This document shows, in pieces, positions 1 to 64,000 of a stretch of 64,000 nt of DNA. Origin of the DNA: Candidatus Peribacteria bacterium RIFOXYB1_FULL_54_35 (lineage in GTDB: Bacteria > Patescibacteriota > Gracilibacteria > Peribacterales > Peribacteraceae); NCBI GenBank assembly GCA_001787755.1, contig MFYJ01000007.1:334585-398584 (forward strand), written 5' to 3'. A program made the position numbers and the translations under genes. The notes below the pieces were generated by a model. That model made no database searches and was not told where the DNA came from. It saw only the letters and a program-made list of their open reading frames with translations. Position 1 is the stretch's first letter, and every line of letters begins with the position of its first letter.

Positions 1-2
1 CA

Positions 3-362
3 TTGGAAGAAGTGCTCAGGCTCAGCAAGGAATTTTCCATCTACCCCTGCATAGATCCTGCGCACATGCACGCAAGGACGAATGGAGGATGGAACTCCGG
101 GAAAGAGTGGAATGCGATGTTCGATCTGTACCAGAAGCACCTCGGCAAGAAGTCTCTTTCAAGCATGCACATGCACTTCTCAGGCATTGAGTACACGGCG
201 AAAGGAGAGAGGAAGCATCTGCCATTGAAGAAGAGTGACGCGAAGTGGAAGGATTTCCTGAAGGTTCTCAAAAAGAGGAGAATAGGAGGAACAGTGGTGT
301 GTGAGTCCCCTCTTCTGGAGGGAGACACGCTCCTCATGCAGAAGGAATTCTTGGCACTCTAA
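3..362 (+). CDS. Endonuclease IV-like (AP endonuclease family 2) protein, 3' part
   Basis: The gene enters from outside the window, so only the last 119 residues are visible and the apparent TTG at base 3 need not be the start. The fragment reads as the C-terminal half of a TIM-barrel endonuclease IV/xylose isomerase-like protein. It has DPAHMHAR (a strand end with candidate metal ligands), HMHFSGIEY followed by ERKHLPLK, and VVCESP near the end. This order matches the archaeal-type endonuclease IV family, which cuts abasic sites in DNA. The family assignment is by recognition of these motifs. Whether the enzyme is complete cannot be judged. A GC-rich hairpin follows the stop codon. Confidence 0.65.
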   Translation: MEEVLRLSKEFSIYPCIDPAHMHARTNGGWNSGKEWNAMFDLYQKHLGKKSLSSMHMHFSGIEYTAKGERKHLPLKKSDAKWKDFLKVLKKRRIGGTVVCESPLLEGDTLLMQKEFLAL

Positions 363-366
363 ACCT

Positions 367-394
367 GCCCGCCGTCACAGAGTGGACGGCGGGC
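367..394. terminator. GC-rich hairpin between convergent genes
   Basis: A perfect 9-bp inverted repeat (GCCCGCCGT / ACGGCGGGC) with a 10-base loop lies 5 bases after the stop of the endonuclease-like gene and 40 bases before the stop of the converging gene. There is only a weak T tract, so it may act as a bidirectional terminator or as an mRNA end-protecting hairpin. Confidence 0.5.
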
Positions 395-434
395 TTGCTC
401 CTCGGGGTACCTGTGGAAAGGAGCAATTGGTTGG

Positions 435-1010
435 TCAGGCTTTTCTCAGCTCTGCATCGGGTGGGAGCTTTGGCACTTCCTCCTTTTTCTGCTTTCGGAA
501 GTACACGACGTTTGCTCCCGCATCCTCTTTCACCACTGTCGCGGACTTGGGATCTACGAGGCAGTGATAGAAATTGACGATGAACATACCAGCCACAATT
601 TCACCAGAGTGGATATCGCGGCCAAGAGAGAGCCTCTTCTGTTGTATGATCACGAAAATCACCTGTTGTGCAGGCGGCTTTTCCTCTTTTTCCCACTCGA
701 AGTACTGTGCCATTTCTTTGTGGTTGTAAGGAATGCCTGCGCTGTCACGCTCCAGATTGGGATGCATGGGTAATTCCTTCACGGTCACCCATTTCTGAGC
801 TTTCCACACCCGGATTTGTGCAGCCGTGGGGGTGAAGAGCACATCCACTTTCCCTTCCTTCGGCTTTTCAGCCTTCGGAAAGGATTTGAACTGGCCATCG
901 GGAAAGCCCGGGGGACTCGGCACTTTCGGCTTCGTCTTGTCCCCGAACGTCCTTGAGACCAAAACAACGAAACACAGAGCCATCAACACGATTGCTGTTT
1001 TCCGGACCAT
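435..1010 (-). CDS. Secreted protein of unknown function
   Basis: A 191-residue protein. The ATG at 1010 is chosen over upstream starts because it is preceded by GAAGGAG six bases away, one of very few clear Shine-Dalgarno sites in the window, and because it opens a typical export signal (Met-Val-Arg-Lys-Thr, then a hydrophobic stretch to about residue 22). The mature part is rich in Lys, Pro and Glu and has no motif I recognise. It is predicted to be exported and either released or held by the uncleaved signal. It converges on the endonuclease-like gene. A possible -10 (TATAGG) lies about 40 bases upstream of the start. Function is unknown. Confidence 0.6.
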   Translation of the reverse strand: MVRKTAIVLMALCFVVLVSRTFGDKTKPKVPSPPGFPDGQFKSFPKAEKPKEGKVDVLFTPTAAQIRVWKAQKWVTVKELPMHPNLERDSAGIPYNHKEMAQYFEWEKEEKPPAQQVIFVIIQQKRLSLGRDIHSGEIVAGMFIVNFYHCLVDPKSATVVKEDAGANVVYFRKQKKEEVPKLPPDAELRKA

Positions 1011-1297
1011 GGTTCGCTCCTTCAAAGAAAATCCATTGCTCCTATACTTCCCCAAGGAAGGTACTGCCAACGATGCCCCCCTATTCCACAGGCATCGCAT
1101 GACAGTAGCTTCTATGGGAAGGGCACCAGTGTCTTTTAGACATCCTTCTGGTAGCACCGGATTGAGGAAGTTTCACTGCTCTGTGAAAGAGCAAAGGGAG
1201 CGACTATAGTCCTCTCTTTCCGAAGTGCAAGAACAAGATGGCTTCGTGGAGCCATTCCGTATCGTATGCCAAAAGGGGCTGCTCTCGCGTGCAGAAT

Positions 1298-1306
1298 TGC
1301 TATAAT
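1298..1306 (+). promoter_or_regulatory. Extended -10 promoter of the GAPDH gene
   Basis: TGCTATAAT is a full extended -10 element with a perfect TATAAT at 1301-1306. No convincing -35 is seen. The start codon at 1329 lies 22 bases after the hexamer, so the leader would be about 15 bases, C-rich (CTTCCCCC), and without a Shine-Dalgarno sequence. Confidence 0.7.
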
Positions 1307-1328
1307 CAGCGCAACTTCCCCCACCAAT

Positions 1329-2315
1329 ATGAACATTGCCATTAATGGCTTCGGCCGTATAGGAAGGCAGGCCCTTCGCATCATTCTCGAGCAGCACCCG
1401 ACGATGCATGTGGTGCTTATTAATGACCTTACGGACGATAAGACTCTTAAGCATCTCTTCCAGTTCGACTCCACGTACAGAACGTACAACAACCCCAAAG
1501 CTTTTGATGGCGTGACAATGACTGCAGAGAAGGATCCGACTAAGCTCCCGCACAGAGACCTGAAGGTGGATGTTGTCTTAGAGTGCACGGGAGTGTTCCG
1601 AAAGAGAGAGGATGCGGCACTCCACCTGAAAGGCGGCGCCAAGAAAGTTATCATTTCCGCACCTGCGAAAGGAAATGTCGACGGCACATTCTGCATGGGA
1701 GTGAACGAGAAAACGTACAACTCCAGGAAAATGGATGTGCTCTCCAATGCTTCCTGCACCACGAATTGTCTTGCACCTATGGCAAAGGTTCTTCATGAGA
1801 ACTTCAAGATTCAGCAGGGCTTCATGACCACCATCCACAGCTACACCAATGACCAGCAGCTTCTCGATCTGCCGCATAAAGATCTCCGCCGTGCGAGAGC
1901 CGCTGCCATCAACATGGTTCCTACGTCCACGGGTGCCGCTACCGCCGTCGGGCTCGTACTCCCGGAACTCGCGGGGAAACTGGATGGCATGGCTATTCGT
2001 GTGCCTACTCCCACCGGGAGCATCACGGATCTTACCGTCGTCGTAACGAAGAAGACGGACGCAGAGGCGGTGAATGCCGCGTTCAAAAAGGCAGCCAAAG
2101 GCCCGATGAAAGGCATTCTCGGGTATGAAGAGCGTGAACTGGTTCTCAGCGATTTTATCGGAGACAGCCGCAGCGCAATTATTGATGCGCCGTCTACCAA
2201 GGTGCATACCGAGAAAGGCGTGACGATCGTGAAGGTGATCGCCTGGTACGACAACGAATGGGGCTACAGCAACAGGCTGGTGGAGCTTGCGAAGCTGGTG
2301 GGATCAAAGCTCTGA
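1329..2315 (+). CDS. gap: Glyceraldehyde-3-phosphate dehydrogenase, type I
   Basis: A 328-residue enzyme of lower glycolysis that oxidises glyceraldehyde-3-phosphate with NAD(P) and phosphate. The N-terminal Rossmann motif NGFGRIGRQ is present, followed by IND at about residues 31-33, an Asp that usually favours NAD. The catalytic motif is SNASCTTNCLAP with Cys143. The family signatures STGAATAVG and WYDNEWGYSNR are intact. The ATG at 1329 is chosen because it begins exactly at the conserved N-terminus (MNIAINGFGR); the frame is open 63 bases further up but the promoter lies inside that stretch. The leader is short and lacks a Shine-Dalgarno sequence. The gene is single and converges on dnaK across a palindromic repeat. 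Confidence 0.97.
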   Translation: MNIAINGFGRIGRQALRIILEQHPTMHVVLINDLTDDKTLKHLFQFDSTYRTYNNPKAFDGVTMTAEKDPTKLPHRDLKVDVVLECTGVFRKREDAALHLKGGAKKVIISAPAKGNVDGTFCMGVNEKTYNSRKMDVLSNASCTTNCLAPMAKVLHENFKIQQGFMTTIHSYTNDQQLLDLPHKDLRRARAAAINMVPTSTGAATAVGLVLPELAGKLDGMAIRVPTPTGSITDLTVVVTKKTDAEAVNAAFKKAAKGPMKGILGYEERELVLSDFIGDSRSAIIDAPSTKVHTEKGVTIVKVIAWYDNEWGYSNRLVELAKLVGSKL

Positions 2316-2333
2316 GCCGATGGAGCGGTGGCT

Positions 2334-2380
2334 CGTTTGCTCGTCACTCGTTATGTTACGAACGAGGGAACGAGCGAACG
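2334..2380. repeat. Palindromic repeat A between gap and dnaK
   Basis: An imperfect inverted repeat with arms at 2334-2352 and 2360-2380, built from the recurring word CGTTNGCTCGTT and its complement. It is the first of four related elements in the window (see 12830, 40978 and 46281), all between convergent genes. It could form a long hairpin and end transcription from both sides. Confidence 0.7.
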
Positions 2381-2400
2381 GGTAACGAAGGAGCAGAGGC

Positions 2401-4305
2401 TTACTTTTTCTTCCTCTTTTCCTCTTTCTCATCCACCACTTCCGCGTCCACGATATTGTCCTTCCCCTTCTTCTCAGCTCCCCCCTTCTGCTCCGCTTTC
2501 TGTGCTTCCTCATAGATGATCTTTCCGATCTCCTGCGCTTCGGTTGCAAGTTCTTCCGTAGCCTTCTTGAGCTCTTCGGCGGATGTGTCTTCCTTCTTCA
2601 ACAGGTCTTTGACTATATTCATTTTCTCATTCACTTTCTTCTTCACGCTATCCGTGATCTTTGCATCGTGTTCCCGCATTTGCTTTTCCAGGTTGAAGAT
2701 GAGCGCATCGGCATTGTTCCGTACATCCACTTTTTCCTTCTTCTTCCTGTCTTCCTCAGCATGCATCTCTGCATCCTTCTTCATCTTCTCAATTTCCTCA
2801 TCAGAGAGACCTGTAGAACCCTGAATGGTGATGTGCTGCTCCTTCCCCGTTCCCTTATCTTTCGCTTTCACATTGAGGATGCCGTTCGTGTCGATGTCGA
2901 AGGAAACTTCGATCTGCGGGATCCCCCGCGGAGCAGTGGCTATGCCGTCCAGGATAAATCGTCCGAGAGACTTATTATCTGAAGCCATCTCGCGTTCCCC
3001 CTGCACAATATGCACTTCCACAGATGGCTGATTGTCCGCTGCCGTTGAGAAAATCTGGCTCTTGTTCGTCGGGATTTTCGTATTCCGTTCTATGAGTTTC
3101 GTTGCGACGCCGCCGAGTGTCTCAATGCCGAGTGAGAGCGGGGTGACATCGACGAGGACAATATCTCTGTCGATATCTCCACCCATAACTCCAGCCTGGA
3201 TTGCTGCACCGATTGCGACCACCTCATCCGGATTCACTCCTTTGTGAGGTTCTCTGCCGAAAAGTTTTTTCACTTTCGCCTGTACGGCAGGCATCCGTGT
3301 CATCCCTCCGACGAGGACGACTTCATCGATGCCACTCTTTGTGAGCCCGGCATCCTTGAGAGCTAATTCACAGGGTTTTACGGTCTTCTCGATGAGATCG
3401 GCAACCAGAGCCTCGAGCTTCGCTCTGCTCAGCTTGAGATTTAAATGTTTGGGTCCGGTGTTGTCTGCTGTGATGAACGGAAGATTAATGTCCGTTTCGT
3501 TCTGGGAACTGAGCTCTATCTTCGCTTTCTCTGCTGCTTCCTTGAGCCTCTGCAGGGCAATCCTGTCTTTGCTGAGGTCTACTCCCTGGTCTTTTTTAAA
3601 TTCGCTTAAGATCCACTCGATGATGACCTGATCAAAGTCGTCTCCTCCGAGGTGAGTGTCTCCATTGGTCGAGAGGACTTCGAACACTCCTTCTGCAAGT
3701 TCAAGAATGGAGACATCGAATGTTCCCCCACCGAGATCGTACACGGCAATCTTGTGTTCATGGCCTTTATCCAAACCGTACGCGAGCGATGCAGCCGTAG
3801 GCTCATTGATTATGCGCAAGACCTCCAGGCCCGCAATCTCACCGGCATTCTTCGTTGCCTGCCTCTGTGAGTCATCGAAGTACGCAGGAACGGTGATCAC
3901 CGCCTTATCCACCGTGGTTCCAAGGTATGCTTCCGCATCCTTCTTCAGCTTCTGGAGAACCTTTGCGGAAATTTCCTGGGGCAGCATCTCTTTTCCCTGC
4001 ACTACGATCACAGCGCGTCCTTCCTTTCCTTCCTTCACCGTAAATGGCATGTGCTCCGCTTCCTTCCTCACTTCGCTGAAGCGGCGGCCGACGAAACGTT
4101 TCGATGAGTAAATGGTGTTCTCCGGATTTGTGACTGCCTGCCTCTTCGCAGCGATACCTGTGAGTATCTCGTCATTCTTAAATGCAACAACAGAGGGAGT
4201 GGTGCGATTCCCTTCCGCGTTGGGAATGACCACCGGCTCACCGCCCTCTATGACGGCAACGCAGGAGTTCGTTGTTCCAAGATCTATGCCAATAACTTTA
4301 GACAT
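2401..4305 (-). CDS. dnaK: Molecular chaperone DnaK (Hsp70)
   Basis: A 634-residue cytoplasmic ATP-driven chaperone. The ATPase domain starts with [14 protein letters not shown] and contains [26 protein letters not shown], the phosphate-binding [14 protein letters not shown] and [11 protein letters not shown]. The substrate-binding domain begins around residue 385 ([14 protein letters not shown]), followed by a charged helical lid and a C-terminal VDAEVVDEK tail that ends in a basic KRKKK cluster rather than the usual acidic end. No grpE or dnaJ is adjacent, so it appears monocistronic. It is controlled by a CIRCE operator overlapping its promoter, implying HrcA repression and heat induction. 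The leader lacks a Shine-Dalgarno sequence. Confidence 0.98.
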
Positions 4306-4324
4306 GCAGGTGTGGGAAAGAGTG

Positions 4325-4365
4325 TTAGCACTCTTGAGTGTAGAGTGCTAGCTTCTCTGCGTCAA
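4325..4365 (-). promoter_or_regulatory. dnaK promoter with CIRCE operator
   Basis: On the minus strand, TTGACG (4360-4365) and TACACT (4337-4342) are separated by exactly 17 bases. The CIRCE inverted repeat TTAGCACTC-N9-GAGTGCTAG occupies 4325-4351, with eight of nine arm positions pairing, and covers the -10 and the start of the transcript. CIRCE is the HrcA binding site in heat-shock operons of many bacteria. hrcA itself is not in the window. Confidence 0.92.
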
Positions 4366-4587
4366 CCGTCCCATGATATTTTGTAAAAAGAGATGCCCAG
4401 CATCCCTCTACAGAAGGGAGAGTCTTTTCTCTATTCCTTCTTCCTCCAAAATAGCCGTCCCTTCCTTCTCTTCTTGCTCTGTTTACGCTCGCTGCGGGAC
4501 ACTGCCCCCTGCATCACGTTATAGAATGCTGGTGTGAATCTATCGAGTCGGTCGTAATCCATTCTCTCTGTGTTTGGGAGTAGTAAA

Positions 4588-4600
4588 TATATTATACAAT
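4588..4600 (+). promoter_or_regulatory. AT-rich promoter region of obg
   Basis: An AT-rich stretch (TATATTATACAAT) lies 60 bases before the Obg start, with TACAAT at 4595-4600 as the best -10 candidate and no clear -35. The rest of the 4366-4660 gap shows no gene or RNA I can recognise. Confidence 0.4.
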
Positions 4601-4660
4601 AATTCTATATTTATAGCAATATTCTGGTATCCCGGACACAAAACCGCGACACTGTGGCAT

Positions 4661-5992
4661 ATGTTTCTGGATGAAGCTGTCATCGATGTAACGGGCGGAT
4701 CCGGCGGCAACGGATGCGTTGGGTGGCGGCGTGAGAAGTACGTGCCGAAGGGTGGACCGGACGGAGGAAACGGAGGGAACGGAGGGAACATCTACATGAA
4801 AGCAGATCCCAATACAGACACCTTGAGCAATTTCACCTCTAGGAAAGCGTACAGGGCAAAGGATGGCAATGCGGGAGAGGGGGGCAACAGGTATGGAAAG
4901 GCGGGGGACGATCTGTATCTTTCCGTTCCTCCCGGCACCGTCATCACGGAAAGAGATGAAAAGGGTCAGCCAGCTTCCAAGGGACTCACTGCCGACCTCG
5001 CGCAACCCGGAGACCAGGTGCTTCTCGTTTCCGGCGGCAGGGGCGGGTACGGCAATGCTCACTTCAAGAGTGCTACACGGCAACGGCCGGACTTTGCAGA
5101 GAAGGGGGAACCGGGTCAGCGCAGAAAGCTGAAGCTGGAACTCAAGCTTGTTGCGGACGTTGGTATCATAGGATTCCCGAGTTCCGGCAAGTCCACCATT
5201 ATCTCCGTTATCAGCTCAGCACGACCGAAGATTGCCGACTATGAGTTCACGACCATTGTCCCCAATCTCGGGGTTGTGCATGTGGATGATCGGTCATTCG
5301 TTGCCTGTGATGTTCCAGGTCTCATAGAAGGCGCTCACAAGGGAAAGGGACTCGGACACCGGTTTCTTAAACACATAGAGCGATGCAGTCTGTTGCTCCA
5401 CGTGCTCGATGTTGAGCGGTGTCTTGAAAGTGGAGAACCAGATCCGGATGTGCTTGTACAGAATTACCACACGGTGAGAAAGGAGCTGGAATCGCACTCC
5501 CCCATTCTCGGAGCAAGACGAGAAGTGGTGATTCTCAATAAAATAGATCTCATCCCCGGGAAAGTATCTTCTCTTCTCAAGGCCCTCAGACAAAAGGATA
5601 TTGAGGTAGCCCTTGCTGTATCGGCAGCGACCACTGAGAACATTGCAAAGCTGAAGAAATTGCTCCTGCCCATTGTTCTTGCAGAGCGTGAGAGACAGAA
5701 GAGTGTCCGCACTGAGCCAGAAGACGAAGTTCTGCAGGTTCTCCGGCCGCACATGGAGAGCAGTAAGATGGGCGCGTACCGCATAGAGAAGCAGAAGGAC
5801 AAGATATTCCGCATCTACGGGAAACGCCTTGAGCAGTTCACCGTCATGACCGACTTCGGAAGTGAGAGCGCCATACGGAGATTCAGGGACGTCTGTGAGC
5901 GCATCGGTCTCCTTCGGGCATTGCGCCATGAAGGCATGGACGAGAAATCACAGGTCTCTATTGGCGATATCCGTGTCGAAGAGTACCTGTAG
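4661..5992 (+). CDS. obgE: GTPase Obg/CgtA
   Basis: A 443-residue ribosome-associated GTPase involved in 50S subunit maturation and stress signalling. The glycine-rich Obg fold occupies about residues 1-155 (DVTGGSGGNGCVGWRREKY then GGPDGGNGG). The G domain follows with G1 GFPSSGKS (usual consensus GFPNAGKS), G2 in YEFTTIVPNLG, G3 DVPGLIEGA, G4 NKID and G5 SAAT. A C-terminal domain of about 90 residues matches the OCT region. The ATG at 4661 is chosen because it starts the conserved MFLDEAVI; the frame is open further upstream but lacks homology. There is no Shine-Dalgarno sequence. The next gene has its own promoter starting 8 bases after the stop. Confidence 0.96.
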   Translation: MFLDEAVIDVTGGSGGNGCVGWRREKYVPKGGPDGGNGGNGGNIYMKADPNTDTLSNFTSRKAYRAKDGNAGEGGNRYGKAGDDLYLSVPPGTVITERDEKGQPASKGLTADLAQPGDQVLLVSGGRGGYGNAHFKSATRQRPDFAEKGEPGQRRKLKLELKLVADVGIIGFPSSGKSTIISVISSARPKIADYEFTTIVPNLGVVHVDDRSFVACDVPGLIEGAHKGKGLGHRFLKHIERCSLLLHVLDVERCLESGEPDPDVLVQNYHTVRKELESHSPILGARREVVILNKIDLIPGKVSSLLKALRQKDIEVALAVSAATTENIAKLKKLLLPIVLAERERQKSVRTEPEDEVLQVLRPHMESSKMGAYRIEKQKDKIFRIYGKRLEQFTVMTDFGSESAIRRFRDVCERIGLLRALRHEGMDEKSQVSIGDIRVEEYL

Positions 5993-5999
5993 GAAGTTA

Positions 6000-6027
6000 T
6001 TGACATGCCAGGCTAATATTGAACAAT
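6000..6027 (+). promoter_or_regulatory. Promoter giving a leaderless start at 6034
   Basis: A consensus TTGACA (6000-6005) is followed after 16 bases by AACAAT (6022-6027). The ATG of the next gene is exactly 6 bases after the hexamer, so transcription would begin at or next to the start codon. Confidence 0.6.
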
Positions 6028-6033
6028 TCTGTT

Positions 6034-6462
6034 ATGAATGACAACGCAGAATCTGCTGCAGTGGCCGCAGTGGAAGAATCCCCAGGAGAAGCGGATGTGG
6101 ATACGGTTGTCTATCCAGAGGAGTACTATGCAGTTGTCGGAGAGATACAATTACTGTCTGGTGCCCTTCGAGGTGGTGACGATGCCGTACGTGCCGCGAT
6201 GGTGAAAATACTGAACAGAGGCCAGAGATTTGTTGTACATGAAGTGGGTGATGAGTATGTGGGCATGCTGGCTCGAGATCCGGAGAGAATTATAAATAAA
6301 TTGCGGGCGGAATGCAGGGCGTTTGAGTTACAGATGGAACAAGAGAGAGCAGCAAACATTGCTGCAGCCCGCGATGCAGAGACAGATGGAGATGCAGATA
6401 TTGCTGCTCAGGTACCAATGAGCAGCTGGAACCGCCGTAAGGGGTTCAGAGGAGGAGCATAG
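6034..6462 (+). CDS. Small acidic protein of unknown function
   Basis: A 142-residue soluble protein, acidic at both ends (AESAAVAAVEESPGEAD near the start, DAETDGDADIAAQ near the end), with a central, probably helical part that includes VVGEIQLLSGALRGGDDAVRA and RIINKLRAECRAF. There is no signal peptide or membrane segment. The ATG at 6034 is preferred to a TTG five codons upstream because the promoter places the transcript start there. No family is recognised. A stretch containing a tRNA fragment follows, then tRNA-Phe on the other strand. Confidence 0.55.
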   Translation: MNDNAESAAVAAVEESPGEADVDTVVYPEEYYAVVGEIQLLSGALRGGDDAVRAAMVKILNRGQRFVVHEVGDEYVGMLARDPERIINKLRAECRAFELQMEQERAANIAAARDAETDGDADIAAQVPMSSWNRRKGFRGGA

Positions 6463-6496
6463 ATATGATTTCTTCGGTCAGACGTCTGTATATTGC

Positions 6497-6520
6497 TGGT
6501 GGCCCAGGCCAGGATCGAAC
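6497..6520 (-). repeat. Duplicate of the tRNA-Phe 3' end
   Basis: These 24 bases are identical to 6614-6637, the CCA end, acceptor 3' strand and most of the T arm of the neighbouring tRNA-Phe, in the same orientation 117 bases away. Identity stops abruptly inside the T arm, so it is not a functional tRNA. The spacer holds another inverted repeat, TACGCCGGG / CCCGGCGTA. Confidence 0.85.
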
Positions 6521-6613
6521 CCGACTTCGCTCCTCGCTCCGCTCGGAGCTACGCCGGGCAAGCTTGCGACATCTCAAAACATCCCGGCGTAGTCCCAAAG
6601 GGACGAAACCGGA

Positions 6614-6689
6614 TGGTGGCCCAGGCCAGGATCGAACTGGCGACACCTCGCTCTTCAGGCGAGTGCTCTACCAACTGAGCTACCGGGCC
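6614..6689 (-). tRNA. tRNA-Phe (GAA)
   Basis: A 76-base cloverleaf on the minus strand. The acceptor GGCCCGG pairs with CTGGGCC, the anticodon stem/loop is CTCGC-CTGAAGA-GCGAG with anticodon GAA, and the T arm is GCCAG-TTCGATC-CTGGC. The 3' CCA is encoded. A candidate minus-strand -10 (TATAAT) lies near 6853-6858, well upstream, so the promoter is uncertain. Confidence 0.96.
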
Positions 6690-6912
6690 AACAATGTGGA
6701 GAAAAGATCGTTTTGCTTCTGGTGCCAAAGGAACTTGCTGGCGTACCAACCGACATCACTCTAACAAGGAATTTTCAACCTGCAAAGATAGATTCCTCAG
6801 ATGAACCCTGTGCTGTGTGCTCCTTTGGGGCTTGCCCCGTACCGATGCCCAATTATACTCGTCCTACTTTGCAGGACAGCGATGCGTTCTCATGGTAACC
6901 TGCATCTGGTAC

Positions 6913-6989
6913 GGGGCTGTAGCTCAGCTGGCTAGAGCGTCTGGTTCGCAATCAGAAGGTCGGGGGTTCAATTCCCCCCAGCTCCACCA
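6913..6989 (+). tRNA. tRNA-Ala (CGC)
   Basis: A 77-base cloverleaf. The acceptor GGGGCTG pairs with CAGCTCC and contains the G3-U70 pair that identifies alanine tRNAs. The anticodon loop TTCGCAA gives anticodon CGC, and CCA is encoded. The upstream word GGTACGGGGC, which runs into the 5' end of the tRNA (6908-6917), has an inverted copy GCCCCGTACC at 6835-6844. Confidence 0.95.
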
Positions 6990-7024
6990 CAGCTAGCATA
7001 TTCTGCATTACTGTGGTTTGAAAA

Positions 7025-7052
7025 TTGGAATAATTGAGACCAGTGGTATACT
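7025..7052 (+). promoter_or_regulatory. Promoter of the YceI-like lipoprotein gene
   Basis: TTGGAA (7025-7030) and TATACT (7047-7052) are separated by 16 bases, with an extended TGG before the -10. The GTG start at 7078 would have a leader of about 20 C/T-rich bases and no Shine-Dalgarno sequence. Confidence 0.65.
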
Positions 7053-7077
7053 GTACACTCAGCTTCCCCATCCTTCT

Positions 7078-7713
7078 GTGAAGTACCAAAAGCTCCTCAT
7101 TGTGCTCTGTACCCTCTTGCTCACTTCGTGCTCACTCTTTGGCGTGAAAGAAAAGGAGGAGACTCCCCCGCCTGAGCAGGGACAACCGGCAGCGGTGGAA
7201 GAGCAAACGACACCGGAGCCCCCTGCGGAAGAAGGGGAGGATCTTGTACTCATCAGCGACAGGGAAAGGAGTTCCATTGCTCTCACCGCCAGGAAGGGAG
7301 ATCTCTCCTACGATGCGAATTTTGGAGATTTTCAGCTGCAGTTCGCACTCAACCCCGTGAGCCCTTCAGATTTTACTACAGCAATTGCGGGGTTTGCCGT
7401 TCCTCTCCAAAGCCTTACTACAGAGGATCCTGAATTCACTTCCTACCTCCTCTCGGGAGAATTTCTTGGGGCAGATGAATATCCCCTTGCAACGTTCTTC
7501 TCATCCAGCATAGAACATATGGATGGCACATCCTACGTTGTGAATGGAGAGCTCACTATTCGTGGTGTCACAAACTTCATCTCCTTCCCCGCTGGAATCA
7601 CGAAGGAGTATGTTACTGCACACTATGTTCTCAGGTTGAGTGCGTTCAATCTGAATGACTCTGCGGGCTTCGATGACGAAGTTCCTATAGATGTGGAGAT
7701 GTACTTCCAGTGA
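7078..7713 (+). CDS. YceI-like domain lipoprotein
   Basis: A 211-residue exported lipoprotein. The GTG at 7078 is chosen because it gives a compact signal (M-K-Y-Q-K-L, then a hydrophobic run) ending in the lipobox LTSC at about residues 16-19; starts further up would overlap the promoter. A Pro/Glu-rich linker follows to about residue 60. The rest resembles the YceI/lipocalin-like beta-barrel family: SSIALTARKGDLSYDANFGDF, then SYLLSGEFLGADEYPLATF and GELTIRGVTNFISFP. YceI proteins bind isoprenoid-type lipids; what this one binds is unknown. It converges on a peptidase gene only 21 bases away. Confidence 0.75.
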   Translation: MKYQKLLIVLCTLLLTSCSLFGVKEKEETPPPEQGQPAAVEEQTTPEPPAEEGEDLVLISDRERSSIALTARKGDLSYDANFGDFQLQFALNPVSPSDFTTAIAGFAVPLQSLTTEDPEFTSYLLSGEFLGADEYPLATFFSSSIEHMDGTSYVVNGELTIRGVTNFISFPAGITKEYVTAHYVLRLSAFNLNDSAGFDDEVPIDVEMYFQ

Positions 7714-7734
7714 TGTGTTCTGGTGCCCGGTGGC

Positions 7735-8814
7735 TCATGCAAGTGTCTGCAGGAGTTTACGGCTTATTTCGTACTGCTTAAGAAGTGAAGGGATGGAAAC
7801 CCACTCATCCCTCGCATGGATGTTGCCGCCAACGGGTCCGTAGAGGAAGGCAGGTATCCCTCTCTCACAAAAGTAGCGGGCATCGGTCCCTCCGTGCTCA
7901 CGGATGATTTCCACGGAACGACCCTCACTCTCCTCCGCCAGTGATTTCACCATCTGCACCATCGGATGATTTGCATCTGTGAGGAGGGGCCCGGCACTCC
8001 GCACTTCATGCAGTTCACAGTCAGCCGGGAGCACCTTCCGGACGAGTGCAAGGGTTTCCTCTGCTGTGCTGCATTCTGAGAGCGGGAAGCGGATGTCTAT
8101 GCCGCATGTCACTTCTTCCGGTATCTGATTGCGCGCGTTGCTCCCCGCAAGAGTCGTCGGGACAACAGTCACCCTCCAATCACTCTCGCAGCCTGGAGGG
8201 AACGTGTCACGCAGGACCTGCAAAGCACTGTTCAGCACCCATATGGGGTTTTTGCTCTCCCATGGCGATGATGCGTGCCCGCCGCTCCCTTTTGCCTTGA
8301 GTTCAGCCCATACGACACCCTTGTGCTCCGTAATGATGCCGGGTTTACTGCCGGTATCCGGCGTGAACGCCACAGGGGTGTGGAGAACGCCCCGGTCCAG
8401 CAAGTGCGGAATAGTGGGACCAGCCGTTTCTTCGTCACTGGTGAGGAGGATGCTTGTTCTTGGCTGTATTCCCTCTTCGGTGAGGTGCTTGTAAGCCAGG
8501 AGGAAAGGTACTGCGCCTCCTTTCATATCTTTCGTACCTCGGCCGTATGCTCTCCCCCCCTCTATTCTCATTGTAAACTGCTCAGGAGAACCTGGAACGA
8601 CATCAACGTGAGCAAACCAGAGGAAATCAGGATGCGGATGTTCGAGGTACACGTACGGTGCACCGGAAACAGCACCGCGGTGCACTGCAGCATGCGATGT
8701 GAAGAGAAATGTTTCTTCAACCCACTGAAGAGCACGCTCTTTTTCCTCCGTTCTGTCTGAAACTGAGTGGAACCCTACGAACGTAGCCAAATGCTGCAAG
8801 AGTTCCTGCTGCAT
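7735..8814 (-). CDS. M20-family metallopeptidase (ArgE/DapE type)
   Basis: A 359-residue di-zinc amidohydrolase/peptidase. The expected ligands are present in order: FAHVDVVPG (His, Asp), GRGTKDMKGG (bridging Asp), TSDEETAGP (catalytic Glu and ligand Glu), FTPDTGSKPG (Asp) and a late HARDEW (His). The middle region (SGGHASSPWESKNPIWVLNSALQVL) matches the lid/dimerisation domain. Whether it is a succinyl-diaminopimelate desuccinylase, an acetylornithine deacetylase or a dipeptidase cannot be told from sequence alone. No biosynthetic neighbours are present. A -10 TACACT (8821-8826) ends 6 bases before the ATG, with CTGAAA 16 bases further upstream, so the mRNA is probably leaderless. Confidence 0.88.
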   Translation of the reverse strand: MQQELLQHLATFVGFHSVSDRTEEKERALQWVEETFLFTSHAAVHRGAVSGAPYVYLEHPHPDFLWFAHVDVVPGSPEQFTMRIEGGRAYGRGTKDMKGGAVPFLLAYKHLTEEGIQPRTSILLTSDEETAGPTIPHLLDRGVLHTPVAFTPDTGSKPGIITEHKGVVWAELKAKGSGGHASSPWESKNPIWVLNSALQVLRDTFPPGCESDWRVTVVPTTLAGSNARNQIPEEVTCGIDIRFPLSECSTAEETLALVRKVLPADCELHEVRSAGPLLTDANHPMVQMVKSLAEESEGRSVEIIREHGGTDARYFCERGIPAFLYGPVGGNIHARDEWVSIPSLLKQYEISRKLLQTLA

Positions 8815-8869
8815 GTAAGCAGTGTACTCAGACCTACGGATTTTTCAGTGACAAGAATCGGAGGAGCAG

Positions 8870-8898
8870 TTGATTATTTAGTCAAAATATTGTATAAT
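8870..8898 (+). promoter_or_regulatory. Promoter of the VanW-family gene
   Basis: TTGATT (8870-8875), a 17-base spacer and a perfect TATAAT (8893-8898). Unlike most promoters here, it drives a gene with a recognisable Shine-Dalgarno site (AAAGAGG, five bases before the ATG at 8934). Confidence 0.8.
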
Positions 8899-8933
8899 AC
8901 TATAAAGAGAAAATTCAACAAAAAGAGGCTCGA

Positions 8934-10295
8934 ATGAAACACACACGTAGACACATCCTTGCAACGTACTTCTCACTTCTGAGCGTTTTCACGCTCGCTT
9001 TTTTCGCTCCGAGAATGCAAGATGGCTCTACGTTGCGGCTTCTTGCGTCGCAACAGAGTTTTGGAGTTCCTACTATCCTCGCTGAGGCGGTATCGCCCGA
9101 AACGAACTCCATGCAATATCGCATAGCTGAGAGATTACGTCGGCGGCTCTTCCGGCATGGAGTCGTCACTCCCCCCCTGAGCCTGCTTCAGAATGCTATT
9201 GCGGAGCGGCAAGCATACTTTCGAAACAGCGTACGACTCCGCATTGCCAATTCAGAAGAGAAAGAATTGAGTATCATTCATTTCACTCTCAATGCACACC
9301 CCCTGTGGCTGAAGCCGCAGTTCTCGCTCACGGATGCTCATTTTGGAATCGATAAGAATAAAATTGAGCGCTTCTTCCGGGAATTTTCGATCTCAGGAAT
9401 GTATGCCCCGGAAAATATTGTGATCACGGGAATTTCCAAGAATGAAGAGACTGTGAGGGCTGAAACGAGCGGCGTTGCGAAAAAAGGAGAGCAGCTCGAT
9501 GTGGCTGAGAGCATCACACTCCTCATGCAGGCATTGAATAATGGCGAAGAGAACATCACTCTCAAGCTAAAAAATATCCCCGGTTCTGTTACAAACGAAA
9601 CAGAAGAAAATCTTGGCACACTCACTCTTCTAGCAACTGGCCGCTCAAATTTCGCAGGTTCAACGAACGCACGCGCGTTGAACGTCCGGAAAGCGCTGCG
9701 CGACCATGTGAACAATACGATTGTTCCTCCTGGTGCGACATTTTCCTTCAACAGCACTCTGGGGGGTCCTGTGACGGAGAGCCGAGGATGGCGCATGGCG
9801 CAGGTCATATTCGAAGGAGACCAGCTCAAGCCGGCACCGGGTGGGGGCATTTGCCAGGCATCCACCACTGTGTACCGTGCAATTGTGAACGCAGGATTTC
9901 CTGTTGTGGAACGGAGAGCCCACAGTCTGTACGTGAGTTACTACAAGAAGTATGGCGTTGGGATCGATGCAACGATATTCCCAGGTACACAGGACTTAAC
10001 ATTCCTGAATGATACAGAGCAACCACTGCTCATACAGGCATACGACGATGGCTATGAAGCAGTGGTGAACTTCTATGGGACACCTGATGGGCGAACCGTG
10101 GAATTGCAGGGACCGTACTTCAGCACCAATGCGCCGGAAGGCATGCTCATAAACGACAGACAAGTGATGAAAAACGAAATTGTCTGGATCCAGCGGGTGA
10201 ATTATGCCGATGGCTCAGTGAAGGAAAATCTCATTCTCTCGCGCTATAAGGAGCTTCCTGCGTATGTGAGGAACGAGTATGCCTATCTGGAATAG
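8934..10295 (+). CDS. VanW-family exported protein
   Basis: A 453-residue protein with an N-terminal signal/anchor (M-K-H-T-R-R-H, then a hydrophobic stretch to about residue 25) and a substrate-like middle region. The VanW domain lies at about residues 245-385: VPPGATFSFNSTLGG, GGGICQASTTVYRAIVNAGF, VERRAHSLYVSYY and GIDATIFPG are all typical. VanW occurs in glycopeptide-resistance clusters but is widespread as a cell-envelope protein of unknown activity, often with peptidoglycan-related domains. The last 60 residues resemble the short beta domain (G5-like) that often follows VanW. It stands alone with its own promoter. Confidence 0.9.
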   Translation: MKHTRRHILATYFSLLSVFTLAFFAPRMQDGSTLRLLASQQSFGVPTILAEAVSPETNSMQYRIAERLRRRLFRHGVVTPPLSLLQNAIAERQAYFRNSVRLRIANSEEKELSIIHFTLNAHPLWLKPQFSLTDAHFGIDKNKIERFFREFSISGMYAPENIVITGISKNEETVRAETSGVAKKGEQLDVAESITLLMQALNNGEENITLKLKNIPGSVTNETEENLGTLTLLATGRSNFAGSTNARALNVRKALRDHVNNTIVPPGATFSFNSTLGGPVTESRGWRMAQVIFEGDQLKPAPGGGICQASTTVYRAIVNAGFPVVERRAHSLYVSYYKKYGVGIDATIFPGTQDLTFLNDTEQPLLIQAYDDGYEAVVNFYGTPDGRTVELQGPYFSTNAPEGMLINDRQVMKNEIVWIQRVNYADGSVKENLILSRYKELPAYVRNEYAYLE

Positions 10296-10378
10296 AAATC
10301 CAGCTCCATAGTAAGGCAAAAATAGGTCGATTCAGCGGGGAATATCCACTAGAGTGTTGGCACTTTTCCCTCTGTTCT

Positions 10379-11092
10379 ATGTCTGATTCCAATATTCCTT
10401 CTAACCCATGGTTCGGTATTTCGATGGCACTCGTTGGTGTGATTGTCGGCTATGGCATTGCCATGGGCACTTCGAACGACGCAGTCCGCCCTTCCCCCTC
10501 AGCGGGGCAACAGCAGGCACAGGCAGCACAGCAACCGGCCCAGGAACCTGAGCCTCAGGATGTGGTTGCTCCGGATGCTTCGGAGGATCATATCCGCGGC
10601 AATTCCAAGGCGACTATTTCACTCATTGAATACACAGATTTTGAGTGTCCTTTCTGCGCGCGTCACCATCCCACCATGCTCCAGGCACTCGACGAGTACG
10701 GAGACAAAGTGAACTGGGTGTTCAGGCACTATCCTCTCCCCTTCCATCCCAACGCGATGCCGGCAGCTCTTGCGGCTGAATGTGTTGCAGAAGACGCAGG
10801 GAACGACGCGTTCTGGGAATTCACGGACCTCGTATTTGAGAAAGGTGCGGACAAGGCAAGTCTCGCTTCCTACGCACAGGAAGCCGGTGCCAGTGCATCG
10901 AAATTCACAGAGTGTTTTGAAAGCGGAAAGTTCAGCGAGTTCATTGGTCAGCAGATGTCGGCAGGATCGAATTCAGGGGTAAAGGGGACACCCGGGACAT
11001 TTGTTTACAACAACAAAACTAAAGAGTTCGGCTACATTTCCGGCGCACAGCCCTATGCGAATCTGAAAGCAGCCATCGATAGTCTTCTGTAA
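10379..11092 (+). CDS. Membrane-anchored DsbA-like thiol oxidoreductase
   Basis: A 237-residue protein with one N-terminal membrane segment (about residues 11-29), a Gln/Pro-rich linker to residue 65 and a DsbA/thioredoxin-fold domain. The active site CPFC lies in YTDFECPFCARHH, and the cis-Pro loop is GTPGTF near the C-terminus. It should face outside the membrane and make or isomerise disulfides. That fits the very Cys-rich surface proteins encoded at 41 and 46 kb; this link is inference. A perfect terminator follows. The start has no Shine-Dalgarno sequence; TAGAGT at 10350-10355 is a weak -10 candidate. Confidence 0.88.
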   Translation: MSDSNIPSNPWFGISMALVGVIVGYGIAMGTSNDAVRPSPSAGQQQAQAAQQPAQEPEPQDVVAPDASEDHIRGNSKATISLIEYTDFECPFCARHHPTMLQALDEYGDKVNWVFRHYPLPFHPNAMPAALAAECVAEDAGNDAFWEFTDLVFEKGADKASLASYAQEAGASASKFTECFESGKFSEFIGQQMSAGSNSGVKGTPGTFVYNNKTKEFGYISGAQPYANLKAAIDSLL

Positions 11093-11105
11093 TCTCTTGG
11101 TACCA

Positions 11106-11140
11106 AAATCGGGGGAGCAGATACTCCCCCGATTTCTTTA
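11106..11140 (+). terminator. Rho-independent terminator after the DsbA-like gene
   Basis: A perfect 12-bp inverted repeat (11106-11117 and 11124-11135) with a 6-base loop, ending in ATTTCTTT. It starts 13 bases after the stop codon. Confidence 0.88.
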
Positions 11141-11211
11141 TACTTGAATTCCGCGGGGAATTACTTCTTGTGCTGCCTGTTTTCCGGGTATACTCCATTC
11201 CCAATTCCCGC

Positions 11212-12171
11212 GTGAAATACATGAGGCGTTTCCTCGTCATTGCCGTTTTCCCAGCATTACTGTTCGCAGGATGCAGGGAACAAACAGCGCCATCGGATGC
11301 AAGTGAGTCAGAAAGTTCGTCGGGAGCGCAGTTTTCTTCCGAGAGCGAGCGCATTATCCGGGAGACAAATAATGTTTCTTACTCCGGTACTGTCAGGCCT
11401 CTGGGCATCAGCATTTACATGGAAGGGACACACAAACTCTCACTTCCCGATGGAAGATTCATTCTTCTGGAGAGCGAGACTGCCGATCTCAATGGGTATG
11501 TCGGTGAGAGTGTGGTCGTTGTCGGCGCCATTCGGCCTACTATTGAGAGTGATGCGATGATTATGCGTGTTGATTCGGTTTCCCTCCAGGGAAACGAAAG
11601 TGTAAGTTTGGAAGAAGAGGTAGGAACAGCAAGTTCAACTGTACTATCAGATTCGAACCCTCCGAATGAGGCAGGAGTGAGTTCCAGCCAGAAAGAAACA
11701 CTTCCTTCCTCTCCTGCAGCGAATCAAATAAGTTCCTCTACAAGTACTTCCGCAAAGGCATCGGCGCGGTCACCTTCGCCTGCATTCCTCGAGCGTCAGA
11801 AAGACATGGCAAAGGAGGAATTCTCCGCCGAGAACTGGACGCAGGAGTACTGTTCTTCCCATATTGGGTTCTGTGTTTCTGTTCACCGTAACTGGTGGTT
11901 CACATCTTTTGGAGCTACATCAACGCACTACTGGCACCTCGAAATGAATTCGGCGCCCTTCGAACTCTTGCATGAGGGGCCGGTCGAGGTGAATCTAGAT
12001 GGTGAGAGCCTCCAGGCTCTTGGCGTCGCGGACGGCACCATACGCGAGGAGGGTGAGGAAGTCATAGGATTTAGGAGCTGGACGAACGGAAGACATTTTG
12101 AAGTACGAGCACACACCTCTCTCAAGCAGGCAGTGGAGTACATCACACAGAACCTTCACCCGGCAGGGTAG
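11212..12171 (+). CDS. Lipoprotein of unknown function
   Basis: About 319 residues. The GTG at 11212 (M-K-Y-M-R-R) is proposed because an extended -10 TATACT (11189-11194) puts the transcript start just before it and because the YceI-like lipoprotein begins the same way (GTG, K, Y); the ATG at 11221 is an equally possible start. The signal ends in a lipobox FAGC. There are two parts: an OB-like beta segment (GTHKLSLPDGRFILLES to GAIRPTIESD), and, after a Ser-rich linker, a C-terminal domain with two Cys close together (YCSSHIGFC), NWWFTSF and HYWHLEMNSAPFELL. No named family is recognised. The next gene has its own promoter 7 bases after the stop. Confidence 0.65.
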   Translation: MKYMRRFLVIAVFPALLFAGCREQTAPSDASESESSSGAQFSSESERIIRETNNVSYSGTVRPLGISIYMEGTHKLSLPDGRFILLESETADLNGYVGESVVVVGAIRPTIESDAMIMRVDSVSLQGNESVSLEEEVGTASSTVLSDSNPPNEAGVSSSQKETLPSSPAANQISSSTSTSAKASARSPSPAFLERQKDMAKEEFSAENWTQEYCSSHIGFCVSVHRNWWFTSFGATSTHYWHLEMNSAPFELLHEGPVEVNLDGESLQALGVADGTIREEGEEVIGFRSWTNGRHFEVRAHTSLKQAVEYITQNLHPAG

Positions 12172-12191
12172 AGCAAGGGAAACCACTCTGG

Positions 12192-12197
12192 TACAAT
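12192..12197 (+). promoter_or_regulatory. -10 element of a leaderless gene
   Basis: TACAAT with an extended TGG in front (12189-12191); the ATG at 12204 follows after exactly CCATCT. The same TACAAT-CCANCT-RTG arrangement occurs before the genes starting at 17563 and 29130 on the other strand. Confidence 0.65.
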
Positions 12198-12203
12198 CCA
12201 TCT

Positions 12204-12827
12204 ATGCTGTTTTTCTACTCAGCCTACAATCAGGAAGGCCAACCCGTGAGAGGAACGATCGATGCGGTGAACACGGACACAGCAAGGCAGGCGCTGAAGG
12301 AAATGGATCTCTTACCACAAGAGTTGCATGAGGCAACTCTCCAGGAAAAGAAGGCAGTGCAGGAGGGGGTGACGGATTTCCCGCAATCACCTCTCACTCC
12401 CAATCTCGTCCTGGAAGGCAAAGCGGAAATGAAGCAGGCTCCACCTCCTCCTGCTCCCCTACCAGAAGAGGAAAATACCAGCGAACAAGCAGAAGTGAAA
12501 AAGCCCCGCTCACCGAAGAAAAGTAAGAAAACGTACTTCCCTTTCACAGATACGCTCCGCCTCTACGCGGGATGGCTGCTCGCATGGTACTGCGCGGTCT
12601 ACATGCTTGGCGGGTACCAATACACGAGAAGCCTTCCTTTCCGGATACCGTACGTAGAAGCTCTTCTGCCTCCGTTCTCACCCATTGTCCTCTCGTTCAC
12701 ACTGGCAGCGTTTCTCTTCCTCCTCTGTACCAGCCTTCAGAAAGCTCTCGGAGGCGGAAAGCTCTCCGCTGCAATTCTCAGCATACTTGGTATTGCTGCA
12801 TTCGTTCTCTACAGGCTGAACGTGTAG
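12204..12827 (+). CDS. Membrane protein with a GspF/PilC N-terminal-like domain
   Basis: A 207-residue protein. The first 45 residues (FFYSAYNQEGQPVRGTIDAV, then TARQALKEMDLLPQEL) closely follow the short N-terminal motif of type II secretion/type IV pilus inner-membrane proteins of the GspF/PilC family. The two large cytoplasmic helical domains of that family are absent. Instead there is a charged, Pro-rich linker (about residues 45-110) and three hydrophobic segments (about 120-140, 155-180 and 185-205). It could be a truncated or re-used piece of a pilus assembly protein, or an adaptor; no other pilus gene is nearby. The predicted mRNA is leaderless. It converges on the next gene across repeat B. 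Confidence 0.6.
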   Translation: MLFFYSAYNQEGQPVRGTIDAVNTDTARQALKEMDLLPQELHEATLQEKKAVQEGVTDFPQSPLTPNLVLEGKAEMKQAPPPPAPLPEEENTSEQAEVKKPRSPKKSKKTYFPFTDTLRLYAGWLLAWYCAVYMLGGYQYTRSLPFRIPYVEALLPPFSPIVLSFTLAAFLFLLCTSLQKALGGGKLSAAILSILGIAAFVLYRLNV

Positions 12828-12829
12828 CA

Positions 12830-12982
12830 CGTTTCCTCGTTCGCTCGTTTTCTTGTTGTTCGATACGGCGTCGTTTGTTCATGAAAACTCGTCACGCAAA
12901 ACAGTCTCTGTGAATCTCTGCATATGGAAACGGCGCCGTGTCTCGTTCAGCGTGTAACGAGCGAACGAGATAACGAGTAACG
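12830..12982. repeat. Palindromic repeat B (composite element)
   Basis: An element of about 153 bases between convergent genes. The outer arms are built from CGTTCGCTCGTT-type words. Inside sit an ACGGCGTCGTTTG module (12865-12877) and its near-complement GGAAACGGCGCCGT (12926-12939). The same inner modules, in the opposite order, bound a different core in repeat D at 46326-46374. Confidence 0.75.
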
Positions 12983-12988
12983 AATGCA

Positions 12989-13687
12989 CTACAGTCCAAG
13001 CTGCTTCCGGATCTCCTCTGCCTGCTGCTGCTCACTCGCCTGTGCGTTCTGCTGTACAGAAATGCTCTGCAAATCCTTCCAGTCTTCTGAGTGCTTCTGC
13101 TCCAGTTTCATGAGTTGCAGCAAATGTTTGGGAGAAAGTTCAGAGAACTTCCGTTTTTCCTCGTCAAGGATCTTCTGGAGTTCGTCTATCTGGAACTGGC
13201 TGAGCTTGGGAATGGCCTGAATAATGCGCCACTTCTCGTCACGTGTGAGAGAAATGCTCCCACGGAGGAGTGTGAGGAATCTCTGCTCGTCAAACCGTGT
13301 CTCGGGGTGTGTGGGCACCGCAATGTTGTTGTTGGTGAGCAGTGAGGAGATGCTCGAAAACCGGTAATTTCCAACCTCACCAAGCACCCGGATATCCTCA
13401 TCGTCGTAGCCCATTTCCTTTGTGGCTGCCACGCCTGGTGGGGGCGGCGGAGGCCCTTGATCCTGTGGAGGCTGTGCGCCAGCCGGCTGACCACCTGCGG
13501 CTACTCCCGGTTGAGCTCCAGCAGCGGCTTGTGGGGGTGGCGGAGGGGGCGAAGAGAAAACCTGTGTAGGATCCAAACCGCCTGTAGGGATTTGATCCCC
13601 AGGACGGACCGGTTTCGAAGCGCCCTGCGGGGGTGGAGGAGGCAGGGGTGGTGTACCACCGACAGGTGGCTGTTGACCGTTCGTCAT
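12989..13687 (-). CDS. Proline-rich protein of unknown function
   Basis: 232 residues from the ATG at 13687 (a TTG two codons earlier is less likely). The first 90 residues are low-complexity Pro/Gly/Gln with PPPPPP runs, without a signal peptide. The C-terminal 140 residues look helical: an IRVLGEVGNYRFSSISSLL segment, DEKWRIIQAIPKLSQFQIDEL, then a likely coiled coil to the end (KRKFSELSPKHLLQLMKLEQKH). The FQIDEL(Q/K)KIL pattern also resembles short helices seen in other CPR hypothetical proteins. It is probably a cytoplasmic scaffold or adaptor, but no function can be assigned. The start lacks a Shine-Dalgarno sequence. Confidence 0.6.
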   Translation of the reverse strand: MTNGQQPPVGGTPPLPPPPPQGASKPVRPGDQIPTGGLDPTQVFSSPPPPPPQAAAGAQPGVAAGGQPAGAQPPQDQGPPPPPPGVAATKEMGYDDEDIRVLGEVGNYRFSSISSLLTNNNIAVPTHPETRFDEQRFLTLLRGSISLTRDEKWRIIQAIPKLSQFQIDELQKILDEEKRKFSELSPKHLLQLMKLEQKHSEDWKDLQSISVQQNAQASEQQQAEEIRKQLGL

Positions 13688-13750
13688 ACTCAAAGGTGGA
13701 AATTTCCCCGCTATTCTATCAGTTCACCGCTTGAAATAAAGCTAAAAACA

Positions 13751-14758
13751 TTACGAAGTGACAAGCAGGTTTTCAGCTCGCGTTCGCAGTTCCTCGGAAC
13801 TTGTTCCATCCTGAAACCGGATGTGGAGACCGGAGTGCAATTCCTCGGGGCTGCCAAGCAGCCTGTACGCAGAATTCTCTGTGGTGAATGTTGAAGATTC
13901 CCCCTCTCTCCATTTGCGTACCACATCGATGTTCCTCCCATTGGGATACACGAGGATCGCTCCATCTGTCCCTTCCGTGAGCGAATGGGCAACTTCCCCT
14001 CGTTTTGATTGCGTTGCAGTTCCATTCGAAACACTCACGGTGGCACCTCTCTCTCCGCTCACTGCAATCTGTTGCAATTTTCTTCTGACGGCTGCGTCGT
14101 CCTCGAATAGCATGTTTCCGTAGATATCGACGAACTTCAGGCGTAACCCTTCCACACCGTTGCCAAAATACGTGGTGCTGAGAACATCATCTGCTTCCCC
14201 ATCAGCTAAAGGCTTTGTTGGGTACCCGTGATTGCGACGAAGATATCTATGAGCATTCCTGGAGCGGAACTGGTCGAAATCTGAGAACAGGGGATTTCTC
14301 TCATTCGGTATCTCCATGATGCGGTGTACATGCTCACGAATGCCAGCAAGCATGTCTCCCGGGAATGTCGTCACAATACGAAGGCCGCTATCCGTCTCCA
14401 CCTCATAGAACGGCGGCCCATTCCGGTATCGCTTGTCCCTCGGTGCGAAGTTGATGAAGAGACCGTTCCAAACCCCATGGTCTCTCAGAACTTCTGCATA
14501 CGCATCATGCCAATTCTCCATGATGCCTGCGAGGTGGCGCGGAAGCGCTACTTCCCGCCCCCGGCTGTTGATCTTCGTGGGGAACCCCCCACCGAGGAGG
14601 CGGATTTCCTCTTCATCTCCGTGCGTAAGGGCATCTTCCATCACGGAGAGATCGGTTTCGAGGTGCACATCGGCATCCACCACGGCTTCCGTGGGATCCG
14701 GCGTGTTCTTTCCGTACGTCTCTGAGACGAAGTACCTGAGTGTTGGTGTGGTACGCAT
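13751..14758 (-). CDS. Uncharacterised protein behind a Met-rich attenuator; weak SAM-hydrolase-like features
   Basis: A 335-residue soluble protein. The C-terminal third (LKFVDIYGNML, a GATVSVSN strand, then SLTEGTDGAILVYPNGRNIDVV) is faintly like the C-terminal domain of the SAM hydroxide adenosyltransferase/SAM hydrolase family (DUF62), which turns S-adenosylmethionine into adenosine and methionine. The middle part (FINFAPRDKRYRNGPPFYEV and FDQFRSRNAHRYL) is conserved-looking, but the N-terminal DFG/GVGS motifs of that family are not seen, so this is only a hint. The start at 14758 follows a T-rich, Shine-Dalgarno-less leader. Expression appears to be controlled by the Met-rich leader ORF and terminator at 14782-14935. 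It is not adjacent to methionine genes. Confidence 0.6.
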   Translation of the reverse strand: MRTTPTLRYFVSETYGKNTPDPTEAVVDADVHLETDLSVMEDALTHGDEEEIRLLGGGFPTKINSRGREVALPRHLAGIMENWHDAYAEVLRDHGVWNGLFINFAPRDKRYRNGPPFYEVETDSGLRIVTTFPGDMLAGIREHVHRIMEIPNERNPLFSDFDQFRSRNAHRYLRRNHGYPTKPLADGEADDVLSTTYFGNGVEGLRLKFVDIYGNMLFEDDAAVRRKLQQIAVSGERGATVSVSNGTATQSKRGEVAHSLTEGTDGAILVYPNGRNIDVVRKWREGESSTFTTENSAYRLLGSPEELHSGLHIRFQDGTSSEELRTRAENLLVTS

Positions 14759-14781
14759 TGTGAAAAAAAAGGAAGAGATAC

Positions 14782-14807
14782 AAAAAACCCCCGCTTCGTG
14801 CGAGGGT
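14782..14807 (-). terminator. Attenuator terminator with competing antiterminator
   Basis: On the minus strand, ACCCTCGC-ACGAA-GCGGGGGT forms an 8-bp stem followed by T6. Its 5' strand (ACCCTCGCA, 14799-14807) is also a perfect 9-base complement to TGCGAGGGT at 14845-14853, inside the upstream leader ORF, so two exclusive structures can form. It lies 24 bases before the start of the gene at 14758. Confidence 0.85.
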
Positions 14808-14830
14808 CTGGGATTCAGCTTGTGAGCAGT

Positions 14831-14935
14831 TTATGCAGCAGACAACCCTCGCATGGAGCGCATCATCATTTGCATCATCATAGTTCGGCTGGACTCACTA
14901 CAAGTGCCTGCGGTGAGGGAGTGCGATCTGTACAT
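14831..14935 (-). CDS. Met-rich 34-residue leader peptide
   Basis: A 34-codon ORF with ATG at 14935 and TAA ending at 14831. Residues 19-28 read MMMQMMMRSM, so seven Met codons are packed into ten positions; the peptide ends GLSAA. The antiterminator strand (14845-14853) begins in the last of these Met codons and the stop codon lies just past it. This is the geometry of ribosome-stalling attenuation: stalling on Met codons would leave the antiterminator free, while finishing translation would mask it and allow the terminator at 14782-14807 to form. A TTGACA promoter lies immediately upstream, with its -10 nine bases before the ATG. It is too short for homology; the case rests on structure. 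Confidence 0.7.
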   Translation of the reverse strand: MYRSHSLTAGTCSESSRTMMMQMMMRSMRGLSAA

Positions 14936-14944
14936 TGTGGCAAC

Positions 14945-14972
14945 ATCCTAACTATCTCACTGGTATTGTCAA
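14945..14972 (-). promoter_or_regulatory. Promoter of the Met-rich leader
   Basis: A consensus TTGACA (14967-14972), a 16-base spacer and TAGGAT (14945-14950) on the minus strand. The leader ORF starts 9 bases after the hexamer, so it is probably translated from a transcript with almost no 5' leader. Confidence 0.65.
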
Positions 14973-14975
14973 TAT

Positions 14976-17024
14976 CTAAACCTTGCTGAGGTGTTTCTCT
15001 GCAGCCCTCCTTGCCCTCACGACGAGCTCCGGGTTCAAGAGACCGGAAAGGTGAAACTCGGGAATGCCGCTCTGCCTGAGCCCGTAGAGCTCACCGGGAC
15101 CACGAATCTGTAAATCAATCTCCGCGAGCTTAAAGCCGTCATGGAACATCTCCATCGCCTTGAGTCTCTGTGACCGTGACTGTTCCGGAGTTGTTGTGAA
15201 GAGGAAGCAGTGGCTCTTGTGTTCGTCCCTGCCTACACGGCCGCGGAACTGATGGAGCTGAGCCAACCCAAACCGCTCTGATCCTTCGATGATGATGATG
15301 GATGCATTCGGCACGTCAATACCAACTTCAATCACAGATGTGGAAACGAGAATGTCGCTCCGCTTTGCCTTGAACTCTCTCATGGTTTCCTCTTTCTCAG
15401 CCGGCGTCATCTTCCCGTGCAACATAGCGATGCATCTTCGGGGAAAACTCACTTTCAGGCGTGCTGCCTCCTGCTCCACGCTCTTGATCTCTGCCATTTC
15501 CTCGTTCTCCGATTCAGTGATGAGAGGGCAGATGACAAACACCTGCCTTCCCCCCTCGATTTGACGATCAATGAAGAGCTCCACCGTCTTTCGCCCCGCA
15601 GGCGGGACGACTTTGGTTTGAATGGGCTTCCTGTTCCCGGGCTTCTCCAGGAGAACTGAGAGATCATGATGGCCGTAGGCGGTGAGTGCGAGAGTCCGCG
15701 GGATGGGCGTTGCTGTCATGGAGAGGAAGTGTGGACTCCCCTTCTCCACAAGCCGCTGACGCTGCATCACCCCGAATCGATGCTGCTCATCCACTATCAC
15801 CAGCTTCAAATCTCTGAACTGCACTGCTTCCTGTATCAGCGCATGTGTTCCTATCACAAGATCGACTGTGCCGGCAGCCAGGCGCATGCGGGCATCTTCC
15901 GCCTCCCTCTTTGGAACAGAACCTGTGAGCAATGCGACAGTGGGGTGATGCATCTTAGTACCGCCCTCCTTCCCTTGCAGATAGGTGTAGAAATGTATGA
16001 GTGTTTCTCCAATGCTCTGCACGTGCTGCTTCGCGAGGACTTCCGTAGGAACCATGAGAGCGCACTGGCCGCCGTGTCGTATGACATTCGCCATCACAGC
16101 CGTTGCGACGAGAGTTTTCCCGGAGCCCACATCCCCCTCAAGGAGCCTCGACATGGGTCTGCTCTGCTCCATGTCTTTGAGTATCTCGTAAATGGCAATC
16201 TTCTGGCTGTTCGTCGGCGTGAAGCGCAGAGACGCGAAGAGTGCCCGGATGAGTTCTATGTCCATAGGAATCTTCAGCCGCTCCTGTGTTCTCCCCTGCC
16301 ATTCTCTTTTCCGTTCTAAAGCTTCCTTCTGCACTTGGTACATCTCCTCAAACTCCATCCGCTGCAGGGCACGCTCGACCTGGGAGGCATCATCTGGAAA
16401 ATGGAGCGCATAGATAGCATCACTGCGGGGAAGGAGATGCTCCTCTTCCAGCACGGCTTCCGGAAGAGTTTCAGGAATCTCCGTTATCGCATCTTTGATC
16501 AATGTTATTTTTTCCCGCAGCCACTTGCTCGTAATAATCTCATGTTGGGGATACACCGGAACCAGCCTTCCTGCATGCACAAGGTTCTGTCCACGTATTT
16601 TTGTCGATTCGAACTGCGGACTTTGAAACTGCACTTTCTTCCCGTGCAGAATCAGCTTGCCCGTGAGCACTACCTCTTCCCCATCCGTGAGCATACGGGT
16701 GATGTGTGGCTGATTGAACCAGACAACCTCAGCTTCCGAACCCTCTGTATCTGTGAAATTCCCTTTCACCAGCATTTTATGGCTTCGCGTACGGATGAGT
16801 TTGAGCGCATGTACAGTCCCGCGGATACTCACTTTCTCATGGAGACGGGCACTCTCTATTGTAGACATCTCCGTGAGATCTTCATGCGTCCTCGGCAAAT
16901 AGAGCAGCAAATCCTCCACCGTATGCAGGCCCATTCCTCCCAGAGCTTCTATGTAGTCTCTCTTCGTCTTGAGAACCTGTGCGAGGGGTGTGTAGAGTTC
17001 CACAGAAGCAGTATACCGCATCAC
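14976..17024 (-). CDS. recG: ATP-dependent DNA helicase RecG
   Basis: A 682-residue fork-reversal helicase for replication restart and recombination. The N-terminal wedge/OB domain includes VEDLLLYLPRTHED and the VSIRGTVHALKLIRTRSHKMLV strand region. The helicase motifs are intact: GDVGSGKT (Walker A), VDEQHRFG (Walker B), SMTATPIPRTLA (motif III), STSVIEVGIDVPNAS and QFRGRVGR (motif VI). The typical RecG ending DGFKLAEIDLQIRGPGELYGLRQSG is present. It overlaps the upstream lipoprotein gene by 4 bases (ATGA), so the two are co-transcribed and probably translationally coupled. Together with PriA at 21 kb it gives this genome a fork-restart pair. Confidence 0.97.
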   Translation of the reverse strand: MMRYTASVELYTPLAQVLKTKRDYIEALGGMGLHTVEDLLLYLPRTHEDLTEMSTIESARLHEKVSIRGTVHALKLIRTRSHKMLVKGNFTDTEGSEAEVVWFNQPHITRMLTDGEEVVLTGKLILHGKKVQFQSPQFESTKIRGQNLVHAGRLVPVYPQHEIITSKWLREKITLIKDAITEIPETLPEAVLEEEHLLPRSDAIYALHFPDDASQVERALQRMEFEEMYQVQKEALERKREWQGRTQERLKIPMDIELIRALFASLRFTPTNSQKIAIYEILKDMEQSRPMSRLLEGDVGSGKTLVATAVMANVIRHGGQCALMVPTEVLAKQHVQSIGETLIHFYTYLQGKEGGTKMHHPTVALLTGSVPKREAEDARMRLAAGTVDLVIGTHALIQEAVQFRDLKLVIVDEQHRFGVMQRQRLVEKGSPHFLSMTATPIPRTLALTAYGHHDLSVLLEKPGNRKPIQTKVVPPAGRKTVELFIDRQIEGGRQVFVICPLITESENEEMAEIKSVEQEAARLKVSFPRRCIAMLHGKMTPAEKEETMREFKAKRSDILVSTSVIEVGIDVPNASIIIIEGSERFGLAQLHQFRGRVGRDEHKSHCFLFTTTPEQSRSQRLKAMEMFHDGFKLAEIDLQIRGPGELYGLRQSGIPEFHLSGLLNPELVVRARRAAEKHLSKV

Positions 17025-17563
17025 TCCTCCTGCGCAGCCCGGTCCAGCAATTCCGTTATCTCCGCGTTTGAACCGACGTAGACAGCGAGGACACGCTGTT
17101 TCTGGAAGTAATGCACTTCCTCGCCCCAGTGAATGAATGATCCGTCTGTTCTCTGCCCAAGGCTCTCCATACTCTCTTTCTCTGCCTGTGCTGCTTCTCC
17201 CGTCGGGTACTGGAAGAAGTACACCAGTTCACCATGAATCACCGCTGTTTTCCCCAGTTCTCCTACGAGAGGAATATCTACATCCCATGTGAAATCCAGA
17301 GGTTCATCGAGTGCGCGGAGAGCATCGAAAAACGCTTCGTCAGACCACTCATGCATTGCGGGAACTTCCAAGATTCCTCCAGTGTTTGAGAGAGGATGTT
17401 CTTCTTCCCCCACAAGACACTTCGGCGGTTCTGCCACTACGAGACCACCTTCAGAGATGCAGCGATCAAAATCCCACACTTCCACTGTTTCCACTGGGGA
17501 AAACCATGTGCAGGCAGAGAGAAGCAGAACAGCACCTGTGAGGAGGAAATAGGGTTTTTTCAC
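17021..17563 (-). CDS. Lipoprotein of unknown function
   Basis: 180 residues. The GTG start at 17563 gives M-K-K-P-Y-F, a hydrophobic run and the lipobox LSAC at about residues 15-18. The mature protein has two Cys (RCISEGG and PKCLVGEEEHPL), a pattern seen in small exported proteins with an internal disulfide, then a mixed alpha/beta part ending VLAVYVGSNAEITELLDRA. No family is recognised. It is the first gene of a two-gene unit with recG. The promoter is TTGGAT-N17-TACAAT, with the GTG exactly 6 bases after the -10, so the mRNA is predicted to be leaderless. Confidence 0.65.
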   Translation of the reverse strand: MKKPYFLLTGAVLLLSACTWFSPVETVEVWDFDRCISEGGLVVAEPPKCLVGEEEHPLSNTGGILEVPAMHEWSDEAFFDALRALDEPLDFTWDVDIPLVGELGKTAVIHGELVYFFQYPTGEAAQAEKESMESLGQRTDGSFIHWGEEVHYFQKQRVLAVYVGSNAEITELLDRAAQEE

Positions 17564-17569
17564 AGTTGG

Positions 17570-17598
17570 ATTGTACTAATATATGCCAAATCATCCAA
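17570..17598 (-). promoter_or_regulatory. Leaderless-type promoter of the lipoprotein-recG unit
   Basis: TTGGAT (17593-17598), a 17-base spacer and TACAAT (17570-17575) on the minus strand, followed by CCAACT and the GTG start at 17563. Confidence 0.75.
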
Positions 17599-17600
17599 TA

Positions 17601-17629
17601 TTGCCCAAATATAGCATATATGTTATAAT
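17601..17629 (+). promoter_or_regulatory. Extended -10 promoter of the propeller/LRR gene
   Basis: TTGCCC (17601-17606), a 17-base spacer and TGTTATAAT with TATAAT at 17624-17629. The ATG at 17640 is 10 bases after the hexamer. It is back-to-back with the recG-unit promoter. Confidence 0.75.
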
Positions 17630-17639
17630 ATAAATAATT

Positions 17640-20273
17640 ATGCTGCTCTCACAGCAACACACATACCATGTTCCTCCGCAGGGGCCATCTGATCCTCAGA
17701 AGAAGAGACGCTGGCCACGGCTTGCGATGATCGCATTCTGGATAGGCATCCTCATTCTCGTGAACCTGGTCATTGCCGCGTGGATCAACAAGGATACTCA
17801 ATTTGCCGTGGAAGGCACAGATGCCTCTACGATGGAGAAAATCGTGCAGTCACTCAATCTGAGGAAATGGCATATCTTCAATCTGCTCTCTCGCGAGAAG
17901 CAAACGGAGAGATCGGAAAGGACATTGCCCGCATCCCCGACAGATGCTGTATCCCAGGGACAGGAAAATAGTGCTGCTCCCATTCAAGAAGATCAGGAGG
18001 AGGGAACGTTCAGCGTGCGTGACTTCTGGGATGATCTTCGTGAAGGCACCGAAAACCCAGGACTCCCTTCTCCCCTGCCCGACTCACCGAGCATGGTTTC
18101 TGGCCCCGCCGGAACACAGTCGTACGGAGATCCGGGAGGCTTTGGGCAGGTGATGCAGGGGGGAAATAAACTCCTTGGTATAGCAAGGAGACTCAGTGGC
18201 ATCGAATTCCAGGATCAGCTCCTGAACATCGTTGATACGCAGGTAAAAGGACAATCCGTGTTCAGCGTCGGCAGGCACACGCTGGAGGGATACAGGGAAT
18301 TTGTCGTTATGGGGGAGAAAGCCGGAAAGCTCTACGATCAGGTCAGCACACCTGTCGTGAGCCCTGATGCGAAGAATTTTGCCTACATAGCCCTCGATGG
18401 AGCGATGATGAAGATCATACGCAACGGGCAGGAAATCGCGTCGTACAAGGATTTCGGCCCCTCGGTATACCAGAATGGGATACCTTTGGAAGGAAAGCGT
18501 TACATCACTGCAGGAATTCCGGCAGCTTACCTCCGTTCCCTCTCGGAAGAGGTACTGCAGTTTATGCCGAATGGGCAGTTGGTTTTCCCCGCCTGGAAGA
18601 GCAAGAAACCTCTTGTTGTCATCGGTGGGAAAGAAGGAGAGCAGTTTGATGTGATCCACAATCCCTTCATCAGTCCGGATGGATCGCGTGTCGCATACAT
18701 TGTCGCACAGGCGGCCAATATAGGGAGCGAGCTCACAACGCCGGGAGGATGCAGTTCTACAGGATGTGTACGCATTTTTTCAGATATGGCGAACCGTGCA
18801 CTTGCAAAGCGTGCGTACACTTACTTCGCCATCGCGGACGGTGTCATGAGTTTCCCGTATGACGAAATCCTCGATCTTGCATTCAGCGAAAACGGACAAT
18901 CCTTCGGATTCCTCGGCAGGAGGGACAACCGCTGGTATGCCGTGATCAATAACGAAGAAGGGGGTTCCTATGATGATATCCGAGGCTTGCAGTTCAGCCC
19001 GGACGGCAGTCAGTATGCGTTTGCAGCCCGCAGAGGCAGTGTGTGGAATGTCGTGAGGAACGGGGCGGTTATGCAGCAACTCCTGAGTGAAGTTGGACCG
19101 GAGTTCCTCTATAACTTCAGTAACGGAACGTATGCATACAGCGATCCAAGCAGAAAGTTTTACACGGGCGGCACCGAATACGGAGAGAAGAATATTGCCG
19201 GTTTCCTGCTCGAAGCGAGCCCGCACAGAGATCAGGTCGCACTCCTGCGGCAGGCAGGGAATGCAGCGCAGCTCGTTCTCCACGAGTTACAAACCGGGAG
19301 AGAGACCATACACAACCCCTCTGCGACCATTGTGCAATCTCTCCTCTCCGCTGCCGGGAAATCCAGCCTCACCTTCAGCTCAGACGGCAAACGCCTTGCG
19401 TACCCGCTGAGTGTGGAACTCGATGGGAAGACGCTGCAGCAGATGGTGATCGATGGGGTCAGTCACTTCCCGTACAAGAGCGTCGGACAACCTGTATTCA
19501 GTCCGGATGGCCTTCTTGTGGCGTATGCTGCGAGGGCGGTAGATCCGCTCACAGGCATGGAGCGGGCGCTTGCAGTCATCGATGGCAAAGAGACTGAATT
19601 CTATGACCGCATTCTCGGCCTTCCACAGTTCAGTGCGGACGGCTCTACCATGCAGTACATGGTCGAGAATAACGGAAATATCGGATGGATAGTCCACGAA
19701 GTGGCAGATGTTCTCTCGAAGGAAAGCGCTACAGTACAGGCCTCCGCTGCACCCTCGCCTTTCCCCGGCCTCTTCTGCCCGCCGGAGGCTGTGTTCAAAG
19801 ATATTGAGACGGCGCTGCAGCAGCCAGAGCGTGCCTGTGGCATTTCCATCCCCGATGGGAACCGGGATTCCCTCCCGAATGAGATCGGAACGCTCAAGTA
19901 TCTCAAGCACCTGAATCTGAGCTTCAACAAAATCAGGGAACTTCCCCCCTCTGTCGGCGACCTTCATGATCTCCGGTGGCTCTCCGTCGTCGGGAATTCC
20001 CTGGGAATACTCCCTGAGAGTATGAGCAACCTCACCAACCTTGAGTACCTGGATGTCAGCAGCAATGCGCTCAGGAATCTGCCGGAAGGAATGGGAAATA
20101 TGCAGAATCTCCGCATACTCAATATCAGCGGCAATGCGCTCGAGTCGCTGCCGCGATCGCTGGGCGCGCTCCGGAACCTGGAACGTCTGTACCTCAACGG
20201 GAACCGCATTCCTCAGCAGCAGATTCAGCAATTGCAGCAACAGTTGCCTGCAACACAAATCTACGGAGTATAA
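17640..20273 (+). CDS. Membrane-anchored beta-propeller plus leucine-rich-repeat protein
   Basis: An 877-residue protein. A short cytoplasmic basic segment precedes one membrane helix (about residues 28-50), and the rest should lie outside. Residues of about 190-690 contain repeated TolB/PD40-like blades with the typical phrase FSPDG or close variants (VSPDAKNFAYIA, ISPDGSRVAYIV, FSPDGSQYAFAA, FSSDGKRLAYPL, FSPDGLLVAYAA). Residues of about 735-870 form at least five bacterial leucine-rich repeats of the LPxxxxxLxxLxxLxLxxNxL type. Such LRRs bind proteins or surfaces. The PD40 blades with LRR on one anchor are unusual; the partner is unknown. It is transcribed alone. There is no Shine-Dalgarno sequence, and the predicted leader is only about 3 bases. 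Confidence 0.8.
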   Translation: MLLSQQHTYHVPPQGPSDPQKKRRWPRLAMIAFWIGILILVNLVIAAWINKDTQFAVEGTDASTMEKIVQSLNLRKWHIFNLLSREKQTERSERTLPASPTDAVSQGQENSAAPIQEDQEEGTFSVRDFWDDLREGTENPGLPSPLPDSPSMVSGPAGTQSYGDPGGFGQVMQGGNKLLGIARRLSGIEFQDQLLNIVDTQVKGQSVFSVGRHTLEGYREFVVMGEKAGKLYDQVSTPVVSPDAKNFAYIALDGAMMKIIRNGQEIASYKDFGPSVYQNGIPLEGKRYITAGIPAAYLRSLSEEVLQFMPNGQLVFPAWKSKKPLVVIGGKEGEQFDVIHNPFISPDGSRVAYIVAQAANIGSELTTPGGCSSTGCVRIFSDMANRALAKRAYTYFAIADGVMSFPYDEILDLAFSENGQSFGFLGRRDNRWYAVINNEEGGSYDDIRGLQFSPDGSQYAFAARRGSVWNVVRNGAVMQQLLSEVGPEFLYNFSNGTYAYSDPSRKFYTGGTEYGEKNIAGFLLEASPHRDQVALLRQAGNAAQLVLHELQTGRETIHNPSATIVQSLLSAAGKSSLTFSSDGKRLAYPLSVELDGKTLQQMVIDGVSHFPYKSVGQPVFSPDGLLVAYAARAVDPLTGMERALAVIDGKETEFYDRILGLPQFSADGSTMQYMVENNGNIGWIVHEVADVLSKESATVQASAAPSPFPGLFCPPEAVFKDIETALQQPERACGISIPDGNRDSLPNEIGTLKYLKHLNLSFNKIRELPPSVGDLHDLRWLSVVGNSLGILPESMSNLTNLEYLDVSSNALRNLPEGMGNMQNLRILNISGNALESLPRSLGALRNLERLYLNGNRIPQQQIQQLQQQLPATQIYGV

Positions 20274-20292
20274 CCATGCAGGAGTCCTGTGA

Positions 20293-20550
20293 TTACTTCC
20301 TGCCCCAACGCCACTGGAGCGGTTCTTTCATCTTACGCTCAAAGAAAAGCGTGGAAATGCTGGCAATGAAGAACATATCCAAAACAAATCGTATCCCCTG
20401 CTCCGCTGTCGTTCCTTCTTCAAATATTCCATTGATAAGTCCTGAGAGAACGATGAGGAGCAGCATGACAAATATCGCCAGCCATCCTTCCCAGGAGATG
20501 GGGTAGAACCCGTACCCGTAGCTCTTCGGTCTGAACCAGTACTTATTCAT
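20293..20550 (-). CDS. Small membrane protein
   Basis: 85 residues with an N-terminal aromatic motif (NKYWFRPKSYGYGFYPISWEGW) followed by two hydrophobic segments (about residues 24-42 and 55-70) and a basic tail. Proteins beginning with this aromatic motif recur in Patescibacteria, which supports a real gene, but I know no function. It overlaps the upstream Gmad2-like gene by 8 bases, so the two form one transcription unit. Confidence 0.65.
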   Translation of the reverse strand: MNKYWFRPKSYGYGFYPISWEGWLAIFVMLLLIVLSGLINGIFEEGTTAEQGIRFVLDMFFIASISTLFFERKMKEPLQWRWGRK

Positions 20551-21022
20551 GCTGGGGAGGAGTAGTCGGCGAACCCGTATTCAGGATGATCTGCACGGAA
20601 ACAGCATCCATCATACTATCGTCCTTGGGCGAGCGGTCAAACAATGTGAGTGTCCCGGTTGGAGCATTGGGTGTGGAATAGAGAATAGATCCCTCAAAAG
20701 GGAGCAGCTTCCGCACGTTTTCGCCCTGTGTAGGGAGTGACCCTTGAGCGAGGACAAAGCCGAGAGCATCCGAAAGTTCAAAAAACACTTTTCCCTCGAA
20801 CACGCGGGCAGTGCCTTTCACCTGAAAAGGACTTTCTACTACAGTATTCTCTCCCGGAGAGGTAATGATGATGTTTGCAGTTTCCTCCTGCTTCACTTCT
20901 GAGAGCACGGAAGAAATAGCCCTTCCACACCCGTCATCTCCGCAGGAGAGGGAGAGAATGAAGAACCCGGCAATCAATGCAAGGAAGCCCATGGCGAATT
21001 TCCCAAACGCACGGACGATCAT
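20543..21022 (-). CDS. Exported protein with a Gmad2-type immunoglobulin-like domain
   Basis: 159 residues from the ATG at 21022; the longer frame upstream runs through the tRNA-Pro gene and is not credible. A signal/anchor covers about residues 6-25 (GFLALIAGFFILSLSCG). The rest (IIITSPGENTVVESPFQVKGTARVFEG to DRSPKDDSMMDAVSVQIIL) matches the Gmad2/bacterial spore germination immunoglobulin-like fold, found on many exported proteins as a binding module. The extended -10 TGGTATACT ends exactly 6 bases before the ATG, predicting a leaderless mRNA that begins just downstream of tRNA-Pro. Confidence 0.7.
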   Translation of the reverse strand: MIVRAFGKFAMGFLALIAGFFILSLSCGDDGCGRAISSVLSEVKQEETANIIITSPGENTVVESPFQVKGTARVFEGKVFFELSDALGFVLAQGSLPTQGENVRKLLPFEGSILYSTPNAPTGTLTLFDRSPKDDSMMDAVSVQIILNTGSPTTPPQHE

Positions 21023-21028
21023 GCAGGA

Positions 21029-21034
21029 AGTATA
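21029..21034 (-). promoter_or_regulatory. -10 element of a leaderless gene
   Basis: TATACT with an extended TGG on the minus strand, 6 bases before the ATG at 21022 and 17 bases past the 3' end of tRNA-Pro. Confidence 0.6.
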
Positions 21035-21050
21035 CCATGTGATGTGGGAT

Positions 21051-21127
21051 TGGTCGGGGCGACTGGACTCGAACCAGCGACCTCCTGCTCCCAAAGCAGG
21101 CACTCTAGCCAACTGAGCTACGCCCCG
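21051..21127 (-). tRNA. tRNA-Pro (TGG)
   Basis: 77 bases. The acceptor CGGGGCG pairs with CGCCCCG, with the C1-G72 pair usual in bacterial tRNA-Pro. The anticodon stem/loop is CCTGC-TTTGGGA-GCAGG, anticodon TGG, and CCA is encoded. Twelve bases of its D-arm region (21100-21111) recur as a perfect inverted copy at 21161-21172. Confidence 0.96.
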
Positions 21128-21411
21128 AGTGTGATGTAGTATGCTGAAGAAAGACCGGAATGGCTAGAGTGCTTCTGTTTTTATTGCTCGTCCGCCAAGG
21201 CGGACTCGACAGCCAATGCAGATCAGCATGCGGCGAACGCCGTGAGCCGGATAATGACTGCACCCCGTACCGAGCGTGCGAAGCGCGTTCTGGTGCGAGG
21301 CTGCCGGCCGTAGCCCCGCAACCGCGGGGCGAAGGCTGAAGCTATGCCAGTCGGGAAAACTTACGAGTCAAACTGGCCCTTCTCTTCCTCCTGGCGCATG
21401 ATAGGTTCCCT
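21128..21411. other. Gene-free stretch with hairpins between tRNA-Pro and priA
   Basis: 284 bases without a credible gene. It holds the inverted 12-base tRNA-Pro copy (21161-21172), a 7-bp hairpin GTCCGCC-AA-GGCGGAC (21190-21205) and another GCCCCGC/GCGGGGC (21313-21330). The word CCCCGTACC also recurs near tRNA-Ala (6836) and near tRNA-Ser (50888). No known small RNA is recognised. Confidence 0.5.
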
Positions 21412-23523
21412 ATGGAGTGCACGGTTCTCACCGCTTCAAAGTCCGCAGGGATCGCAAACGGGCTCACATACGAGGCGCCTGAGGGATCGGTGACAATCGG
21501 CGCACCTGTACTCGTTCCCCTGCGCAATAGAACGGCTGAAGGCATTGTCATTGCGCTGAATGAGAAGCGGGAACGGTCGTTTGATGTGAAGGGAATCATG
21601 CGGACACTGAGTGCAGAGCCGCTCCTCCCCGCTGCGCTCATCCAGACTCTGCGCTGGATGGCAGAGAAGTACTACTGCAGTCTCCGGCAGGCTGTACGGG
21701 TGTTCCTTCCCGCAGATTCCTGGAGAGATCTCCTTCCCAAAGAAGTCCAAATCTACTCACTCACCGATGCGCCCACCGGTGCCCTCCGTGGGAAGACACA
21801 ACGGGTCCTTGTGGAGTTCCTTCAGGGGAAAACCGGAATGGAAGCATCCGCACTCCGTGAGGCGACAGGTTGCTCGCTCACAACGCTCAGGAATCTCGAG
21901 AAGAAAGGAATCCTCCTCAGGGAAGTGAGGAAGGAAAATATGCAGACATCCATTCCCTCAGAAATTGCATGGCCTGGCCTGACCCCCATGCAGAAGGAAG
22001 TCGCGCAGTCTCTCCGGGACGACCGCCGGCCGTCACTGCTCTTCGGTGTGACGGCGAGCGGAAAAACAGAGGTGTACGCAGAATTGATTGCGCAGACCAT
22101 CACATCAGGGAGATCGGCCATCCTCCTCGTACCAGAAATTCTCCTCACGGAGCACTGCATCCGGCGCTTCCAGGAACTTCTGCCACCGGAGCGTATCTGT
22201 GTCATCCACAGCCGTCTCACAGCATCTGCCAGAAAGGCAGCGTGGAGGAGTATCCGTGCGGGGAATATCGATCTCATCATCGGCTCCAGGAGCGCACTCT
22301 TCTCTCCCCTTTCCAACCTTGGGCTTGTGATCATGGATGAAGAGCATGAATGGACATACAAGAACGAACAGACACCGCGTTACCATGCACGGGAGACGGC
22401 GGAGGCCCTCTGCTCCTTCGCGAATGCCAAACTGGTGCTTGGCTCAGCAACCCCCTCTCTGGAGTCATGGGATCGGGCGAAGAATGGTACGTACCACCTT
22501 GCCAGACTTCCCGACCGATATGGGAACCAGAAGATGCCTGCGGTGCGGATTGTGGATCTCGCAGACGTCTCGTTCGGAAGTGTCTACCCCTTCTCCCCAC
22601 CTCTCCTTGAAGCAATACATGACCGGCTTTTGCGGGGTGAACAATCCGTTTTGTTTCTCAACAGGAGAGGCATAGCCACCGCTCTTCTCTGTCTCGATTG
22701 CCGACGCCGCATTACTTCACCCGATTCCCAGCTTCCTTTCACCGTCCACAGGGCAGCAGGAGGGAAATCCCTGCTCGTTGACCACACGACAAACCTCACC
22801 ATAGACGTACCGGTGCAGTGCCCGCACTGTCATTCAACGCGGTTACATGAGGTGGGTGCCGGAACGCAGCGCATCGAAAAAATCCTGGAACAGCTCTTCC
22901 CGCAGGCACGTGTCCTCCGTGCAGACAGAGACACGCTGCTCCACCCTGAGCACATGCGCCTTCTCCTGAAGAAGATGCGTGAGAGGCAGGCAGACATCCT
23001 CCTCGGCACTCAATCGGTTGTAAAAGGCCTCGACCTCCCGGAAGTGACACTTGCAGCCGTGCTCATCGCGGACGTGGGACTCTCTCTTCCCCACTTCCGC
23101 GCCGGAGAGCGCATCTTCCAGCTGCTAACCCAGCTCACGGGAAGGAGCGGACGTTCAAAACCCGGCGAAGTGATCATTCAGACGTTCCGGCCGGAAGCGC
23201 CCGAAGTACTGTTCGCTGCAAACCACCGTACGGAAGAGTATCTGGAGAGCGAACTGAAACTGCGGAAGTTCACGCAGTATCCGCCGGCATCTGCAATGGT
23301 ACGATTGCTCGTACGCGGAGAGGGGGCAGCAGTACGCGCAAAAGCGCTTGCGGATGCCGCAAAGAACAATACGGATATTCTGCATATCAGTTGTGCACCA
23401 ACGCTCTTTAGCGGGGGGAAAGTCTGGCATGTTCTCCTGCGCGGAGCGTCACCCGTGCGCGCTCTGGCCTCGCTCGATCTCACTGATGTTGTAGTGGACA
23501 TTGATCCTGTCGAATGCGTCTAA
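21412..23523 (+). CDS. priA: Primosomal replication restart helicase PriA
   Basis: A 703-residue superfamily 2 helicase that reloads the replisome at stalled forks. The N-terminal 3'-end-binding domain is recognisable (EGIVIALNEKRE, LRWMAEKYYCSLRQAVRVFLP). The helicase motifs are GVTASGKTEVY (Walker A), IMDEEHEWTYKNEQTPRYHARE (Walker B region), LGSATPSLES, GTQSVVKGLDLP and LTGRSGRS. The zinc-binding insertion is reduced: only CLDC and CPHC remain of the usual four CxxC-type pairs, and about 40 residues without Cys separate them. The enzyme may therefore bind one zinc instead of two. The start ATG at 21412 matches the family N-terminus and lacks a Shine-Dalgarno sequence. Confidence 0.94.
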   Translation: MECTVLTASKSAGIANGLTYEAPEGSVTIGAPVLVPLRNRTAEGIVIALNEKRERSFDVKGIMRTLSAEPLLPAALIQTLRWMAEKYYCSLRQAVRVFLPADSWRDLLPKEVQIYSLTDAPTGALRGKTQRVLVEFLQGKTGMEASALREATGCSLTTLRNLEKKGILLREVRKENMQTSIPSEIAWPGLTPMQKEVAQSLRDDRRPSLLFGVTASGKTEVYAELIAQTITSGRSAILLVPEILLTEHCIRRFQELLPPERICVIHSRLTASARKAAWRSIRAGNIDLIIGSRSALFSPLSNLGLVIMDEEHEWTYKNEQTPRYHARETAEALCSFANAKLVLGSATPSLESWDRAKNGTYHLARLPDRYGNQKMPAVRIVDLADVSFGSVYPFSPPLLEAIHDRLLRGEQSVLFLNRRGIATALLCLDCRRRITSPDSQLPFTVHRAAGGKSLLVDHTTNLTIDVPVQCPHCHSTRLHEVGAGTQRIEKILEQLFPQARVLRADRDTLLHPEHMRLLLKKMRERQADILLGTQSVVKGLDLPEVTLAAVLIADVGLSLPHFRAGERIFQLLTQLTGRSGRSKPGEVIIQTFRPEAPEVLFAANHRTEEYLESELKLRKFTQYPPASAMVRLLVRGEGAAVRAKALADAAKNNTDILHISCAPTLFSGGKVWHVLLRGASPVRALASLDLTDVVVDIDPVECV

Positions 23524-23524
23524 T

Positions 23525-23553
23525 TTGCGAAACAGAATCTGCCATCGTACAGT
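23525..23553 (+). promoter_or_regulatory. Promoter of the beta-helix membrane protein gene
   Basis: TTGCGA (23525-23530), a 17-base spacer and TACAGT (23548-23553), starting 2 bases after the priA stop. The ATG at 23578 follows a leader of about 18 bases dominated by CTTCCCC, with no Shine-Dalgarno sequence. Confidence 0.6.
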
Positions 23554-23577
23554 AGAGTGCACTTCCCCACCTTCCCC

Positions 23578-24777
23578 ATGAAGAAATTTCTTTCCCCCAT
23601 ACTTGGTGTACTTCTGCTTGGCGTTGCAGCACCGGTCTCTGCTGATTTTCTCATGGCGGAAGAGGAACTCACCATTGTCATCCCTCTGAATGACGATACG
23701 TATGCAGCGGGGGGCATTGTGAATGTGCAGGAGGATATTGAAGGGGATCTCTTCGTCGTTGGAGGAGAGGTAACGGTTCAGGGCGATATTGAGCAGGATC
23801 TCACAGTTGCAGGCGGAGAATTGAATATATCAGGCGCCGTTGGAGATGATCTTCGGATTGCAGGTGGGCAGGTCACTGTGTCATCTACCGTTGTGGATGA
23901 TCTCATCCTCTTCGGGGGAGACCTCACCATCGCAGAAGGAGCAATCATTCAGGGAGATGTGCGTATGTACGGCGGGGACCTTGTTATCGATGGCACCATA
24001 GAAGGGTCACTCCACACGTACGGCGGCTCCGTGAAAGTTTCCGGGACTGTCGGGGGAGATGCGGACATACGGGGGGATGTCGTCCGCTTCTCCGGCCGTG
24101 TCGAGGGGAACACCATTCTTTCATCCAAGGATCTGAAAATCAGCAACACAGCGTATTTCCAGCAGGATGTGCACTACTGGCAGCCGCAGGGCCTGTACTA
24201 CTTCGGCAGCGCAACCGTGCAGGGGAAAACAGAGTACGACGAAAGCCTTGCTCTTGGGATGCCGGGTGAACTCCGACAGACAGCATTTGATGCATTCCGC
24301 GCAGGGCTTATTGCCATCGCCGGCTACAGCCTGCTCTCCGCCTCGTTCTTCATTCTCCTCATGATCCTGCTCACGAAGACGTACTTCATGGACGGAGCAA
24401 AGCGGCTGCAGAAAGCACCGATGATGAGCCTGTGGTACGGGTTCCTGTATCTTATTGCTGCACCGTTTGTTGTCCTCGCCTTCTTCATCACCATCATTGG
24501 CATTCCCATTGGCCTCTTCCTCGGCGTGCTCTACATCTTCTCACTCGTTTTCGCAAAAGCTCTCACAGCCATCCTTCTCGCTGAGTGGATTCAGGTGCGG
24601 TATCAGAAGAAATGGAAGACGTTCTTCTTCTTCCTCGCTTCGGTAGGCGTGTACGTGGTTCTCCGGGTCGTGAGCCTCGTCCCTGTTGTCGGCTCGATTG
24701 CCGTCGTCGTGCTGATGCTCATGATGTTCGGTGCCCTCGGCCACACAGAGCTCGAGAAGTTCAAGAAGGTGCGTTAA
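23578..24777 (+). CDS. Exported beta-helix (bactofilin-like) protein with C-terminal membrane segments
   Basis: 399 residues. The ATG at 23578 opens a signal peptide (M-K-K-F-L-S, hydrophobic to about residue 22, then SADF). Residues of about 45-215 are short repeats of the type GDL-VVGGEV-V-G-I, alternating VAGGE, IAGGQ, FGGD and YGGD turns, as in polymer-forming bactofilin or other right-handed beta-helix domains. The C-terminal half has about four hydrophobic segments (roughly residues 240-265, 280-320, 340-358 and 363-385). A beta-helix on the outer face tied to a membrane domain suggests an envelope scaffold; this is inference. Confidence 0.75.
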   Translation: MKKFLSPILGVLLLGVAAPVSADFLMAEEELTIVIPLNDDTYAAGGIVNVQEDIEGDLFVVGGEVTVQGDIEQDLTVAGGELNISGAVGDDLRIAGGQVTVSSTVVDDLILFGGDLTIAEGAIIQGDVRMYGGDLVIDGTIEGSLHTYGGSVKVSGTVGGDADIRGDVVRFSGRVEGNTILSSKDLKISNTAYFQQDVHYWQPQGLYYFGSATVQGKTEYDESLALGMPGELRQTAFDAFRAGLIAIAGYSLLSASFFILLMILLTKTYFMDGAKRLQKAPMMSLWYGFLYLIAAPFVVLAFFITIIGIPIGLFLGVLYIFSLVFAKALTAILLAEWIQVRYQKKWKTFFFFLASVGVYVVLRVVSLVPVVGSIAVVVLMLMMFGALGHTELEKFKKVR

Positions 24778-24812
24778 GCCTTCCCCTGCGTTATTTTGGC
24801 GCTGAGAAATCG

Positions 24813-24853
24813 TTGACGCTGCGAAATTGGCACTCTATAATAGAGAGTGCCAA
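24813..24853 (+). promoter_or_regulatory. clpB promoter with CIRCE operator
   Basis: TTGACG (24813-24818), a 17-base spacer and a perfect TATAAT (24836-24841). The CIRCE repeat TTGGCACTC-N9-GAGTGCCAA spans 24827-24853 and is a perfect 9-bp inverted repeat with the -10 inside its spacer. Its last base is the A of the ATG. HrcA bound here would block both promoter and start codon. Confidence 0.93.
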
Positions 24854-27450
24854 TGAACTTCGAGCGGTATACCACCAAAGCGGCAGAAGCCGTTCAGGGT
24901 ACTCTGGAACTGGCGGCCACGCTGGGGCAACAGGCCCTCGGCCCGCTCCACGTGCTCCTCATCCTCCTCAACCAGAAGGAAGGTCTTGTCCCCACGCTGC
25001 TTCAGAAACTGGAGCACAACCCGGATGCTGTTTCAGAGAGAGTGAAAAAAGCACTCTCCGCATTGCCGAAAGTCACTGGAGGCACGCAACCCTACCTCAC
25101 ACAGGATCTCAAGAAAATATTTGACCAGGCAGAGAGCGAAGCGGGGAAACTGAAAGATGAATACATCTCCACGGAGCATCTCTTCCTCGCGCTGCTTGAT
25201 CAGGAGGAAGTGCAGAAAGTTCTCCCTCTCAAGAAGAAAGAAGTGCTTGAAGTACTCAGGGAACTGCGTGGCAGTCAGCGCGTCACGGATCGTGATCCGG
25301 AAGGGAAATACCAGGTACTCGAAAAGTACACACAGGATTTCACGCGGCTTGCACGGGATGGCAAGATCGATCCGGTGATCGGGCGGGATGATGAAATCCG
25401 CCGGATCATGCAGATCCTCTCACGCCGGACGAAGAACAATCCTGTCCTCGTCGGCGAGCCCGGCACGGGGAAGACGGCGATTGTCGAAGGTCTTGCCAAG
25501 AAGATTGTGGACGGAGACGTCCCCGATCCTCTGAAGGGGAAGAGAGTGCTCACTCTGGATCTCGGAGCAATGCTGGCAGGAACGAAGTACCGCGGCGAGT
25601 TCGAGGACCGCCTGAAAGCGCTCCTCAGGGAGATAGAAGCCTCAGAAGGAGGCATCATCCTCTTCATCGATGAACTCCATACTATTGTGGGCGCGGGAGC
25701 GGCAGAAGGCTCTGTGGATGCCGGAAACATGCTCAAGCCCTCCCTCGCACGTGGGGCTATCCGCACCATCGGCGCGACGACTCTCAAGGAATACCGCAAA
25801 TACATTGAGAAAGACGCAGCCCTCGAGCGGCGTTTCCAGCCCGTGATGGTGGAGCCGCCCTCGCTGAAAGACGCCATTTCCATACTCCGCGGAATCAAAG
25901 AGAAGTATGAGGTACACCACGGAGTGCGCATCCAGGACAACGCTGTGGTCGCTGCTGTCACCCTCTCCGACCGTTACATCACCGATCGTTTCCTGCCGGA
26001 CAAAGCCATCGATCTCATGGATGAAGCAGCATCTGTCCTGCGGATTGAGTTGGACAGCAAGCCGACGGAGCTCGATAAGCTCGACCGCCAGATCAGACAG
26101 CTGGAAGTGGAACGGGAGGCTCTGAAGAAGGAGAAGGACGAAGCTTCCAAGAAACGGCTGAAGAACATAGAGAAAGAGCTTGCAGAGCTTAAGGAACAGC
26201 AAAAAGAACTTGAAGTCCGCTGGCAGAATGAGAAGAAAGTTATCGACGTGATCAAGAAATCCGGCAGGGAAATTGACGCGTTGAAGGCAGAGGCAGAACA
26301 GGCAGAACGCAGCGGAGACTTACAGAGGGTTGCAGAAATCCGCTACGGCAACATTCCCGATCTCGAGAAGAAAATTGTTTCCTCAAAGAGCGAGCTCGCG
26401 AAGATCCAGAAGGGAAATCCCATTCTTAATGAAGAAGTGATCGAGGAGCACATTGCGCAGGTTGTTTCCCGGTGGACCGGTATCCCTGTGTCGCGCCTGA
26501 TGACGGAGGAGAGCCACAAACTCGCATCCATGGAACAGGAGATCGGCAATCGCGTCATCGGCCAGAAACGTGCGATAACAGCCGTTTCCAACGCCATCCG
26601 GCGCTCGCGGGCAGGCATACAGGAGGAGGAGAGGCCCATCGGCTCTTTCATCTTCCTGGGGCCGACCGGCGTAGGCAAAACGGAGCTTGCCAAGGCCCTC
26701 GCACAGTTCCTCTTCCATGACGAGAAGATGATTACGCGAATCGACATGTCGGAGTACGCAGAGAAGCACTCCATCGCGCGTCTCGTCGGTTCCCCTCCGG
26801 GGTATGTAGGATATGAGGAAGGAGGCCAGCTGACTGAGGCAGTCCGCAGACACCCCTATACGGTGGTTCTGCTTGATGAGATAGAGAAAGCACATCCCGA
26901 GGTTTTCAACATTCTGCTGCAGGTGCTCGACGATGGAAGGCTCACCGATGCCAAGGGACGGACAGTGGATTTCAAGAACACGGTCGTCATCATGACAAGT
27001 AACCTCGGCGGCGACATCCTGCTCAAGTACGCGGAAGAGAAAGGAAAAACTGAGGGGAAAGTTCTCTCTGCCGTGTTTTCGCCGGAAGGTGAAGTCAACA
27101 GAGTCCTTAAAGCGCATTTCCGCCCTGAATTCCTGAACAGGATAGATGACATCATCATCTTTGACGCCCTCACTAAAGAGCAAATTGCACAAATTGTGGA
27201 ATTGCAGATCCAGCGCGTAGCACAGCGCCTGGAGAAGAAAGGAATCAGAATAGAAGTGACAGAAGCCCTCAAGGGACATCTGGCAAACGCAGGGTACGAT
27301 CCTGCGTTCGGTGCCCGTCCCCTCAAGCGCCTCATCCAGAATGAGATCCTGGACGAACTCTCCCTGCAAATTATTGAAGGCAAAATCCCCGAAGGTTCCT
27401 TCGTAGCCATCGACTACAAAAACAGTGCTGTGGTCTTCAGGAAGAAGTAG
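24853..27450 (+). CDS. clpB: Disaggregase ClpB (Hsp100)
   Basis: 865 residues; a ring-forming AAA+ unfoldase that works with DnaK to rescue aggregated proteins. The N-terminal Clp repeat domain covers about residues 1-145. The first AAA+ domain has [15 protein letters not shown] and [13 protein letters not shown]. The long coiled-coil middle domain (about residues 410-530) is typical of ClpB rather than ClpC. The second AAA+ domain has [30 protein letters not shown] and the sensor-2 region [10 protein letters not shown]. The ATG at 24853 overlaps the end of the CIRCE operator; a GTG two codons earlier is possible but less likely. The transcript start is predicted within about 5 bases of the ATG. 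It converges on and overlaps the methyltransferase gene by 14 bases. Confidence 0.96.
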
Positions 27451-27898
27451 CGCGGAAGTGGTGCAGAGCGATGCCCGCTGCTACGGCAACGTTCAGTGAT
27501 TCTTTCTTCCCCTGCATCGGAATCTGCACACGATCATCACAAAGAGAGAGAAGATCTTTTGGAACGCCTGTTACTTCGTGCCCTACAAGCAGACAGACTT
27601 TCTCCGGCGGAGAGTACTTCGCAATGTCCTGCGCGTCTTCCGTGATCTCCAGAGCAACTATGTTCCATCCCTTCTCTCTCAGCTCGGTGATCACCTCCTT
27701 CGGATCTTCCCTGTATTCCCATGGGATCCACTCATCGGCCCCAAGGGCTGTTTTGCTGATCTCCCTCCTTGGCGGGAGCCCTGTGTAACCGGTGAGGTAC
27801 AGCTTCGCCACGCCAAACGCGTCTGCCGTGCGGAAGAAGGATCCCACGTTCCAGAGGGAGCGGATGTTATGCGCGAGCAGGACGATGCTGCGTTCCAT
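27437..27898 (-). CDS. TrmH/SpoU-family RNA methyltransferase
   Basis: A 153-residue SPOUT-fold enzyme that transfers methyl from S-adenosylmethionine to a ribose 2'-OH of tRNA or rRNA. The three family motifs are present: [19 protein letters not shown] (motif 1), [11 protein letters not shown] (motif 2) and [21 protein letters not shown] (motif 3). It is only the catalytic core, without the N-terminal substrate domain of RlmB, so the RNA target is unclear. The start overlaps the purQ-like stop by one base (TAATG), so the two are translationally coupled. Its 3' end overlaps clpB by 14 bases on the opposite strand. Confidence 0.9.
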
Positions 27899-29130
27899 TA
27901 GTGCAGTCGGCTCAGGCTTGCGGCGTGCGGATTGGCGAATACCTCCAGGGTTTCCTTCTCCAGGAGATCTCCCTCGGAAACCTCTCTGCACACATAGCAC
28001 ACACCTGTTTCACTCCCCTTCCCGAGGATGGCCGCACCTGTATCTGGTTCATCTCTGCGGAGGAGCTTTATACCCTGCTTGAATGGAAAATCAGTCACTG
28101 GCTGCTCTTGCTTTGCATCTGCATTCCACTTGCATACCGTGCCTCCTCTGCGGATATACGCAACTTCTTTGTTTGGATTGAAGAGGGAGATGGTACCGAG
28201 CACTGTGCGCGGATCGCCCGTTCCGAGCGCGAGGTAGCGCAACTGCCTCAATTTCAGGGACGGGAGCAACCGATGTGCCGCCTGTTCCACGGTGTGTTCT
28301 TCGTTGTTCACGATCAGCGTGTCGATGAAAATTTCCACTGCACCTGCGGCCTTCTCTCCCACGGTGAAACCAGTGCCTTTGCGGGAAATCTCATGGAATG
28401 TGGGTCGCACCTTGTTCTGCACCCAGCGCTTCAGAGATACAAAGTATGGGCTTCCCCCCTCCGTACGCTCGGGATGCGGCATGAGGGCGACCACGTTCCC
28501 CGCCGGATTGCAGATGCCGGCAATGGCAAAAGCGGACCCGTTGGGAGTGGTGACCGGATCCTCGGAGACATTGCCCTGTGCATCGCAGTACGAGAAAGCG
28601 ATTTGGTCGTTCTTCCGAAGTTCGTCTATAAGGCCGGAATCCTTCGTGACAAAGCGCCCTTCACCATGTGCAATCGGCAACGTCATCACGCCTTCCCAGT
28701 CAGAGGTCACGCAGCGGTTCCTCGCGCACGTCGGTGTGATGAAGACCCACTCGTTCAAGAACCCCACTGCCTCCCCCCCCACAACGTTGCGTGCAAGGCA
28801 CATCTGGAGCTGCTCCCCGAGCGGTATGAGCCCGCTCTCCACAAGAATCTGTGCTCCGTTGCAGTTCCCGATCACGGGCTTACCCTCCTTCGCTTCTGAG
28901 CGGATGAAATCCATGAGGGGATCTCTCGCGGCCACCATCCCCGCCCTTCCCCGGTCTTCGTAGCTGAATCCCCCGGGGATGAAGTAACCATCCACGTCTT
29001 TAAGTTTCTCCGTATCGTCATTCCAGCGGAAATAGAGGGCGTCCATTCCTGCGCGCCTCACGGCGCGGATGGATTCCACTTCGCAGTTGTTTCCGGGGAA
29101 CGAGAGAACGGCGATCTTCGGTGTCTGCAC
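27898..29130 (-). CDS. PurQ-like glutamine amidotransferase with C-terminal extension
   Basis: 410 residues. The first 260 match the glutaminase subunit of FGAM synthase (PurQ): SFPGNNCEVESIRAVRRAG, IPGGFSYEDRGRAG, the nucleophile in GNCNGAQILVESGLIP and the catalytic MPHPER. PurQ supplies ammonia for the fourth step of purine synthesis. The last 150 residues are extra. They begin VEIFIDTLIVNNEEHTVEQA, which is loosely PurS-like, and continue into an unfamiliar segment with two Cys (TGVCYVCREV). No purL, purS or other pur gene is near, and CPR genomes often lack the pathway, so the substrate may differ. The GTG start is 6 bases after TACAAT; the mRNA is predicted to be leaderless. Confidence 0.8.
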   Translation of the reverse strand: MQTPKIAVLSFPGNNCEVESIRAVRRAGMDALYFRWNDDTEKLKDVDGYFIPGGFSYEDRGRAGMVAARDPLMDFIRSEAKEGKPVIGNCNGAQILVESGLIPLGEQLQMCLARNVVGGEAVGFLNEWVFITPTCARNRCVTSDWEGVMTLPIAHGEGRFVTKDSGLIDELRKNDQIAFSYCDAQGNVSEDPVTTPNGSAFAIAGICNPAGNVVALMPHPERTEGGSPYFVSLKRWVQNKVRPTFHEISRKGTGFTVGEKAAGAVEIFIDTLIVNNEEHTVEQAAHRLLPSLKLRQLRYLALGTGDPRTVLGTISLFNPNKEVAYIRRGGTVCKWNADAKQEQPVTDFPFKQGIKLLRRDEPDTGAAILGKGSETGVCYVCREVSEGDLLEKETLEVFANPHAASLSRLH

Positions 29131-29136
29131 AGATGG

Positions 29137-29142
29137 ATTGTA
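29137..29142 (-). promoter_or_regulatory. -10 element of the purQ-like/methyltransferase unit
   Basis: TACAAT on the minus strand followed by CCATCT and the GTG start at 29130, the same 15-base layout as at 12192 and almost as at 17570. Confidence 0.6.
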
Positions 29143-29159
29143 GCGTGAATGTCCGTGTC

Positions 29160-31229
29160 TTACACATTATTTGCGCCCCTTGTAGCAGAGTTACTTTTCC
29201 GAGCGGGTTTCAGATGCCCGTTGGCCTGTACAACTGCAAGAAACTCCTCGAGTGGGATATCGAGCTTATCCGGTGTGATCATTTTGAAGAGCGTGGGCCA
29301 GGTGACCTTCGCGTCGGATCTCTGGATTTTTCTCCAAGTAGTCTGTTTTGTGGTTCTTCCGTCGCTGAAGGTAACTACAATCTCCTTATGGCTGCCGCTA
29401 CCCTTGCCCGGTTTTGACTGATGTACCACTTCCTCCACTCCATCTACATCCCCGAGTATACGAAGAAAGTCCTGGAGCGTTGGCGCTGTGAACCCGCGCA
29501 GTTCCCTCCGTAACCGCGCCTGTTCCTCTGCAACAGGATCTACTTCTCTTGCTATAGCTGTTTGTACCGCAGTCTGTGCTGTCTTAGGTTCTTCAACATG
29601 CAACTGAGTCCTCTCCTGTATCTTCTGCTCCAGAACGGGCTGGCAAACCGAAGACCAGTTACCTGGGGCAATCGCTGCACCGCAGCGTGTCATTGTTTCC
29701 GCCGCTTTTGCCTGCGGGAGATGCATAGTGGAACCCAGAAGGGGCGGAATGTCGTAGTCCAGCTGCTCATTGGATGGAAAGAGGACAATTTCATCATCGG
29801 GCCTGTCCACAAAAATGAGTGGACTCACTTCCCCGGCTCTCTCAAATAACTCCCTGTACTGCACCGCACGCTGCCTCATCTGCATATTGAGCACTCTCGC
29901 AGCTACAATGACTGGTTCCTCAAGACGCTGGATGTCCGTGTAAGGTAGGCGGGGGGCAAGATGATTGGAAGAAACAGGAAAAACGGTATTGCCATGAGAA
30001 ATGTGGAAATTGAGGTACCCCTTCGTAGCATAAAATGGATTGTCAACAGGATACATCGCAGAGAATGCATGCGTTTCGTGACTGTCCGAATCATACAAAC
30101 CAATGGTCTGGCGTCTCTTTGCTCCATCCACTGCATAGTGCCCGTACCATCTTCTGTCTATTGGCGTGAGCACTGAAACATAACCATGTGGATAGTAGGC
30201 ATCATCCTGAGGCATTTCCTGCCCCTGCATATACAGGCTGGATTCCCGGAGCGTATTGGAAAGTCGCGGCAGTGTAAGGATCTGTTGCAGTGTTTTTACC
30301 GCACCGTTCAGTGAACTTTCAGAAATCGGAAGCCGCTCGGCAACAACATTCCGGAATTTGTGCTCCTGGTTATCGTTAGTCCGCAGACGGTTTGGCCGCA
30401 ACTCACGGACATTGGCGGAATACCTCTGCAGATGTGCGTTGAAATCCTGCACAGGGAACTTTCCTGGCCACCAGGAAGCAATTTCCGCGAGAACCCGTGC
30501 AAGAATAGCGTCGCGGATTTCATTGAGTACCACTCCGAGCACAGAGAAGCCCACTTCGTCGTAGTGGTGACCGCTCTCTCCAAGAGCCTTCTGCAGAAGC
30601 ACATCGATCTCCGTGAGAGCCATGCTGGTGGCAAACATGATGCGGGCGATTTCCTCAGTTTTTCCTGAAATTTCTTCACTACACTCAGGTTCTCTTAACC
30701 CACTTTTCAAGAATGCGATGACCTGGTTACGCACCTTCCCTGCTACCATCTGTATCCAATTGCGGACTGCTGCATGATCCTGTTCGTAGAAAGGAATGGT
30801 TTCTCCATCCTCAGCCAGAATGCTCAGAAGTCCATCTAACTCTTTGCGGGCGGTGTTCGTTTCTACACGACAGGCAATATCCGCCGCCTCACTCACATTT
30901 ACCTGCTGGAGAGTGCGTGCTGTCTGCACAGGAACAGACATATCGAAGCACCCACAGAGTTCCACAACGTCACGAACATGTCTCTGGATGGACTGTGGTG
31001 CACTCGCTGCAACGGCGCAATTATGGAACACAAAACCATGCGGGTTTTTATTCACTTTTGAAACAGACCACCTTCCACTCGATGCTTCCTGCAATCCCAA
31101 CGTGACCGCTGCTGCCAGGTGCCCGGCCTGTGCCTCCGAACCAGTAAACTCTTTTCCTCCCGTTGCGCATTCGGGATCCAATGGTAACCTTGGATTTCTA
31201 TTGCCTGCAGAGTGAAAATGCTCAGACAC
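29160..31229 (-). CDS. Large protein of unknown function with a HicA-like C-terminal domain
   Basis: About 689 residues from the GTG at 31229, chosen because upstream in-frame starts lie within the frr terminator; the exact start is uncertain. There is no signal peptide. Most of the protein is unfamiliar. A central part (YYPHGYVSVLTPIDRRWYGHYA, TIGLYDSDSHETHAFSA) is His/Tyr-rich, and there is a Gln/Glu-rich linker near residue 570. The last 95 residues look like a HicA-type double-stranded RNA-binding fold: FLRILGDVDGVEEV, then KGSGSHKEIVVTFSDGR, TWRKI and PLEEFLAVVQ, with the His in GSH where HicA toxins keep theirs. No HicB-like partner gene is adjacent. Confidence 0.6.
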   Translation of the reverse strand: MSEHFHSAGNRNPRLPLDPECATGGKEFTGSEAQAGHLAAAVTLGLQEASSGRWSVSKVNKNPHGFVFHNCAVAASAPQSIQRHVRDVVELCGCFDMSVPVQTARTLQQVNVSEAADIACRVETNTARKELDGLLSILAEDGETIPFYEQDHAAVRNWIQMVAGKVRNQVIAFLKSGLREPECSEEISGKTEEIARIMFATSMALTEIDVLLQKALGESGHHYDEVGFSVLGVVLNEIRDAILARVLAEIASWWPGKFPVQDFNAHLQRYSANVRELRPNRLRTNDNQEHKFRNVVAERLPISESSLNGAVKTLQQILTLPRLSNTLRESSLYMQGQEMPQDDAYYPHGYVSVLTPIDRRWYGHYAVDGAKRRQTIGLYDSDSHETHAFSAMYPVDNPFYATKGYLNFHISHGNTVFPVSSNHLAPRLPYTDIQRLEEPVIVAARVLNMQMRQRAVQYRELFERAGEVSPLIFVDRPDDEIVLFPSNEQLDYDIPPLLGSTMHLPQAKAAETMTRCGAAIAPGNWSSVCQPVLEQKIQERTQLHVEEPKTAQTAVQTAIAREVDPVAEEQARLRRELRGFTAPTLQDFLRILGDVDGVEEVVHQSKPGKGSGSHKEIVVTFSDGRTTKQTTWRKIQRSDAKVTWPTLFKMITPDKLDIPLEEFLAVVQANGHLKPARKSNSATRGANNV

Positions 31230-31279
31230 AGAAAAAAGCGTAGTTAATGTTTGTAGAGTATTTTTGCCGTTCCTGCAAC

Positions 31280-31300
31280 AGAAAGGGGTTACGAAACCCC
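31280..31300 (-). terminator. Terminator after frr
   Basis: On the minus strand GGGGTT-TCGT-AACCCC (31285-31300) is followed by TTTC. It starts one base after the frr stop codon and separates frr from the large gene downstream. Confidence 0.7.
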
Positions 31301-31843
31301 TCACACCGTCATGATTTCCCCCTCCTTCTTCTTCCTGCTCTCATCGATCTTCTCATTTGCCTCCTTCACACCTTTCTCCAGCTGCTCCAGGAGCGTATAG
31401 CGCTGGTCTTCGTCATTCTCTTCGGCCTTGAGCTTGTCGTGCACAGCCTGACGCTGCTGGCGGATGGAAATCCGCGCTTCTTCCGCCAATTTCTGGACTA
31501 CTTTAGTCATCTCCTTCCTGCGGTCCTCTGTCATGGGGGGCAGATTGATACGGATCACCACGCCGTCGTTCACCGGAGATGTCCCCAGATCCAGCTCATT
31601 GAGAGCAGCTTCCACCTGCGAGAGGATTTCCCTGTCCCACGGCTGGATGACGAGGGAGCGCGCATCCTGCACAGAAACACCGGCAACGGAACGCAATTCC
31701 TGCTTCTGCCCGTAGGCATCCACCAGTACGTGATCTACGATTGCGGCATTCGCACGGCCGGTCTGCAATTTCGCATACTCTGCATGCAGATGTTCCAGCA
31801 CCTTTGCCGACTGCTGATGGAAAGAAGCGACGCGTGGATCCAT
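31301..31843 (-). CDS. frr: Ribosome recycling factor
   Basis: 180 residues, close to the usual 185. Frr splits the post-termination ribosome together with EF-G. The three-helix bundle is evident: a long N-terminal helix (HQQSAKVLEHLHAEYAKLQTGRANAAIV), the beta domain with VQPWDRE-like VIQPWDREILSQVEAAL, then INLPPMTEDRRKEMTKVVQKLAEEARISIR and a C-terminal charged helix. It lies 18 bases after pyrH, the common bacterial order pyrH-frr. The gap is TTTTTCCCACCTCTCTCT, a pyrimidine-rich leader without a Shine-Dalgarno sequence. Confidence 0.97.
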   Translation of the reverse strand: MDPRVASFHQQSAKVLEHLHAEYAKLQTGRANAAIVDHVLVDAYGQKQELRSVAGVSVQDARSLVIQPWDREILSQVEAALNELDLGTSPVNDGVVIRINLPPMTEDRRKEMTKVVQKLAEEARISIRQQRQAVHDKLKAEENDEDQRYTLLEQLEKGVKEANEKIDESRKKKEGEIMTV

Positions 31844-31861
31844 AGAGAGAGGTGGGAAAAA

Positions 31862-32569
31862 TTAGCTGCTGACGAGCGTACCAATATTTTTGCCCTGAGC
31901 TGCGCTGAGGAGATTGCCCTTGCTGCCGGAATTGAAAACGCGAATAGGCAGTTTCTGCTCCATGCAGAGGCTGAACGCTGCCTGATCCATAATCCGGAGA
32001 TTCTGGGAGATTGCTTCCGAGTATTTCAGGGAAGAGTACAATTTGGCATCTTTGTGCTCGTCCGGATCTTTGTCATACACGCCTTCGACATTCGTCGCCT
32101 TCAGGAGGATATCGCACTGCAGCTCGGAAGCCCTCAGGGCTGCAGCAGAGTCAGTTGTGAAGTACGGGTTGCCCGTCCCTCCCGCACAAATGACGATCCG
32201 CCCCTTCTCCAGGTGGCGAAGCGCGCGGCGACGGATAAAAGGTTCTGCGAGCTGCGGGACATTGATCGCGGAGCAGACGCGGGTATCGAGGCTGAGAAAT
32301 TCCAGAGCAGACTGCAAAGCGACGCTGTTCATGATGGTGGCGAGCATGCCGATGGCATCACTGGCCGTACGCTCTATACCGCTCTCTGTGGTGTCGCGCC
32401 AGCGCCAAATGTTCCCTCCTCCGACAACAATGACAATCTGTATTCCCTTCTTTGCAACAGACTGAATCTCCTTGGCCAAATCCATCACACTCTCATGATC
32501 AATACCCTGCTCCCCTTCTTTGGAAAGTGCTTCGCCGGAGAGTTTCAGCATGATGCGCTTATAGCTCAT
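31862..32569 (-). CDS. pyrH: UMP kinase
   Basis: 235 residues of the amino-acid-kinase fold that phosphorylates UMP to UDP. Visible are KLSGEAL at the N-terminus, VVGGGNIWRWRDT, the ASDAIGMLATIMNSVALQ helix, the phosphate/nucleotide region GGTGNPYFTTDSAAALRA and LLKATNVEGVYDKDP. It is first in the pyrH-frr operon. The promoter is TTGGCA-N17-TAAGAT with the ATG 9 bases after the -10. A GGTGG in the short leader could also act as a weak ribosome-binding site. Confidence 0.97.
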   Translation of the reverse strand: MSYKRIMLKLSGEALSKEGEQGIDHESVMDLAKEIQSVAKKGIQIVIVVGGGNIWRWRDTTESGIERTASDAIGMLATIMNSVALQSALEFLSLDTRVCSAINVPQLAEPFIRRRALRHLEKGRIVICAGGTGNPYFTTDSAAALRASELQCDILLKATNVEGVYDKDPDEHKDAKLYSSLKYSEAISQNLRIMDQAAFSLCMEQKLPIRVFNSGSKGNLLSAAQGKNIGTLVSS

Positions 32570-32578
32570 GTAGCCACC

Positions 32579-32607
32579 ATCTTAAGTGGGAAGGACTGTG
32601 CTGCCAA
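32579..32607 (-). promoter_or_regulatory. pyrH promoter
   Basis: TTGGCA (32602-32607), a 17-base spacer and TAAGAT (32579-32584) on the minus strand; the ATG at 32569 is 9 bases after the -10. Confidence 0.65.
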
Positions 32608-32651
32608 GGGGAACCGTCTAAATTTGGCATGAGCAAGCCGATTCTTCGTGA

Positions 32652-32657
32652 TATAAT
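32652..32657 (+). promoter_or_regulatory. -10 element upstream of the tRNA-Arg locus
   Basis: A perfect TATAAT. The predicted transcript start, about 7 bases on, almost coincides with the first base of the truncated tRNA copy at 32667, and the transcript would run on into the intact tRNA-Arg. Confidence 0.6.
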
Positions 32658-32666
32658 TGTTGGTAG

Positions 32667-32707
32667 GCCCCGGTAGCTCAGTTGGCCCAGGCTGCGGCCT
32701 CGCAGCC
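32667..32707 (+). pseudogene. Truncated 5' copy of tRNA-Arg
   Basis: Bases 32667-32685 are identical to the first 19 bases of tRNA-Arg at 32761 (acceptor and D-arm). They are followed by a 6-bp hairpin (GGCTGC/GCAGCC, 32690-32707) that is not an anticodon arm of the intact gene, and there is no T arm. The copy sits directly behind a -10 element. Confidence 0.75.
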
Positions 32708-32760
32708 GTGATAAAAAGGTTCGCTCGTTCGTATCATATCGTTATAGTCATAGTGCACAT

Positions 32761-32837
32761 GCCCCGGTAGCTCAGTTGGATAGAGCGGCAGCCTTCTAAG
32801 CTGTAGGCCACAGGTTCGACTCCTGTCCGGGGCACCA
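32761..32837 (+). tRNA. tRNA-Arg (TCT)
   Basis: 77 bases. The acceptor GCCCCGG pairs with CCGGGGC, the anticodon arm GCAGC-CTTCTAA-GCTGT gives anticodon TCT (AGA codons), the T arm is ACAGG-TTCGACT-CCTGT and CCA is encoded. It is flanked by a truncated 5' copy (32667) and a copy of its 3' end (32934-32950). Confidence 0.96.
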
Positions 32838-32845
32838 TTCGACTC

Positions 32846-32871
32846 GTCACGTCGCTCGCGAGCGACGTGAC
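32846..32871. repeat. Perfect 26-base palindrome after tRNA-Arg
   Basis: GTCACGTCGCTCG followed directly by its reverse complement CGAGCGACGTGAC, 8 bases after the tRNA CCA. No T tract follows. It may form a cruciform or hairpin. Confidence 0.85.
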
Positions 32872-32933
32872 TCGCTCATGGCAAGCCATTACGATTCCTG
32901 CTTGCCCATCCGTAGCGCGAAGCGCGAAGGAGG

Positions 32934-32950
32934 GTCCGGGGCACCATTCG
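32934..32950 (+). repeat. Duplicate of the tRNA-Arg 3' end
   Basis: Seventeen bases identical to 32825-32841: the last part of the acceptor stem, CCA and four flanking bases. The preceding GCGAAGCGCGAAGG word is typical of short repeats near the tRNA loci here. Confidence 0.8.
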
Positions 32951-33082
32951 GCTCCGCCCGCTCACGGTCCTTCGCTTATCCTCGAAACTTGATTTTGATG
33001 AAAGGATTAAACGACACTGAGCTTGTCGAAGTGGAGTCGAAGAGCCCAGCTCATACAAGCTCATGAAGCCACACCTACTATT

Positions 33083-33355
33083 TCACGTCGCCTGCATATA
33101 TTCCGAGAGCCGCGGGTCTCTGTCTAAAGCATCAAGCGCTTCCGCTTTCAAATCCAAGAGTTCATCGGGTGTTTCTGCGTCATCCGTAATATCCAGGATG
33201 CTTTGGTACCCGAAGAGGCGTCTTGCATTTTGTGCAGCAGTCAGAATGCTCATCTCGATGTGCTCGGTCAATCCTTCTTGCATCGCACGTCGAATATGCC
33301 CGGTATCGGCTACCACTGTCTCCAGTGCCTGGGATGCAAGGAGTGGCTGGCGCAT
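33083..33355 (-). CDS. Small protein of unknown function
   Basis: 90 residues, probably all helical, with acidic stretches (ILDITDDAETPDELLDLKAEALDAL) and no signal. No family is recognised. The best support for a real gene is the promoter context: TATTCT at 33362-33367 lies exactly 6 bases before the ATG, the arrangement shared by a dozen genes in this window. Functional assignment is not possible. Confidence 0.5.
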   Translation of the reverse strand: MRQPLLASQALETVVADTGHIRRAMQEGLTEHIEMSILTAAQNARRLFGYQSILDITDDAETPDELLDLKAEALDALDRDPRLSEYMQAT

Positions 33356-33587
33356 GCCGTGAGAATAAACTCACACAACATTTTGGCACTCAGTACATAC
33401 TCCGAACTGCTCTGAAGAGAGTTTTTTGGCTTTTGTAAGCCGAAAGAAAAGATAAGCAGTCCCCACTTCTCAGAGAAGAAGCTCCACCTCCCGCAGAGGA
33501 GTTACTGAAATACAACCAATATGCGGAAGAGACTTATGGCAAGCCATCATCGTGGACACAAAAATCGTGCGACGATACAGTTTTCCC

Positions 33588-33938
33588 ATGACTTACAACT
33601 TCTCCAACAAGGAATGGCCCGGTTCCCTGGACATTCCGCGCATCATTGCCACCGCGATGCTCTTCTGGGCACTCAAAGGAAACCCCTACGTGTACTTTCA
33701 AATCCTCAACTGGGTTGTCTGTCTTTTCGCCATCCTCCTCGCCATTCGTTCGAATCAGGAGAAGCGCAATCTCTGGGTGTGGACATTTGCTGCCATTGCA
33801 GTAATTTTCAATCCCATTGAATCTTTCCAGTTCCCGCGCGCACTCTGGTCCGCAATTGATGTCGTCACCGGTGTCATCTTTGCAAGCAGCATCTACTGGA
33901 TGCGCCCAAAGACGCATCAGAAGGCAGCCGCTCTGTAG
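33588..33938 (+). CDS. Small integral membrane protein, DUF6804-like
   Basis: 116 residues with about four hydrophobic segments. The pattern ALKGNPYVYFQILNWVVCLFAI, then WVWTFAAIAVIFNPIESFQFPRALWSAIDVVTGVIF, agrees with the small DUF6804 membrane family (FNP and W-x-ID motifs); no function is known for it. The ATG at 33588 is chosen because TACAGT (33576-33581) ends exactly 6 bases before it; an upstream in-frame GTG would start before the promoter. The predicted mRNA is leaderless. Confidence 0.65.
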   Translation: MTYNFSNKEWPGSLDIPRIIATAMLFWALKGNPYVYFQILNWVVCLFAILLAIRSNQEKRNLWVWTFAAIAVIFNPIESFQFPRALWSAIDVVTGVIFASSIYWMRPKTHQKAAAL

Positions 33939-34028
33939 GATTTCCGCATCTTTTTGCACCATTCTGTTTCTCTGCAGTTTGTCTTGCACACCTGCAGGAT
34001 GTATTGAAAAGCGCAATGAAAGAGGGTG

Positions 34029-34034
34029 TATAAT
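34029..34034 (+). promoter_or_regulatory. -10 element of the repeat-protein gene
   Basis: A perfect TATAAT directly preceded by TG. The ATG at 34052 follows a 17-base T/C-only stretch (TTCTTCTTCTTTCCCCC). Confidence 0.6.
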
Positions 34035-34051
34035 TTCTTCTTCTTTCCCCC

Positions 34052-34471
34052 ATGCCTATGCCCGGTGTAGAGACATCAGGGATATTCGGACCGGTACCTG
34101 ATATTACGGGTCCAGGAATGTTTGGTCCTGTCCCTGATTTCCCGATCGATTTCGGACCTGTTCCTGATTTCCCGATTGACTTCGGTCCTGTCCCGGATCT
34201 CTACGGCACTGAAACAACTATCGCAGGTGCTACAGAAGCAGGAGGTGCACCGCTTGTCACTGAAACAATGGCAGGCGTTGGGAGCGAAGTCACGGCAGTG
34301 ACAGGGGTGGAAACAGGCACAGCAGCGGCAGCTGTTGGTGCCGAGACAGGAACAGTAGTTGCAACAGGGGCAGCGGAAGCCGCTGTGGGGGCAGAAGTTG
34401 CGGCAGCAGGTGCCGTAGAGGCGGGTATGCTCGGCACCCTTGGCGAGTTTGCAGCCATACTCGCCTTCTAG
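34052..34471 (+). CDS. Low-complexity repeat protein
   Basis: 139 residues of unusual composition. The N-terminal part repeats FGPVPD-based units (three with FPID spacing, residues about 12-50). The rest is a run of Ala, Gly, Val, Thr and Glu (AVGAETGTVVATGAAEAAVGAEV) with no Lys or Arg, ending in a hydrophobic AILAF. There is no classical signal peptide. Lack of basic residues and repeat structure suggest a secreted or filamentous product, but this is speculative. A dedicated promoter with a pyrimidine-only leader supports expression. The GT-C type operon starts 25 bases later with its own -10. Confidence 0.55.
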   Translation: MPMPGVETSGIFGPVPDITGPGMFGPVPDFPIDFGPVPDFPIDFGPVPDLYGTETTIAGATEAGGAPLVTETMAGVGSEVTAVTGVETGTAAAAVGAETGTVVATGAAEAAVGAEVAAAGAVEAGMLGTLGEFAAILAF

Positions 34472-34484
34472 CGAAAGATTCCTG

Positions 34485-34490
34485 TACCAT
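34485..34490 (+). promoter_or_regulatory. -10 element of the membrane glycosyltransferase operon
   Basis: TACCAT preceded by TG, exactly 6 bases before the ATG at 34497. The gap to the upstream gene is only 25 bases and lacks a Shine-Dalgarno sequence. Confidence 0.5.
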
Positions 34491-34496
34491 TGCCCC

Positions 34497-36110
34497 ATGC
34501 TGACACGACTGAAAGAATGGCGTTTTCTCCCTGTTGCTTGCATTATCCTTGCATGCCTTCTCGTGTACCTGCAGGCAGCAGGTTTTGAGTTTCTGCTCTT
34601 TGATGACGAGCTGCTGATCATCGACAATCCGAAAATCCGCGGTCTCACTTTTACACACCTCCTCCAGATCTTCACTACGTACGATCCGGAACTCTACATT
34701 CCGCTCACGCTGCTCACACACCAAATCGAGTACACACTCTTCAAACTGAATCCCGCAGTCTACCATCTCACGAACATTCTCCTGCACACAGGCAATGCAG
34801 TACTGGTGTACTGCATCTTCACAAAGCTTCTGAACAGGAAAGCGGCACTCATCGCCGGACTCCTCTTCGCTCTCCATCCCATCAACGCAGAAGCGGTTGC
34901 CTGGGCGAGCGCGAGAAAAGATCTGCTCGCTTCGTTCTTCTTTCTCCTCGCACTGCTCGGATACCTCACATCATGGAAGAAGCTTAGTCTGCTCTCGTTC
35001 CTGTGCGGGCTGCTCTCCAAGGTGTCTATCGCCCCTCTCCCCGTCATTCTCCTCATCATAGACTGGCTGAACGGTGTGCCCGTCGACAGGAGAAACCTGA
35101 AAAGCAAACTCCCCTACTTCGTCCTCTCTATCCTCTTTGGCATCGTTGCGCTCTTCGGGAAAGAAGCTCAGGCCACAGAACCCCTTATCCCCCTCTTCCT
35201 CTCGTTTGTCTCCATCCCGTTCTACCTCCTCAAGTACTTCATCCCCACGAACCTTTCCATTTTCTATCCGTTCACGGATACGGCTGGCTTCTTCCACCCG
35301 CGCATCCTCACCGGCGCTGTCATCATCATTCTCATCACTGCCATTGCATGGAAAGTACGGAAGCGCACGCGATTTCCCCTTGCATCGTGGTTCTTCTTTC
35401 TGTGTATGCTCGCACCCTCCCTCACCAATGTCATGAAAGGAGGAGATGCAGGAAGCTACGACCTCTACTTCGCCTCCGACCGCTACGTATACCTCGCAGG
35501 ACTTGGCGTGCTGCTCTTCGTTGGAGCACATATCACAGAGCGCAAATGGCAGTACTGGCTCCCTATCGTCATTCTTTTCGGCATCCTTGGTTTCCGTCAG
35601 GCCGGCACCTGGCGCAGCAGCGAGACGCTCTTTCGCAATGCTGTCGCAGCAAGCAGCAATTCGTATGTCGCGTACAACAACCTTGGAGGCATCCTGGCTC
35701 AGAATAAGCAGTACGCGGATGCCACAGCTCTCTTCGAAGAGTCCATCAGGGTCAAGGAGAACCACCGCGCGCTCTTCAACCTTGGGAAACTCTACGCCGT
35801 GCAGGGAAGATCGGCAGAGGCCATACGATCGTATGAGAGAGTCCTTACTTTCCGGCCGGAAGATGCAAATGTGTATGCGCAGCTCGGTGGCCTGAAGCTC
35901 CTCCTCGGTGACGTGGAAGCTGCGTTCACGGATTTGCAGAAGGCGAATGCTCTTGATCCGAACATTCCTTCCGTGCACTACAATCTTGGTCTCATCTACG
36001 AATACAGGAAGCAGAAGGAGAACGCACTGAGCGAATACAGACGCGTGCTGGAGCTGGACCCCGCCGACGTGCAGGCACAGAGGAAATTAGGGGGTACAAT
36101 GCAGCAGTGA
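34497..36110 (+). CDS. TMTC-like membrane protein with C-terminal TPRs
   Basis: 537 residues. About ten membrane segments fill residues 1-360, with the GT-C-type first-loop motif FLLFDDELLIIDNPKIRGL (acidic pair after the first helix) and the HPINAEAVAWASARKDLLASFF loop typical of the TMTC/DUF1736 family. Three to four tetratricopeptide repeats follow from about residue 385 (YNNLGGILAQNKQYADATALFEESIRV onward). Relatives transfer sugars from lipid carriers onto secreted proteins, with the TPRs holding the acceptor; this activity is inferred here. The ATG at 34497 is chosen from the promoter. Its 3' end contains a -10 for the next gene, whose GTG overlaps its TGA. Confidence 0.82.
   Translation: MLTRLKEWRFLPVACIILACLLVYLQAAGFEFLLFDDELLIIDNPKIRGLTFTHLLQIFTTYDPELYIPLTLLTHQIEYTLFKLNPAVYHLTNILLHTGNAVLVYCIFTKLLNRKAALIAGLLFALHPINAEAVAWASARKDLLASFFFLLALLGYLTSWKKLSLLSFLCGLLSKVSIAPLPVILLIIDWLNGVPVDRRNLKSKLPYFVLSILFGIVALFGKEAQATEPLIPLFLSFVSIPFYLLKYFIPTNLSIFYPFTDTAGFFHPRILTGAVIIILITAIAWKVRKRTRFPLASWFFFLCMLAPSLTNVMKGGDAGSYDLYFASDRYVYLAGLGVLLFVGAHITERKWQYWLPIVILFGILGFRQAGTWRSSETLFRNAVAASSNSYVAYNNLGGILAQNKQYADATALFEESIRVKENHRALFNLGKLYAVQGRSAEAIRSYERVLTFRPEDANVYAQLGGLKLLLGDVEAAFTDLQKANALDPNIPSVHYNLGLIYEYRKQKENALSEYRRVLELDPADVQAQRKLGGTMQQ
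36095..36100 (+). promoter_or_regulatory. Possible internal -10 inside the TPR gene
   Basis: TACAAT lies exactly 6 bases before the GTG at 36107, within the last codons of the upstream gene. It may allow separate leaderless expression of the downstream pair. Chance occurrence is possible. Confidence 0.45.
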
Positions 36111-37069
36111 TTCGGCTCCTGCTCGCTCTCGCCCTCTCCGCACAAATATGCTTTGCAGCAGAAATTTCTGTGCAGCCCTCTGCAGCAAGTATGGACCGTC
36201 TGCAGCAGGTGATCTCGGGAAATGCAGCCCATGCATCCACAGATGTAGAGGGTGCTGGAAACACGCTGCGCATCCGGTATTCCTCAGAGAATCCCATCGA
36301 TGTGTACATTCTGTTCCTGCGGGAAGGAGATACTCTCAATCCCAGGGATACTCTCTTCGCGGAGCTTCCACCAGATGACGAAGGTGAAGCACTTATCCCC
36401 CTCTCTCACACGCGTGGCTGGAGAGCCGGGACGCAGAAACTCCGCATGCACTTCCTCACGAAGAAAGAAGAGGAGCAAGCCATTCATTCCGTCCAGCTCA
36501 CAGATGCAACTGTCCGGGCCGGAGGGGTTCGTCAGTACCTCGCACCGGAACCTTTCGCTCCCTCCTCGTACCACCGCCTGGAGGGATACCGCATCTTTGG
36601 ACATTCCTCCGCCGCACTTCTCACGGGCATACTCTTCCTCCTCCTTGCCGGAACACTCATTCTCAGGAAGAACCGCATCGCTCTCGTGATCGCTCTTGCA
36701 GGAGTGCTCCTGAGCAACGGCAGATTCACTGCAGATCTTCTCCGCATGACATACGCAAACACAAAGGAGTGGACACAAGCTCACACATACGCAGCCGCAG
36801 GCTCTGTGTACGAGATTGCATCTTTCCTCCGGGAAAACGACATACAGACAGTGCGCCTCTGCACAGACGGCAACAGTTACTTCCCTGTGCTCCTGCAGTA
36901 CGCGATCTTCCCATCAGTCATTGCGCAAGATGCGAAGCACGTACTTGTCCGGAATGCGTATGACTGGTCGTATGACAATAGCTTCCTTCGCTGCAGGAAC
37001 ATTGAGCATGCTGCAACAAGGGTGAAAACATTTGCGGACGGTTCAGAACTCTTCTCCCTTCAACCTTGA
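36107..37069 (+). CDS. Membrane protein with exported N-terminal domain
   Basis: 320 residues. A signal peptide (M-I-R-L-L-L-A-L, cleavage near CFAAE) leads to an exported beta-rich domain (residues about 20-165: NTLRIRYSSENPIDVYILFLREGD). Two hydrophobic segments follow (about 168-188 and 190-208). The C-terminal domain (about 215-320) includes YEIASFLRENDIQTVRLCTDGNSYFPVLLQY. The last part resembles the soluble tail of polysaccharide or glycosyltransferase membrane proteins, but no family is recognised. It overlaps both neighbours by 4 and 1 bases, so all three genes form one operon. Confidence 0.7.
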   Translation: MIRLLLALALSAQICFAAEISVQPSAASMDRLQQVISGNAAHASTDVEGAGNTLRIRYSSENPIDVYILFLREGDTLNPRDTLFAELPPDDEGEALIPLSHTRGWRAGTQKLRMHFLTKKEEEQAIHSVQLTDATVRAGGVRQYLAPEPFAPSSYHRLEGYRIFGHSSAALLTGILFLLLAGTLILRKNRIALVIALAGVLLSNGRFTADLLRMTYANTKEWTQAHTYAAAGSVYEIASFLRENDIQTVRLCTDGNSYFPVLLQYAIFPSVIAQDAKHVLVRNAYDWSYDNSFLRCRNIEHAATRVKTFADGSELFSLQP

Positions 37070-38379
37070 TGCTCTCTCTTCTCGCCTTCCTCGGCATGAC
37101 AGCACTCCTCCTTCTGGAAGGATGGTGTGTCCTCTCTGTTTTTGGCTTGAAGAAGGGCTCCATTAAAATTGCACTCTCTCTCCCTGTCACCGCGGTGAGC
37201 AGTACAATCCTCATTCTTCTCCTCACAGTTTTCGGCATTGCCCTCACACCCCTAAGCATCATTGCATCTCACATCCTCTTCATGGGGATCACACTCTTTG
37301 GAAAGACGAAAAAAATCTTTTCTCTTCCCGTGAAGCCGGAGAGTACCACTCCAACATCCATTCTCATTCTCTGCTCACTCCTCCTGCTCTTCACCGCTGC
37401 ATACAGCATCTCTCACTCATTGTTTCTCCCCACTTTCCACTACGACAGTGCGGTGAACTGGAACATGCGGTCCAAAGTTTCTTTCCTGGAGAAGAAACTC
37501 GTCCTCGCGGAGTCTCATGAACACATCCTCAAACCTCACTACCCCTTCCTCTACCATGCACTCCAGATCACCGTGGAACAGGGGCAGCGGAAGTGGAGCG
37601 ACCGTGCAGCGAATGCCATTCACTTCCTTCTCTCGCTCAGCGCGCTGCTTGCACTTTTCCTCATGCTCCGGTCACTCGGAGGAAAAACCGCCGCGCTCCT
37701 CGCTGTCACACTGATCATAACCACTCCCCTCTTCGCCATGCACCTGGGAGGCGGCTATGCGGACATCCCCCTCACCCTCTTCGCACTCCTCTCACTCACA
37801 ACATTCTTTCTTTCCTCAAAAACAAGCGGACAGCGGTGGCTCCTCCTCTCCGCGCTCTTCGTGAGTGCATGTGTTTGGACGAAAGCTGAGGGTCTGCCCT
37901 TCTGTCTTCTTCCCTGGCTCCTGATGCTCGGGGCGCACTGGTGGGAGCATCCTCAGGAACGGAAACAGGATGCGTACGCAGCACTGCTAGCTCTCTGCCT
38001 CTCTCTCCTCTGGCCTCTCTTCGCTCTGGCAAGAGGACTCCCTCTCTCCCCGCACGGATCATATGACCTCGGCATAGGGTTGCAGGAAGGAACACTGGCA
38101 GCTGCTTTGCACGCAATATTCACTGGAGGATCGTTTGGCGTCATCCTCCCGCTCGCGCTCTTCACCTCCCTTTTCCTCCTCTTTCGTCCCACAGGAAATA
38201 AAGGATACCGATGGGGACTCCTCTGGGGCCTTCCCTCCCTTGCCGCAATCCTCTTCGTCTACCTCTTCACCAGCAACGCTGTTTTCCTCCTGAATGGGCA
38301 ATCGTTCGACAGACAGCTCCTGCTGCCGTGTGCTCTGCTCGTGCTGACTCTGAGTCTCAGCTTCGCCACGAAACGCTAA
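37069..38379 (+). CDS. GT-C type membrane glycosyltransferase-like protein
   Basis: 436 residues with about ten membrane helices. The loop SLFLPTFHYDSAVNWNMRSKV, then ILKPHYPFLYHALQITVE, follows the pattern of PMT/ArnT-like (GT39/GT83) transferases, in which an acidic residue in the first outer loop binds the lipid-linked donor. GGYADIPLTLFALLSL also fits. The donor and acceptor are unknown. Its ATG overlaps the stop of the previous gene (TGATG), and its stop overlaps the converging gene by 4 bases. With the TMTC-like gene it suggests glycosylation of surface proteins or polysaccharide. Confidence 0.75.
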   Translation: MLSLLAFLGMTALLLLEGWCVLSVFGLKKGSIKIALSLPVTAVSSTILILLLTVFGIALTPLSIIASHILFMGITLFGKTKKIFSLPVKPESTTPTSILILCSLLLLFTAAYSISHSLFLPTFHYDSAVNWNMRSKVSFLEKKLVLAESHEHILKPHYPFLYHALQITVEQGQRKWSDRAANAIHFLLSLSALLALFLMLRSLGGKTAALLAVTLIITTPLFAMHLGGGYADIPLTLFALLSLTTFFLSSKTSGQRWLLLSALFVSACVWTKAEGLPFCLLPWLLMLGAHWWEHPQERKQDAYAALLALCLSLLWPLFALARGLPLSPHGSYDLGIGLQEGTLAAALHAIFTGGSFGVILPLALFTSLFLLFRPTGNKGYRWGLLWGLPSLAAILFVYLFTSNAVFLLNGQSFDRQLLLPCALLVLTLSLSFATKR

Positions 38380-38783
38380 GCGACGGTACTGCTGCCCGTT
38401 ATTTGCTTGTACTTCATGAGGAAGTTGATGAGTTCCTCCTGCGTTTTGAACGTGAGAGACATGTCGACATCGTTTGGCATTTCCAAATTCACCACGACGG
38501 CTGCTTCATTGATCTTGTTTATCCTCTCCATCGCATTCTTCACTTCCTTGTCCGCCCTCAGGACATCTCCATCCACTACCTCGTGTGCGAGAAGATTCAC
38601 TTCTCTTGTATCCTGTTTCATCTCGAACTGCTTGAGCTTGCCATCGCGGAGCATCGCTGCCTCCACTGCGGGGAGCAGTTCCTTGGATGCATACTCTATT
38701 TTCTCAAAAGCACTGAGAGAGGGCACTGGCTCCTTCTCTGGCGAAATTTCTGGCAGGCCGTTCCCTGGAGCAGCGGTACTCAT
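38376..38783 (-). CDS. Soluble protein of unknown function
   Basis: 135 residues, acidic, probably alpha/beta (KIEYASKELLPAVEAAMLRDGKLKQFEMKQDTREVNLLAHEVVDGD), with no signal or membrane segment and a Pro/Glu-rich N-terminal tail. The start overlaps the stop of the upstream gene (ATGA), indicating a coupled two-gene unit. No family is recognised. Confidence 0.6.
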   Translation of the reverse strand: MSTAAPGNGLPEISPEKEPVPSLSAFEKIEYASKELLPAVEAAMLRDGKLKQFEMKQDTREVNLLAHEVVDGDVLRADKEVKNAMERINKINEAAVVVNLEMPNDVDMSLTFKTQEELINFLMKYKQITGSSTVA

Positions 38784-39175
38784 TCGCCTGTGAGATTGGA
38801 AATCTGAGATTCAAGATTCGTCATCTTGTCCACGTCTATCTGTCCGCTCTTCTTTTCGGCATAGGCGAGGACCGATTGCCTGAACTGATTCACCTTCTCA
38901 TTGAGACCATTCACCCAGGCAAGAAACGCAATGTCGTACTTCTGCAGCGCAAGCTTGTAGCGATCCGACCGCTTCCTGCGCTCATCGGGTGTTTCCCCTG
39001 CATACTTTGCATCCAGTGTCTGCAGGTTCTCCGTCGTGAGGTCCGCATCTATCGGTGCCATAAGCGCATCGTGTACCTGCGTGCCTGTGGGCATCGCCTT
39101 CTGTACTGCCAGGTTTATTGGTTTCTGTGCGCCCTTCTGCGCACCGTCGTCTTTCGGGGGGTTCGGCATGGGCAT
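38780..39175 (-). CDS. Helical protein of unknown function
   Basis: 131 residues. A polar Pro/Lys/Gln-rich N-terminus precedes a helical region (DERRKRSDRYKLALQKYDIAFLAWVNGLNEKVNQFRQSVLAYAEKKSG) likely to form a coiled coil. It is first of a two-gene unit. A perfect minus-strand TATAAT (39195-39200) lies 19 bases before the ATG, giving a leader of about 12 bases without a Shine-Dalgarno sequence. Function is unknown; an adaptor or structural role is possible. Confidence 0.6.
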   Translation of the reverse strand: MPMPNPPKDDGAQKGAQKPINLAVQKAMPTGTQVHDALMAPIDADLTTENLQTLDAKYAGETPDERRKRSDRYKLALQKYDIAFLAWVNGLNEKVNQFRQSVLAYAEKKSGQIDVDKMTNLESQISNLTGE

Positions 39176-39200
39176 GATTACAGTTAATCAAAACATTATA

Positions 39201-39388
39201 CAAGATTTTTGGATTTCTCTCAAGCTGGGCCGGTCTTAGAGCTCTATGGAAAGCACGTCATCTTGAGCACTGCCAAAGAGGAAACATCATGGTTCGAGAC
39301 CCCTCACTGCGTTCGGGGCACCTCACCATGACAATCGGGATGACATGCTTTAGACCGCTAAGAGTGAAACGCTCTTCCCCCTAAGTTT
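39201..39388. other. Intergenic stretch with a repeat-like segment
   Basis: No gene is visible. Bases about 39257-39340 (GTCATCTTGAGCA at the left, CACCTCACCATGAC at the right) form an imperfect inverted repeat of the kind often dispersed between genes. A related word, CACTGAGCTTGTCGAAGTG, occurs at about 33016-33034. Confidence 0.4.
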
Positions 39389-39417
39389 TTGATTAATATA
39401 CTAAAATATGTTATAAT
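39389..39417 (+). promoter_or_regulatory. Promoter of the DUF4015-type gene
   Basis: TTGATT (39389-39394), a 17-base spacer and TGTTATAAT with TATAAT at 39412-39417. The leader to the ATG at 39451 is about 27 bases. Confidence 0.8.
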
Positions 39418-39450
39418 AATATTTAGAGAATCCGCATATATACCTGCAAA

Positions 39451-40929
39451 ATGGGGTACATACCCGAAAATACCATTCACGACCTCCGGTCTGAAATGCA
39501 TGCGAAACTGCTCGCAGAGAGCGCCGTGCCTGCATACGGATTCTGGGAGGAGATGGCAACGGGCCTCTTCATGATGGCGTGCATAGCGGCGGGATCGGTG
39601 ATCGCAGTTTCACGCACAGAGCAGGCACTCCCCTCCCCCCAGGAGCAGATGCATGCGGCGGCACCTGCAGGAATGACGGAAGACGAGAAAGATATCGACG
39701 ATACGGAGGTCAATGTGTTCCTCTGCGAAGAATTCTGCACACAGCACGTGGAAGTGTTTGTAGAGTTCTGCGCGGAAGCGTGCCCCGATGAAAAGGGAAC
39801 GGGAGAAATAGAACAAAGAGAAGAAGCGGAGCAGGAAATTCCGGAGAGCGTGCGCGTCCGTGAAGAAATCATCCCGCCATCAGTACCGGAAGTACAGCAG
39901 GAGGAGATCGACCTCTTCATCGACAATGGACCTCCCGTACAGGAAGTATTCGTGCGACAGCCGCACAACCAACGAGGGGTGTACCTCACGTCCGGGAGCA
40001 CGGGCAGAGAGGCAAAGCGGGCAGACACCTTCGCATCGCTCACGTCTTCTCACGGCAATGCGTTCGTGTTCGATGTGAAGGGATCGTACGTGTACTTCGG
40101 GAGCAATGCGCCTCTCGCACAGGAAATGGGCACAGTGCGCCCGGTGTACGACCTCCCGGCGATCATCCAGGAAACGAAGAACAATGGGCTCTACACCATT
40201 GCGCGCTTTATTGTCGCCAAGGATTCCTCCCTCGCGGCACGCAAACCCGAAACACAGATCAAGAACGTGTACACAGGCAAAGGACTGGGCGCCGTGTGGG
40301 TGATTCCGGGGCACGAGACGGTGCTTGCGTACAACAGGGAAATCCTGAGGGATGTGATCGCATCGGGCGTAGACGAGATTAATTTCGACTACATCCGGTA
40401 CCCCACGGAGTACCCTCTGCGCTCTGTAGGTCTCTCGGGGACGGAAAAGGCAGACCAGATAGAGAAGTTCCTGAAGATGTCGCGGGAGACTGTTGCAGAA
40501 CTGGGGACAGACACGAAGATCGGCATCTCCACCTACGCCATCCTCGGCTGGAACTTCCCTGTGAACTTCGAACCGCTGGGGCAGGACATCGCACGGTTCG
40601 CCCCTCTCGTGGATGTCATCTCCCCCATGGCATATCCCTCTACATTCGCACAGGGGGCATACTACTACCCGTCAAAGCATCCGGGCAGCCGCATGTACTA
40701 CCTCGTGTACCGGACGCTCCAGGGATACAAGGAACTTCTGGGAGAGCATTCCTGGAAGCTGCGCCCCTGGATTCAGGGCTACTACACAGATGAAGAGGAC
40801 ATGCAGGACCAGATGACGGCTGTCTACGATGCCGGTCTCTGCGGGTTCACCGTCTGGAGCGCGCAGAACACGTATGGGCCATTCTTCCAGGCACTGCAGA
40901 AACTGGAGGTGCCGGAAAAGTGCCGCTGA
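39451..40929 (+). CDS. Exported DUF4015-type glycoside hydrolase-like protein
   Basis: 492 residues. One membrane anchor (about residues 30-50) is followed by an acidic, Cys-containing linker (FLCEEFCTQ, EFCAEACPDE) and a TIM-barrel domain from about residue 175. The family pattern is clear: RGVYLTSGSTG, FDVKGSYVYFGSNAPLA, YTIARFIVAKDSSLA, VDEINFDYIRYPTEYP and VISPMAYPSTF. DUF4015 proteins are predicted extracellular glycoside hydrolases; the sugar substrate is unknown. It stands alone behind a strong promoter and converges on the giant surface protein gene across repeat C. Confidence 0.85.
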   Translation: MGYIPENTIHDLRSEMHAKLLAESAVPAYGFWEEMATGLFMMACIAAGSVIAVSRTEQALPSPQEQMHAAAPAGMTEDEKDIDDTEVNVFLCEEFCTQHVEVFVEFCAEACPDEKGTGEIEQREEAEQEIPESVRVREEIIPPSVPEVQQEEIDLFIDNGPPVQEVFVRQPHNQRGVYLTSGSTGREAKRADTFASLTSSHGNAFVFDVKGSYVYFGSNAPLAQEMGTVRPVYDLPAIIQETKNNGLYTIARFIVAKDSSLAARKPETQIKNVYTGKGLGAVWVIPGHETVLAYNREILRDVIASGVDEINFDYIRYPTEYPLRSVGLSGTEKADQIEKFLKMSRETVAELGTDTKIGISTYAILGWNFPVNFEPLGQDIARFAPLVDVISPMAYPSTFAQGAYYYPSKHPGSRMYYLVYRTLQGYKELLGEHSWKLRPWIQGYYTDEEDMQDQMTAVYDAGLCGFTVWSAQNTYGPFFQALQKLEVPEKCR

Positions 40930-40977
40930 GTTCTGCCACCAACGAATATGCAATAGAACATCGCGGCATATCTGCTC

Positions 40978-41035
40978 CGTTGGCTCGTTTTCTCGTTGGC
41001 TCGTTTAAACGAGGAACGAGTGAACGATCAAACGA
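40978..41035. repeat. Palindromic repeat C
   Basis: An imperfect inverted repeat with arms 40978-41006 and 41007-41034, made of CGTTGGCTCGTT-like words, between convergent genes. It is the same family as repeats A, B and D but lacks the ACGGCG core module. Confidence 0.75.
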
Positions 41036-41069
41036 AGTTTCTCTATTTCCTTTATTGCCTTTATTTCGT

Positions 41070-44000
41070 TTATTTCTTCTTTCGCACATACCCCACACCC
41101 GCAGCCGCCCCCGCGGAGATCACCACAAGCAGAGCGGGCCCCGTGTTCCCCACGGGCGTGTGCTCCGCAGATAGAGGAATGATGCTCTGCGCGAGCTGCT
41201 GCCTGTACTGCTGCTGCAGTTGCGCAAGCAGCAACCACTGATTCAGCTGTGTTGCATCAATCTGTGCAACTTGGGGAATTGTCGCAGGCTGCTCCCCCCC
41301 CGCAGCTGACGACTGCACCTGCTCCTGTCCTGCACTCGACTGGCTGAACACAATCATCTGAGGCTGCGCGCCAGTCGGCTCTTGCTGCACCTGCGGGAGT
41401 GCCACTGTCGAAACTCCGCTCTCGCCGGCAACCTGCGTCTGCTGTCGCGGAGCTCCCAGAACCGCCTGCACCATACACACGGGGCTGCAGCCATCGCCAT
41501 CCAGGAGGTTCCCGTCGTCACACTGTTCCCGGCCTTCCTTCCTCCCGTTGCCGCAGACAGCAAGCCCCATGATCTTCGGCTCTATTTTGCAGAGCAGACT
41601 GCAGCCGTCCCCGGAAACCGTGTTACCGTCATCACAGTCTTCCGTCAGTTCCCGCACGCCATTGCCGCAAACACCCTGCAGGAGGACGAACCTGCAGTTT
41701 TGCCCGCAGTTGTTGCCACCGTCACAGTCCTCTCCCGTATCGATGGTTCCATCCCCGCAGGAAGGAAGCGCGCAGTTCTTTCTGCACGCGTTTGGTCTCG
41801 TATTCGAGTTATCTGTCCCATCATCGCACTGTTCCCGGGCATCAATGATCATATCTCCGCAGTACGGATTCGCACAGTCCCTGCGGCAGGCATTTGGCGT
41901 GGTATCGGAATTCAGGGAACCGAAGTCACATTCCTCGCCCTGCTCGACCATACTGTTTCCGCAGATTCCCAGAGAAACTTTCCTCTCCTGTGTTCGCTCG
42001 TGAGGGACATCCTCCGAGATTTCCTGAGCCAGTCCACTCCCGCCGCTACCACTCCCCTCTGCCATACAAAGCGTACTGCAGCCATCGCCATCCTGTACGT
42101 TCCCGTCATCACACTGCTCATCCCCTTCAACTTTTCCGTCACCGCAGAAATGTTCCAGAATGCACAAGGAGCTGCACCCATCACCACCCTGCGCGTTGCC
42201 GTCGTCACACTCCTCTCCTTCACTGACAACTCCGTTCCCGCAGACGTTCTCCTGTGCCCCGGCTCCCACAGCTTCGGCAAAAGTGCACTCTGCAGAACAG
42301 GAAGGATCTTCCTCCGTGAGGTACTGGCACGTACCGAAGAACGAACAGTCAAATTCACTTTGACACGGATCGCCACCCGGCATGCCTCCGCAGGTTTTGT
42401 TCCCCTGTTCATCCTCCTCACAGGAAAGCGAGATACCGCAGTCGAGATCTTTCGTGCAGGCAAGTTCCGCATTATTGCTGCAGCGGCTGCCGTTATCGCA
42501 ATCCTCGCCGGTCTGTACGAGTCCGTCCCCGCACCCCTCCTCCTCACAGACGCTACTGCAACCATCGTTACTCTCTTCGTTCCCATCATCACATTGCTCC
42601 TGTGGCACCTCGAGAAGTCCATTGCCGCACACAGTCACAACTACCTCTTCCGCGGCTGGGACTGTTTCTTCCTCTCCCTCGCACGGAGAGAGGAACAGTC
42701 GCTTGCACCCGCCGATCACACGTCCCGTCGTGGCATTAATTTCGGGAATGGAGCAGGCATTGAGGCCGCAGACAGGCTCTTCAAACTGCGGAATGCCGTT
42801 CTCCACAGAAACACTGGGAGGTTCGCACTCCTCGAATATTTCCGGGGAAACCTCGCCGTCTCCACAGTAGAGCAGCTTGCAGTAGTACGAACAGGGACCT
42901 TTGCCATTGCGGTTCCCCTCGTCGCATTCCTCTTTCTTCTCCGGTTGTAAAATTCGGTTCCCGCAACCTGCCGGAGGAGGTTCCTTCTGCTCTATTTCCT
43001 CCTCCTCTCCACCGGCAATAAGGTCAATAATTCCCGTTGTAGACCGTGAGCGACTATTGGAGCCTCCCCCCCCTGTCGTGGCAGTACAGTTGGATGCACA
43101 GGTACCGGTGTTGGGAGGCTCGCATGTCTCATTATTGCTCGTCTGAATATATCCGTCTCCGCAGCCTGCTGCCTTGCAAAGAGTGGTACATGTATCCGTA
43201 TTGACCGTATTCCCGTCATCACAGACCTCTCCCGTGTCTTTCACACCATCGCCGCAGGAGGCGGAAACGCAATCTGCCCGGCAGGCATCGGCAACTGTAT
43301 CAGAGTTACTCTCGCCGTTATCACATGTCTCCCCTGCTGCGGTGTTCGTAACACTGTCCCCGCAGACTGGCGCGGTGCAATCCGCATCACATGCCGCAGT
43401 GGCTGTGCGTGCGTCGCAAGCCTCTCCCAGATCCGCGACTCCGTCGCCGCAGTTCGGGAGCTCGCAGGTGCTGCGGCAGGCATTGGAAATTGTGTCGGAG
43501 TTTGCGGACCCGTCATCGCACTCTTCCCCTTCCTGTAAGACTTCATCTCCGCATGTCGACTCCGTACAGGAGTTCGTACAGCTGTCCGTATTTACATTGT
43601 TGCCGTCGTCGCACGATTCCCCCGTATCTTCCACACCGTCTCCGCACGAAGCAGCTTCGCAGCTTGTGCGGCAAGCATCCGCAGCAGTGTTTGAGTTACT
43701 GTCCCCAGTATCGCATGCCTCCCCCGAATCCGCCGCACCGTCACCGCAAGAGGCAATGACACACGAAGTACGGCAGGCGTCTGCCACGGTATCGGAGTTG
43801 CTTCCGCCGTTGTCGCACGTCTCAGGAGACTCTATGCTTCCATTCCCGCAGCTGCAGCCGGCGAACGTGTCTGTCCCATCTGCGAGTGCGAGGATCTGCG
43901 CTGCCGTCAGGACAGAAGTGTAGATGCGCACATCATCCAGACTTCCATCGAAGTAGTGCATTCCATCCGCACCCGCACCGAGAACAAGACTGCCGTCGGT

Positions 44001-44720
44001 TCCACCCGACGCATCCATTGCCCCGGCTACCGCAGTACCCAAGAGCGAACCATCGACATAGAAGCGCACTTCATTTGTCGAAGAGTTCCTCGTGGCCGCA
44101 AGATGATACCACTGTCCGCTGACCATGCTTGCCGCTTCGGAGGACTCAAGGACGCTGTCCACTCCTTCACCGTTCTCCCATTGCAGACGCAGCGTCGCAT
44201 CGTCCTCAATGCTGAACTGATACAGGATATTCGCAGCCTCTGTTTCGCCGGCAGTGCCGTGCGAGAGGAGGACGTTCCCCGAAGAGGCAGAAGCGAGTGC
44301 GTCATACTTCACCCAGAGAGACAGTGTGAGGTTTCCCGTAATCTGTACCCCTGCATCAGAAGCGACGGTGACAGATTCCTCCGTGCCATCAAATAGCAGA
44401 GCCGCAGAGTTGGCAAACCCGAGACCGCTTGAAACAGAGGTGCTCCAGTTGGAACTCTCCATGTTCTGGAGCGAGCCGTCGTGACTGTTTTCCGAGATAT
44501 CCGAAGCGGATGTTCCGCTTCCGTCATCAAATTTCCAGTAGGCTTCCAGGTTGGAACAGAGTTCGGTGAGGGAAGCGCCGTATCCCCATGCAGTTGCCGG
44601 AGGCTCAAACCCCAAACCGAATGGATGCAGGTTCCCCTGTACCTGATACACGAGCAGCAGAGTGAGTACAGCTGTACACAGAGCTGTTCCAAGACCATGG
44701 AGTGTGTGTTTGCTATTCAT
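41070..44720 (-). CDS. Giant Cys-rich surface protein: LamG domain plus about 19 DUF4215-type repeats
   Basis: 1216 residues. An N-terminal signal/anchor is followed by a LamG/concanavalin-like domain (about residues 50-285: AYWKFDDGSGTSASD to DDVRIYTSVLTAAQILAL). About 19 Cys-rich units follow, each starting CGDG or CGNG and continuing GE-CDDGN-x-C-x3-C, as in DUF4215 (myxobacterial-type Cys repeat). A Gln-rich stretch leads to the C-terminus, where NTGP precedes a hydrophobic segment and KKK, resembling a sorting or membrane-anchoring tail. LamG binds carbohydrate or protein; the repeats probably form a disulfide-locked stalk. Its -10 TATAAT ends 11 bases before the ATG. A second such protein lies beyond pyk. 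Confidence 0.85.
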   Translation of the reverse strand: MNSKHTLHGLGTALCTAVLTLLLVYQVQGNLHPFGLGFEPPATAWGYGASLTELCSNLEAYWKFDDGSGTSASDISENSHDGSLQNMESSNWSTSVSSGLGFANSAALLFDGTEESVTVASDAGVQITGNLTLSLWVKYDALASASSGNVLLSHGTAGETEAANILYQFSIEDDATLRLQWENGEGVDSVLESSEAASMVSGQWYHLAATRNSSTNEVRFYVDGSLLGTAVAGAMDASGGTDGSLVLGAGADGMHYFDGSLDDVRIYTSVLTAAQILALADGTDTFAGCSCGNGSIESPETCDNGGSNSDTVADACRTSCVIASCGDGAADSGEACDTGDSNSNTAADACRTSCEAASCGDGVEDTGESCDDGNNVNTDSCTNSCTESTCGDEVLQEGEECDDGSANSDTISNACRSTCELPNCGDGVADLGEACDARTATAACDADCTAPVCGDSVTNTAAGETCDNGESNSDTVADACRADCVSASCGDGVKDTGEVCDDGNTVNTDTCTTLCKAAGCGDGYIQTSNNETCEPPNTGTCASNCTATTGGGGSNSRSRSTTGIIDLIAGGEEEEIEQKEPPPAGCGNRILQPEKKEECDEGNRNGKGPCSYYCKLLYCGDGEVSPEIFEECEPPSVSVENGIPQFEEPVCGLNACSIPEINATTGRVIGGCKRLFLSPCEGEEETVPAAEEVVVTVCGNGLLEVPQEQCDDGNEESNDGCSSVCEEEGCGDGLVQTGEDCDNGSRCSNNAELACTKDLDCGISLSCEEDEQGNKTCGGMPGGDPCQSEFDCSFFGTCQYLTEEDPSCSAECTFAEAVGAGAQENVCGNGVVSEGEECDDGNAQGGDGCSSLCILEHFCGDGKVEGDEQCDDGNVQDGDGCSTLCMAEGSGSGGSGLAQEISEDVPHERTQERKVSLGICGNSMVEQGEECDFGSLNSDTTPNACRRDCANPYCGDMIIDAREQCDDGTDNSNTRPNACRKNCALPSCGDGTIDTGEDCDGGNNCGQNCRFVLLQGVCGNGVRELTEDCDDGNTVSGDGCSLLCKIEPKIMGLAVCGNGRKEGREQCDDGNLLDGDGCSPVCMVQAVLGAPRQQTQVAGESGVSTVALPQVQQEPTGAQPQMIVFSQSSAGQEQVQSSAAGGEQPATIPQVAQIDATQLNQWLLLAQLQQQYRQQLAQSIIPLSAEHTPVGNTGPALLVVISAGAAAGVGYVRKKK

Positions 44721-44731
44721 ACAATCTGTCT

Positions 44732-44737
44732 ATTATA
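44732..44737 (-). promoter_or_regulatory. Extended -10 of the giant LamG/Cys-rich gene
   Basis: TATAAT with extended TGG on the minus strand; the ATG at 44720 is 11 bases after it. It is divergent from the pyk promoter. Confidence 0.65.
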
Positions 44738-44771
44738 CCATGTTTTTGGCTTCCTGAGGCGACCAGACTAA

Positions 44772-44800
44772 TTGATGAAATATTTAAAAAATGTTATAAT
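44772..44800 (+). promoter_or_regulatory. pyk promoter
   Basis: TTGATG (44772-44777), a 17-base spacer and TGTTATAAT with TATAAT at 44795-44800. The leader to 44832 is about 24 bases and contains CACTTCC but no Shine-Dalgarno sequence. Confidence 0.78.
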
Positions 44801-44831
44801 TTAGTATGTGCTTTATGGCACACTTCCTCCG

Positions 44832-46265
44832 ATGAATATCATAGAATCAAAGAACAGACGATTGACGAAAATCGTCTGTACGCTTGGACCGGCTTGCAGT
44901 ACGAAAGAGCAGCTGCTGGAACTCTCCAGAGTTGGCATGAACGTGGCGAGAATAAACTTCTCGCACGGTACCCGTAAAAACCACATCGCCACACTCAACA
45001 TGATCCAGGAGCTCAATGAGCGCCACGGATGCTGTATTGCGAGCCTGATTGACACCTGTGGGTGTGAAATCCGGTCAGGAGACGTGCAAGACCCTATAGA
45101 AATCGCAGCGGGCGAGGAAGTGATCTTTGCACCCACCACTCTGAAAAACCTCACCACCACGAAGAAAATCATTGAGGTCGGGTACGACGGTTTCAGTACC
45201 GATGTAAAGGAGACAAATCAGATCCTCATCGACAACGGCAGCATGTCTTTTACCATTGTCGCCATCAACCCTGACGGGAGTGTGCTTGGACGTGCCGCTC
45301 AGGCAGGAGCCATTGGCAGCCGGAGACATATCAACCTCCCCGGTGCAGACATCGATCTCCCCTCCATTACCGAGAAAGACTGGGATGACATCGCATTTGC
45401 TGCGGAAAGAGGCGTGGATTTCGCAGCACTCTCCTTTATCCGGAACGCAAGTGAAGTGGAAGAAGTGCGCGCACTGCTCGAGAAGAAAAAGAGCACCATG
45501 CAGATCATTACGAAAGTAGAAACACAGCAGGCAGTGACAAACATCGCGGAAATCATCGAGGTGTCCGATGGCATCATGGTTGCCAGAGGAGATCTGGGAG
45601 CCGAAGTGCCCTTCGAGCACCTTCCTGTCATTCAGGATGACATTGTCTACCGCTGCAGAGATGCGGGAAAACCCGTCATTGTCGCGACGCACATGCTCGA
45701 GAGCATGACGGAACACCCCATCCCCACCCGCGCGGAAGTGACAGACGTTGCGCATGCCGCAACAGAATTCACCGACGCAACCATGCTCTCCGGAGAAACA
45801 GCAAGTGGCAAGCATCCTCCCATTGCCGTCTCCGCCATGGACCGCATTCTCCGTGCGACAGAGACCCACCTCTCACGATTCCCTTCAGACCAGAACATGG
45901 CCATTCACAATGACAGCGATGCACGGGCACATGCGGCGGTTTCCCTCGCCCGCTCCTCCAGCGCTGCAGCGATCGTCGTTATCACCAGCACTGGCCAGAA
46001 TGCCCGGCGCGTCAGCAAATTCAGGCCCTCTGTCCCCATAGTCGCCCTCACAAAAGCATCGGTGATTCAGCGGAAGATCCAGCTCCTCTACGGAGTATTC
46101 CCCCTCGTCATTGAATTTTCCCAGGAGGAAGACACTGTCATACGAGGCCTTGAAGCGGCCAAAGCACAGAAACTCCTCTCCCCCGGAGACCTCGTGGTGG
46201 TTCTCTCTGACATACAAACGAAGAAAGAACCCGTGACAAGCATACAGATGCGGACGGTGGAGTAG
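44832..46265 (+). CDS. pyk: Pyruvate kinase
   Basis: A 477-residue enzyme for the last step of glycolysis (phosphoenolpyruvate plus ADP to pyruvate plus ATP). Family motifs: RLTKIVCTLGPAC, VGMNVARINFSHG, IITKVETQQAVTN (catalytic Lys and metal-binding Glu), VARGDLGAEVPFE and FTDATMLSGETASGKHP. Two conserved sites differ: the usual DTKGPEIR reads DTCGCEIR (residues 74-81, Lys and Pro replaced by Cys), and ATQMLESM reads ATHMLESM. The residues that bind metal and PEP (Asp74, Arg81) are kept. The ATG at 44832 is chosen because it begins at the conserved N-terminus; an in-frame ATG eight codons earlier is possible. It is flanked by the two Cys-rich surface protein genes. Confidence 0.94.
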   Translation: MNIIESKNRRLTKIVCTLGPACSTKEQLLELSRVGMNVARINFSHGTRKNHIATLNMIQELNERHGCCIASLIDTCGCEIRSGDVQDPIEIAAGEEVIFAPTTLKNLTTTKKIIEVGYDGFSTDVKETNQILIDNGSMSFTIVAINPDGSVLGRAAQAGAIGSRRHINLPGADIDLPSITEKDWDDIAFAAERGVDFAALSFIRNASEVEEVRALLEKKKSTMQIITKVETQQAVTNIAEIIEVSDGIMVARGDLGAEVPFEHLPVIQDDIVYRCRDAGKPVIVATHMLESMTEHPIPTRAEVTDVAHAATEFTDATMLSGETASGKHPPIAVSAMDRILRATETHLSRFPSDQNMAIHNDSDARAHAAVSLARSSSAAAIVVITSTGQNARRVSKFRPSVPIVALTKASVIQRKIQLLYGVFPLVIEFSQEEDTVIRGLEAAKAQKLLSPGDLVVVLSDIQTKKEPVTSIQMRTVE

Positions 46266-46280
46266 CAGGCTCACTATCAT

Positions 46281-46400
46281 CGTTCGCTCGTTGGCTCGTG
46301 CGCTGGTTGGCTCGTTAAACGAGACACGGCGCCGTTTCCGATTAGATATCAGTGTCCATTGCAAACGACGCCGTGCCGAGTAACGAGAAAACGAGCCAAC
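46281..46400. repeat. Palindromic repeat D (composite element)
   Basis: A 120-base element between convergent genes. The outer arms are CGTTCGCTCGTTGGCTCG-type words. The inner modules ACGGCGCCGTTTCC (46326-46339) and GCAAACGACGCCGT (46361-46374) match those of repeat B in inverted order, with a different 21-base core between them. Confidence 0.75.
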
Positions 46401-46446
46401 AACTCCCCCAACGCCCCTCATTCTTCTCCCCTGTGCGAGGCATTAT

Positions 46447-48714
46447 TTACTGGTTCATGCCACCTCCCCACTTATGCCACGGCATCTCCAGCTCATCGAG
46501 CGGGATATCATCAAGGGAAACCGGCCCACTCTTCTCCGAACCGCCAGCCTTCCCCTTCCTGCTCTGCAGCAAGTAGAACGCTCCTCCCCCAGCCAGTACC
46601 ACTGCAATACCTCCGAATACGAACGGCGTTTCCTCACGGTCAAGCAGACCGATAGTCTGGCACATATCCGTGCAATTCTCCCCACCGTCGCACTCCTCCC
46701 CTGCATCTTTCACGGCATCACCACAGTAGGCTTGCCGGCAACTGGTTCTGCATGCACCTGCTTCTGCATCGGAGTTCTTCTTCCCATTGTCACACTCCTC
46801 ATCCCCCTCCTTCTTCCCATCTCCACATACAGATTCCCTGAAACAGGATTCCGTGCAGCCATCCCCTCCAGTCGTATTCCCATCGTCACACTCTTCACGC
46901 CCCTCTCTCACTGAGTTGCCGCATACTGGCAAACGGCAATAACTGGGGCAATCATCGCTATCGAGATTGTTGCCGTCGTCACACTCTTCCAATCCTTCCA
47001 TCACGCCGTCGCCGCAAACAGGAATCCTGCAGTCACTGGGGCACTGATCGTTGTTGCTCCGGTTCCCGTCGTCACATTCCTCGCTCCCCTCTTTCACGCC
47101 ATCCCCGCACAAAGGTAACAGACAGTCATTGGGGCAAGCATCCATGCCGTTCCGGTTGCCGTCGTCACACTCCTCCCCAGATTGCACCATGCCGTCTCCA
47201 CACACCGCCTGCCGGCAGGAGTTGGTGCAGGAATCCGTATTGATCTGGTTGCCGTCATCGCAAACCTCGCCTTGCTGCAGGATACCGTCTCCGCATGCGG
47301 CACGACGGCAGAGATCGCTGCAGATGTCATTATTGATTTTGTTTCCGTCATCGCATTCCTCTCCCGACTGGATAAGGCCATCGCCACAACGAGCTAGAAG
47401 ACAATTATTGCTGCAACCATCCGTTTCAACCCGGTTTCCGTCATCGCACTCTTCCTTACTTTCGCGAATGCCGTCACCACAGACAGCCCGGAGACAATCG
47501 TTCGGGCAGTCATCAAAATCGTTCTGGTTCCCGTCATCACATTCTTCCTTTCCTTCCCGTATGCCATTCCCGCAGTCAGGGCTCTTGCAGGAGTTCGGAC
47601 AATTGTCGTTATTGATGAAGTTTCCGTCATCGCACTGCTCTGCACCCTCACGTACGCCGTCGCTGCAAACTGCGAGACGGCAATCGCTCGGGCACTCGTC
47701 GTAGTTGTTCTGGTTTCCGTCGTCGCACTCTTCGCGACCCTCCCGGAGACCGTCTCCGCAGACAGCAACACGGCAATCATTGGGGCAATCGTCGAAATCA
47801 TTCTTGTTTCCGTCGTCACACTCCTCCGATCCCTCGCGCATGCCGTCTCCGCACACAGGTTGCACACATGCATTGGTGCAATCATCGAAGTTATACCGGT
47901 TTCCGTCATCACACTCTTCCCTTTCCTCTTTGAGGCCATTGCCGCATGCAGGGCCTGCAGTCGTCTGTTGCTGCGGAGCAGACCCGTAGATCGGAGCGTA
48001 CGGATACATGACAGCCGGCTGCTGTGGACTGATGATAATTGGTATCTGCTGTACCGGCTGCTGTGAAGCACTGGTCTGCTGGGATGACTGCTGAGCTGCG
48101 GCAGAGGAAGAACTTCTGCTGGAGACCGGCATTCTTGTTTCCACGCTCGATGCGGCACTGGACTGCGCGGATTCCGCAGGGCAATCCTCGAGGAACTGTA
48201 TCTTACATCCACCCGTGCACTCTCCCGCGCTGTTACAAACAGGAGGCTCGCAGTAGCGTCCGCACTCCGCAGAGAGGAAGCGTACCTCCGTCGTGAGCCT
48301 GCCTGTATCCGGGTCGATCGCGTAGATCTCCTCAACTTCTGGTTCACATTCCTCATTCAGGAACCTCGTGAGAATTCCATCTCCACAGAAGAGCAACTTA
48401 CAGCTATTTGTGCACTCGCTCAGCCCGTTAAAGCGTCCCTCGTCACATTCTTCGCTCTCATTGACAGACGTATTGGGATCATCCCTGTCAATTCTCCCGT
48501 CACCGCAATTGGGAGGAGCAACTTCCTTCTCCAAGGTTAAAGAAGTCGGCTTCACGGGACACCCCGGAAAACCGTACGGCTGCCCAATGCAATCCTGCAG
48601 AGTCGTCACCGCTGCAGGTGTGGCTTCAGGCTGCATCTGCAAGGTAGCCAGCACAGCACCAAGACCGAGGAATGCGATGCTGAGCCCTCTCCTGCGGAAA
48701 GTTTTTTTGTCCAT
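46447..48714 (-). CDS. Cys-rich repeat surface protein (14 DUF4215-type repeats)
   Basis: 755 residues. A signal/anchor is at about residues 8-25. A Cys-rich N-terminal region (to about 180) contains two diverged units. A Ser/Gln-rich linker (about 180-255) is followed by 14 very regular 31-residue repeats (about 257-690) with the pattern C-GDG-x-E-x2-EEC-DDGN-x-C-x3-C, four Cys per unit. Next come a membrane segment (FVFGGIAVVLAGGGAFYLL) and a short tail ending near WHKWGGGMNQ. It should be anchored with the repeats outside and cross-linked by disulfides. TATAAT lies 10 bases before the ATG, predicting a nearly leaderless mRNA. Confidence 0.85.
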   Translation of the reverse strand: MDKKTFRRRGLSIAFLGLGAVLATLQMQPEATPAAVTTLQDCIGQPYGFPGCPVKPTSLTLEKEVAPPNCGDGRIDRDDPNTSVNESEECDEGRFNGLSECTNSCKLLFCGDGILTRFLNEECEPEVEEIYAIDPDTGRLTTEVRFLSAECGRYCEPPVCNSAGECTGGCKIQFLEDCPAESAQSSAASSVETRMPVSSRSSSSAAAQQSSQQTSASQQPVQQIPIIISPQQPAVMYPYAPIYGSAPQQQTTAGPACGNGLKEEREECDDGNRYNFDDCTNACVQPVCGDGMREGSEECDDGNKNDFDDCPNDCRVAVCGDGLREGREECDDGNQNNYDECPSDCRLAVCSDGVREGAEQCDDGNFINNDNCPNSCKSPDCGNGIREGKEECDDGNQNDFDDCPNDCLRAVCGDGIRESKEECDDGNRVETDGCSNNCLLARCGDGLIQSGEECDDGNKINNDICSDLCRRAACGDGILQQGEVCDDGNQINTDSCTNSCRQAVCGDGMVQSGEECDDGNRNGMDACPNDCLLPLCGDGVKEGSEECDDGNRSNNDQCPSDCRIPVCGDGVMEGLEECDDGNNLDSDDCPSYCRLPVCGNSVREGREECDDGNTTGGDGCTESCFRESVCGDGKKEGDEECDNGKKNSDAEAGACRTSCRQAYCGDAVKDAGEECDGGENCTDMCQTIGLLDREETPFVFGGIAVVLAGGGAFYLLQSRKGKAGGSEKSGPVSLDDIPLDELEMPWHKWGGGMNQ
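46650..47946 (-). repeat. Coding tandem repeat, about 14 units of 93 bases
   Basis: Each 93-base unit encodes 31 residues of the Cys-rich protein. The middle units are most alike, suggesting recent expansion or homogenisation by recombination. It is a coding repeat, not an array of direct repeats with unique spacers. Confidence 0.8.
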
Positions 48715-48724
48715 AATTCGTGTT

Positions 48725-48730
48725 ATTATA
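48725..48730 (-). promoter_or_regulatory. Extended -10 of the Cys-rich repeat gene
   Basis: TGCTATAAT on the minus strand with TATAAT at 48725-48730; the ATG at 48714 is 10 bases after it. Confidence 0.65.
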
Positions 48731-48825
48731 GCAGTTTCTTCCGCCCCTGTATTCCCTGAGGACTTGCCAGAAACAAAGAATAGTAGGAATTAGCTTTTTG
48801 CCTCCAGCAAGGCCAGAGACGCACA

Positions 48826-49179
48826 TTACAGCTCTTGCGTGCTCGCTACCGTCGTATCCTGATTGGTGTACTGCGCTTTCCCCACCGGGATCATCGCCTG
48901 AATAATTTTGTCTCCCTCAAGCTGCATGAGCGCCTGCGCTTGCGCAATCTGCATTTTGAGCACTTCCTCATCAAGCAGCAGAAGCGAACGTTCACGCTCG
49001 AGAGTGCGAAGCTGGTACCCCTTCGTCGCATTCGCATTCTGGTGGAAGAGAATAAGGAGGGCGAGCAGAAGAATGAGGGAACCGATGGAAACCATGAGAA
49101 GCATCGTGCTCTGATTCACCATCCGCCCAAGCGAGAGCCTGTGCGGCATGGACGACGATGGAGTGAGAAGGGTTCGCAC
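48826..49179 (-). CDS. FtsL-like single-pass membrane protein
   Basis: About 117 residues from a GTG at 49179; an ATG at 49149 is an alternative. A short cytoplasmic N-terminus precedes one membrane helix (STMLLMVSIGSLILLLALLILF) and a predicted coiled coil (RTLERERSLLLLDEEVLKMQIAQAQALMQL), the layout of the divisome protein FtsL. It lies directly after rsmH, the usual rsmH-ftsL order of the division/cell-wall cluster, which supports the assignment; sequence alone would not. An extended -10 TGCTATACT (TATACT 49189-49194) ends 9 bases before the GTG, inside the rsmH/ftsL gap. The usual ftsI does not follow. Confidence 0.6.
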   Translation of the reverse strand: MRTLLTPSSSMPHRLSLGRMVNQSTMLLMVSIGSLILLLALLILFHQNANATKGYQLRTLERERSLLLLDEEVLKMQIAQAQALMQLEGDKIIQAMIPVGKAQYTNQDTTVASTQEL

Positions 49180-49205
49180 GTGTATCGGAGTATAGCACAA
49201 AAGGA

Positions 49206-50102
49206 TCAGAATGCTCGTTTGATCATGCGGAGCCGCGCGCTCCTGGCACGGGGGTTCGCTGCAATCTCCTGCTCACCTGCTTTGATCGGCTTCTTTGTGA
49301 GAAGTTCAAAACGGGCAGGAGTGGCTATGGCTCCCGTCCTCCCATCTCTCTCCGGAGTTGTGAGCAGACGGAATGCGTGCTTCACCATACGATCCTCCAG
49401 TGAATGGAAACTGATCACTCCCATTCTGCCTTCTTCTTTCAGGAGAGGCGGGGCATGCCGGAGCAGGACTGCAAGTGCATCGAGCTCTCCGTTCACCGCT
49501 ATGCGCAGTGCCTGGAACACCTGCGGGAGCACACTCTTTGCACGGAATTTGCATACGAATTCGACGCAGGTGCTCAGTTCTTTGGTCGTCTGCGGTTTTT
49601 GCTCTGCAATACGGAGCGCAAGCGCCCGCGCTTGGCGCACTTCTCCGTAACGGAAGAGAACTCTCTGCATTTCCCCAGGGGTACTCCGCGCTATGAACGC
49701 AGCTGCTGTCTCACCGGACTCTCGGTCAAACCGCAGATCGAGAGGAGAATCCTCACGGAAAGAAAATCCTCTTTCGGGATCGTCGTAATGCGGCGAGCTC
49801 ACACCCAAGTCAGCAAAAATGACATCACAGTGCGGGAGAGCCATATCCGGAAGCTCACGGAAATTGCAATGCTCGAATGTTTTTCTCCCCGGAAGCGACT
49901 GCAGGCGCTGCCTTGCCTCCGCCAGATTCTCACTGTCCGCGTCGATGGCGATGAGATGCCCCTTCTCCTCAATCGCCCGGAGGAACGCAGCGCTGTGCCC
50001 ACCCAGTCCCACCGTGGCATCCAGCACCGTCTCCCCTTCCCCTGGGGAAAGACCCTCGAGAACCTCTCGGAGTAACACCGGTAGATGTCGGGTATTTTGC
50101 AT
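49206..50102 (-). CDS. rsmH: 16S rRNA m4C1402 methyltransferase RsmH
   Basis: 298 residues; it methylates N4 of C1402 in the ribosomal P site. Motifs: HLPVLLREVLEGL, the SAM-binding VLDATVGLGGHSAAFL, IAIDADSENL, ADLGVSSPHYDDPERGFSF, PLDLRFD, the helical insertion with FRYGEVRQARALALRI, QALRIAVNGELDAL and ISFHSLEDRMVKHAF. The ATG at 50102 starts right at the conserved N-terminus. A promoter TTGCCG-N16-TACACT lies upstream, with the ATG 9 bases after the -10. An FtsL-like gene follows, while mraZ and the mur genes of the classic cluster are absent here. Confidence 0.97.
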   Translation of the reverse strand: MQNTRHLPVLLREVLEGLSPGEGETVLDATVGLGGHSAAFLRAIEEKGHLIAIDADSENLAEARQRLQSLPGRKTFEHCNFRELPDMALPHCDVIFADLGVSSPHYDDPERGFSFREDSPLDLRFDRESGETAAAFIARSTPGEMQRVLFRYGEVRQARALALRIAEQKPQTTKELSTCVEFVCKFRAKSVLPQVFQALRIAVNGELDALAVLLRHAPPLLKEEGRMGVISFHSLEDRMVKHAFRLLTTPERDGRTGAIATPARFELLTKKPIKAGEQEIAANPRARSARLRMIKRAF

Positions 50103-50178
50103 CAATTTTGCAGTGTATCCATTCAGCAACTATCGGCAAATATTTGAGCTTGCTGTCAATTCGGACCATACTCTTGTA

Positions 50179-50184
50179 TACAAT
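50179..50184 (+). promoter_or_regulatory. Possible -10 of the L,D-transpeptidase gene
   Basis: TACAAT inside TTGTATACAA, which is a palindrome and could serve either strand. It lies 43 bases before the TTG start at 50228. No convincing -35 is seen. Confidence 0.4.
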
Positions 50185-50227
50185 TATTGATCAACACATT
50201 GCCTGAAGAAATGGGACTTTCTCTTCG

Positions 50228-50836
50228 TTGACACACCGCCAGATATCACGCAGGATACCACACTTGTCTTCTGTCCTCACCACACTGGCAAGTCTCTTCC
50301 TTGCCTCTTCGGCTTTTGCCTCAACCGAAACGGTTTCTCTGCAAATTTCCGTCCACGAATGGGAGCCTCAGGCCGGAGATCAGCTCCTTATAGATACGGA
50401 GGGGAACTGGGGCTACCTCGCGCACGATGACGGGCTCTTCATCCGTTTCCCTGTGGTGACAGGACAACGGAGGAGCGTCCGGTACATCGGGAGGTACTAC
50501 AACGCAACCACTCCGGCGTGGGACTGGGAAATCAAATCTGCACATAGGAAAGGAGACCGGGTCACCTTTGGTCCAACCGGGAGGTTCCTCCGCCTGTACA
50601 AAAACGGTGAGGAACGGACCGCCTACGGAATACACGGCCATAAAGATGCTGCGCAGATGCTTGCCGAGGACGACCGGTTTAGGAGCATGGGATGTATTAT
50701 TGTGAGTGAGAACATTCTCGATACCATCGGAGAAGCCTACGAATTCAACGGGGGAAACCTGGCCGTAAAAACACTGTACGGCGATCCCTTCGCCGTTCTC
50801 CTGAGCCGCGAGGAAAATGGCGCAAAAACAGACTAG
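50228..50836 (+). CDS. Exported L,D-transpeptidase (YkuD domain)
   Basis: 202 residues. The TTG start at 50228 is the only one giving the full signal peptide (MTHRQISRRIPH, then a hydrophobic stretch ending SSAFAS). The ATG at 50211 is in another frame and stops after six codons. The YkuD domain covers about residues 40-195 with the catalytic region YGIHGHKDAAQML followed by RSMGCIIV: His in HGH and Cys in SMGC, close to the consensus HGxx...SxGC. Such enzymes make 3-3 cross-links in peptidoglycan or attach proteins to it. It is the only visible peptidoglycan cross-linking enzyme in the window. Confidence 0.88.
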   Translation: MTHRQISRRIPHLSSVLTTLASLFLASSAFASTETVSLQISVHEWEPQAGDQLLIDTEGNWGYLAHDDGLFIRFPVVTGQRRSVRYIGRYYNATTPAWDWEIKSAHRKGDRVTFGPTGRFLRLYKNGEERTAYGIHGHKDAAQMLAEDDRFRSMGCIIVSENILDTIGEAYEFNGGNLAVKTLYGDPFAVLLSREENGAKTD

Positions 50837-50872
50837 CGAACATCTGCTGTTCTCTCGTACACTTGCTCTGCG

Positions 50873-50887
50873 CGGAGAGGTGCCAGA
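50873..50887 (+). repeat. Duplicate of the tRNA-Ser 5' end
   Basis: Fifteen bases (CGGAGAGGTGCCAGA) identical to 51024-51038, the start of tRNA-Ser plus one upstream base, 151 bases earlier in the same orientation. It is followed by a hairpin ACCCCGTACC...GGTGCGGGG. Confidence 0.75.
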
Positions 50888-51024
50888 CCCCGTACCACTT
50901 GCTACGCTCGGGTGCGGGGCATGGTGGTCGCCCTCCTGCGCTCCTCCCTCCTCTTCGGTCATACAGCCCAAACGGAGCTTCGGAGGGTGAAAGAATCGCT
51001 CATTCACGTTGCATTCATTACTAC

Positions 51025-51116
51025 GGAGAGGTGCCAGAGTGGTCGAATGGGACACACTGCTAATGTGTTGGCTGGTTATTTCCGGCCCGAGGGTTCGAAT
51101 CCCTCCCTCTCCGCCA
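51025..51116 (+). tRNA. tRNA-Ser (GCT)
   Basis: A 92-base class II tRNA. The acceptor GGAGAGG pairs with CCTCTCC, the anticodon arm ACACA-CTGCTAA-TGTGT gives anticodon GCT, a long variable arm follows, the T loop is TTCGAAT and CCA is encoded. Confidence 0.95.
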
Positions 51117-51397
51117 CAGTTGAATTCGAGCTGAGCACGAGCCCACAGGGCGAAGTGCGAAGCCGAAGATACTGTGTCCCGTGAGCCGCAGCGAACGGGA
51201 CTACACAACAGAGAGGATATACACATGTGAGACTCACCGTAACAGTTGAATTCGAGCTGAGCACGAGCCCGCAGGGCGAAGTGCGAAGCCGAAGATACTG
51301 TGTGCTGAGCGAATCCGCAAAGCGGATGAGATCAGTACTGTATAGAGCAGGATGTCATGGATGCAAAGCGAAGATACTGTGTGCTGAGCAAATCCGC
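51116..51397 (+). repeat. Direct repeats starting at the tRNA-Ser 3' end
   Basis: A 62-base unit at 51116-51177 recurs at 51242-51303 with one mismatch. The last part, extended by about 14 bases, recurs a third time at 51370-51397. The first copy begins on the final A of the tRNA CCA. The unit contains the GCGAAGTGCGAAGCCGAAG word seen in similar form at other tRNA loci. No gene is visible between 51117 and 51460. Confidence 0.85.
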
Positions 51398-51460
51398 TCT
51401 CCTTTATGGGAGGAAATTCGCTCTGTTCCGGAGGGATATAGCTTTTTATTGAAAAAATGG

Positions 51461-51466
51461 TATAAT
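51461..51466 (+). promoter_or_regulatory. Extended -10 of a small membrane peptide gene
   Basis: TGGTATAAT with a perfect TATAAT, followed 22 bases later by the ATG at 51489. The upstream region is AT-rich without a clear -35. Confidence 0.65.
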
Positions 51467-51488
51467 ATAACTAAAGACACACACCACC

Positions 51489-51569
51489 ATGACACACAGC
51501 TTCTCTTTTGTTACGGCTCTTCTGCTCGCATCAGTAGTGACCATCAGCATTGCTGGAACAATGCTCTAA
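51489..51569 (+). CDS. Small hydrophobic peptide (26 residues)
   Basis: A 26-residue ORF: MTHSFSFVT, then a hydrophobic stretch ALLLASVVTISIAG and TML. It would form one short membrane segment. It has its own strong extended -10 promoter, and its stop overlaps the stop region of the converging P-type ATPase by 3 bases. Small single-pass peptides often regulate membrane transporters, and the ATPase neighbour makes that an attractive idea, but nothing in the sequence proves it. A type I toxin peptide is another possibility. Confidence 0.45.
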   Translation: MTHSFSFVTALLLASVVTISIAGTML

Positions 51570-54076
51570 CGGGCGGGCACCGGTTTCTCCTTCGTTCTCG
51601 TTTCGAAACCCGGAAGGATTTTGAGGAGCTCAAACAAGAATACACCTGCAAAAGCAAAAAGAAATATCCGCAACCATTCAGCAATACTTAAACCTGTGAG
51701 ATGGAAGAGCGTGCCAAAAGGAGTGAAGACGAGGAGAATTTGCAAAACAAAAGGAATGGCTACTGCCCCGAGCAACCACCTATTCGAGAAGACCCCAACT
51801 TCCCACAGCGGTCTTCGGCTCCGAATGGAGAAGGCCATGAGCAATTCAAAATTAACTGCGAGAGTGAGGGTCCCGGTGCGGGCCAACTCGAGTGTCGTTC
51901 CAGAGCTGAGCCTGTAGAGGAAGTAGAGGAATGAAAGAGAGAATGCCAGGAGCGCTGCAATGACCAGTCTCCCCGCTTCCCCGGAGAGGAGATGTTCCCC
52001 TGCAGGGCGCGGTGGGCGTTTCATGATATCCGGTTCAGCCTCCTCCATACCGAGTGCCAGCGCCGGCAGACCGTCTGTCATGAGATTGAGCCAGAGAATA
52101 TGAATCGGGAGATACGGAAGAGGAATACGCATCAGAAGCGTCACCATGATGAAGAGCAGCTCGTCAAAGTTCGCACGCAACAGGAAGACAACAAACTTCC
52201 GAATGTTATCGTAAATCCGTCTGCCCTCCCTCACAGCGGCGACAATCGTAGTGTACTGGTCATCCGCGAGCACGATGCTCGAAGCCTCCCTGGCAACTTC
52301 GGTCCCCACTTTCCCCATAGCAACGCCGACATGTGCTCCCTTGAGAGCCGGCGCATCATTTGCTCCGTCACCGGTCATCGCCACAATCTCCCCGTTCCCC
52401 TGCAATGCTCTCAGGATCTGGAGCTTGTGCTCCGGAGAGACACGGGCATACACCGAAATAGTCCGTACGTAATCCTGCAGTTTATGAGGGGAAATTTTAT
52501 CAAGCTCTTTTCCCTCTATCGCATCTCCCTCTATCCCCACCTGTCGGGCTATGGCACAGGCAGTTTGCAGATTATCCCCTGTAATCATTATCGTACGTAT
52601 GCCCGCGTTCTTTGCCTCCTGTATCGCAGAGGCAACCGTGGGACGCGGAGGATCATCCATCGCTATCAAACCGACGAAACGCGTGTCCTTTCCTTCCTTT
52701 ACAGCACACGCGAGCACACGCAGCCCCTCCTTCGCCAGCCGTTCATTCTCCTCCAGTACTTCACCCGCCCGCACATCCGTGCAGAGCTCGACGATTTTCT
52801 CAGGCGCACCTTTGAGGAACGAGCGGTTTCCATGAACGGTCTGCATGTATTTTCCTTCCGAGGTGAACGGCACTTCCTCTCTCTCAATAGGCAGTCGCTC
52901 CACCTGGTGTTCCTGCGCCGCATCGAGGAGACCAATCTCCGTGGGGTCTCCAAGATCGGGGAGCACTGCGCGGTTGCAGGATGCTCCAATCTGGAACAGG
53001 AGTTTTTCTTCAGTGCCATCCCCGCCGGGAACCCACGTCTGCACCACGCTCATGCGGTTCTCCGTCATGGTGCCAGTCTTATCGGCACAAATAACCGTCA
53101 CGCTCCCCAGCGTCTCCAGAGCGTCCAGGCGGCGCACGAGAGCATTCTCCGAAACCATCCTCCGCACACCCATCGCCAAGCACACGGTCACCACTGCCGG
53201 CAACCCCTCGGGAACGGCGGAAACAGCGAGACTCACACCAACGAGCAGCATGGAGAGGAACGATGATCCCCCGAGCAACCCGAGCACCACCACAACAATA
53301 CAGAGAACAATCACCACCGCCCCCAACTGTTTCCCAAGCTGCCTCATCCTGTTCTGGAGAGGTGTCTGAAGGAGCTCCATCTCTGAGACGAGTTTCGCTA
53401 TTTTTCCTATCTCCGTACCCTGGCCTGTTGCAGTGACAACGTACTCCCCCGATCCTCTCGTCACGATGGTACCGGAGAAGAGCATGTTCCTGCGGTCCGC
53501 TAGTGGCGCTTCCCCCTGCAGAGCCTCTACCTGCTTGTCTACGGCATTGGATTCCCCCGTCAGACTCGATTCATTCAGGCGGATGTGCGACTCTGCGATC
53601 AGTCTGCCGTCGGCAGAAATACGATCCCCAGCTTCGACGATGACGATATCCCCGGGAACAAGCTGATTGGAACCGATCATCTGCTCCGTGCCATTCCGCC
53701 GCACACGCGCATGGGGAGAGGTGAGTTTCTCGAGCATGGCAATGGCTTCCTCAGCCTTGTACTCCTGCACAAATCCGAGTGCGGCATTGAGAATGAGAAT
53801 GGCAAGAATGATGAACGCATCCAGAAAACTCTCCACTGCCAGCGGCTCTTTCTCAAAGAACGGTGCGATGAGAGAGAGGAAGAACGCAACGATGAGGATG
53901 TACACCATGACATCCTGGAACTGCTGCAGGAAGAGGAGGAGCAAAGACCGCTTCTTCTTCGGGAGCGTATTGAGACCATACTCTTTCAAACGCTTCTCCG
54001 CTTCGGCAGACTGCAGCCCCCCAAAAGAGCTGCCGAGTTTGCCCAAAACCTCGTCGACGGACTGGAGTTCGTACAT
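51566..54076 (-). CDS. P-type cation-transporting ATPase (Ca2+-ATPase/PMR1-like)
   Basis: 836 residues. The N-terminal cation-ATPase segment (LQSVDEVLGKLGSSFGGLQSAEAEKRL), the A-domain TGES, the PEGLP calcium-type motif in helix M4 (SAVPEGLPAVVTVCLAMGVRRM), the phosphorylation site ICADKTGTMTENRM, TGDGANDAPALKGAHVGVAMG and the M6 motif LNLMTDGLPALALG are all present. The set points to a type II pump, most like SERCA/PMR1, exporting Ca2+ and/or Mn2+. The ATG at 54076 starts at the conserved N-terminus, 8 bases after a TATACT (54085-54090). It is divergent from the ROK kinase gene, with only 46 bases between the two starts. Confidence 0.93.
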   Translation of the reverse strand: MYELQSVDEVLGKLGSSFGGLQSAEAEKRLKEYGLNTLPKKKRSLLLLFLQQFQDVMVYILIVAFFLSLIAPFFEKEPLAVESFLDAFIILAILILNAALGFVQEYKAEEAIAMLEKLTSPHARVRRNGTEQMIGSNQLVPGDIVIVEAGDRISADGRLIAESHIRLNESSLTGESNAVDKQVEALQGEAPLADRRNMLFSGTIVTRGSGEYVVTATGQGTEIGKIAKLVSEMELLQTPLQNRMRQLGKQLGAVVIVLCIVVVVLGLLGGSSFLSMLLVGVSLAVSAVPEGLPAVVTVCLAMGVRRMVSENALVRRLDALETLGSVTVICADKTGTMTENRMSVVQTWVPGGDGTEEKLLFQIGASCNRAVLPDLGDPTEIGLLDAAQEHQVERLPIEREEVPFTSEGKYMQTVHGNRSFLKGAPEKIVELCTDVRAGEVLEENERLAKEGLRVLACAVKEGKDTRFVGLIAMDDPPRPTVASAIQEAKNAGIRTIMITGDNLQTACAIARQVGIEGDAIEGKELDKISPHKLQDYVRTISVYARVSPEHKLQILRALQGNGEIVAMTGDGANDAPALKGAHVGVAMGKVGTEVAREASSIVLADDQYTTIVAAVREGRRIYDNIRKFVVFLLRANFDELLFIMVTLLMRIPLPYLPIHILWLNLMTDGLPALALGMEEAEPDIMKRPPRPAGEHLLSGEAGRLVIAALLAFSLSFLYFLYRLSSGTTLELARTGTLTLAVNFELLMAFSIRSRRPLWEVGVFSNRWLLGAVAIPFVLQILLVFTPFGTLFHLTGLSIAEWLRIFLFAFAGVFLFELLKILPGFETRTKEKPVPAR

Positions 54077-54084
54077 CGAAGAAA

Positions 54085-54115
54085 AGTATAGTGAACCCCG
54101 GTTTTGTGATACAGT
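54085..54115. promoter_or_regulatory. Divergent overlapping promoters of the ATPase and ROK genes
   Basis: Minus-strand TATACT (54085-54090) lies 8 bases from the ATPase ATG. Plus-strand TACAGT (54110-54115) lies 7 bases from the ROK GTG. Both transcripts would be leaderless or nearly so, and the -35 regions would overlap. Confidence 0.55.
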
Positions 54116-54122
54116 CGTTACA

Positions 54123-55010
54123 GTGGACGAATCCGGTTCAGTCATTGGAATAGACCTTGGCGGCACCAAAATCGCTGCGGCCCGGTACTCAGCTGCTTCC
54201 TGGAAACAGGAGCAATCTTTGCGCAGGGAAACAGAAGCATCCAAGGGCTTTAGCCATGTGCTGGATACCCTCGTAGACGTTATAACAGAACTCAAGAAAG
54301 AAGATACGCGTGCTGTGGGTATCGGTGCCCCGGGACTCATCACCCACCCCGAAGGCACCATCCTCACACTCCCCAATATCCCCGGTGGTGAGGGCGTTCC
54401 CATCCAGCAAACACTCTTCGAACGTACAGGTTTGCCATGCCTTGCAGACAACGACGCGAACTGCTTCACGCTCGCTGAAGCGATTGCGGGAGCCGGCAAA
54501 GGAGCATCTGTTGTCGTAGGAGTGACACTCGGCACTGGTGTGGGAGGCGGCATTGTCATTAACGGCAAGCTCTTTCAGGGCAGCCAGGGCTACGCTGCGG
54601 AATTTGGGCATATGCTCCTCGTTCCTGGGCACCCACCGTTTAAAACCGAAGACAAACGCGGAGATGTGGAACAGTTCTTCTCAGGATCTGCCATGGGCAA
54701 ACGCTGCGAGGAAGCGAAGGATCCTTCCGACTATCTGGAAGGCGAAGTCTGCGCCTTCATGCACAAAGACATCTATCGGGAGGTAGCGTGGATGTGCACC
54801 AATCTCATTCACGTGCTCGATCCCTCCGTCATCATTTTCGGAGGAAGTGCAGGCCACGCACTTGCCAGACATTTCAAAGAAGTGAAGAAGGAACTGCATC
54901 ATTGGATGCTGCCGAACATGCCCATTCCGGAGCTCAAAGTCGCGGAACTCAAAGACGCAGCCACACTCGGAGCAGCAATGCTGACGATAGGAAAAAGCAT
55001 TAGCTCATAG
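54123..55010 (+). CDS. ROK-family sugar kinase (glucokinase-like)
   Basis: 295 residues from a GTG at 54123; the longer frame upstream runs antisense through the ATPase and is rejected. The phosphate-binding VIGIDLGGTKIAAARYS, GIGAPGLI, LADNDANCFTLAEA and VVGVTLGTGVGGGIVINGKLFQGSQGYAAEFGH are typical ROK motifs, with the catalytic Asp in DNDANC and the His in EFGH. The CxCGxxGCxE zinc motif that usually follows is missing (here PPFKTEDKRGDVEQF), so this belongs to the zinc-free ROK branch. It probably phosphorylates glucose or a related hexose, feeding the pentose phosphate genes downstream. Confidence 0.87.
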   Translation: MDESGSVIGIDLGGTKIAAARYSAASWKQEQSLRRETEASKGFSHVLDTLVDVITELKKEDTRAVGIGAPGLITHPEGTILTLPNIPGGEGVPIQQTLFERTGLPCLADNDANCFTLAEAIAGAGKGASVVVGVTLGTGVGGGIVINGKLFQGSQGYAAEFGHMLLVPGHPPFKTEDKRGDVEQFFSGSAMGKRCEEAKDPSDYLEGEVCAFMHKDIYREVAWMCTNLIHVLDPSVIIFGGSAGHALARHFKEVKKELHHWMLPNMPIPELKVAELKDAATLGAAMLTIGKSISS

Positions 55011-55071
55011 ATTTAGCTTCTTGCTGTGCGATCAGTCAGTCACAAGGATGACAATCCTCAGACGCACATTC

Positions 55072-56478
55072 TTATTGCGTATTCCACTCGGTGTGGAACG
55101 ACCCCTTCTTATCGATGCGCTCATAGGAGTGCGATCCAAAGAAATCCCGCTGCGCCTGGATGAGATTCTGCGGCAGGCGTCCGCGCGTGAGTGCATCAAA
55201 GTACGTCAGGGAAGCGGAGAGCGCCGGCACCGGAACGTTCCAGGAGATACCGAGCTCCACCACCTGGCGCCACTCCTTCTGTTTGTCTCCGCGGAACCGG
55301 TCAAGAAGCACCCTGTTCGCGGCTTTCGCAATACCGGAATCCAAGCTGTAGGCGTCCTGCAGATGGCTTAAGAGAGAAGAACGGATGATGCAGCCTCCGC
55401 GCCAGATACGCGCGATCTCGCTGAGGTTCAGCTTCCATCCGTTTTCGATACTCGCCTTCTCGATGAGAGCAAACCCCTGCCCGTACGCGCAGATGGAAGA
55501 AAGATCCATGCCCGAGCGGATGGAGGAACGGAACTTCATGTGACGCGGGATCGGCTCCGTGTCATCCACCATGACAGGGAAACTCTTCGCTTCCGCACGC
55601 TCAGCAAGGCTCCCCGAGAGGATGCGTGCATCGACGGCGGCGTTGATGGTGGGCACAGCGACTCCGTACTCGAGCGCGGCCTGCGTTGTCCACTTGCCGG
55701 TTCCCTTCTGCCCGGCTGCATCCGCAATGAGATCGATGACGTAGTTGTCTTTCTCCTTCTTGGTGAAAATCTTCGCAGTAATCTCCGCGAGGTACGAATG
55801 GAGCTCATCGCTTTCATTCCAAGCAACGAAAATCTCAGAGAGACCTTCGTTATCAAATCCACCCAGATTCTTGAGGAGATCGTAACACTCAGCAATAAGC
55901 TGCATCAGCGCGTATTCAATGCCGTTGTGGACCATCTTCACAAAGTGACCTGACCCGCCGGGACCAATGTATGTCACACACTTCCCTCCAATACCATCAC
56001 TCGCTGCCATACCCGTGAGCAGCGGCCCAAGATATGCATACGCATCGGCATCCCCTCCCGGCATCATGCTCGGGCCGTTCAATGCACCTTCCTCCCCGCC
56101 GCTGATGCCCATGCCAATGAATTGAATCTTCTTCTCTCTCAGGGCAGCAGCTCTCCTCTCCGTATCACTGTAGTGACTGTTGCCGCCGTCGATGAGGATA
56201 TCGTTCTCCCGCAGGAAAGGAACGAGACCTTCTACCACTTTGTCCACCGCCTCACCAGCATCGACCATCATGAGAATCGCCTTGCGGCTCTCGAATGCCT
56301 TCGTGAATTCCTCGAACGATTTACAGGGGACAAACGACCCCTCCTTCCCGTAACTCTTCATGAAAAGATCGGTCTTTTCGGGCGTACGGTTATAGAGGAT
56401 GACTTTCGCACCGTTGCGTGCGGCATTCCGCGCGAGGTTCGCACCCATAGTGCCGAGTCCTATGACTCCGAGTTCCAT
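55072..56478 (-). CDS. gnd: 6-Phosphogluconate dehydrogenase, decarboxylating
   Basis: A 468-residue full-length type enzyme that oxidises 6-phosphogluconate to ribulose-5-phosphate and CO2 with NADP. Visible are GVIGLGTMGANLARN (Rossmann), YNRTPEKT, the substrate loop IDGGNSHYSDT, FIGMGISGGEEGALNGPSMMPGG, KMVHNGIEYALMQLIAE and the C-terminal DYFGSHSYER-like end (RDFFGSHSYERID). It is the second gene of a tal-gnd unit; the 17-base gap is pyrimidine-only apart from three A's (TTTTCCCTCCTTTCACT) and has no Shine-Dalgarno sequence. It converges on the ROK kinase gene. Glucose-6-phosphate dehydrogenase is not in the window. Confidence 0.97.
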   Translation of the reverse strand: MELGVIGLGTMGANLARNAARNGAKVILYNRTPEKTDLFMKSYGKEGSFVPCKSFEEFTKAFESRKAILMMVDAGEAVDKVVEGLVPFLRENDILIDGGNSHYSDTERRAAALREKKIQFIGMGISGGEEGALNGPSMMPGGDADAYAYLGPLLTGMAASDGIGGKCVTYIGPGGSGHFVKMVHNGIEYALMQLIAECYDLLKNLGGFDNEGLSEIFVAWNESDELHSYLAEITAKIFTKKEKDNYVIDLIADAAGQKGTGKWTTQAALEYGVAVPTINAAVDARILSGSLAERAEAKSFPVMVDDTEPIPRHMKFRSSIRSGMDLSSICAYGQGFALIEKASIENGWKLNLSEIARIWRGGCIIRSSLLSHLQDAYSLDSGIAKAANRVLLDRFRGDKQKEWRQVVELGISWNVPVPALSASLTYFDALTRGRLPQNLIQAQRDFFGSHSYERIDKKGSFHTEWNTQ

Positions 56479-56495
56479 AGTGAAAGGAGGGAAAA

Positions 56496-57140
56496 TTACT
56501 TCTTCTTCACGCTCTCCCAGTCCTTCAGGAACTTCTGAAGGCCGATATCTGTGAGAGAGTGGAGCGGGAGTTTCTTGAATACATCGTAGGGAACAGTGCA
56601 GATGTGTGCCCCGAGCATTGCCGCATCCGCAATGTGCCGGGGATGGCGCGTGGAGGCCACGAGCACCTCTGTCTGGAAGTCGTAGTGGCTCCAGGCCTGC
56701 ATGATCTCTGCGATGAGCTCCATACCATCCTGCCCGATATCATCCAGACGCCCGATGAAGGGGCTGATGATGTTCGCACCCGCCTTCGCGGCGAGGATGG
56801 CCTGATTCACCGAGAAAACGAGTGTGGTATTGGTGCGGATGCCTTTTCCCCTGCAGTAGTGCAGGGTTTTGAGCCCCTCCACGGTCATGGGCACCTTCAC
56901 CACCACGCGCTTGTGCCATCCGCTCATCTCCACCGCCTGCTTCTTCATCTCCTCAAATGTTGTCGCTGTCACCTGCGCACTCACATTCGGCACGAGTTTG
57001 CACATCGTGAGTACCGTCTTCTTAAAGTCCCCCCCTTCCTTCGCGACGAGAGAAGGATTGGTTGTCACACCATCGAGCACCCCCCAAGCGGCTATCTCAG
57101 CAACCTGTGCAGTATTTGCTGTATCAAGGAAGAGTTTCAT
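56496..57140 (-). CDS. tal: Transaldolase, short (TalC/MipB) type
   Basis: A 214-residue class I aldolase-fold enzyme of the non-oxidative pentose phosphate pathway. The N-terminal MKLFLDTANTAQVAEIAAWG, GVTTNPSLVAKEG, VKVPMTVEGLKTLHYC (Schiff-base Lys in VKVP), GANIISPFIGRLDDIG and ASTRHPRHIADAAMLGAHICTVP are typical of the short family that includes fructose-6-phosphate aldolase; the two activities are hard to separate by sequence. It is first in the tal-gnd unit. Its leader contains CCTTTCCTCCTTG just before the ATG and no Shine-Dalgarno sequence. It is divergent from the gene at 57272. Confidence 0.95.
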   Translation of the reverse strand: MKLFLDTANTAQVAEIAAWGVLDGVTTNPSLVAKEGGDFKKTVLTMCKLVPNVSAQVTATTFEEMKKQAVEMSGWHKRVVVKVPMTVEGLKTLHYCRGKGIRTNTTLVFSVNQAILAAKAGANIISPFIGRLDDIGQDGMELIAEIMQAWSHYDFQTEVLVASTRHPRHIADAAMLGAHICTVPYDVFKKLPLHSLTDIGLQKFLKDWESVKKK

Positions 57141-57236
57141 GCATCAAGGAGGAAAGGATCGCAGACAGTATGCCGCGTTCTCTGCCTCGCATCCAGTGGG
57201 AACTCTGCTCCGCAGTACACAATGCCTTGCATCTGC

Positions 57237-57265
57237 TTGCGTATGTTCCTGCCATTTGACACAAT
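57237..57265 (+). promoter_or_regulatory. Promoter giving a leaderless start at 57272
   Basis: TTGCGT (57237-57242), a 17-base spacer and CACAAT (57260-57265); the ATG follows after exactly 6 bases (CGGATT). Confidence 0.65.
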
Positions 57266-57271
57266 CGGATT

Positions 57272-57922
57272 ATGACGTCTCCAGATAAAAATGATCCATG
57301 GGATGCACTGGCGGCAGAGCTCGGCGTCCCCGCGGAACAAGGAGCACAGGAGAAGAGTCCAGCAGACCCTCTCCACATAGATGCAACAACCACAGCCGGA
57401 GATTTCCTAGAGGAATTGGAGGCAAGAGGAATCCACACCTACCCGGACACAGTTGCAGATCCGGAGCGTGACCGCGGTATCGTGCTGCGCCTCCGTGCAC
57501 ACGGAAAGAAAACCCAGCCTCTGCTTGCAGTACTCCCTGATTTTGGTTTCACCCCGCAGCAGTTCCGGGAATGGATGTCTTCCTGCGTGCAGGTCATCTT
57601 CGATGGTACCCCTGAGACAACCGATCCGCACGACGCAACGCCTTCTATCGAAGTACATCCGACCACAGGCATCTTCGACTTCCGAAGCCGTGTGGCAGAA
57701 CTAGGTATCCCCCTCAGCGCAATCAATCACCCGGTTGCCAGAGCAATAGATCAGTATCAGGGGCCAAAATACGGCAGCGCAAACACATCTCTCCTTGGGT
57801 TCCTCCGCCAGCGTGGATTCACGCTCCAGCAGCTGCAACAAGCGCTCCAACATGTTGTGCCAGTGGTACAGGGAAAGAAGCCCTTTGGGAGGAGAACACA
57901 TCAACATAGAAAAGCCCTCTAA
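57272..57922 (+). CDS. Soluble protein of unknown function
   Basis: 216 residues, no signal or membrane segment, acidic N-terminus (DKNDPWDALAAELGVPAEQ). It contains two similar helical-looking modules, one ending VLPDFGFTPQQFREWMSSCVQVI and one ending LGFLRQRGFTLQQLQQALQHVVPVV, suggesting an internal duplication of a small GFTxQQ(F/L) motif. It ends in a basic tail. No family is recognised. It lies 4 bases before the C39-like peptidase gene and so shares its transcript. Predicted leaderless. Confidence 0.6.
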   Translation: MTSPDKNDPWDALAAELGVPAEQGAQEKSPADPLHIDATTTAGDFLEELEARGIHTYPDTVADPERDRGIVLRLRAHGKKTQPLLAVLPDFGFTPQQFREWMSSCVQVIFDGTPETTDPHDATPSIEVHPTTGIFDFRSRVAELGIPLSAINHPVARAIDQYQGPKYGSANTSLLGFLRQRGFTLQQLQQALQHVVPVVQGKKPFGRRTHQHRKAL

Positions 57923-57926
57923 ATCC

Positions 57927-58598
57927 ATGCGAAACATTCTCGCTCTCAGCTTCCTCGGCCTCCTTCTCGTTGCGTGCAACGGCACCACTGCGCAGCTGCA
58001 GCCGGATCAACCTGCTACCACCCTCCCGAAGAAGTTCTCTCTCTCCGTCCCCTTCACCGTGCAGGCACCGTTCGCCGACTGGGGAGATCCCTACCAGGAA
58101 GCCTGCGAGGAAGCGGCGCTCCTGATCGTCCACTCGTACCTTGCAGGGAACATCCTCACAAAAGAACAGGCGGACAGAGATCTGCTCGCCCTTATCGCAT
58201 GGGAAGAACAGCAGGGCTTTGCGCAGGACATCACGCTCGCAGAGCTTGCGGAGGTGGCAGAGGAATACTACGGGTACCGTGCAGAAGTCATCCAAGATCC
58301 AAGCATCCAGGAAATCCAAACGCAGATTGCTTTGGGCAACCCTGTGATCGTTCCCGCGGCAGGGAGAATGCTTGGGAATCCTTACTTCAGCGGAGAGGGG
58401 CCTTGGTACCACATGCTGGTGATCACCGGGTACGATGGGAAGTGGTTCATTACCAACGATCCCGGCACCCGTCGCGGTGAGGGCTACAAATACAAGCACC
58501 AGATTCTCATGGAAGCAATCCATGACTGGGCGGGAGTGAAGGAGGAAATGCAAGAGGGCAGAAAAGTTGTGATGGTTGTAACAGAGAAAAGCGAGTAG
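57927..58598 (+). CDS. C39-like papain-fold peptidase, lipoprotein
   Basis: 223 residues. The ATG at 57927 opens a lipoprotein signal (MRNILALSFLGLLLVAC). The mature part resembles peptidase C39-like family 2 domains: VPFTVQAPFADWGDPYQEACEEAALLIVHSYL with the candidate nucleophile Cys, a long middle segment, then GPWYHMLVITGYD (His) and FITNDPGTRRGEGYKY (Asp). Such domains act as extracellular cysteine peptidases or peptide-binding modules in Gram-positive-type envelopes. It is the second gene of a unit with the preceding protein. The stop codon lies inside repeat E. Confidence 0.75.
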   Translation: MRNILALSFLGLLLVACNGTTAQLQPDQPATTLPKKFSLSVPFTVQAPFADWGDPYQEACEEAALLIVHSYLAGNILTKEQADRDLLALIAWEEQQGFAQDITLAELAEVAEEYYGYRAEVIQDPSIQEIQTQIALGNPVIVPAAGRMLGNPYFSGEGPWYHMLVITGYDGKWFITNDPGTRRGEGYKYKHQILMEAIHDWAGVKEEMQEGRKVVMVVTEKSE

Positions 58599-58651
58599 TG
58601 GTTAGCGATGAGCTGTCAGCTATTCGCTACTAACCGCTACACGCTACACGC
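58590..58651. repeat. Palindromic repeat E
   Basis: AGCGAGTAGTGGTTAGCG (58590-58607) is followed by an imperfect complement CGCTACTAACCGCTACACGCT (58625-58645), with a small AGCTGTCAGCT inside. The left arm recurs at the end of the window (63973-64000). It overlaps the stop codon of the C39-like gene and may end its transcript. Confidence 0.65.
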
Positions 58652-58703
58652 TCTCACCAGAAAAGAGAGGAACACCCTTCTGAATTCTCTTAGGAAAGGA
58701 ATG

Positions 58704-58793
58704 CTACCCTGCCACGAGCATGAGCAATGCGAGTAGAATAATGGCGGACACGTTGATACTGATGAGCGGGAACTTCGACTGAGCTTTTCGCAT
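58704..58793 (-). CDS. Possible 29-residue membrane peptide
   Basis: MRKAQSKFPLISIN followed by a hydrophobic stretch VSAIILLALLMLVAG that runs to the stop. The basic start and single membrane segment resemble genuine small membrane proteins, and the gap from 58599 to 58936 has no other gene. The promoter is unconvincing, so this is a weak call. Confidence 0.3.
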   Translation of the reverse strand: MRKAQSKFPLISINVSAIILLALLMLVAG

Positions 58794-58936
58794 AGGTCAG
58801 CAAGCTAATCAGTCTGCACGGAGAGCGCAAGGAGCACACCTTGCCAGCCCACCAGTTTCTACTCTGATAGTGCCGGAACTTGAGGTCTTCCTCCGCTCCA
58901 CATACACTTGGAGTGTACCTTTCTCGAACAATTCCT

Positions 58937-61243
58937 ATGCCGACCCACAGACCAGATATAAAGAAACTTTTAGGCAAAGACGTCAAGGAAGTCCCGATGT
59001 CCTGCCAGCGGGTCATGGCAGCGGCGGACCCCGGGAAGATGTTCTGGATAGGACCGGATGCCGCAGCAACGCTCAGCAAAGAGGAGAAACAGCAATACAC
59101 ACTTGCGCATCAGATCATAGAGCACCTCGCAATCCAGGCACCGCTTGCACACAAATCCGGCCACCCGGGCGGGCCGCTCTCGGCATTTACCTTCTGCTAC
59201 TGGATCAATAAATTCCGCAATCCCGCAGTGGACCAGCCTCTCCGCATGAGTGCAGGCCACCTCTCGGTCCTCGCGTACGGTCTGCAGTACCTTTTCGGCC
59301 GCGACAGGGGGAATGCTCACCTCCAGAGCCCCCAGAACATCATCCATGCATTCCGCACACCAGACGGACTGCCCGGGCACATAGAAGCAGGTGTGGGAGA
59401 CATCCCGTTCGGCACGGGCCCCCTTGGAAAAGGAGTGAGCAATGCGCTCGGCGCTGCCTTCGGACTCCAGTACCAGAAGAAGCCTGGCATTGTGGATGTG
59501 ATGCTCGCAGACGGTGACAGCCAGGAAGGACAGGTACAGGAAGCATTCCGTCTCGCCTCGCACCTCAAGCTGGATAACCTGATTGTCCACGGCGATTTCA
59601 ACGATATCCAGCTCTCCGGCATGCCGACAAAAACCGTCGCCGCCGATTTCGCATCCATCACAGCCGCAACAGGATGGAATGTCATCGAAGTGCAGAACGG
59701 CAATGATCCTGCCCAGGTGAAGACTGCCCTAGAGAAAGCAGATGAGCTCCTGGGGAAAGGGAAACCCATCTTCGTCTGCTACTACACCACCATGGGTTAC
59801 GGCATTCCACTCATGGAAGAAGGAAGTAACACGGGTTCCAAGAACTTCCACGGCTCTCCCCTCTCGGAAGAGGAAGCGAAGGAAGCACTGAAGGCCCTCC
59901 CGCCACTGGAGGAAGTGACAGTTGCGTACCTGCCGTTCTTCCAAGCGGAGAAGAGGCGCTACGAAAAAGGCTCCGTTCCGACGGATATTCCCCTGCAATT
60001 TAGTACAGCAAAACTCGGCGGATACAAGCGGGCAATCACCACAGAGAAAGGAGCAGCACGCAGAGACTTCGGGGCGGTACATCTGCTCAACCTCATGAAG
60101 ATGGATAGCCGCATTGTCGTGCTCCATGCGGACCTTGCAGGATCAGGGGGATTTGAAAAGGTAGAGAAGGAACTGCCGCACCGCTGCATCAATGTCGGTG
60201 TGGCCGAGGCCAACATGTACATGATGGCAGCCGGCATGCGCCAGACAGGTTTGCTCCCCGTCACCTACACATTCGCCACCTTCGGAACGAATGAGGCACG
60301 TGCGAACGCCCGCCTCATAGACATCAACTGCGGACACACGCGCTGCGGTGTTGTGCACGACTGCACGCACGCAGGCTTGAGCGTGGGTGAAGACGGAGAG
60401 ACACATCAGGAACGCAACTACCTCAATATTCCACTCGACCACACGCAGGTCTGGATGACGGCAGACAGCAACCAGGCAGCAGCCATGGCTGAACGTGCAA
60501 TGGAGCTCATCGCAGAGGGGCACCAGAGTGTGTACACCTTCTTCCCCCGCGACGGACACGAGCAGCTCAAATCTCCCGATGGTTCGGTCATCTACGGTCC
60601 GGCCTACACCTTCGATGGCAGAGCGGACCTCATCCGGGGACGGGGCGACACAAGCGACCAGGTGACGGTGATTGCCACCGGTATCCCTGTCCATGCTGCA
60701 GTGGCAGTGGCAGAAGAATTCGCCAAGGCATCGAAACCCATCCAGGTACGGGTCTTGAACGTCGCCTGTGTGCGCCCGATCGACAGCGCAGCCATCGTTC
60801 AGGCGGCTTTGGAAACAGGGCACCTCGTCGTCGTGGAGGACCACCACAGCGAAGGGGGTCTTGCGACGCAAGTCGCAGACATCATCGCGGACTTCTCACT
60901 CCCCTGCTCCCTACGCAGGCTCGGCGTGAACCATTACTTCCCCTCCGCCCCCGCCAAGGACCTGTATCTCATGGCCGGCATAGACAAGGAAAGCATCGCG
61001 GATGCCATCCAGGATGAAGTGAGAGCGGAGATCCGCAGCGGTGAAGAGGCTTTTGTCACCGTCATGTACGAACTTTCGCACTATCTGCAACTAAGCAGAT
61101 TCCGGGAGACCGTGAAACCATTCATCCAGAAGCTCCTGAAAGAGAAGAAGTACATGGACTCACTCAGGGAGTTCTGGGCAATGAATGAGTGCCCCAAGGA
61201 GAAACTCCCAAGCAATGAGGACTTGAAGCAGAAGTTCTCCTAG
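58937..61243 (+). CDS. tkt: Transketolase
   Basis: A 768-residue thiamine diphosphate enzyme that moves two-carbon units between sugar phosphates. The N-terminal part has HKSGHPGGPLSAF, the PFGTGPLGKGVSNALGAAFG loop and the cofactor-binding ADGDSQEGQVQEAF to HGDFNDIQLSG. The middle pyrimidine domain has HADLAGSGGFEKV, GVAEANMYMMAAGM and CTHAGLSVGEDGETHQ. The C-terminal domain is complete (VNHYFPSAPAKDLYLMAGID). It is longer than the usual 650-690 because of an extra N-terminal segment (about 50 residues before the first motif) and a C-terminal tail of about 50. With tal, gnd and the ROK kinase it makes a pentose phosphate group within 7 kb. Confidence 0.94.
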   Translation: MPTHRPDIKKLLGKDVKEVPMSCQRVMAAADPGKMFWIGPDAAATLSKEEKQQYTLAHQIIEHLAIQAPLAHKSGHPGGPLSAFTFCYWINKFRNPAVDQPLRMSAGHLSVLAYGLQYLFGRDRGNAHLQSPQNIIHAFRTPDGLPGHIEAGVGDIPFGTGPLGKGVSNALGAAFGLQYQKKPGIVDVMLADGDSQEGQVQEAFRLASHLKLDNLIVHGDFNDIQLSGMPTKTVAADFASITAATGWNVIEVQNGNDPAQVKTALEKADELLGKGKPIFVCYYTTMGYGIPLMEEGSNTGSKNFHGSPLSEEEAKEALKALPPLEEVTVAYLPFFQAEKRRYEKGSVPTDIPLQFSTAKLGGYKRAITTEKGAARRDFGAVHLLNLMKMDSRIVVLHADLAGSGGFEKVEKELPHRCINVGVAEANMYMMAAGMRQTGLLPVTYTFATFGTNEARANARLIDINCGHTRCGVVHDCTHAGLSVGEDGETHQERNYLNIPLDHTQVWMTADSNQAAAMAERAMELIAEGHQSVYTFFPRDGHEQLKSPDGSVIYGPAYTFDGRADLIRGRGDTSDQVTVIATGIPVHAAVAVAEEFAKASKPIQVRVLNVACVRPIDSAAIVQAALETGHLVVVEDHHSEGGLATQVADIIADFSLPCSLRRLGVNHYFPSAPAKDLYLMAGIDKESIADAIQDEVRAEIRSGEEAFVTVMYELSHYLQLSRFRETVKPFIQKLLKEKKYMDSLREFWAMNECPKEKLPSNEDLKQKFS

Positions 61244-61246
61244 TAC

Positions 61247-61274
61247 TTGCAGAAATCACTGATCATTGTATTAT
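61247..61274 (+). promoter_or_regulatory. Promoter giving a leaderless start at 61281
   Basis: TTGCAG (61247-61252), a 16-base spacer and TATTAT (61269-61274); the ATG follows after exactly 6 bases (GTATTT). It starts 4 bases after the transketolase stop. Confidence 0.7.
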
Positions 61275-61280
61275 GTATTT

Positions 61281-62540
61281 ATGGTACAAGAAGGACCAAA
61301 AGGCAGTACAACTGATCCTGAAACAGTATTTCAAAAGGCAGTGCGGGGAGAACCTCTCACGCGTGAAGAGGCAAGAGTGCTCGGAGAAGTGCATGGCATA
61401 TGGATGGAGGCGACTGCAGCAAAACCACAATCAGCAGCTATGCCCGTGCAGCAAATTACTGCCGCCACTGCTTCCCGCATCGATAACGCGCAGCAGGCGG
61501 AGTGTGCGGAAACCTCCCAACTTGCGCTTATCGAGAGGGCGGTGGAGAGAGCAACGGAGATGAGCATCGTCCGAGAAGAGCGGTTCCCCGCATCCAGAGC
61601 AGGATGCCATACGGCATACCTCCTCTCCAGCTGCCACTACGACAATGACGCATTCGACCCGCAGACAACGCCGGAAGCAACCAAGCAGTCACAGGTACAG
61701 CTCTTCCAGCTCGTTCATTTGCTCCAAGCAGAAGGTGTGAACTGTCCCCTCTTCGTCGAGGGACGCCGGCACGGAATGGGATACACCCCTTTTCCCATCG
61801 CAAGACCGGTTATCGAATTTGACGGTTCCGATCACGATGTTCACACGCCGGAAGCGCAGCAGTTTTTGTTCGATCACCCCCGGGCCCTGAGAGACTGCAT
61901 GGATGTCCAGCAGCGGATGGCTGAGCAGCGTGCGTGCTCCACACCATGCTTCTACGCATACACGACGTATCCCGGCACGCGTGGTGCGCATTCCGCAGCT
62001 ACTGAACAACTCATCAATGCGTTCGTGGCAACATGGTTACCGTTCATGCGCCAGTACCAACAGAAATACAAGGAATTTTGGGAGCGGTTCCAGGGACAGG
62101 AAGGTGAAATTCATTACAACATAGGAACCGGCTGGGATCCTGCAAAAGACGACGCTCCTCTCGTTTGCCTTGTTGGAGAGCAATGGTGGTACAGGGATGA
62201 TGTCCTGCGCGAGATGCAGTGGTACCTGCAGTATGCAGATAAACTCGCGGAGCTGGATGAAGTGCGTGAGCGAGAACTGTGTGAACTTTTTGCGGCAACG
62301 AAACCCGTGTACGTTCCCATGGGTTTTGCAGGCAAGGGCCACGAATTCCGCATAGTGGAACGGCTCAGAGACAGCATGAATCTCCGCGTACTCACGCCCA
62401 CGGCCTCCGTGCACCTTGACAACATGAGGAAGACCCTGCCTATCAACCACCCGGACGCAAAGATCCTGAACATCCAGTCAGTGCAGAATCTCATTGCAGG
62501 TCTCGGACAGGTGCCGCGCCGTCCGCCGCATCACTCGTAG
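61281..62540 (+). CDS. Soluble protein of unknown function
   Basis: 419 residues, no signal or membrane segment. After a low-complexity start (to about residue 95) there is a globular region. It has SCHYDNDAFDPQTTPEATKQSQVQLFQLVHLLQ, FVEGRRHGMGYTPFP, ARPVIEFDGSDHD, a Trp/Tyr-rich helical part (EQWWYRDDVLREMQWYLQYA) and PVYVPMGFAGKGHEFRIVERLRDSMNLRVLTPTASV near the end. The last segment, with an early FVEG, gives a faint resemblance to TraB/ChaN-type folds, but I cannot assign a family. It converges on the thioredoxin-DUF3179 gene with a 10-base overlap. Predicted leaderless. Confidence 0.6.
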   Translation: MVQEGPKGSTTDPETVFQKAVRGEPLTREEARVLGEVHGIWMEATAAKPQSAAMPVQQITAATASRIDNAQQAECAETSQLALIERAVERATEMSIVREERFPASRAGCHTAYLLSSCHYDNDAFDPQTTPEATKQSQVQLFQLVHLLQAEGVNCPLFVEGRRHGMGYTPFPIARPVIEFDGSDHDVHTPEAQQFLFDHPRALRDCMDVQQRMAEQRACSTPCFYAYTTYPGTRGAHSAATEQLINAFVATWLPFMRQYQQKYKEFWERFQGQEGEIHYNIGTGWDPAKDDAPLVCLVGEQWWYRDDVLREMQWYLQYADKLAELDEVRERELCELFAATKPVYVPMGFAGKGHEFRIVERLRDSMNLRVLTPTASVHLDNMRKTLPINHPDAKILNIQSVQNLIAGLGQVPRRPPHHS

Positions 62541-63943
62541 AGCTCCGTCTCCGGATACTGCGCCACCCATGCAAACCAGTAGGAACGCAGAGGAATAATC
62601 TCTTCGCTCTTCCCCGCATCTGAGTAGCGCGTGAACCGAACGCGGCCAGTCGCCGCATCGTATTGGAGGAGAATACGCACGCCACCGACGGTATCCTGCA
62701 CTCTCCCCTCTGCCTGCACCGCTTCGATGGTATAGGCCTTTGCCACCCCATTCACCACAATGCCGTACACCGGTTTCTTGCTTACAAGCCGGTCATCTGC
62801 GGTATTCACCGGGAAGTACGTCGATTCCATCTGGTCGTATCCCTTGTACGGGTCTGAGCTGTAGTCCCGGACAAAGCCCGTGATCGTATTCATTACCTTT
62901 GCCTGCGGCCATGCCTCCCTGACCGCTGCAAGCCTGAGAACATCGCTCTTCACGCGCCTGAACTTCTCCCCTGTGAGAGGACCCACCACCGCTTCCCCGC
63001 GGATCTGATCCCAGAGGGAGAGAGTACTCCGGTCATAGAGGAGCAAGTTGCTCTGGAAGAGCAAACCGCTCACACCGAATGTGTCCGCTCCTCCGCTTAT
63101 TGTGCGCTCAACCACCAAGGCAGACGCTGAGAGCGGAGAGTACGTCACGCTCACAGGAACGCCGCCGACGGTGTCGTTCACCACTTCATGCCAATTGAGA
63201 ATCCCGAGGGGGTAGAACCGCGCGTCATCATTGATAACCAAAAAAATGCCAAGCATCTCGTCAAACTCGGCTGTTGCGAGACTTGCTTCAAGGAACTGTG
63301 GATTGTCGACGGAGGGGATCCCATCCCTGCTGGGCACACCGCTCACTATCTGATCGAGCGGAATAGTGTGCCGCACTTCCCCCTGGTACCAGAATGAGAG
63401 GAGCGGCGTTGGGGCGGAAATCTGGATGCTCTCCTCAGGAACGGGGCTCTCCTGCGCTCCCAAAATTTGCTGTTCCTCGGATGCGCCTGTCAGGAGCTCC
63501 TCCAGCCACTGAGCCAGTTCCCCCTCCGCAAGCGCTCCGTCTTTCCGGTGCAGCTCATGACCTTCTGCATCAAACACGAGTGTTGCCGGTTGCGTGGACA
63601 CGCCGAACCGCCGCTTGAGCTCTGAGCCAGGATCGAGCAGATTCACGAACGTGTATCCCTTCGTCTCCGCAAACGCGCGTGCCACCGCCTGTTGCTCCTG
63701 CAAATTCACCCCCACCACCGCGAGAGCATCATGTTGCTGCTCCGCCGCCTGCAGCAGCGGCATCTCCCCCTCACAGACACTGCACTGACTGGACCAGAAA
63801 TACACAATGGCTGGTTTGCCCTGTGTGAATTCTTCCAAAGAAACCGGCGTGCCCTCCAGTGTCGTAATGAGACCTTCCTCTGCCTTCTCAGCAGAAGTGC
63901 AGGCTGTGAGCAGAATGGCCAGAAGTATGAGGGCCCTGCGCAT
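62531..63943 (-). CDS. Lipoprotein fusing a TlpA-like thioredoxin domain to DUF3179
   Basis: 470 residues. The lipoprotein signal MRRALILLAILLTAC ends in the lipobox LTAC. A TlpA/ResA-like thioredoxin domain follows (about residues 25-150) with the active site SSQCSVCEGEMP and the cis-Pro in STQPATLVF. From about residue 175 the protein matches DUF3179 (IPLDQIVSGVPSRDGIPSVDNPQF, FYPLGILNWHEVVNDTVGGVPVSVTYSPLSASALVVERT, GFVRDYSSDPYKGYD, KPVYGIVVNGVAKAY). DUF3179 function is unknown; the linked reductase-type thioredoxin suggests it is redox-related. The -10 TACCAT lies 7 bases before the ATG. Confidence 0.87.
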   Translation of the reverse strand: MRRALILLAILLTACTSAEKAEEGLITTLEGTPVSLEEFTQGKPAIVYFWSSQCSVCEGEMPLLQAAEQQHDALAVVGVNLQEQQAVARAFAETKGYTFVNLLDPGSELKRRFGVSTQPATLVFDAEGHELHRKDGALAEGELAQWLEELLTGASEEQQILGAQESPVPEESIQISAPTPLLSFWYQGEVRHTIPLDQIVSGVPSRDGIPSVDNPQFLEASLATAEFDEMLGIFLVINDDARFYPLGILNWHEVVNDTVGGVPVSVTYSPLSASALVVERTISGGADTFGVSGLLFQSNLLLYDRSTLSLWDQIRGEAVVGPLTGEKFRRVKSDVLRLAAVREAWPQAKVMNTITGFVRDYSSDPYKGYDQMESTYFPVNTADDRLVSKKPVYGIVVNGVAKAYTIEAVQAEGRVQDTVGGVRILLQYDAATGRVRFTRYSDAGKSEEIIPLRSYWFAWVAQYPETELYE

Positions 63944-63972
63944 TGTGCGTATGGTAGAACAAAGGCAGCATG

Positions 63973-64000
63973 AAAGCGAGTAGCGGTTAGCGGTCAGCGG
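63973..64000. repeat. Copy of repeat E, cut by the window end
   Basis: AAAGCGAGTAGCGGTTAGCG matches 58588-58607 with one difference, then the sequence ends. It sits upstream of the DUF3179 gene. Confidence 0.6.

Follow-up and report, generated by a model that had tools for sequence, protein, structure and literature searches.

The window, by which we mean the whole 64,000-nucleotide stretch of DNA that was analysed, carries on its minus strand a short leader between recG (17024–14976), which ends just before the leader promoter, and the gene for P0001 (14758–13751), a protein of 335 amino acids that has a divergent fold of the SAM hydrolase/SAM-dependent chlorinase type (DUF62, SAM_HAT). An earlier note, made by reading the letters of this region, had claimed a minus-strand TTGACA promoter here, and this claim held: the –35 box TTGACA is located at 14972–14967 and is followed, after a 16-nt spacer, by a –10 box, TAGGAT, at 14950–14945 (10/12 matches for the promoter as a whole). 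The leader open reading frame (ORF) starts with the ATG at 14935 and extends to 14831 on the minus strand, encoding MYRSHSLTAGTCSESSRTMMMQMMMRSMRGLSAA in 34 codons. Its seven Met codons were claimed to lie at positions 19 to 28, which was confirmed base by base (codons 19, 20, 21, 23, 24, 25, and 28). The Met-codon run ATGATGATGCAAATGATGATG (14881–14861, minus strand), the putative sensor, is of a conserved 3-1-3 type.

Downstream of the run, the outer helix of the predicted antiterminator has as its 5' arm TGCGAGGGT (14853–14845, minus strand), with the extended arm continuing towards the stop codon at 14833–14831. This segment is perfectly complementary to ACCCTCGCA (14807–14799, minus strand), a strand shared by the antiterminator, as its 3' arm, and the terminator, as its 5' arm. 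The predicted intrinsic terminator spans 14809–14782 on the minus strand, with a stem at 14809–14785 and a run of six T residues at 14787–14782, and the next ORF, that of P0001, begins at 14758. The nine-base complement, the terminator that shares one of its strands, and the gene just 3' of the T-run had all been claimed by the earlier note, and all held. The predicted leaderless start and the composite antiterminator with the stop codon at its inner end, both described below, were absent from it. We also noticed a small hairpin between the start codon and the Met run at 14896–14906 (minus strand; CACTTGTAGTG), which takes the form CACCTGTGGTG in L035 and L037; it is common to distant leaders and shows a compensating change relative to the window.

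To determine how widely the arrangement occurs, 144 relatives were searched with the downstream protein and the DNA upstream was then read. The same layout was apparent upstream of P0001 relatives in other genomes, and the pattern ATGATGNNNATGATG-N3-15-CTGYGAGG was found in 12 of the 144, once in each, compared with none for the reversed control. A covariance model built from 16 leaders and containing the Met run (R1) matched 37 of the 74 genomes and 21 of the 40 genera of the window's family, as well as 17 more genomes in ten other families of the class, giving a total of 57 leaders from 54 genomes. Given that R1 includes the Met run, we also constructed a Met-blind model (R2) from only the 80 bases downstream of it. 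R2 recovered the same family leaders and one further Met leader (G025), followed by weak matches. The main search and the class search were performed with R1, and the Met-blind search covered only the family. The occurrence of the leader architecture in relatives is more than chance.

Outside the class, matches were few and weak; one genome (G350) has a clear MMMAMMM leader, and the others have fewer Met codons or none, with some being Ile-rich. A scan of 84,980 GTDB species for a Met run together with GCGAGG and CCTCGC yielded, among matches followed by a T-run, only leaders of the Peribacteria type; the 13 matches in other bacteria lacked a T-run and look like chance coding matches. Viral contigs were also scanned and gave a single match, which we judged to be chance. 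A contig titled Kiritimatiellales (L105, JAIPIN010000020.1) carries a Met leader identical in sequence to that of a genome of the window's family (G067), and this contig has probably been misnamed or misbinned.

A promoter with at least 9 of 12 matches was found in 44 of the 57 leaders, and in most relatives it is of the same type and in the same place as that of the window. In 36 of these 44 leaders the start codon, either ATG or GTG, lies 6 to 8 nt after the –10 box, with the corresponding distance in the window being 9 nt. At such distances the transcript is predicted to begin at the start codon or within a few bases of it. On the basis of the promoter positions, transcription in the window is thus likely to start at approximately 14936–14939, which would make the leader mRNA leaderless or almost leaderless.

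In each of the 57 leaders the Met frame is open, with 4 to 10 Met codons after the start; the medians are six such codons and an ORF of 25 codons. The most common pattern is MMMxMMM, in which the spacer codon is variable, and the rest of the leader peptide is not conserved. GTG serves as the start codon in 23 of the 57. Three other readings of the repeat were considered and rejected. The Asp (GAT) frame was set aside because the start codon at near-fixed distance and the regular stop belong to the Met frame. An antisense reading, which gives HHHLHHH on the plus strand and resembles a his leader, was set aside because the promoter, the T-run, and the gene are all on the minus strand. Sensing of histidine, suggested by six related leaders near hisS, most of them with CAC spacers, was rejected as a general reading because the spacer codon varies; G008 has hisS downstream, yet its spacer codon is one for Ser.

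Nearly all of the 57 leaders have a terminator that can be recognised. In 38 of the 40 family leaders, the computation yielded both a terminator and an antiterminator that competes with it; in the other two, the terminator was missed by the script, and all of these structures are predictions. The antiterminator is a composite hairpin. Its outer helix is typically TGCGAGGG/CCCTCGCA, and the letters of its inner stem vary by clade (GTAGGTTGG/CCAACTTGC, GGTTC/GAACC, or CAGGTTGCTG/CAGCACCTG). The outer helix has also been exchanged in some genomes, each time along with its partner, as in G058 (CCGCGCGGGAT/ATCCGCGCGG) and also in G035 and G101. The two halves of each leader's own antiterminator pair with a mean energy of –24.3 kcal/mol, compared with –20.1 kcal/mol for halves swapped between genera, and own halves were better in 33 of 38 cases (Wilcoxon p = 5.5e-9, uncorrected for relatedness). 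The outer helix alone shows only slight covariation because it hardly varies. A finding that would have refuted the proposal, namely orthologous leaders that keep the terminator without the Met codons or the antiterminator complement, was looked for and was not met: all 57 leaders retain both the Met run and the complement, even where the letters of the helix have been replaced.

The position of the 5' arm relative to the ORF is also regular. From the first Met codon to the beginning of the arm there is a median of 20 nt, and the end of the arm lies at the stop codon of the leader ORF (the stop position minus that of the arm end has a median of –3 nt). This geometry suits a switch operated by a ribosome, in that the arm would stay free while a ribosome is stalled early in the Met run and would be covered by one that has reached the stop codon. 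The earlier note had further claimed a trp-style region 1, for which it named CCCTCACCGCA. These letters are present, but in the window the sequence that precedes the Met run paired with the antiterminator arm no better than shuffled sequence did, and a region 1 of this type is not supported there. Over all leaders, 1:2 pairing showed a weak excess over shuffles (p = 8e-4), with 6 of the 57 leaders showing it individually.

To gain insight into the regulated protein, we examined an AlphaFold model of P0001 (pLDDT of 87). With Foldseek, all 21 matches at an E-value of 0.001 or lower were SAM hydrolases/DUF62 proteins or chlorinases, with MJ1651 being the best (E = 1.7e-9). The SAM_HAT_C profile was matched, weakly, by 8 of 16 P0001 relatives (best E = 5.8e-5), whereas P0001 itself fell below every Pfam cut-off and has no Pfam match (gathering threshold unmet for PF01887 and PF20257). 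The faint SAM-hydrolase-like COOH-terminal domain claimed for the downstream gene was thus confirmed by profile, in relatives, and by fold. P0001 is longer than the canonical SAM hydrolase family, and only its COOH-terminal part was aligned when its family was compared with DUF62 by hhalign. The His-Arg-Asp triad of DUF62 was not evident by eye in the alignment of the P0001 family; N103, R107, and Q163/R165 lie near the expected places. The designation SAM hydrolase is therefore a statement at the level of fold, with SAM cleavage activity being untested. A canonical SAM_HAT family member is present behind the same leader in G009. A protein scan of the genome contigs with P0001 found no relatives.

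Enzymes of the DUF62 family cleave SAM to adenosine and methionine (PMC10491745), and the physiological role of SAM hydrolases of this type has been described as unresolved (PMC12120602). The window's genome contains metK, and no match to PF02574 or PF01717, families of the MetE and homocysteine methyltransferase types, was found in it; the organism is therefore probably unable to make methionine from homocysteine with these enzymes. P0001 might then plausibly serve to salvage methionine from SAM, a role that is inferred. Among the 74 family genomes, PF02574 is present in six and PF01717 in five, and one genome from each group has the corresponding gene behind a Met leader (G058 and G027, respectively).

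The genes that follow the leader differ between lineages and are repeatedly methionine genes. Relatives of P0001 or canonical SAM_HAT proteins are encoded downstream in 20 genomes and a homocysteine S-methyltransferase in nine, with that of G243 being assigned on the basis of near-identity to the scanned protein of G199. MetA is found behind the leader in two genomes, and a Cys/Met PLP enzyme was also found there; core MetE is present as a second gene; and methionyl-tRNA synthetase (MetRS) occurs in two genomes, in neither as the first gene. Because none of these families is related to any other, their common link to methionine independently supports the view that methionine is what the codon run signifies. 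In approximately 40% of leader-bearing genomes, the first gene is not attributable to methionine. About a dozen genomes (including G069, G059, G030, G073, G008, G018, G055, G067, G014, G039, and G035) have, immediately after the Met leader, a gene for a small protein of one family (64 to 99 amino acids, beginning MVNILP), and in six cases this gene is followed by hisS. The two members scanned had no Pfam match, and this family might consist of eroded or novel methionine-related genes. Oxidoreductase-like proteins are encoded behind Met leaders in three distant genomes: L072 (G028), L056 (G050), and L167 (G099). The G028 operon also encodes a B3/4-domain protein, a cupin, and a GAF protein, which at a guess belongs with the free methionine sulfoxide reductases; in G490 (L185), too, a similar cupin is encoded behind a Met leader.

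We consider it very probable that the leader is a ribosome-mediated transcription attenuator that senses methionine, in the form of methionyl-tRNA, and controls the SAM-hydrolase-like gene. This reading is inferred from comparative sequence, with no data on transcripts, termination, or starvation. The attenuator layout of trp/his type in a methionine version had been claimed by the earlier note and is supported by the conserved leaders and by the methionine genes downstream. In the proposed mechanism, transcription would begin at or next to the leader start codon, and a ribosome would trail RNA polymerase. When Met-tRNA is ample, the ribosome would pass the Met codons to the stop codon and sit on the 5' arm of the antiterminator; with this arm covered, ACCCTCGCA would pair with the GCGGGGG strand, the terminator would form, and the gene would be off. 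When Met-tRNA is short, the ribosome would stall as it meets the first Met codons, some 20 nt short of the arm, leaving TGCGAGGGT to pair with ACCCTCGCA, so that no terminator would form and the gene would be on. The sequences themselves establish the parts of the leader, their conservation, the regular geometry, and the link to Met genes. That the ribosome stalls, that transcription is terminated or antiterminated, that the response runs in this direction, and that the gene product supplies methionine are all inferences.

Other explanations fit less well. The MMMxMMM peptide might itself arrest the ribosome, perhaps together with SAM, methionine, or another ligand, and the regularity of the 3-1-3 pattern, with its single non-Met spacer, indeed exceeds what a plain run of codons would require. 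However, the remaining peptide is not conserved, the number of Met residues ranges from 4 to 10, the geometry suits stalling on the early codons, and leaders of the Ser and Ile types, built in a similar way, occur in these lineages too, so that we regard arrest by the nascent peptide as highly improbable. Even less probable is a sensor of initiation, in which the leaderless start and the string of AUG codons would respond to initiator fMet-tRNA or to free 70S ribosomes rather than to elongator tRNA-Met. The predicted leaderless start is consistent with such a sensor, and methionine starvation would affect both tRNAs, but the GTG starts of 23 of the 57 leaders and the placement of the Met codons, which are elongation codons in the frame of a start lying further upstream, argue against it. 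A Ser-rich leader upstream of a SerA-like gene also suggests that the identity of the elongation codon matters.

Two further alternatives can be virtually ruled out. The ATG repeats might form part of the aptamer of a SAM or Met riboswitch, with the ORF being incidental, given that a structured RNA is found here ahead of SAM/Met genes. Against this possibility and that of a T-box, no Rfam family was matched, with five tRNAs being the only matches in the whole window; the Met frame is open in every leader; the distance between the –10 box and the start codon is nearly constant; and the inner stem of the antiterminator changes its letters freely, with no separate conserved aptamer seen. The leader might also be no more than the recG terminator accompanied by a chance ORF, given that the end of recG, which has the same orientation, lies immediately upstream, in several relatives as well. 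This explanation is refuted by the comparative data: the leader also precedes unrelated genes away from recG (the hisS region, metA, homocysteine methyltransferase, and metE), and leaders in such places have their own promoter, ORF, and antiterminator.

Attenuators based on codon runs are textbook examples of gene regulation for several amino acids. A methionine attenuator of the kind we propose would share with the trp, his, thr, leu, ilv, and phe leaders of Proteobacteria, and with the ilv, trp, and cys types of Actinobacteria, a leader peptide rich in codons for the amino acid of the pathway; common to the trp/his type are also the mutually exclusive antiterminator and intrinsic terminator and the presence of genes for that amino acid downstream. 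It differs from the trp/his type in its amino acid, methionine, and its Patescibacteria host, in its predicted leaderless start, which would leave no room for a Shine-Dalgarno site, in its stop codon, which lies where the antiterminator arm has its inner end, and in that region 1 is not consistently present. SAM riboswitches (the S-box and other SAM classes) and Met T-boxes likewise control methionine and SAM genes by transcription attenuation in other phyla, but there the RNA binds its ligand or tRNA directly, whereas the sensor in the Peribacteria leader would be a translated codon run. The connection of P0001 with the DUF62 or SAM-dependent chlorinase/fluorinase family rests on the predicted fold and on the weak COOH-terminal domain matches of its relatives.

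According to a survey from 2010, leader-peptide systems had until then been known in Proteobacteria and Actinobacteria alone, to which the survey itself added a his system in Firmicutes (PMC2965389). In the open-access literature that we searched, with subscription journals and preprints being outside the scope, we found neither a codon-run attenuator for methionine nor any codon-run attenuator in Candidate Phyla Radiation bacteria. The class of regulator, that of trp and his, is therefore known; the methionine version and its host appear to be new, in the sense that they were not found in this literature, which is not proof. The leader suggests how uncultured bacteria with small genomes may sense amino acid supply, marks their methionine genes, and ties DUF62-type SAM hydrolases to methionine supply. 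The leaders also constitute a natural set of leader peptides with predicted leaderless starts that can be tested in Escherichia coli.

Among the weak R2 matches were two leaders rich in Ser and Cys (G014 and G045). Their ORFs, MNGSYILSCAPVSSSCCSGSEGGTAL and MNGAYILSCAPVSSSCWSPARVER, are located in L155 (G014:C5, around 410–550) and L153 (G045:C32, around 2480–2620, minus strand), respectively; in each, roughly 7 nt separate a –10-like box from the start codon, and a terminator follows. The G014 leader lies 35 bases before a gene for a SerA-like 2-hydroxyacid dehydrogenase and is likely a serine attenuator. Leader ORFs with runs of Ile (and Thr) codons, such as MSYASLSAVISLAKRIIIARAGSCA, were observed in L150 (G050:C5, around 440–590), L189 (G603), and L190 (G633), with the same type of terminator; the G050 leader was likewise one of the weak R2 matches. 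Taken jointly, these leaders allow a bolder reading, in which Patescibacteria would possess a general system of leaderless, codon-specific attenuators, the Met branch being a class-wide regulon whose DUF62 hydrolases would recover methionine from SAM under shortage and the Ser-rich and Ile-rich leaders being further branches. We consider that this reading could as readily prove wrong as right; if true, it would provide a physiological role for an enzyme family whose role is debated.

In several genomes, two Met leaders are arranged in tandem before one operon, namely in L069 (G027), L071 (G051), L048 (G040, 1670–1771), and L056 (G050, 1333–1433), with the second copies in G040 and G050 being weak matches, and G028 (L072) has two leaders that precede two different operons. 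The MetRS gene behind the Met leader in L164 (G197:C4) can be read with the standard code only as separate fragments, and this lineage possibly uses a different genetic code in which UGA is reassigned.
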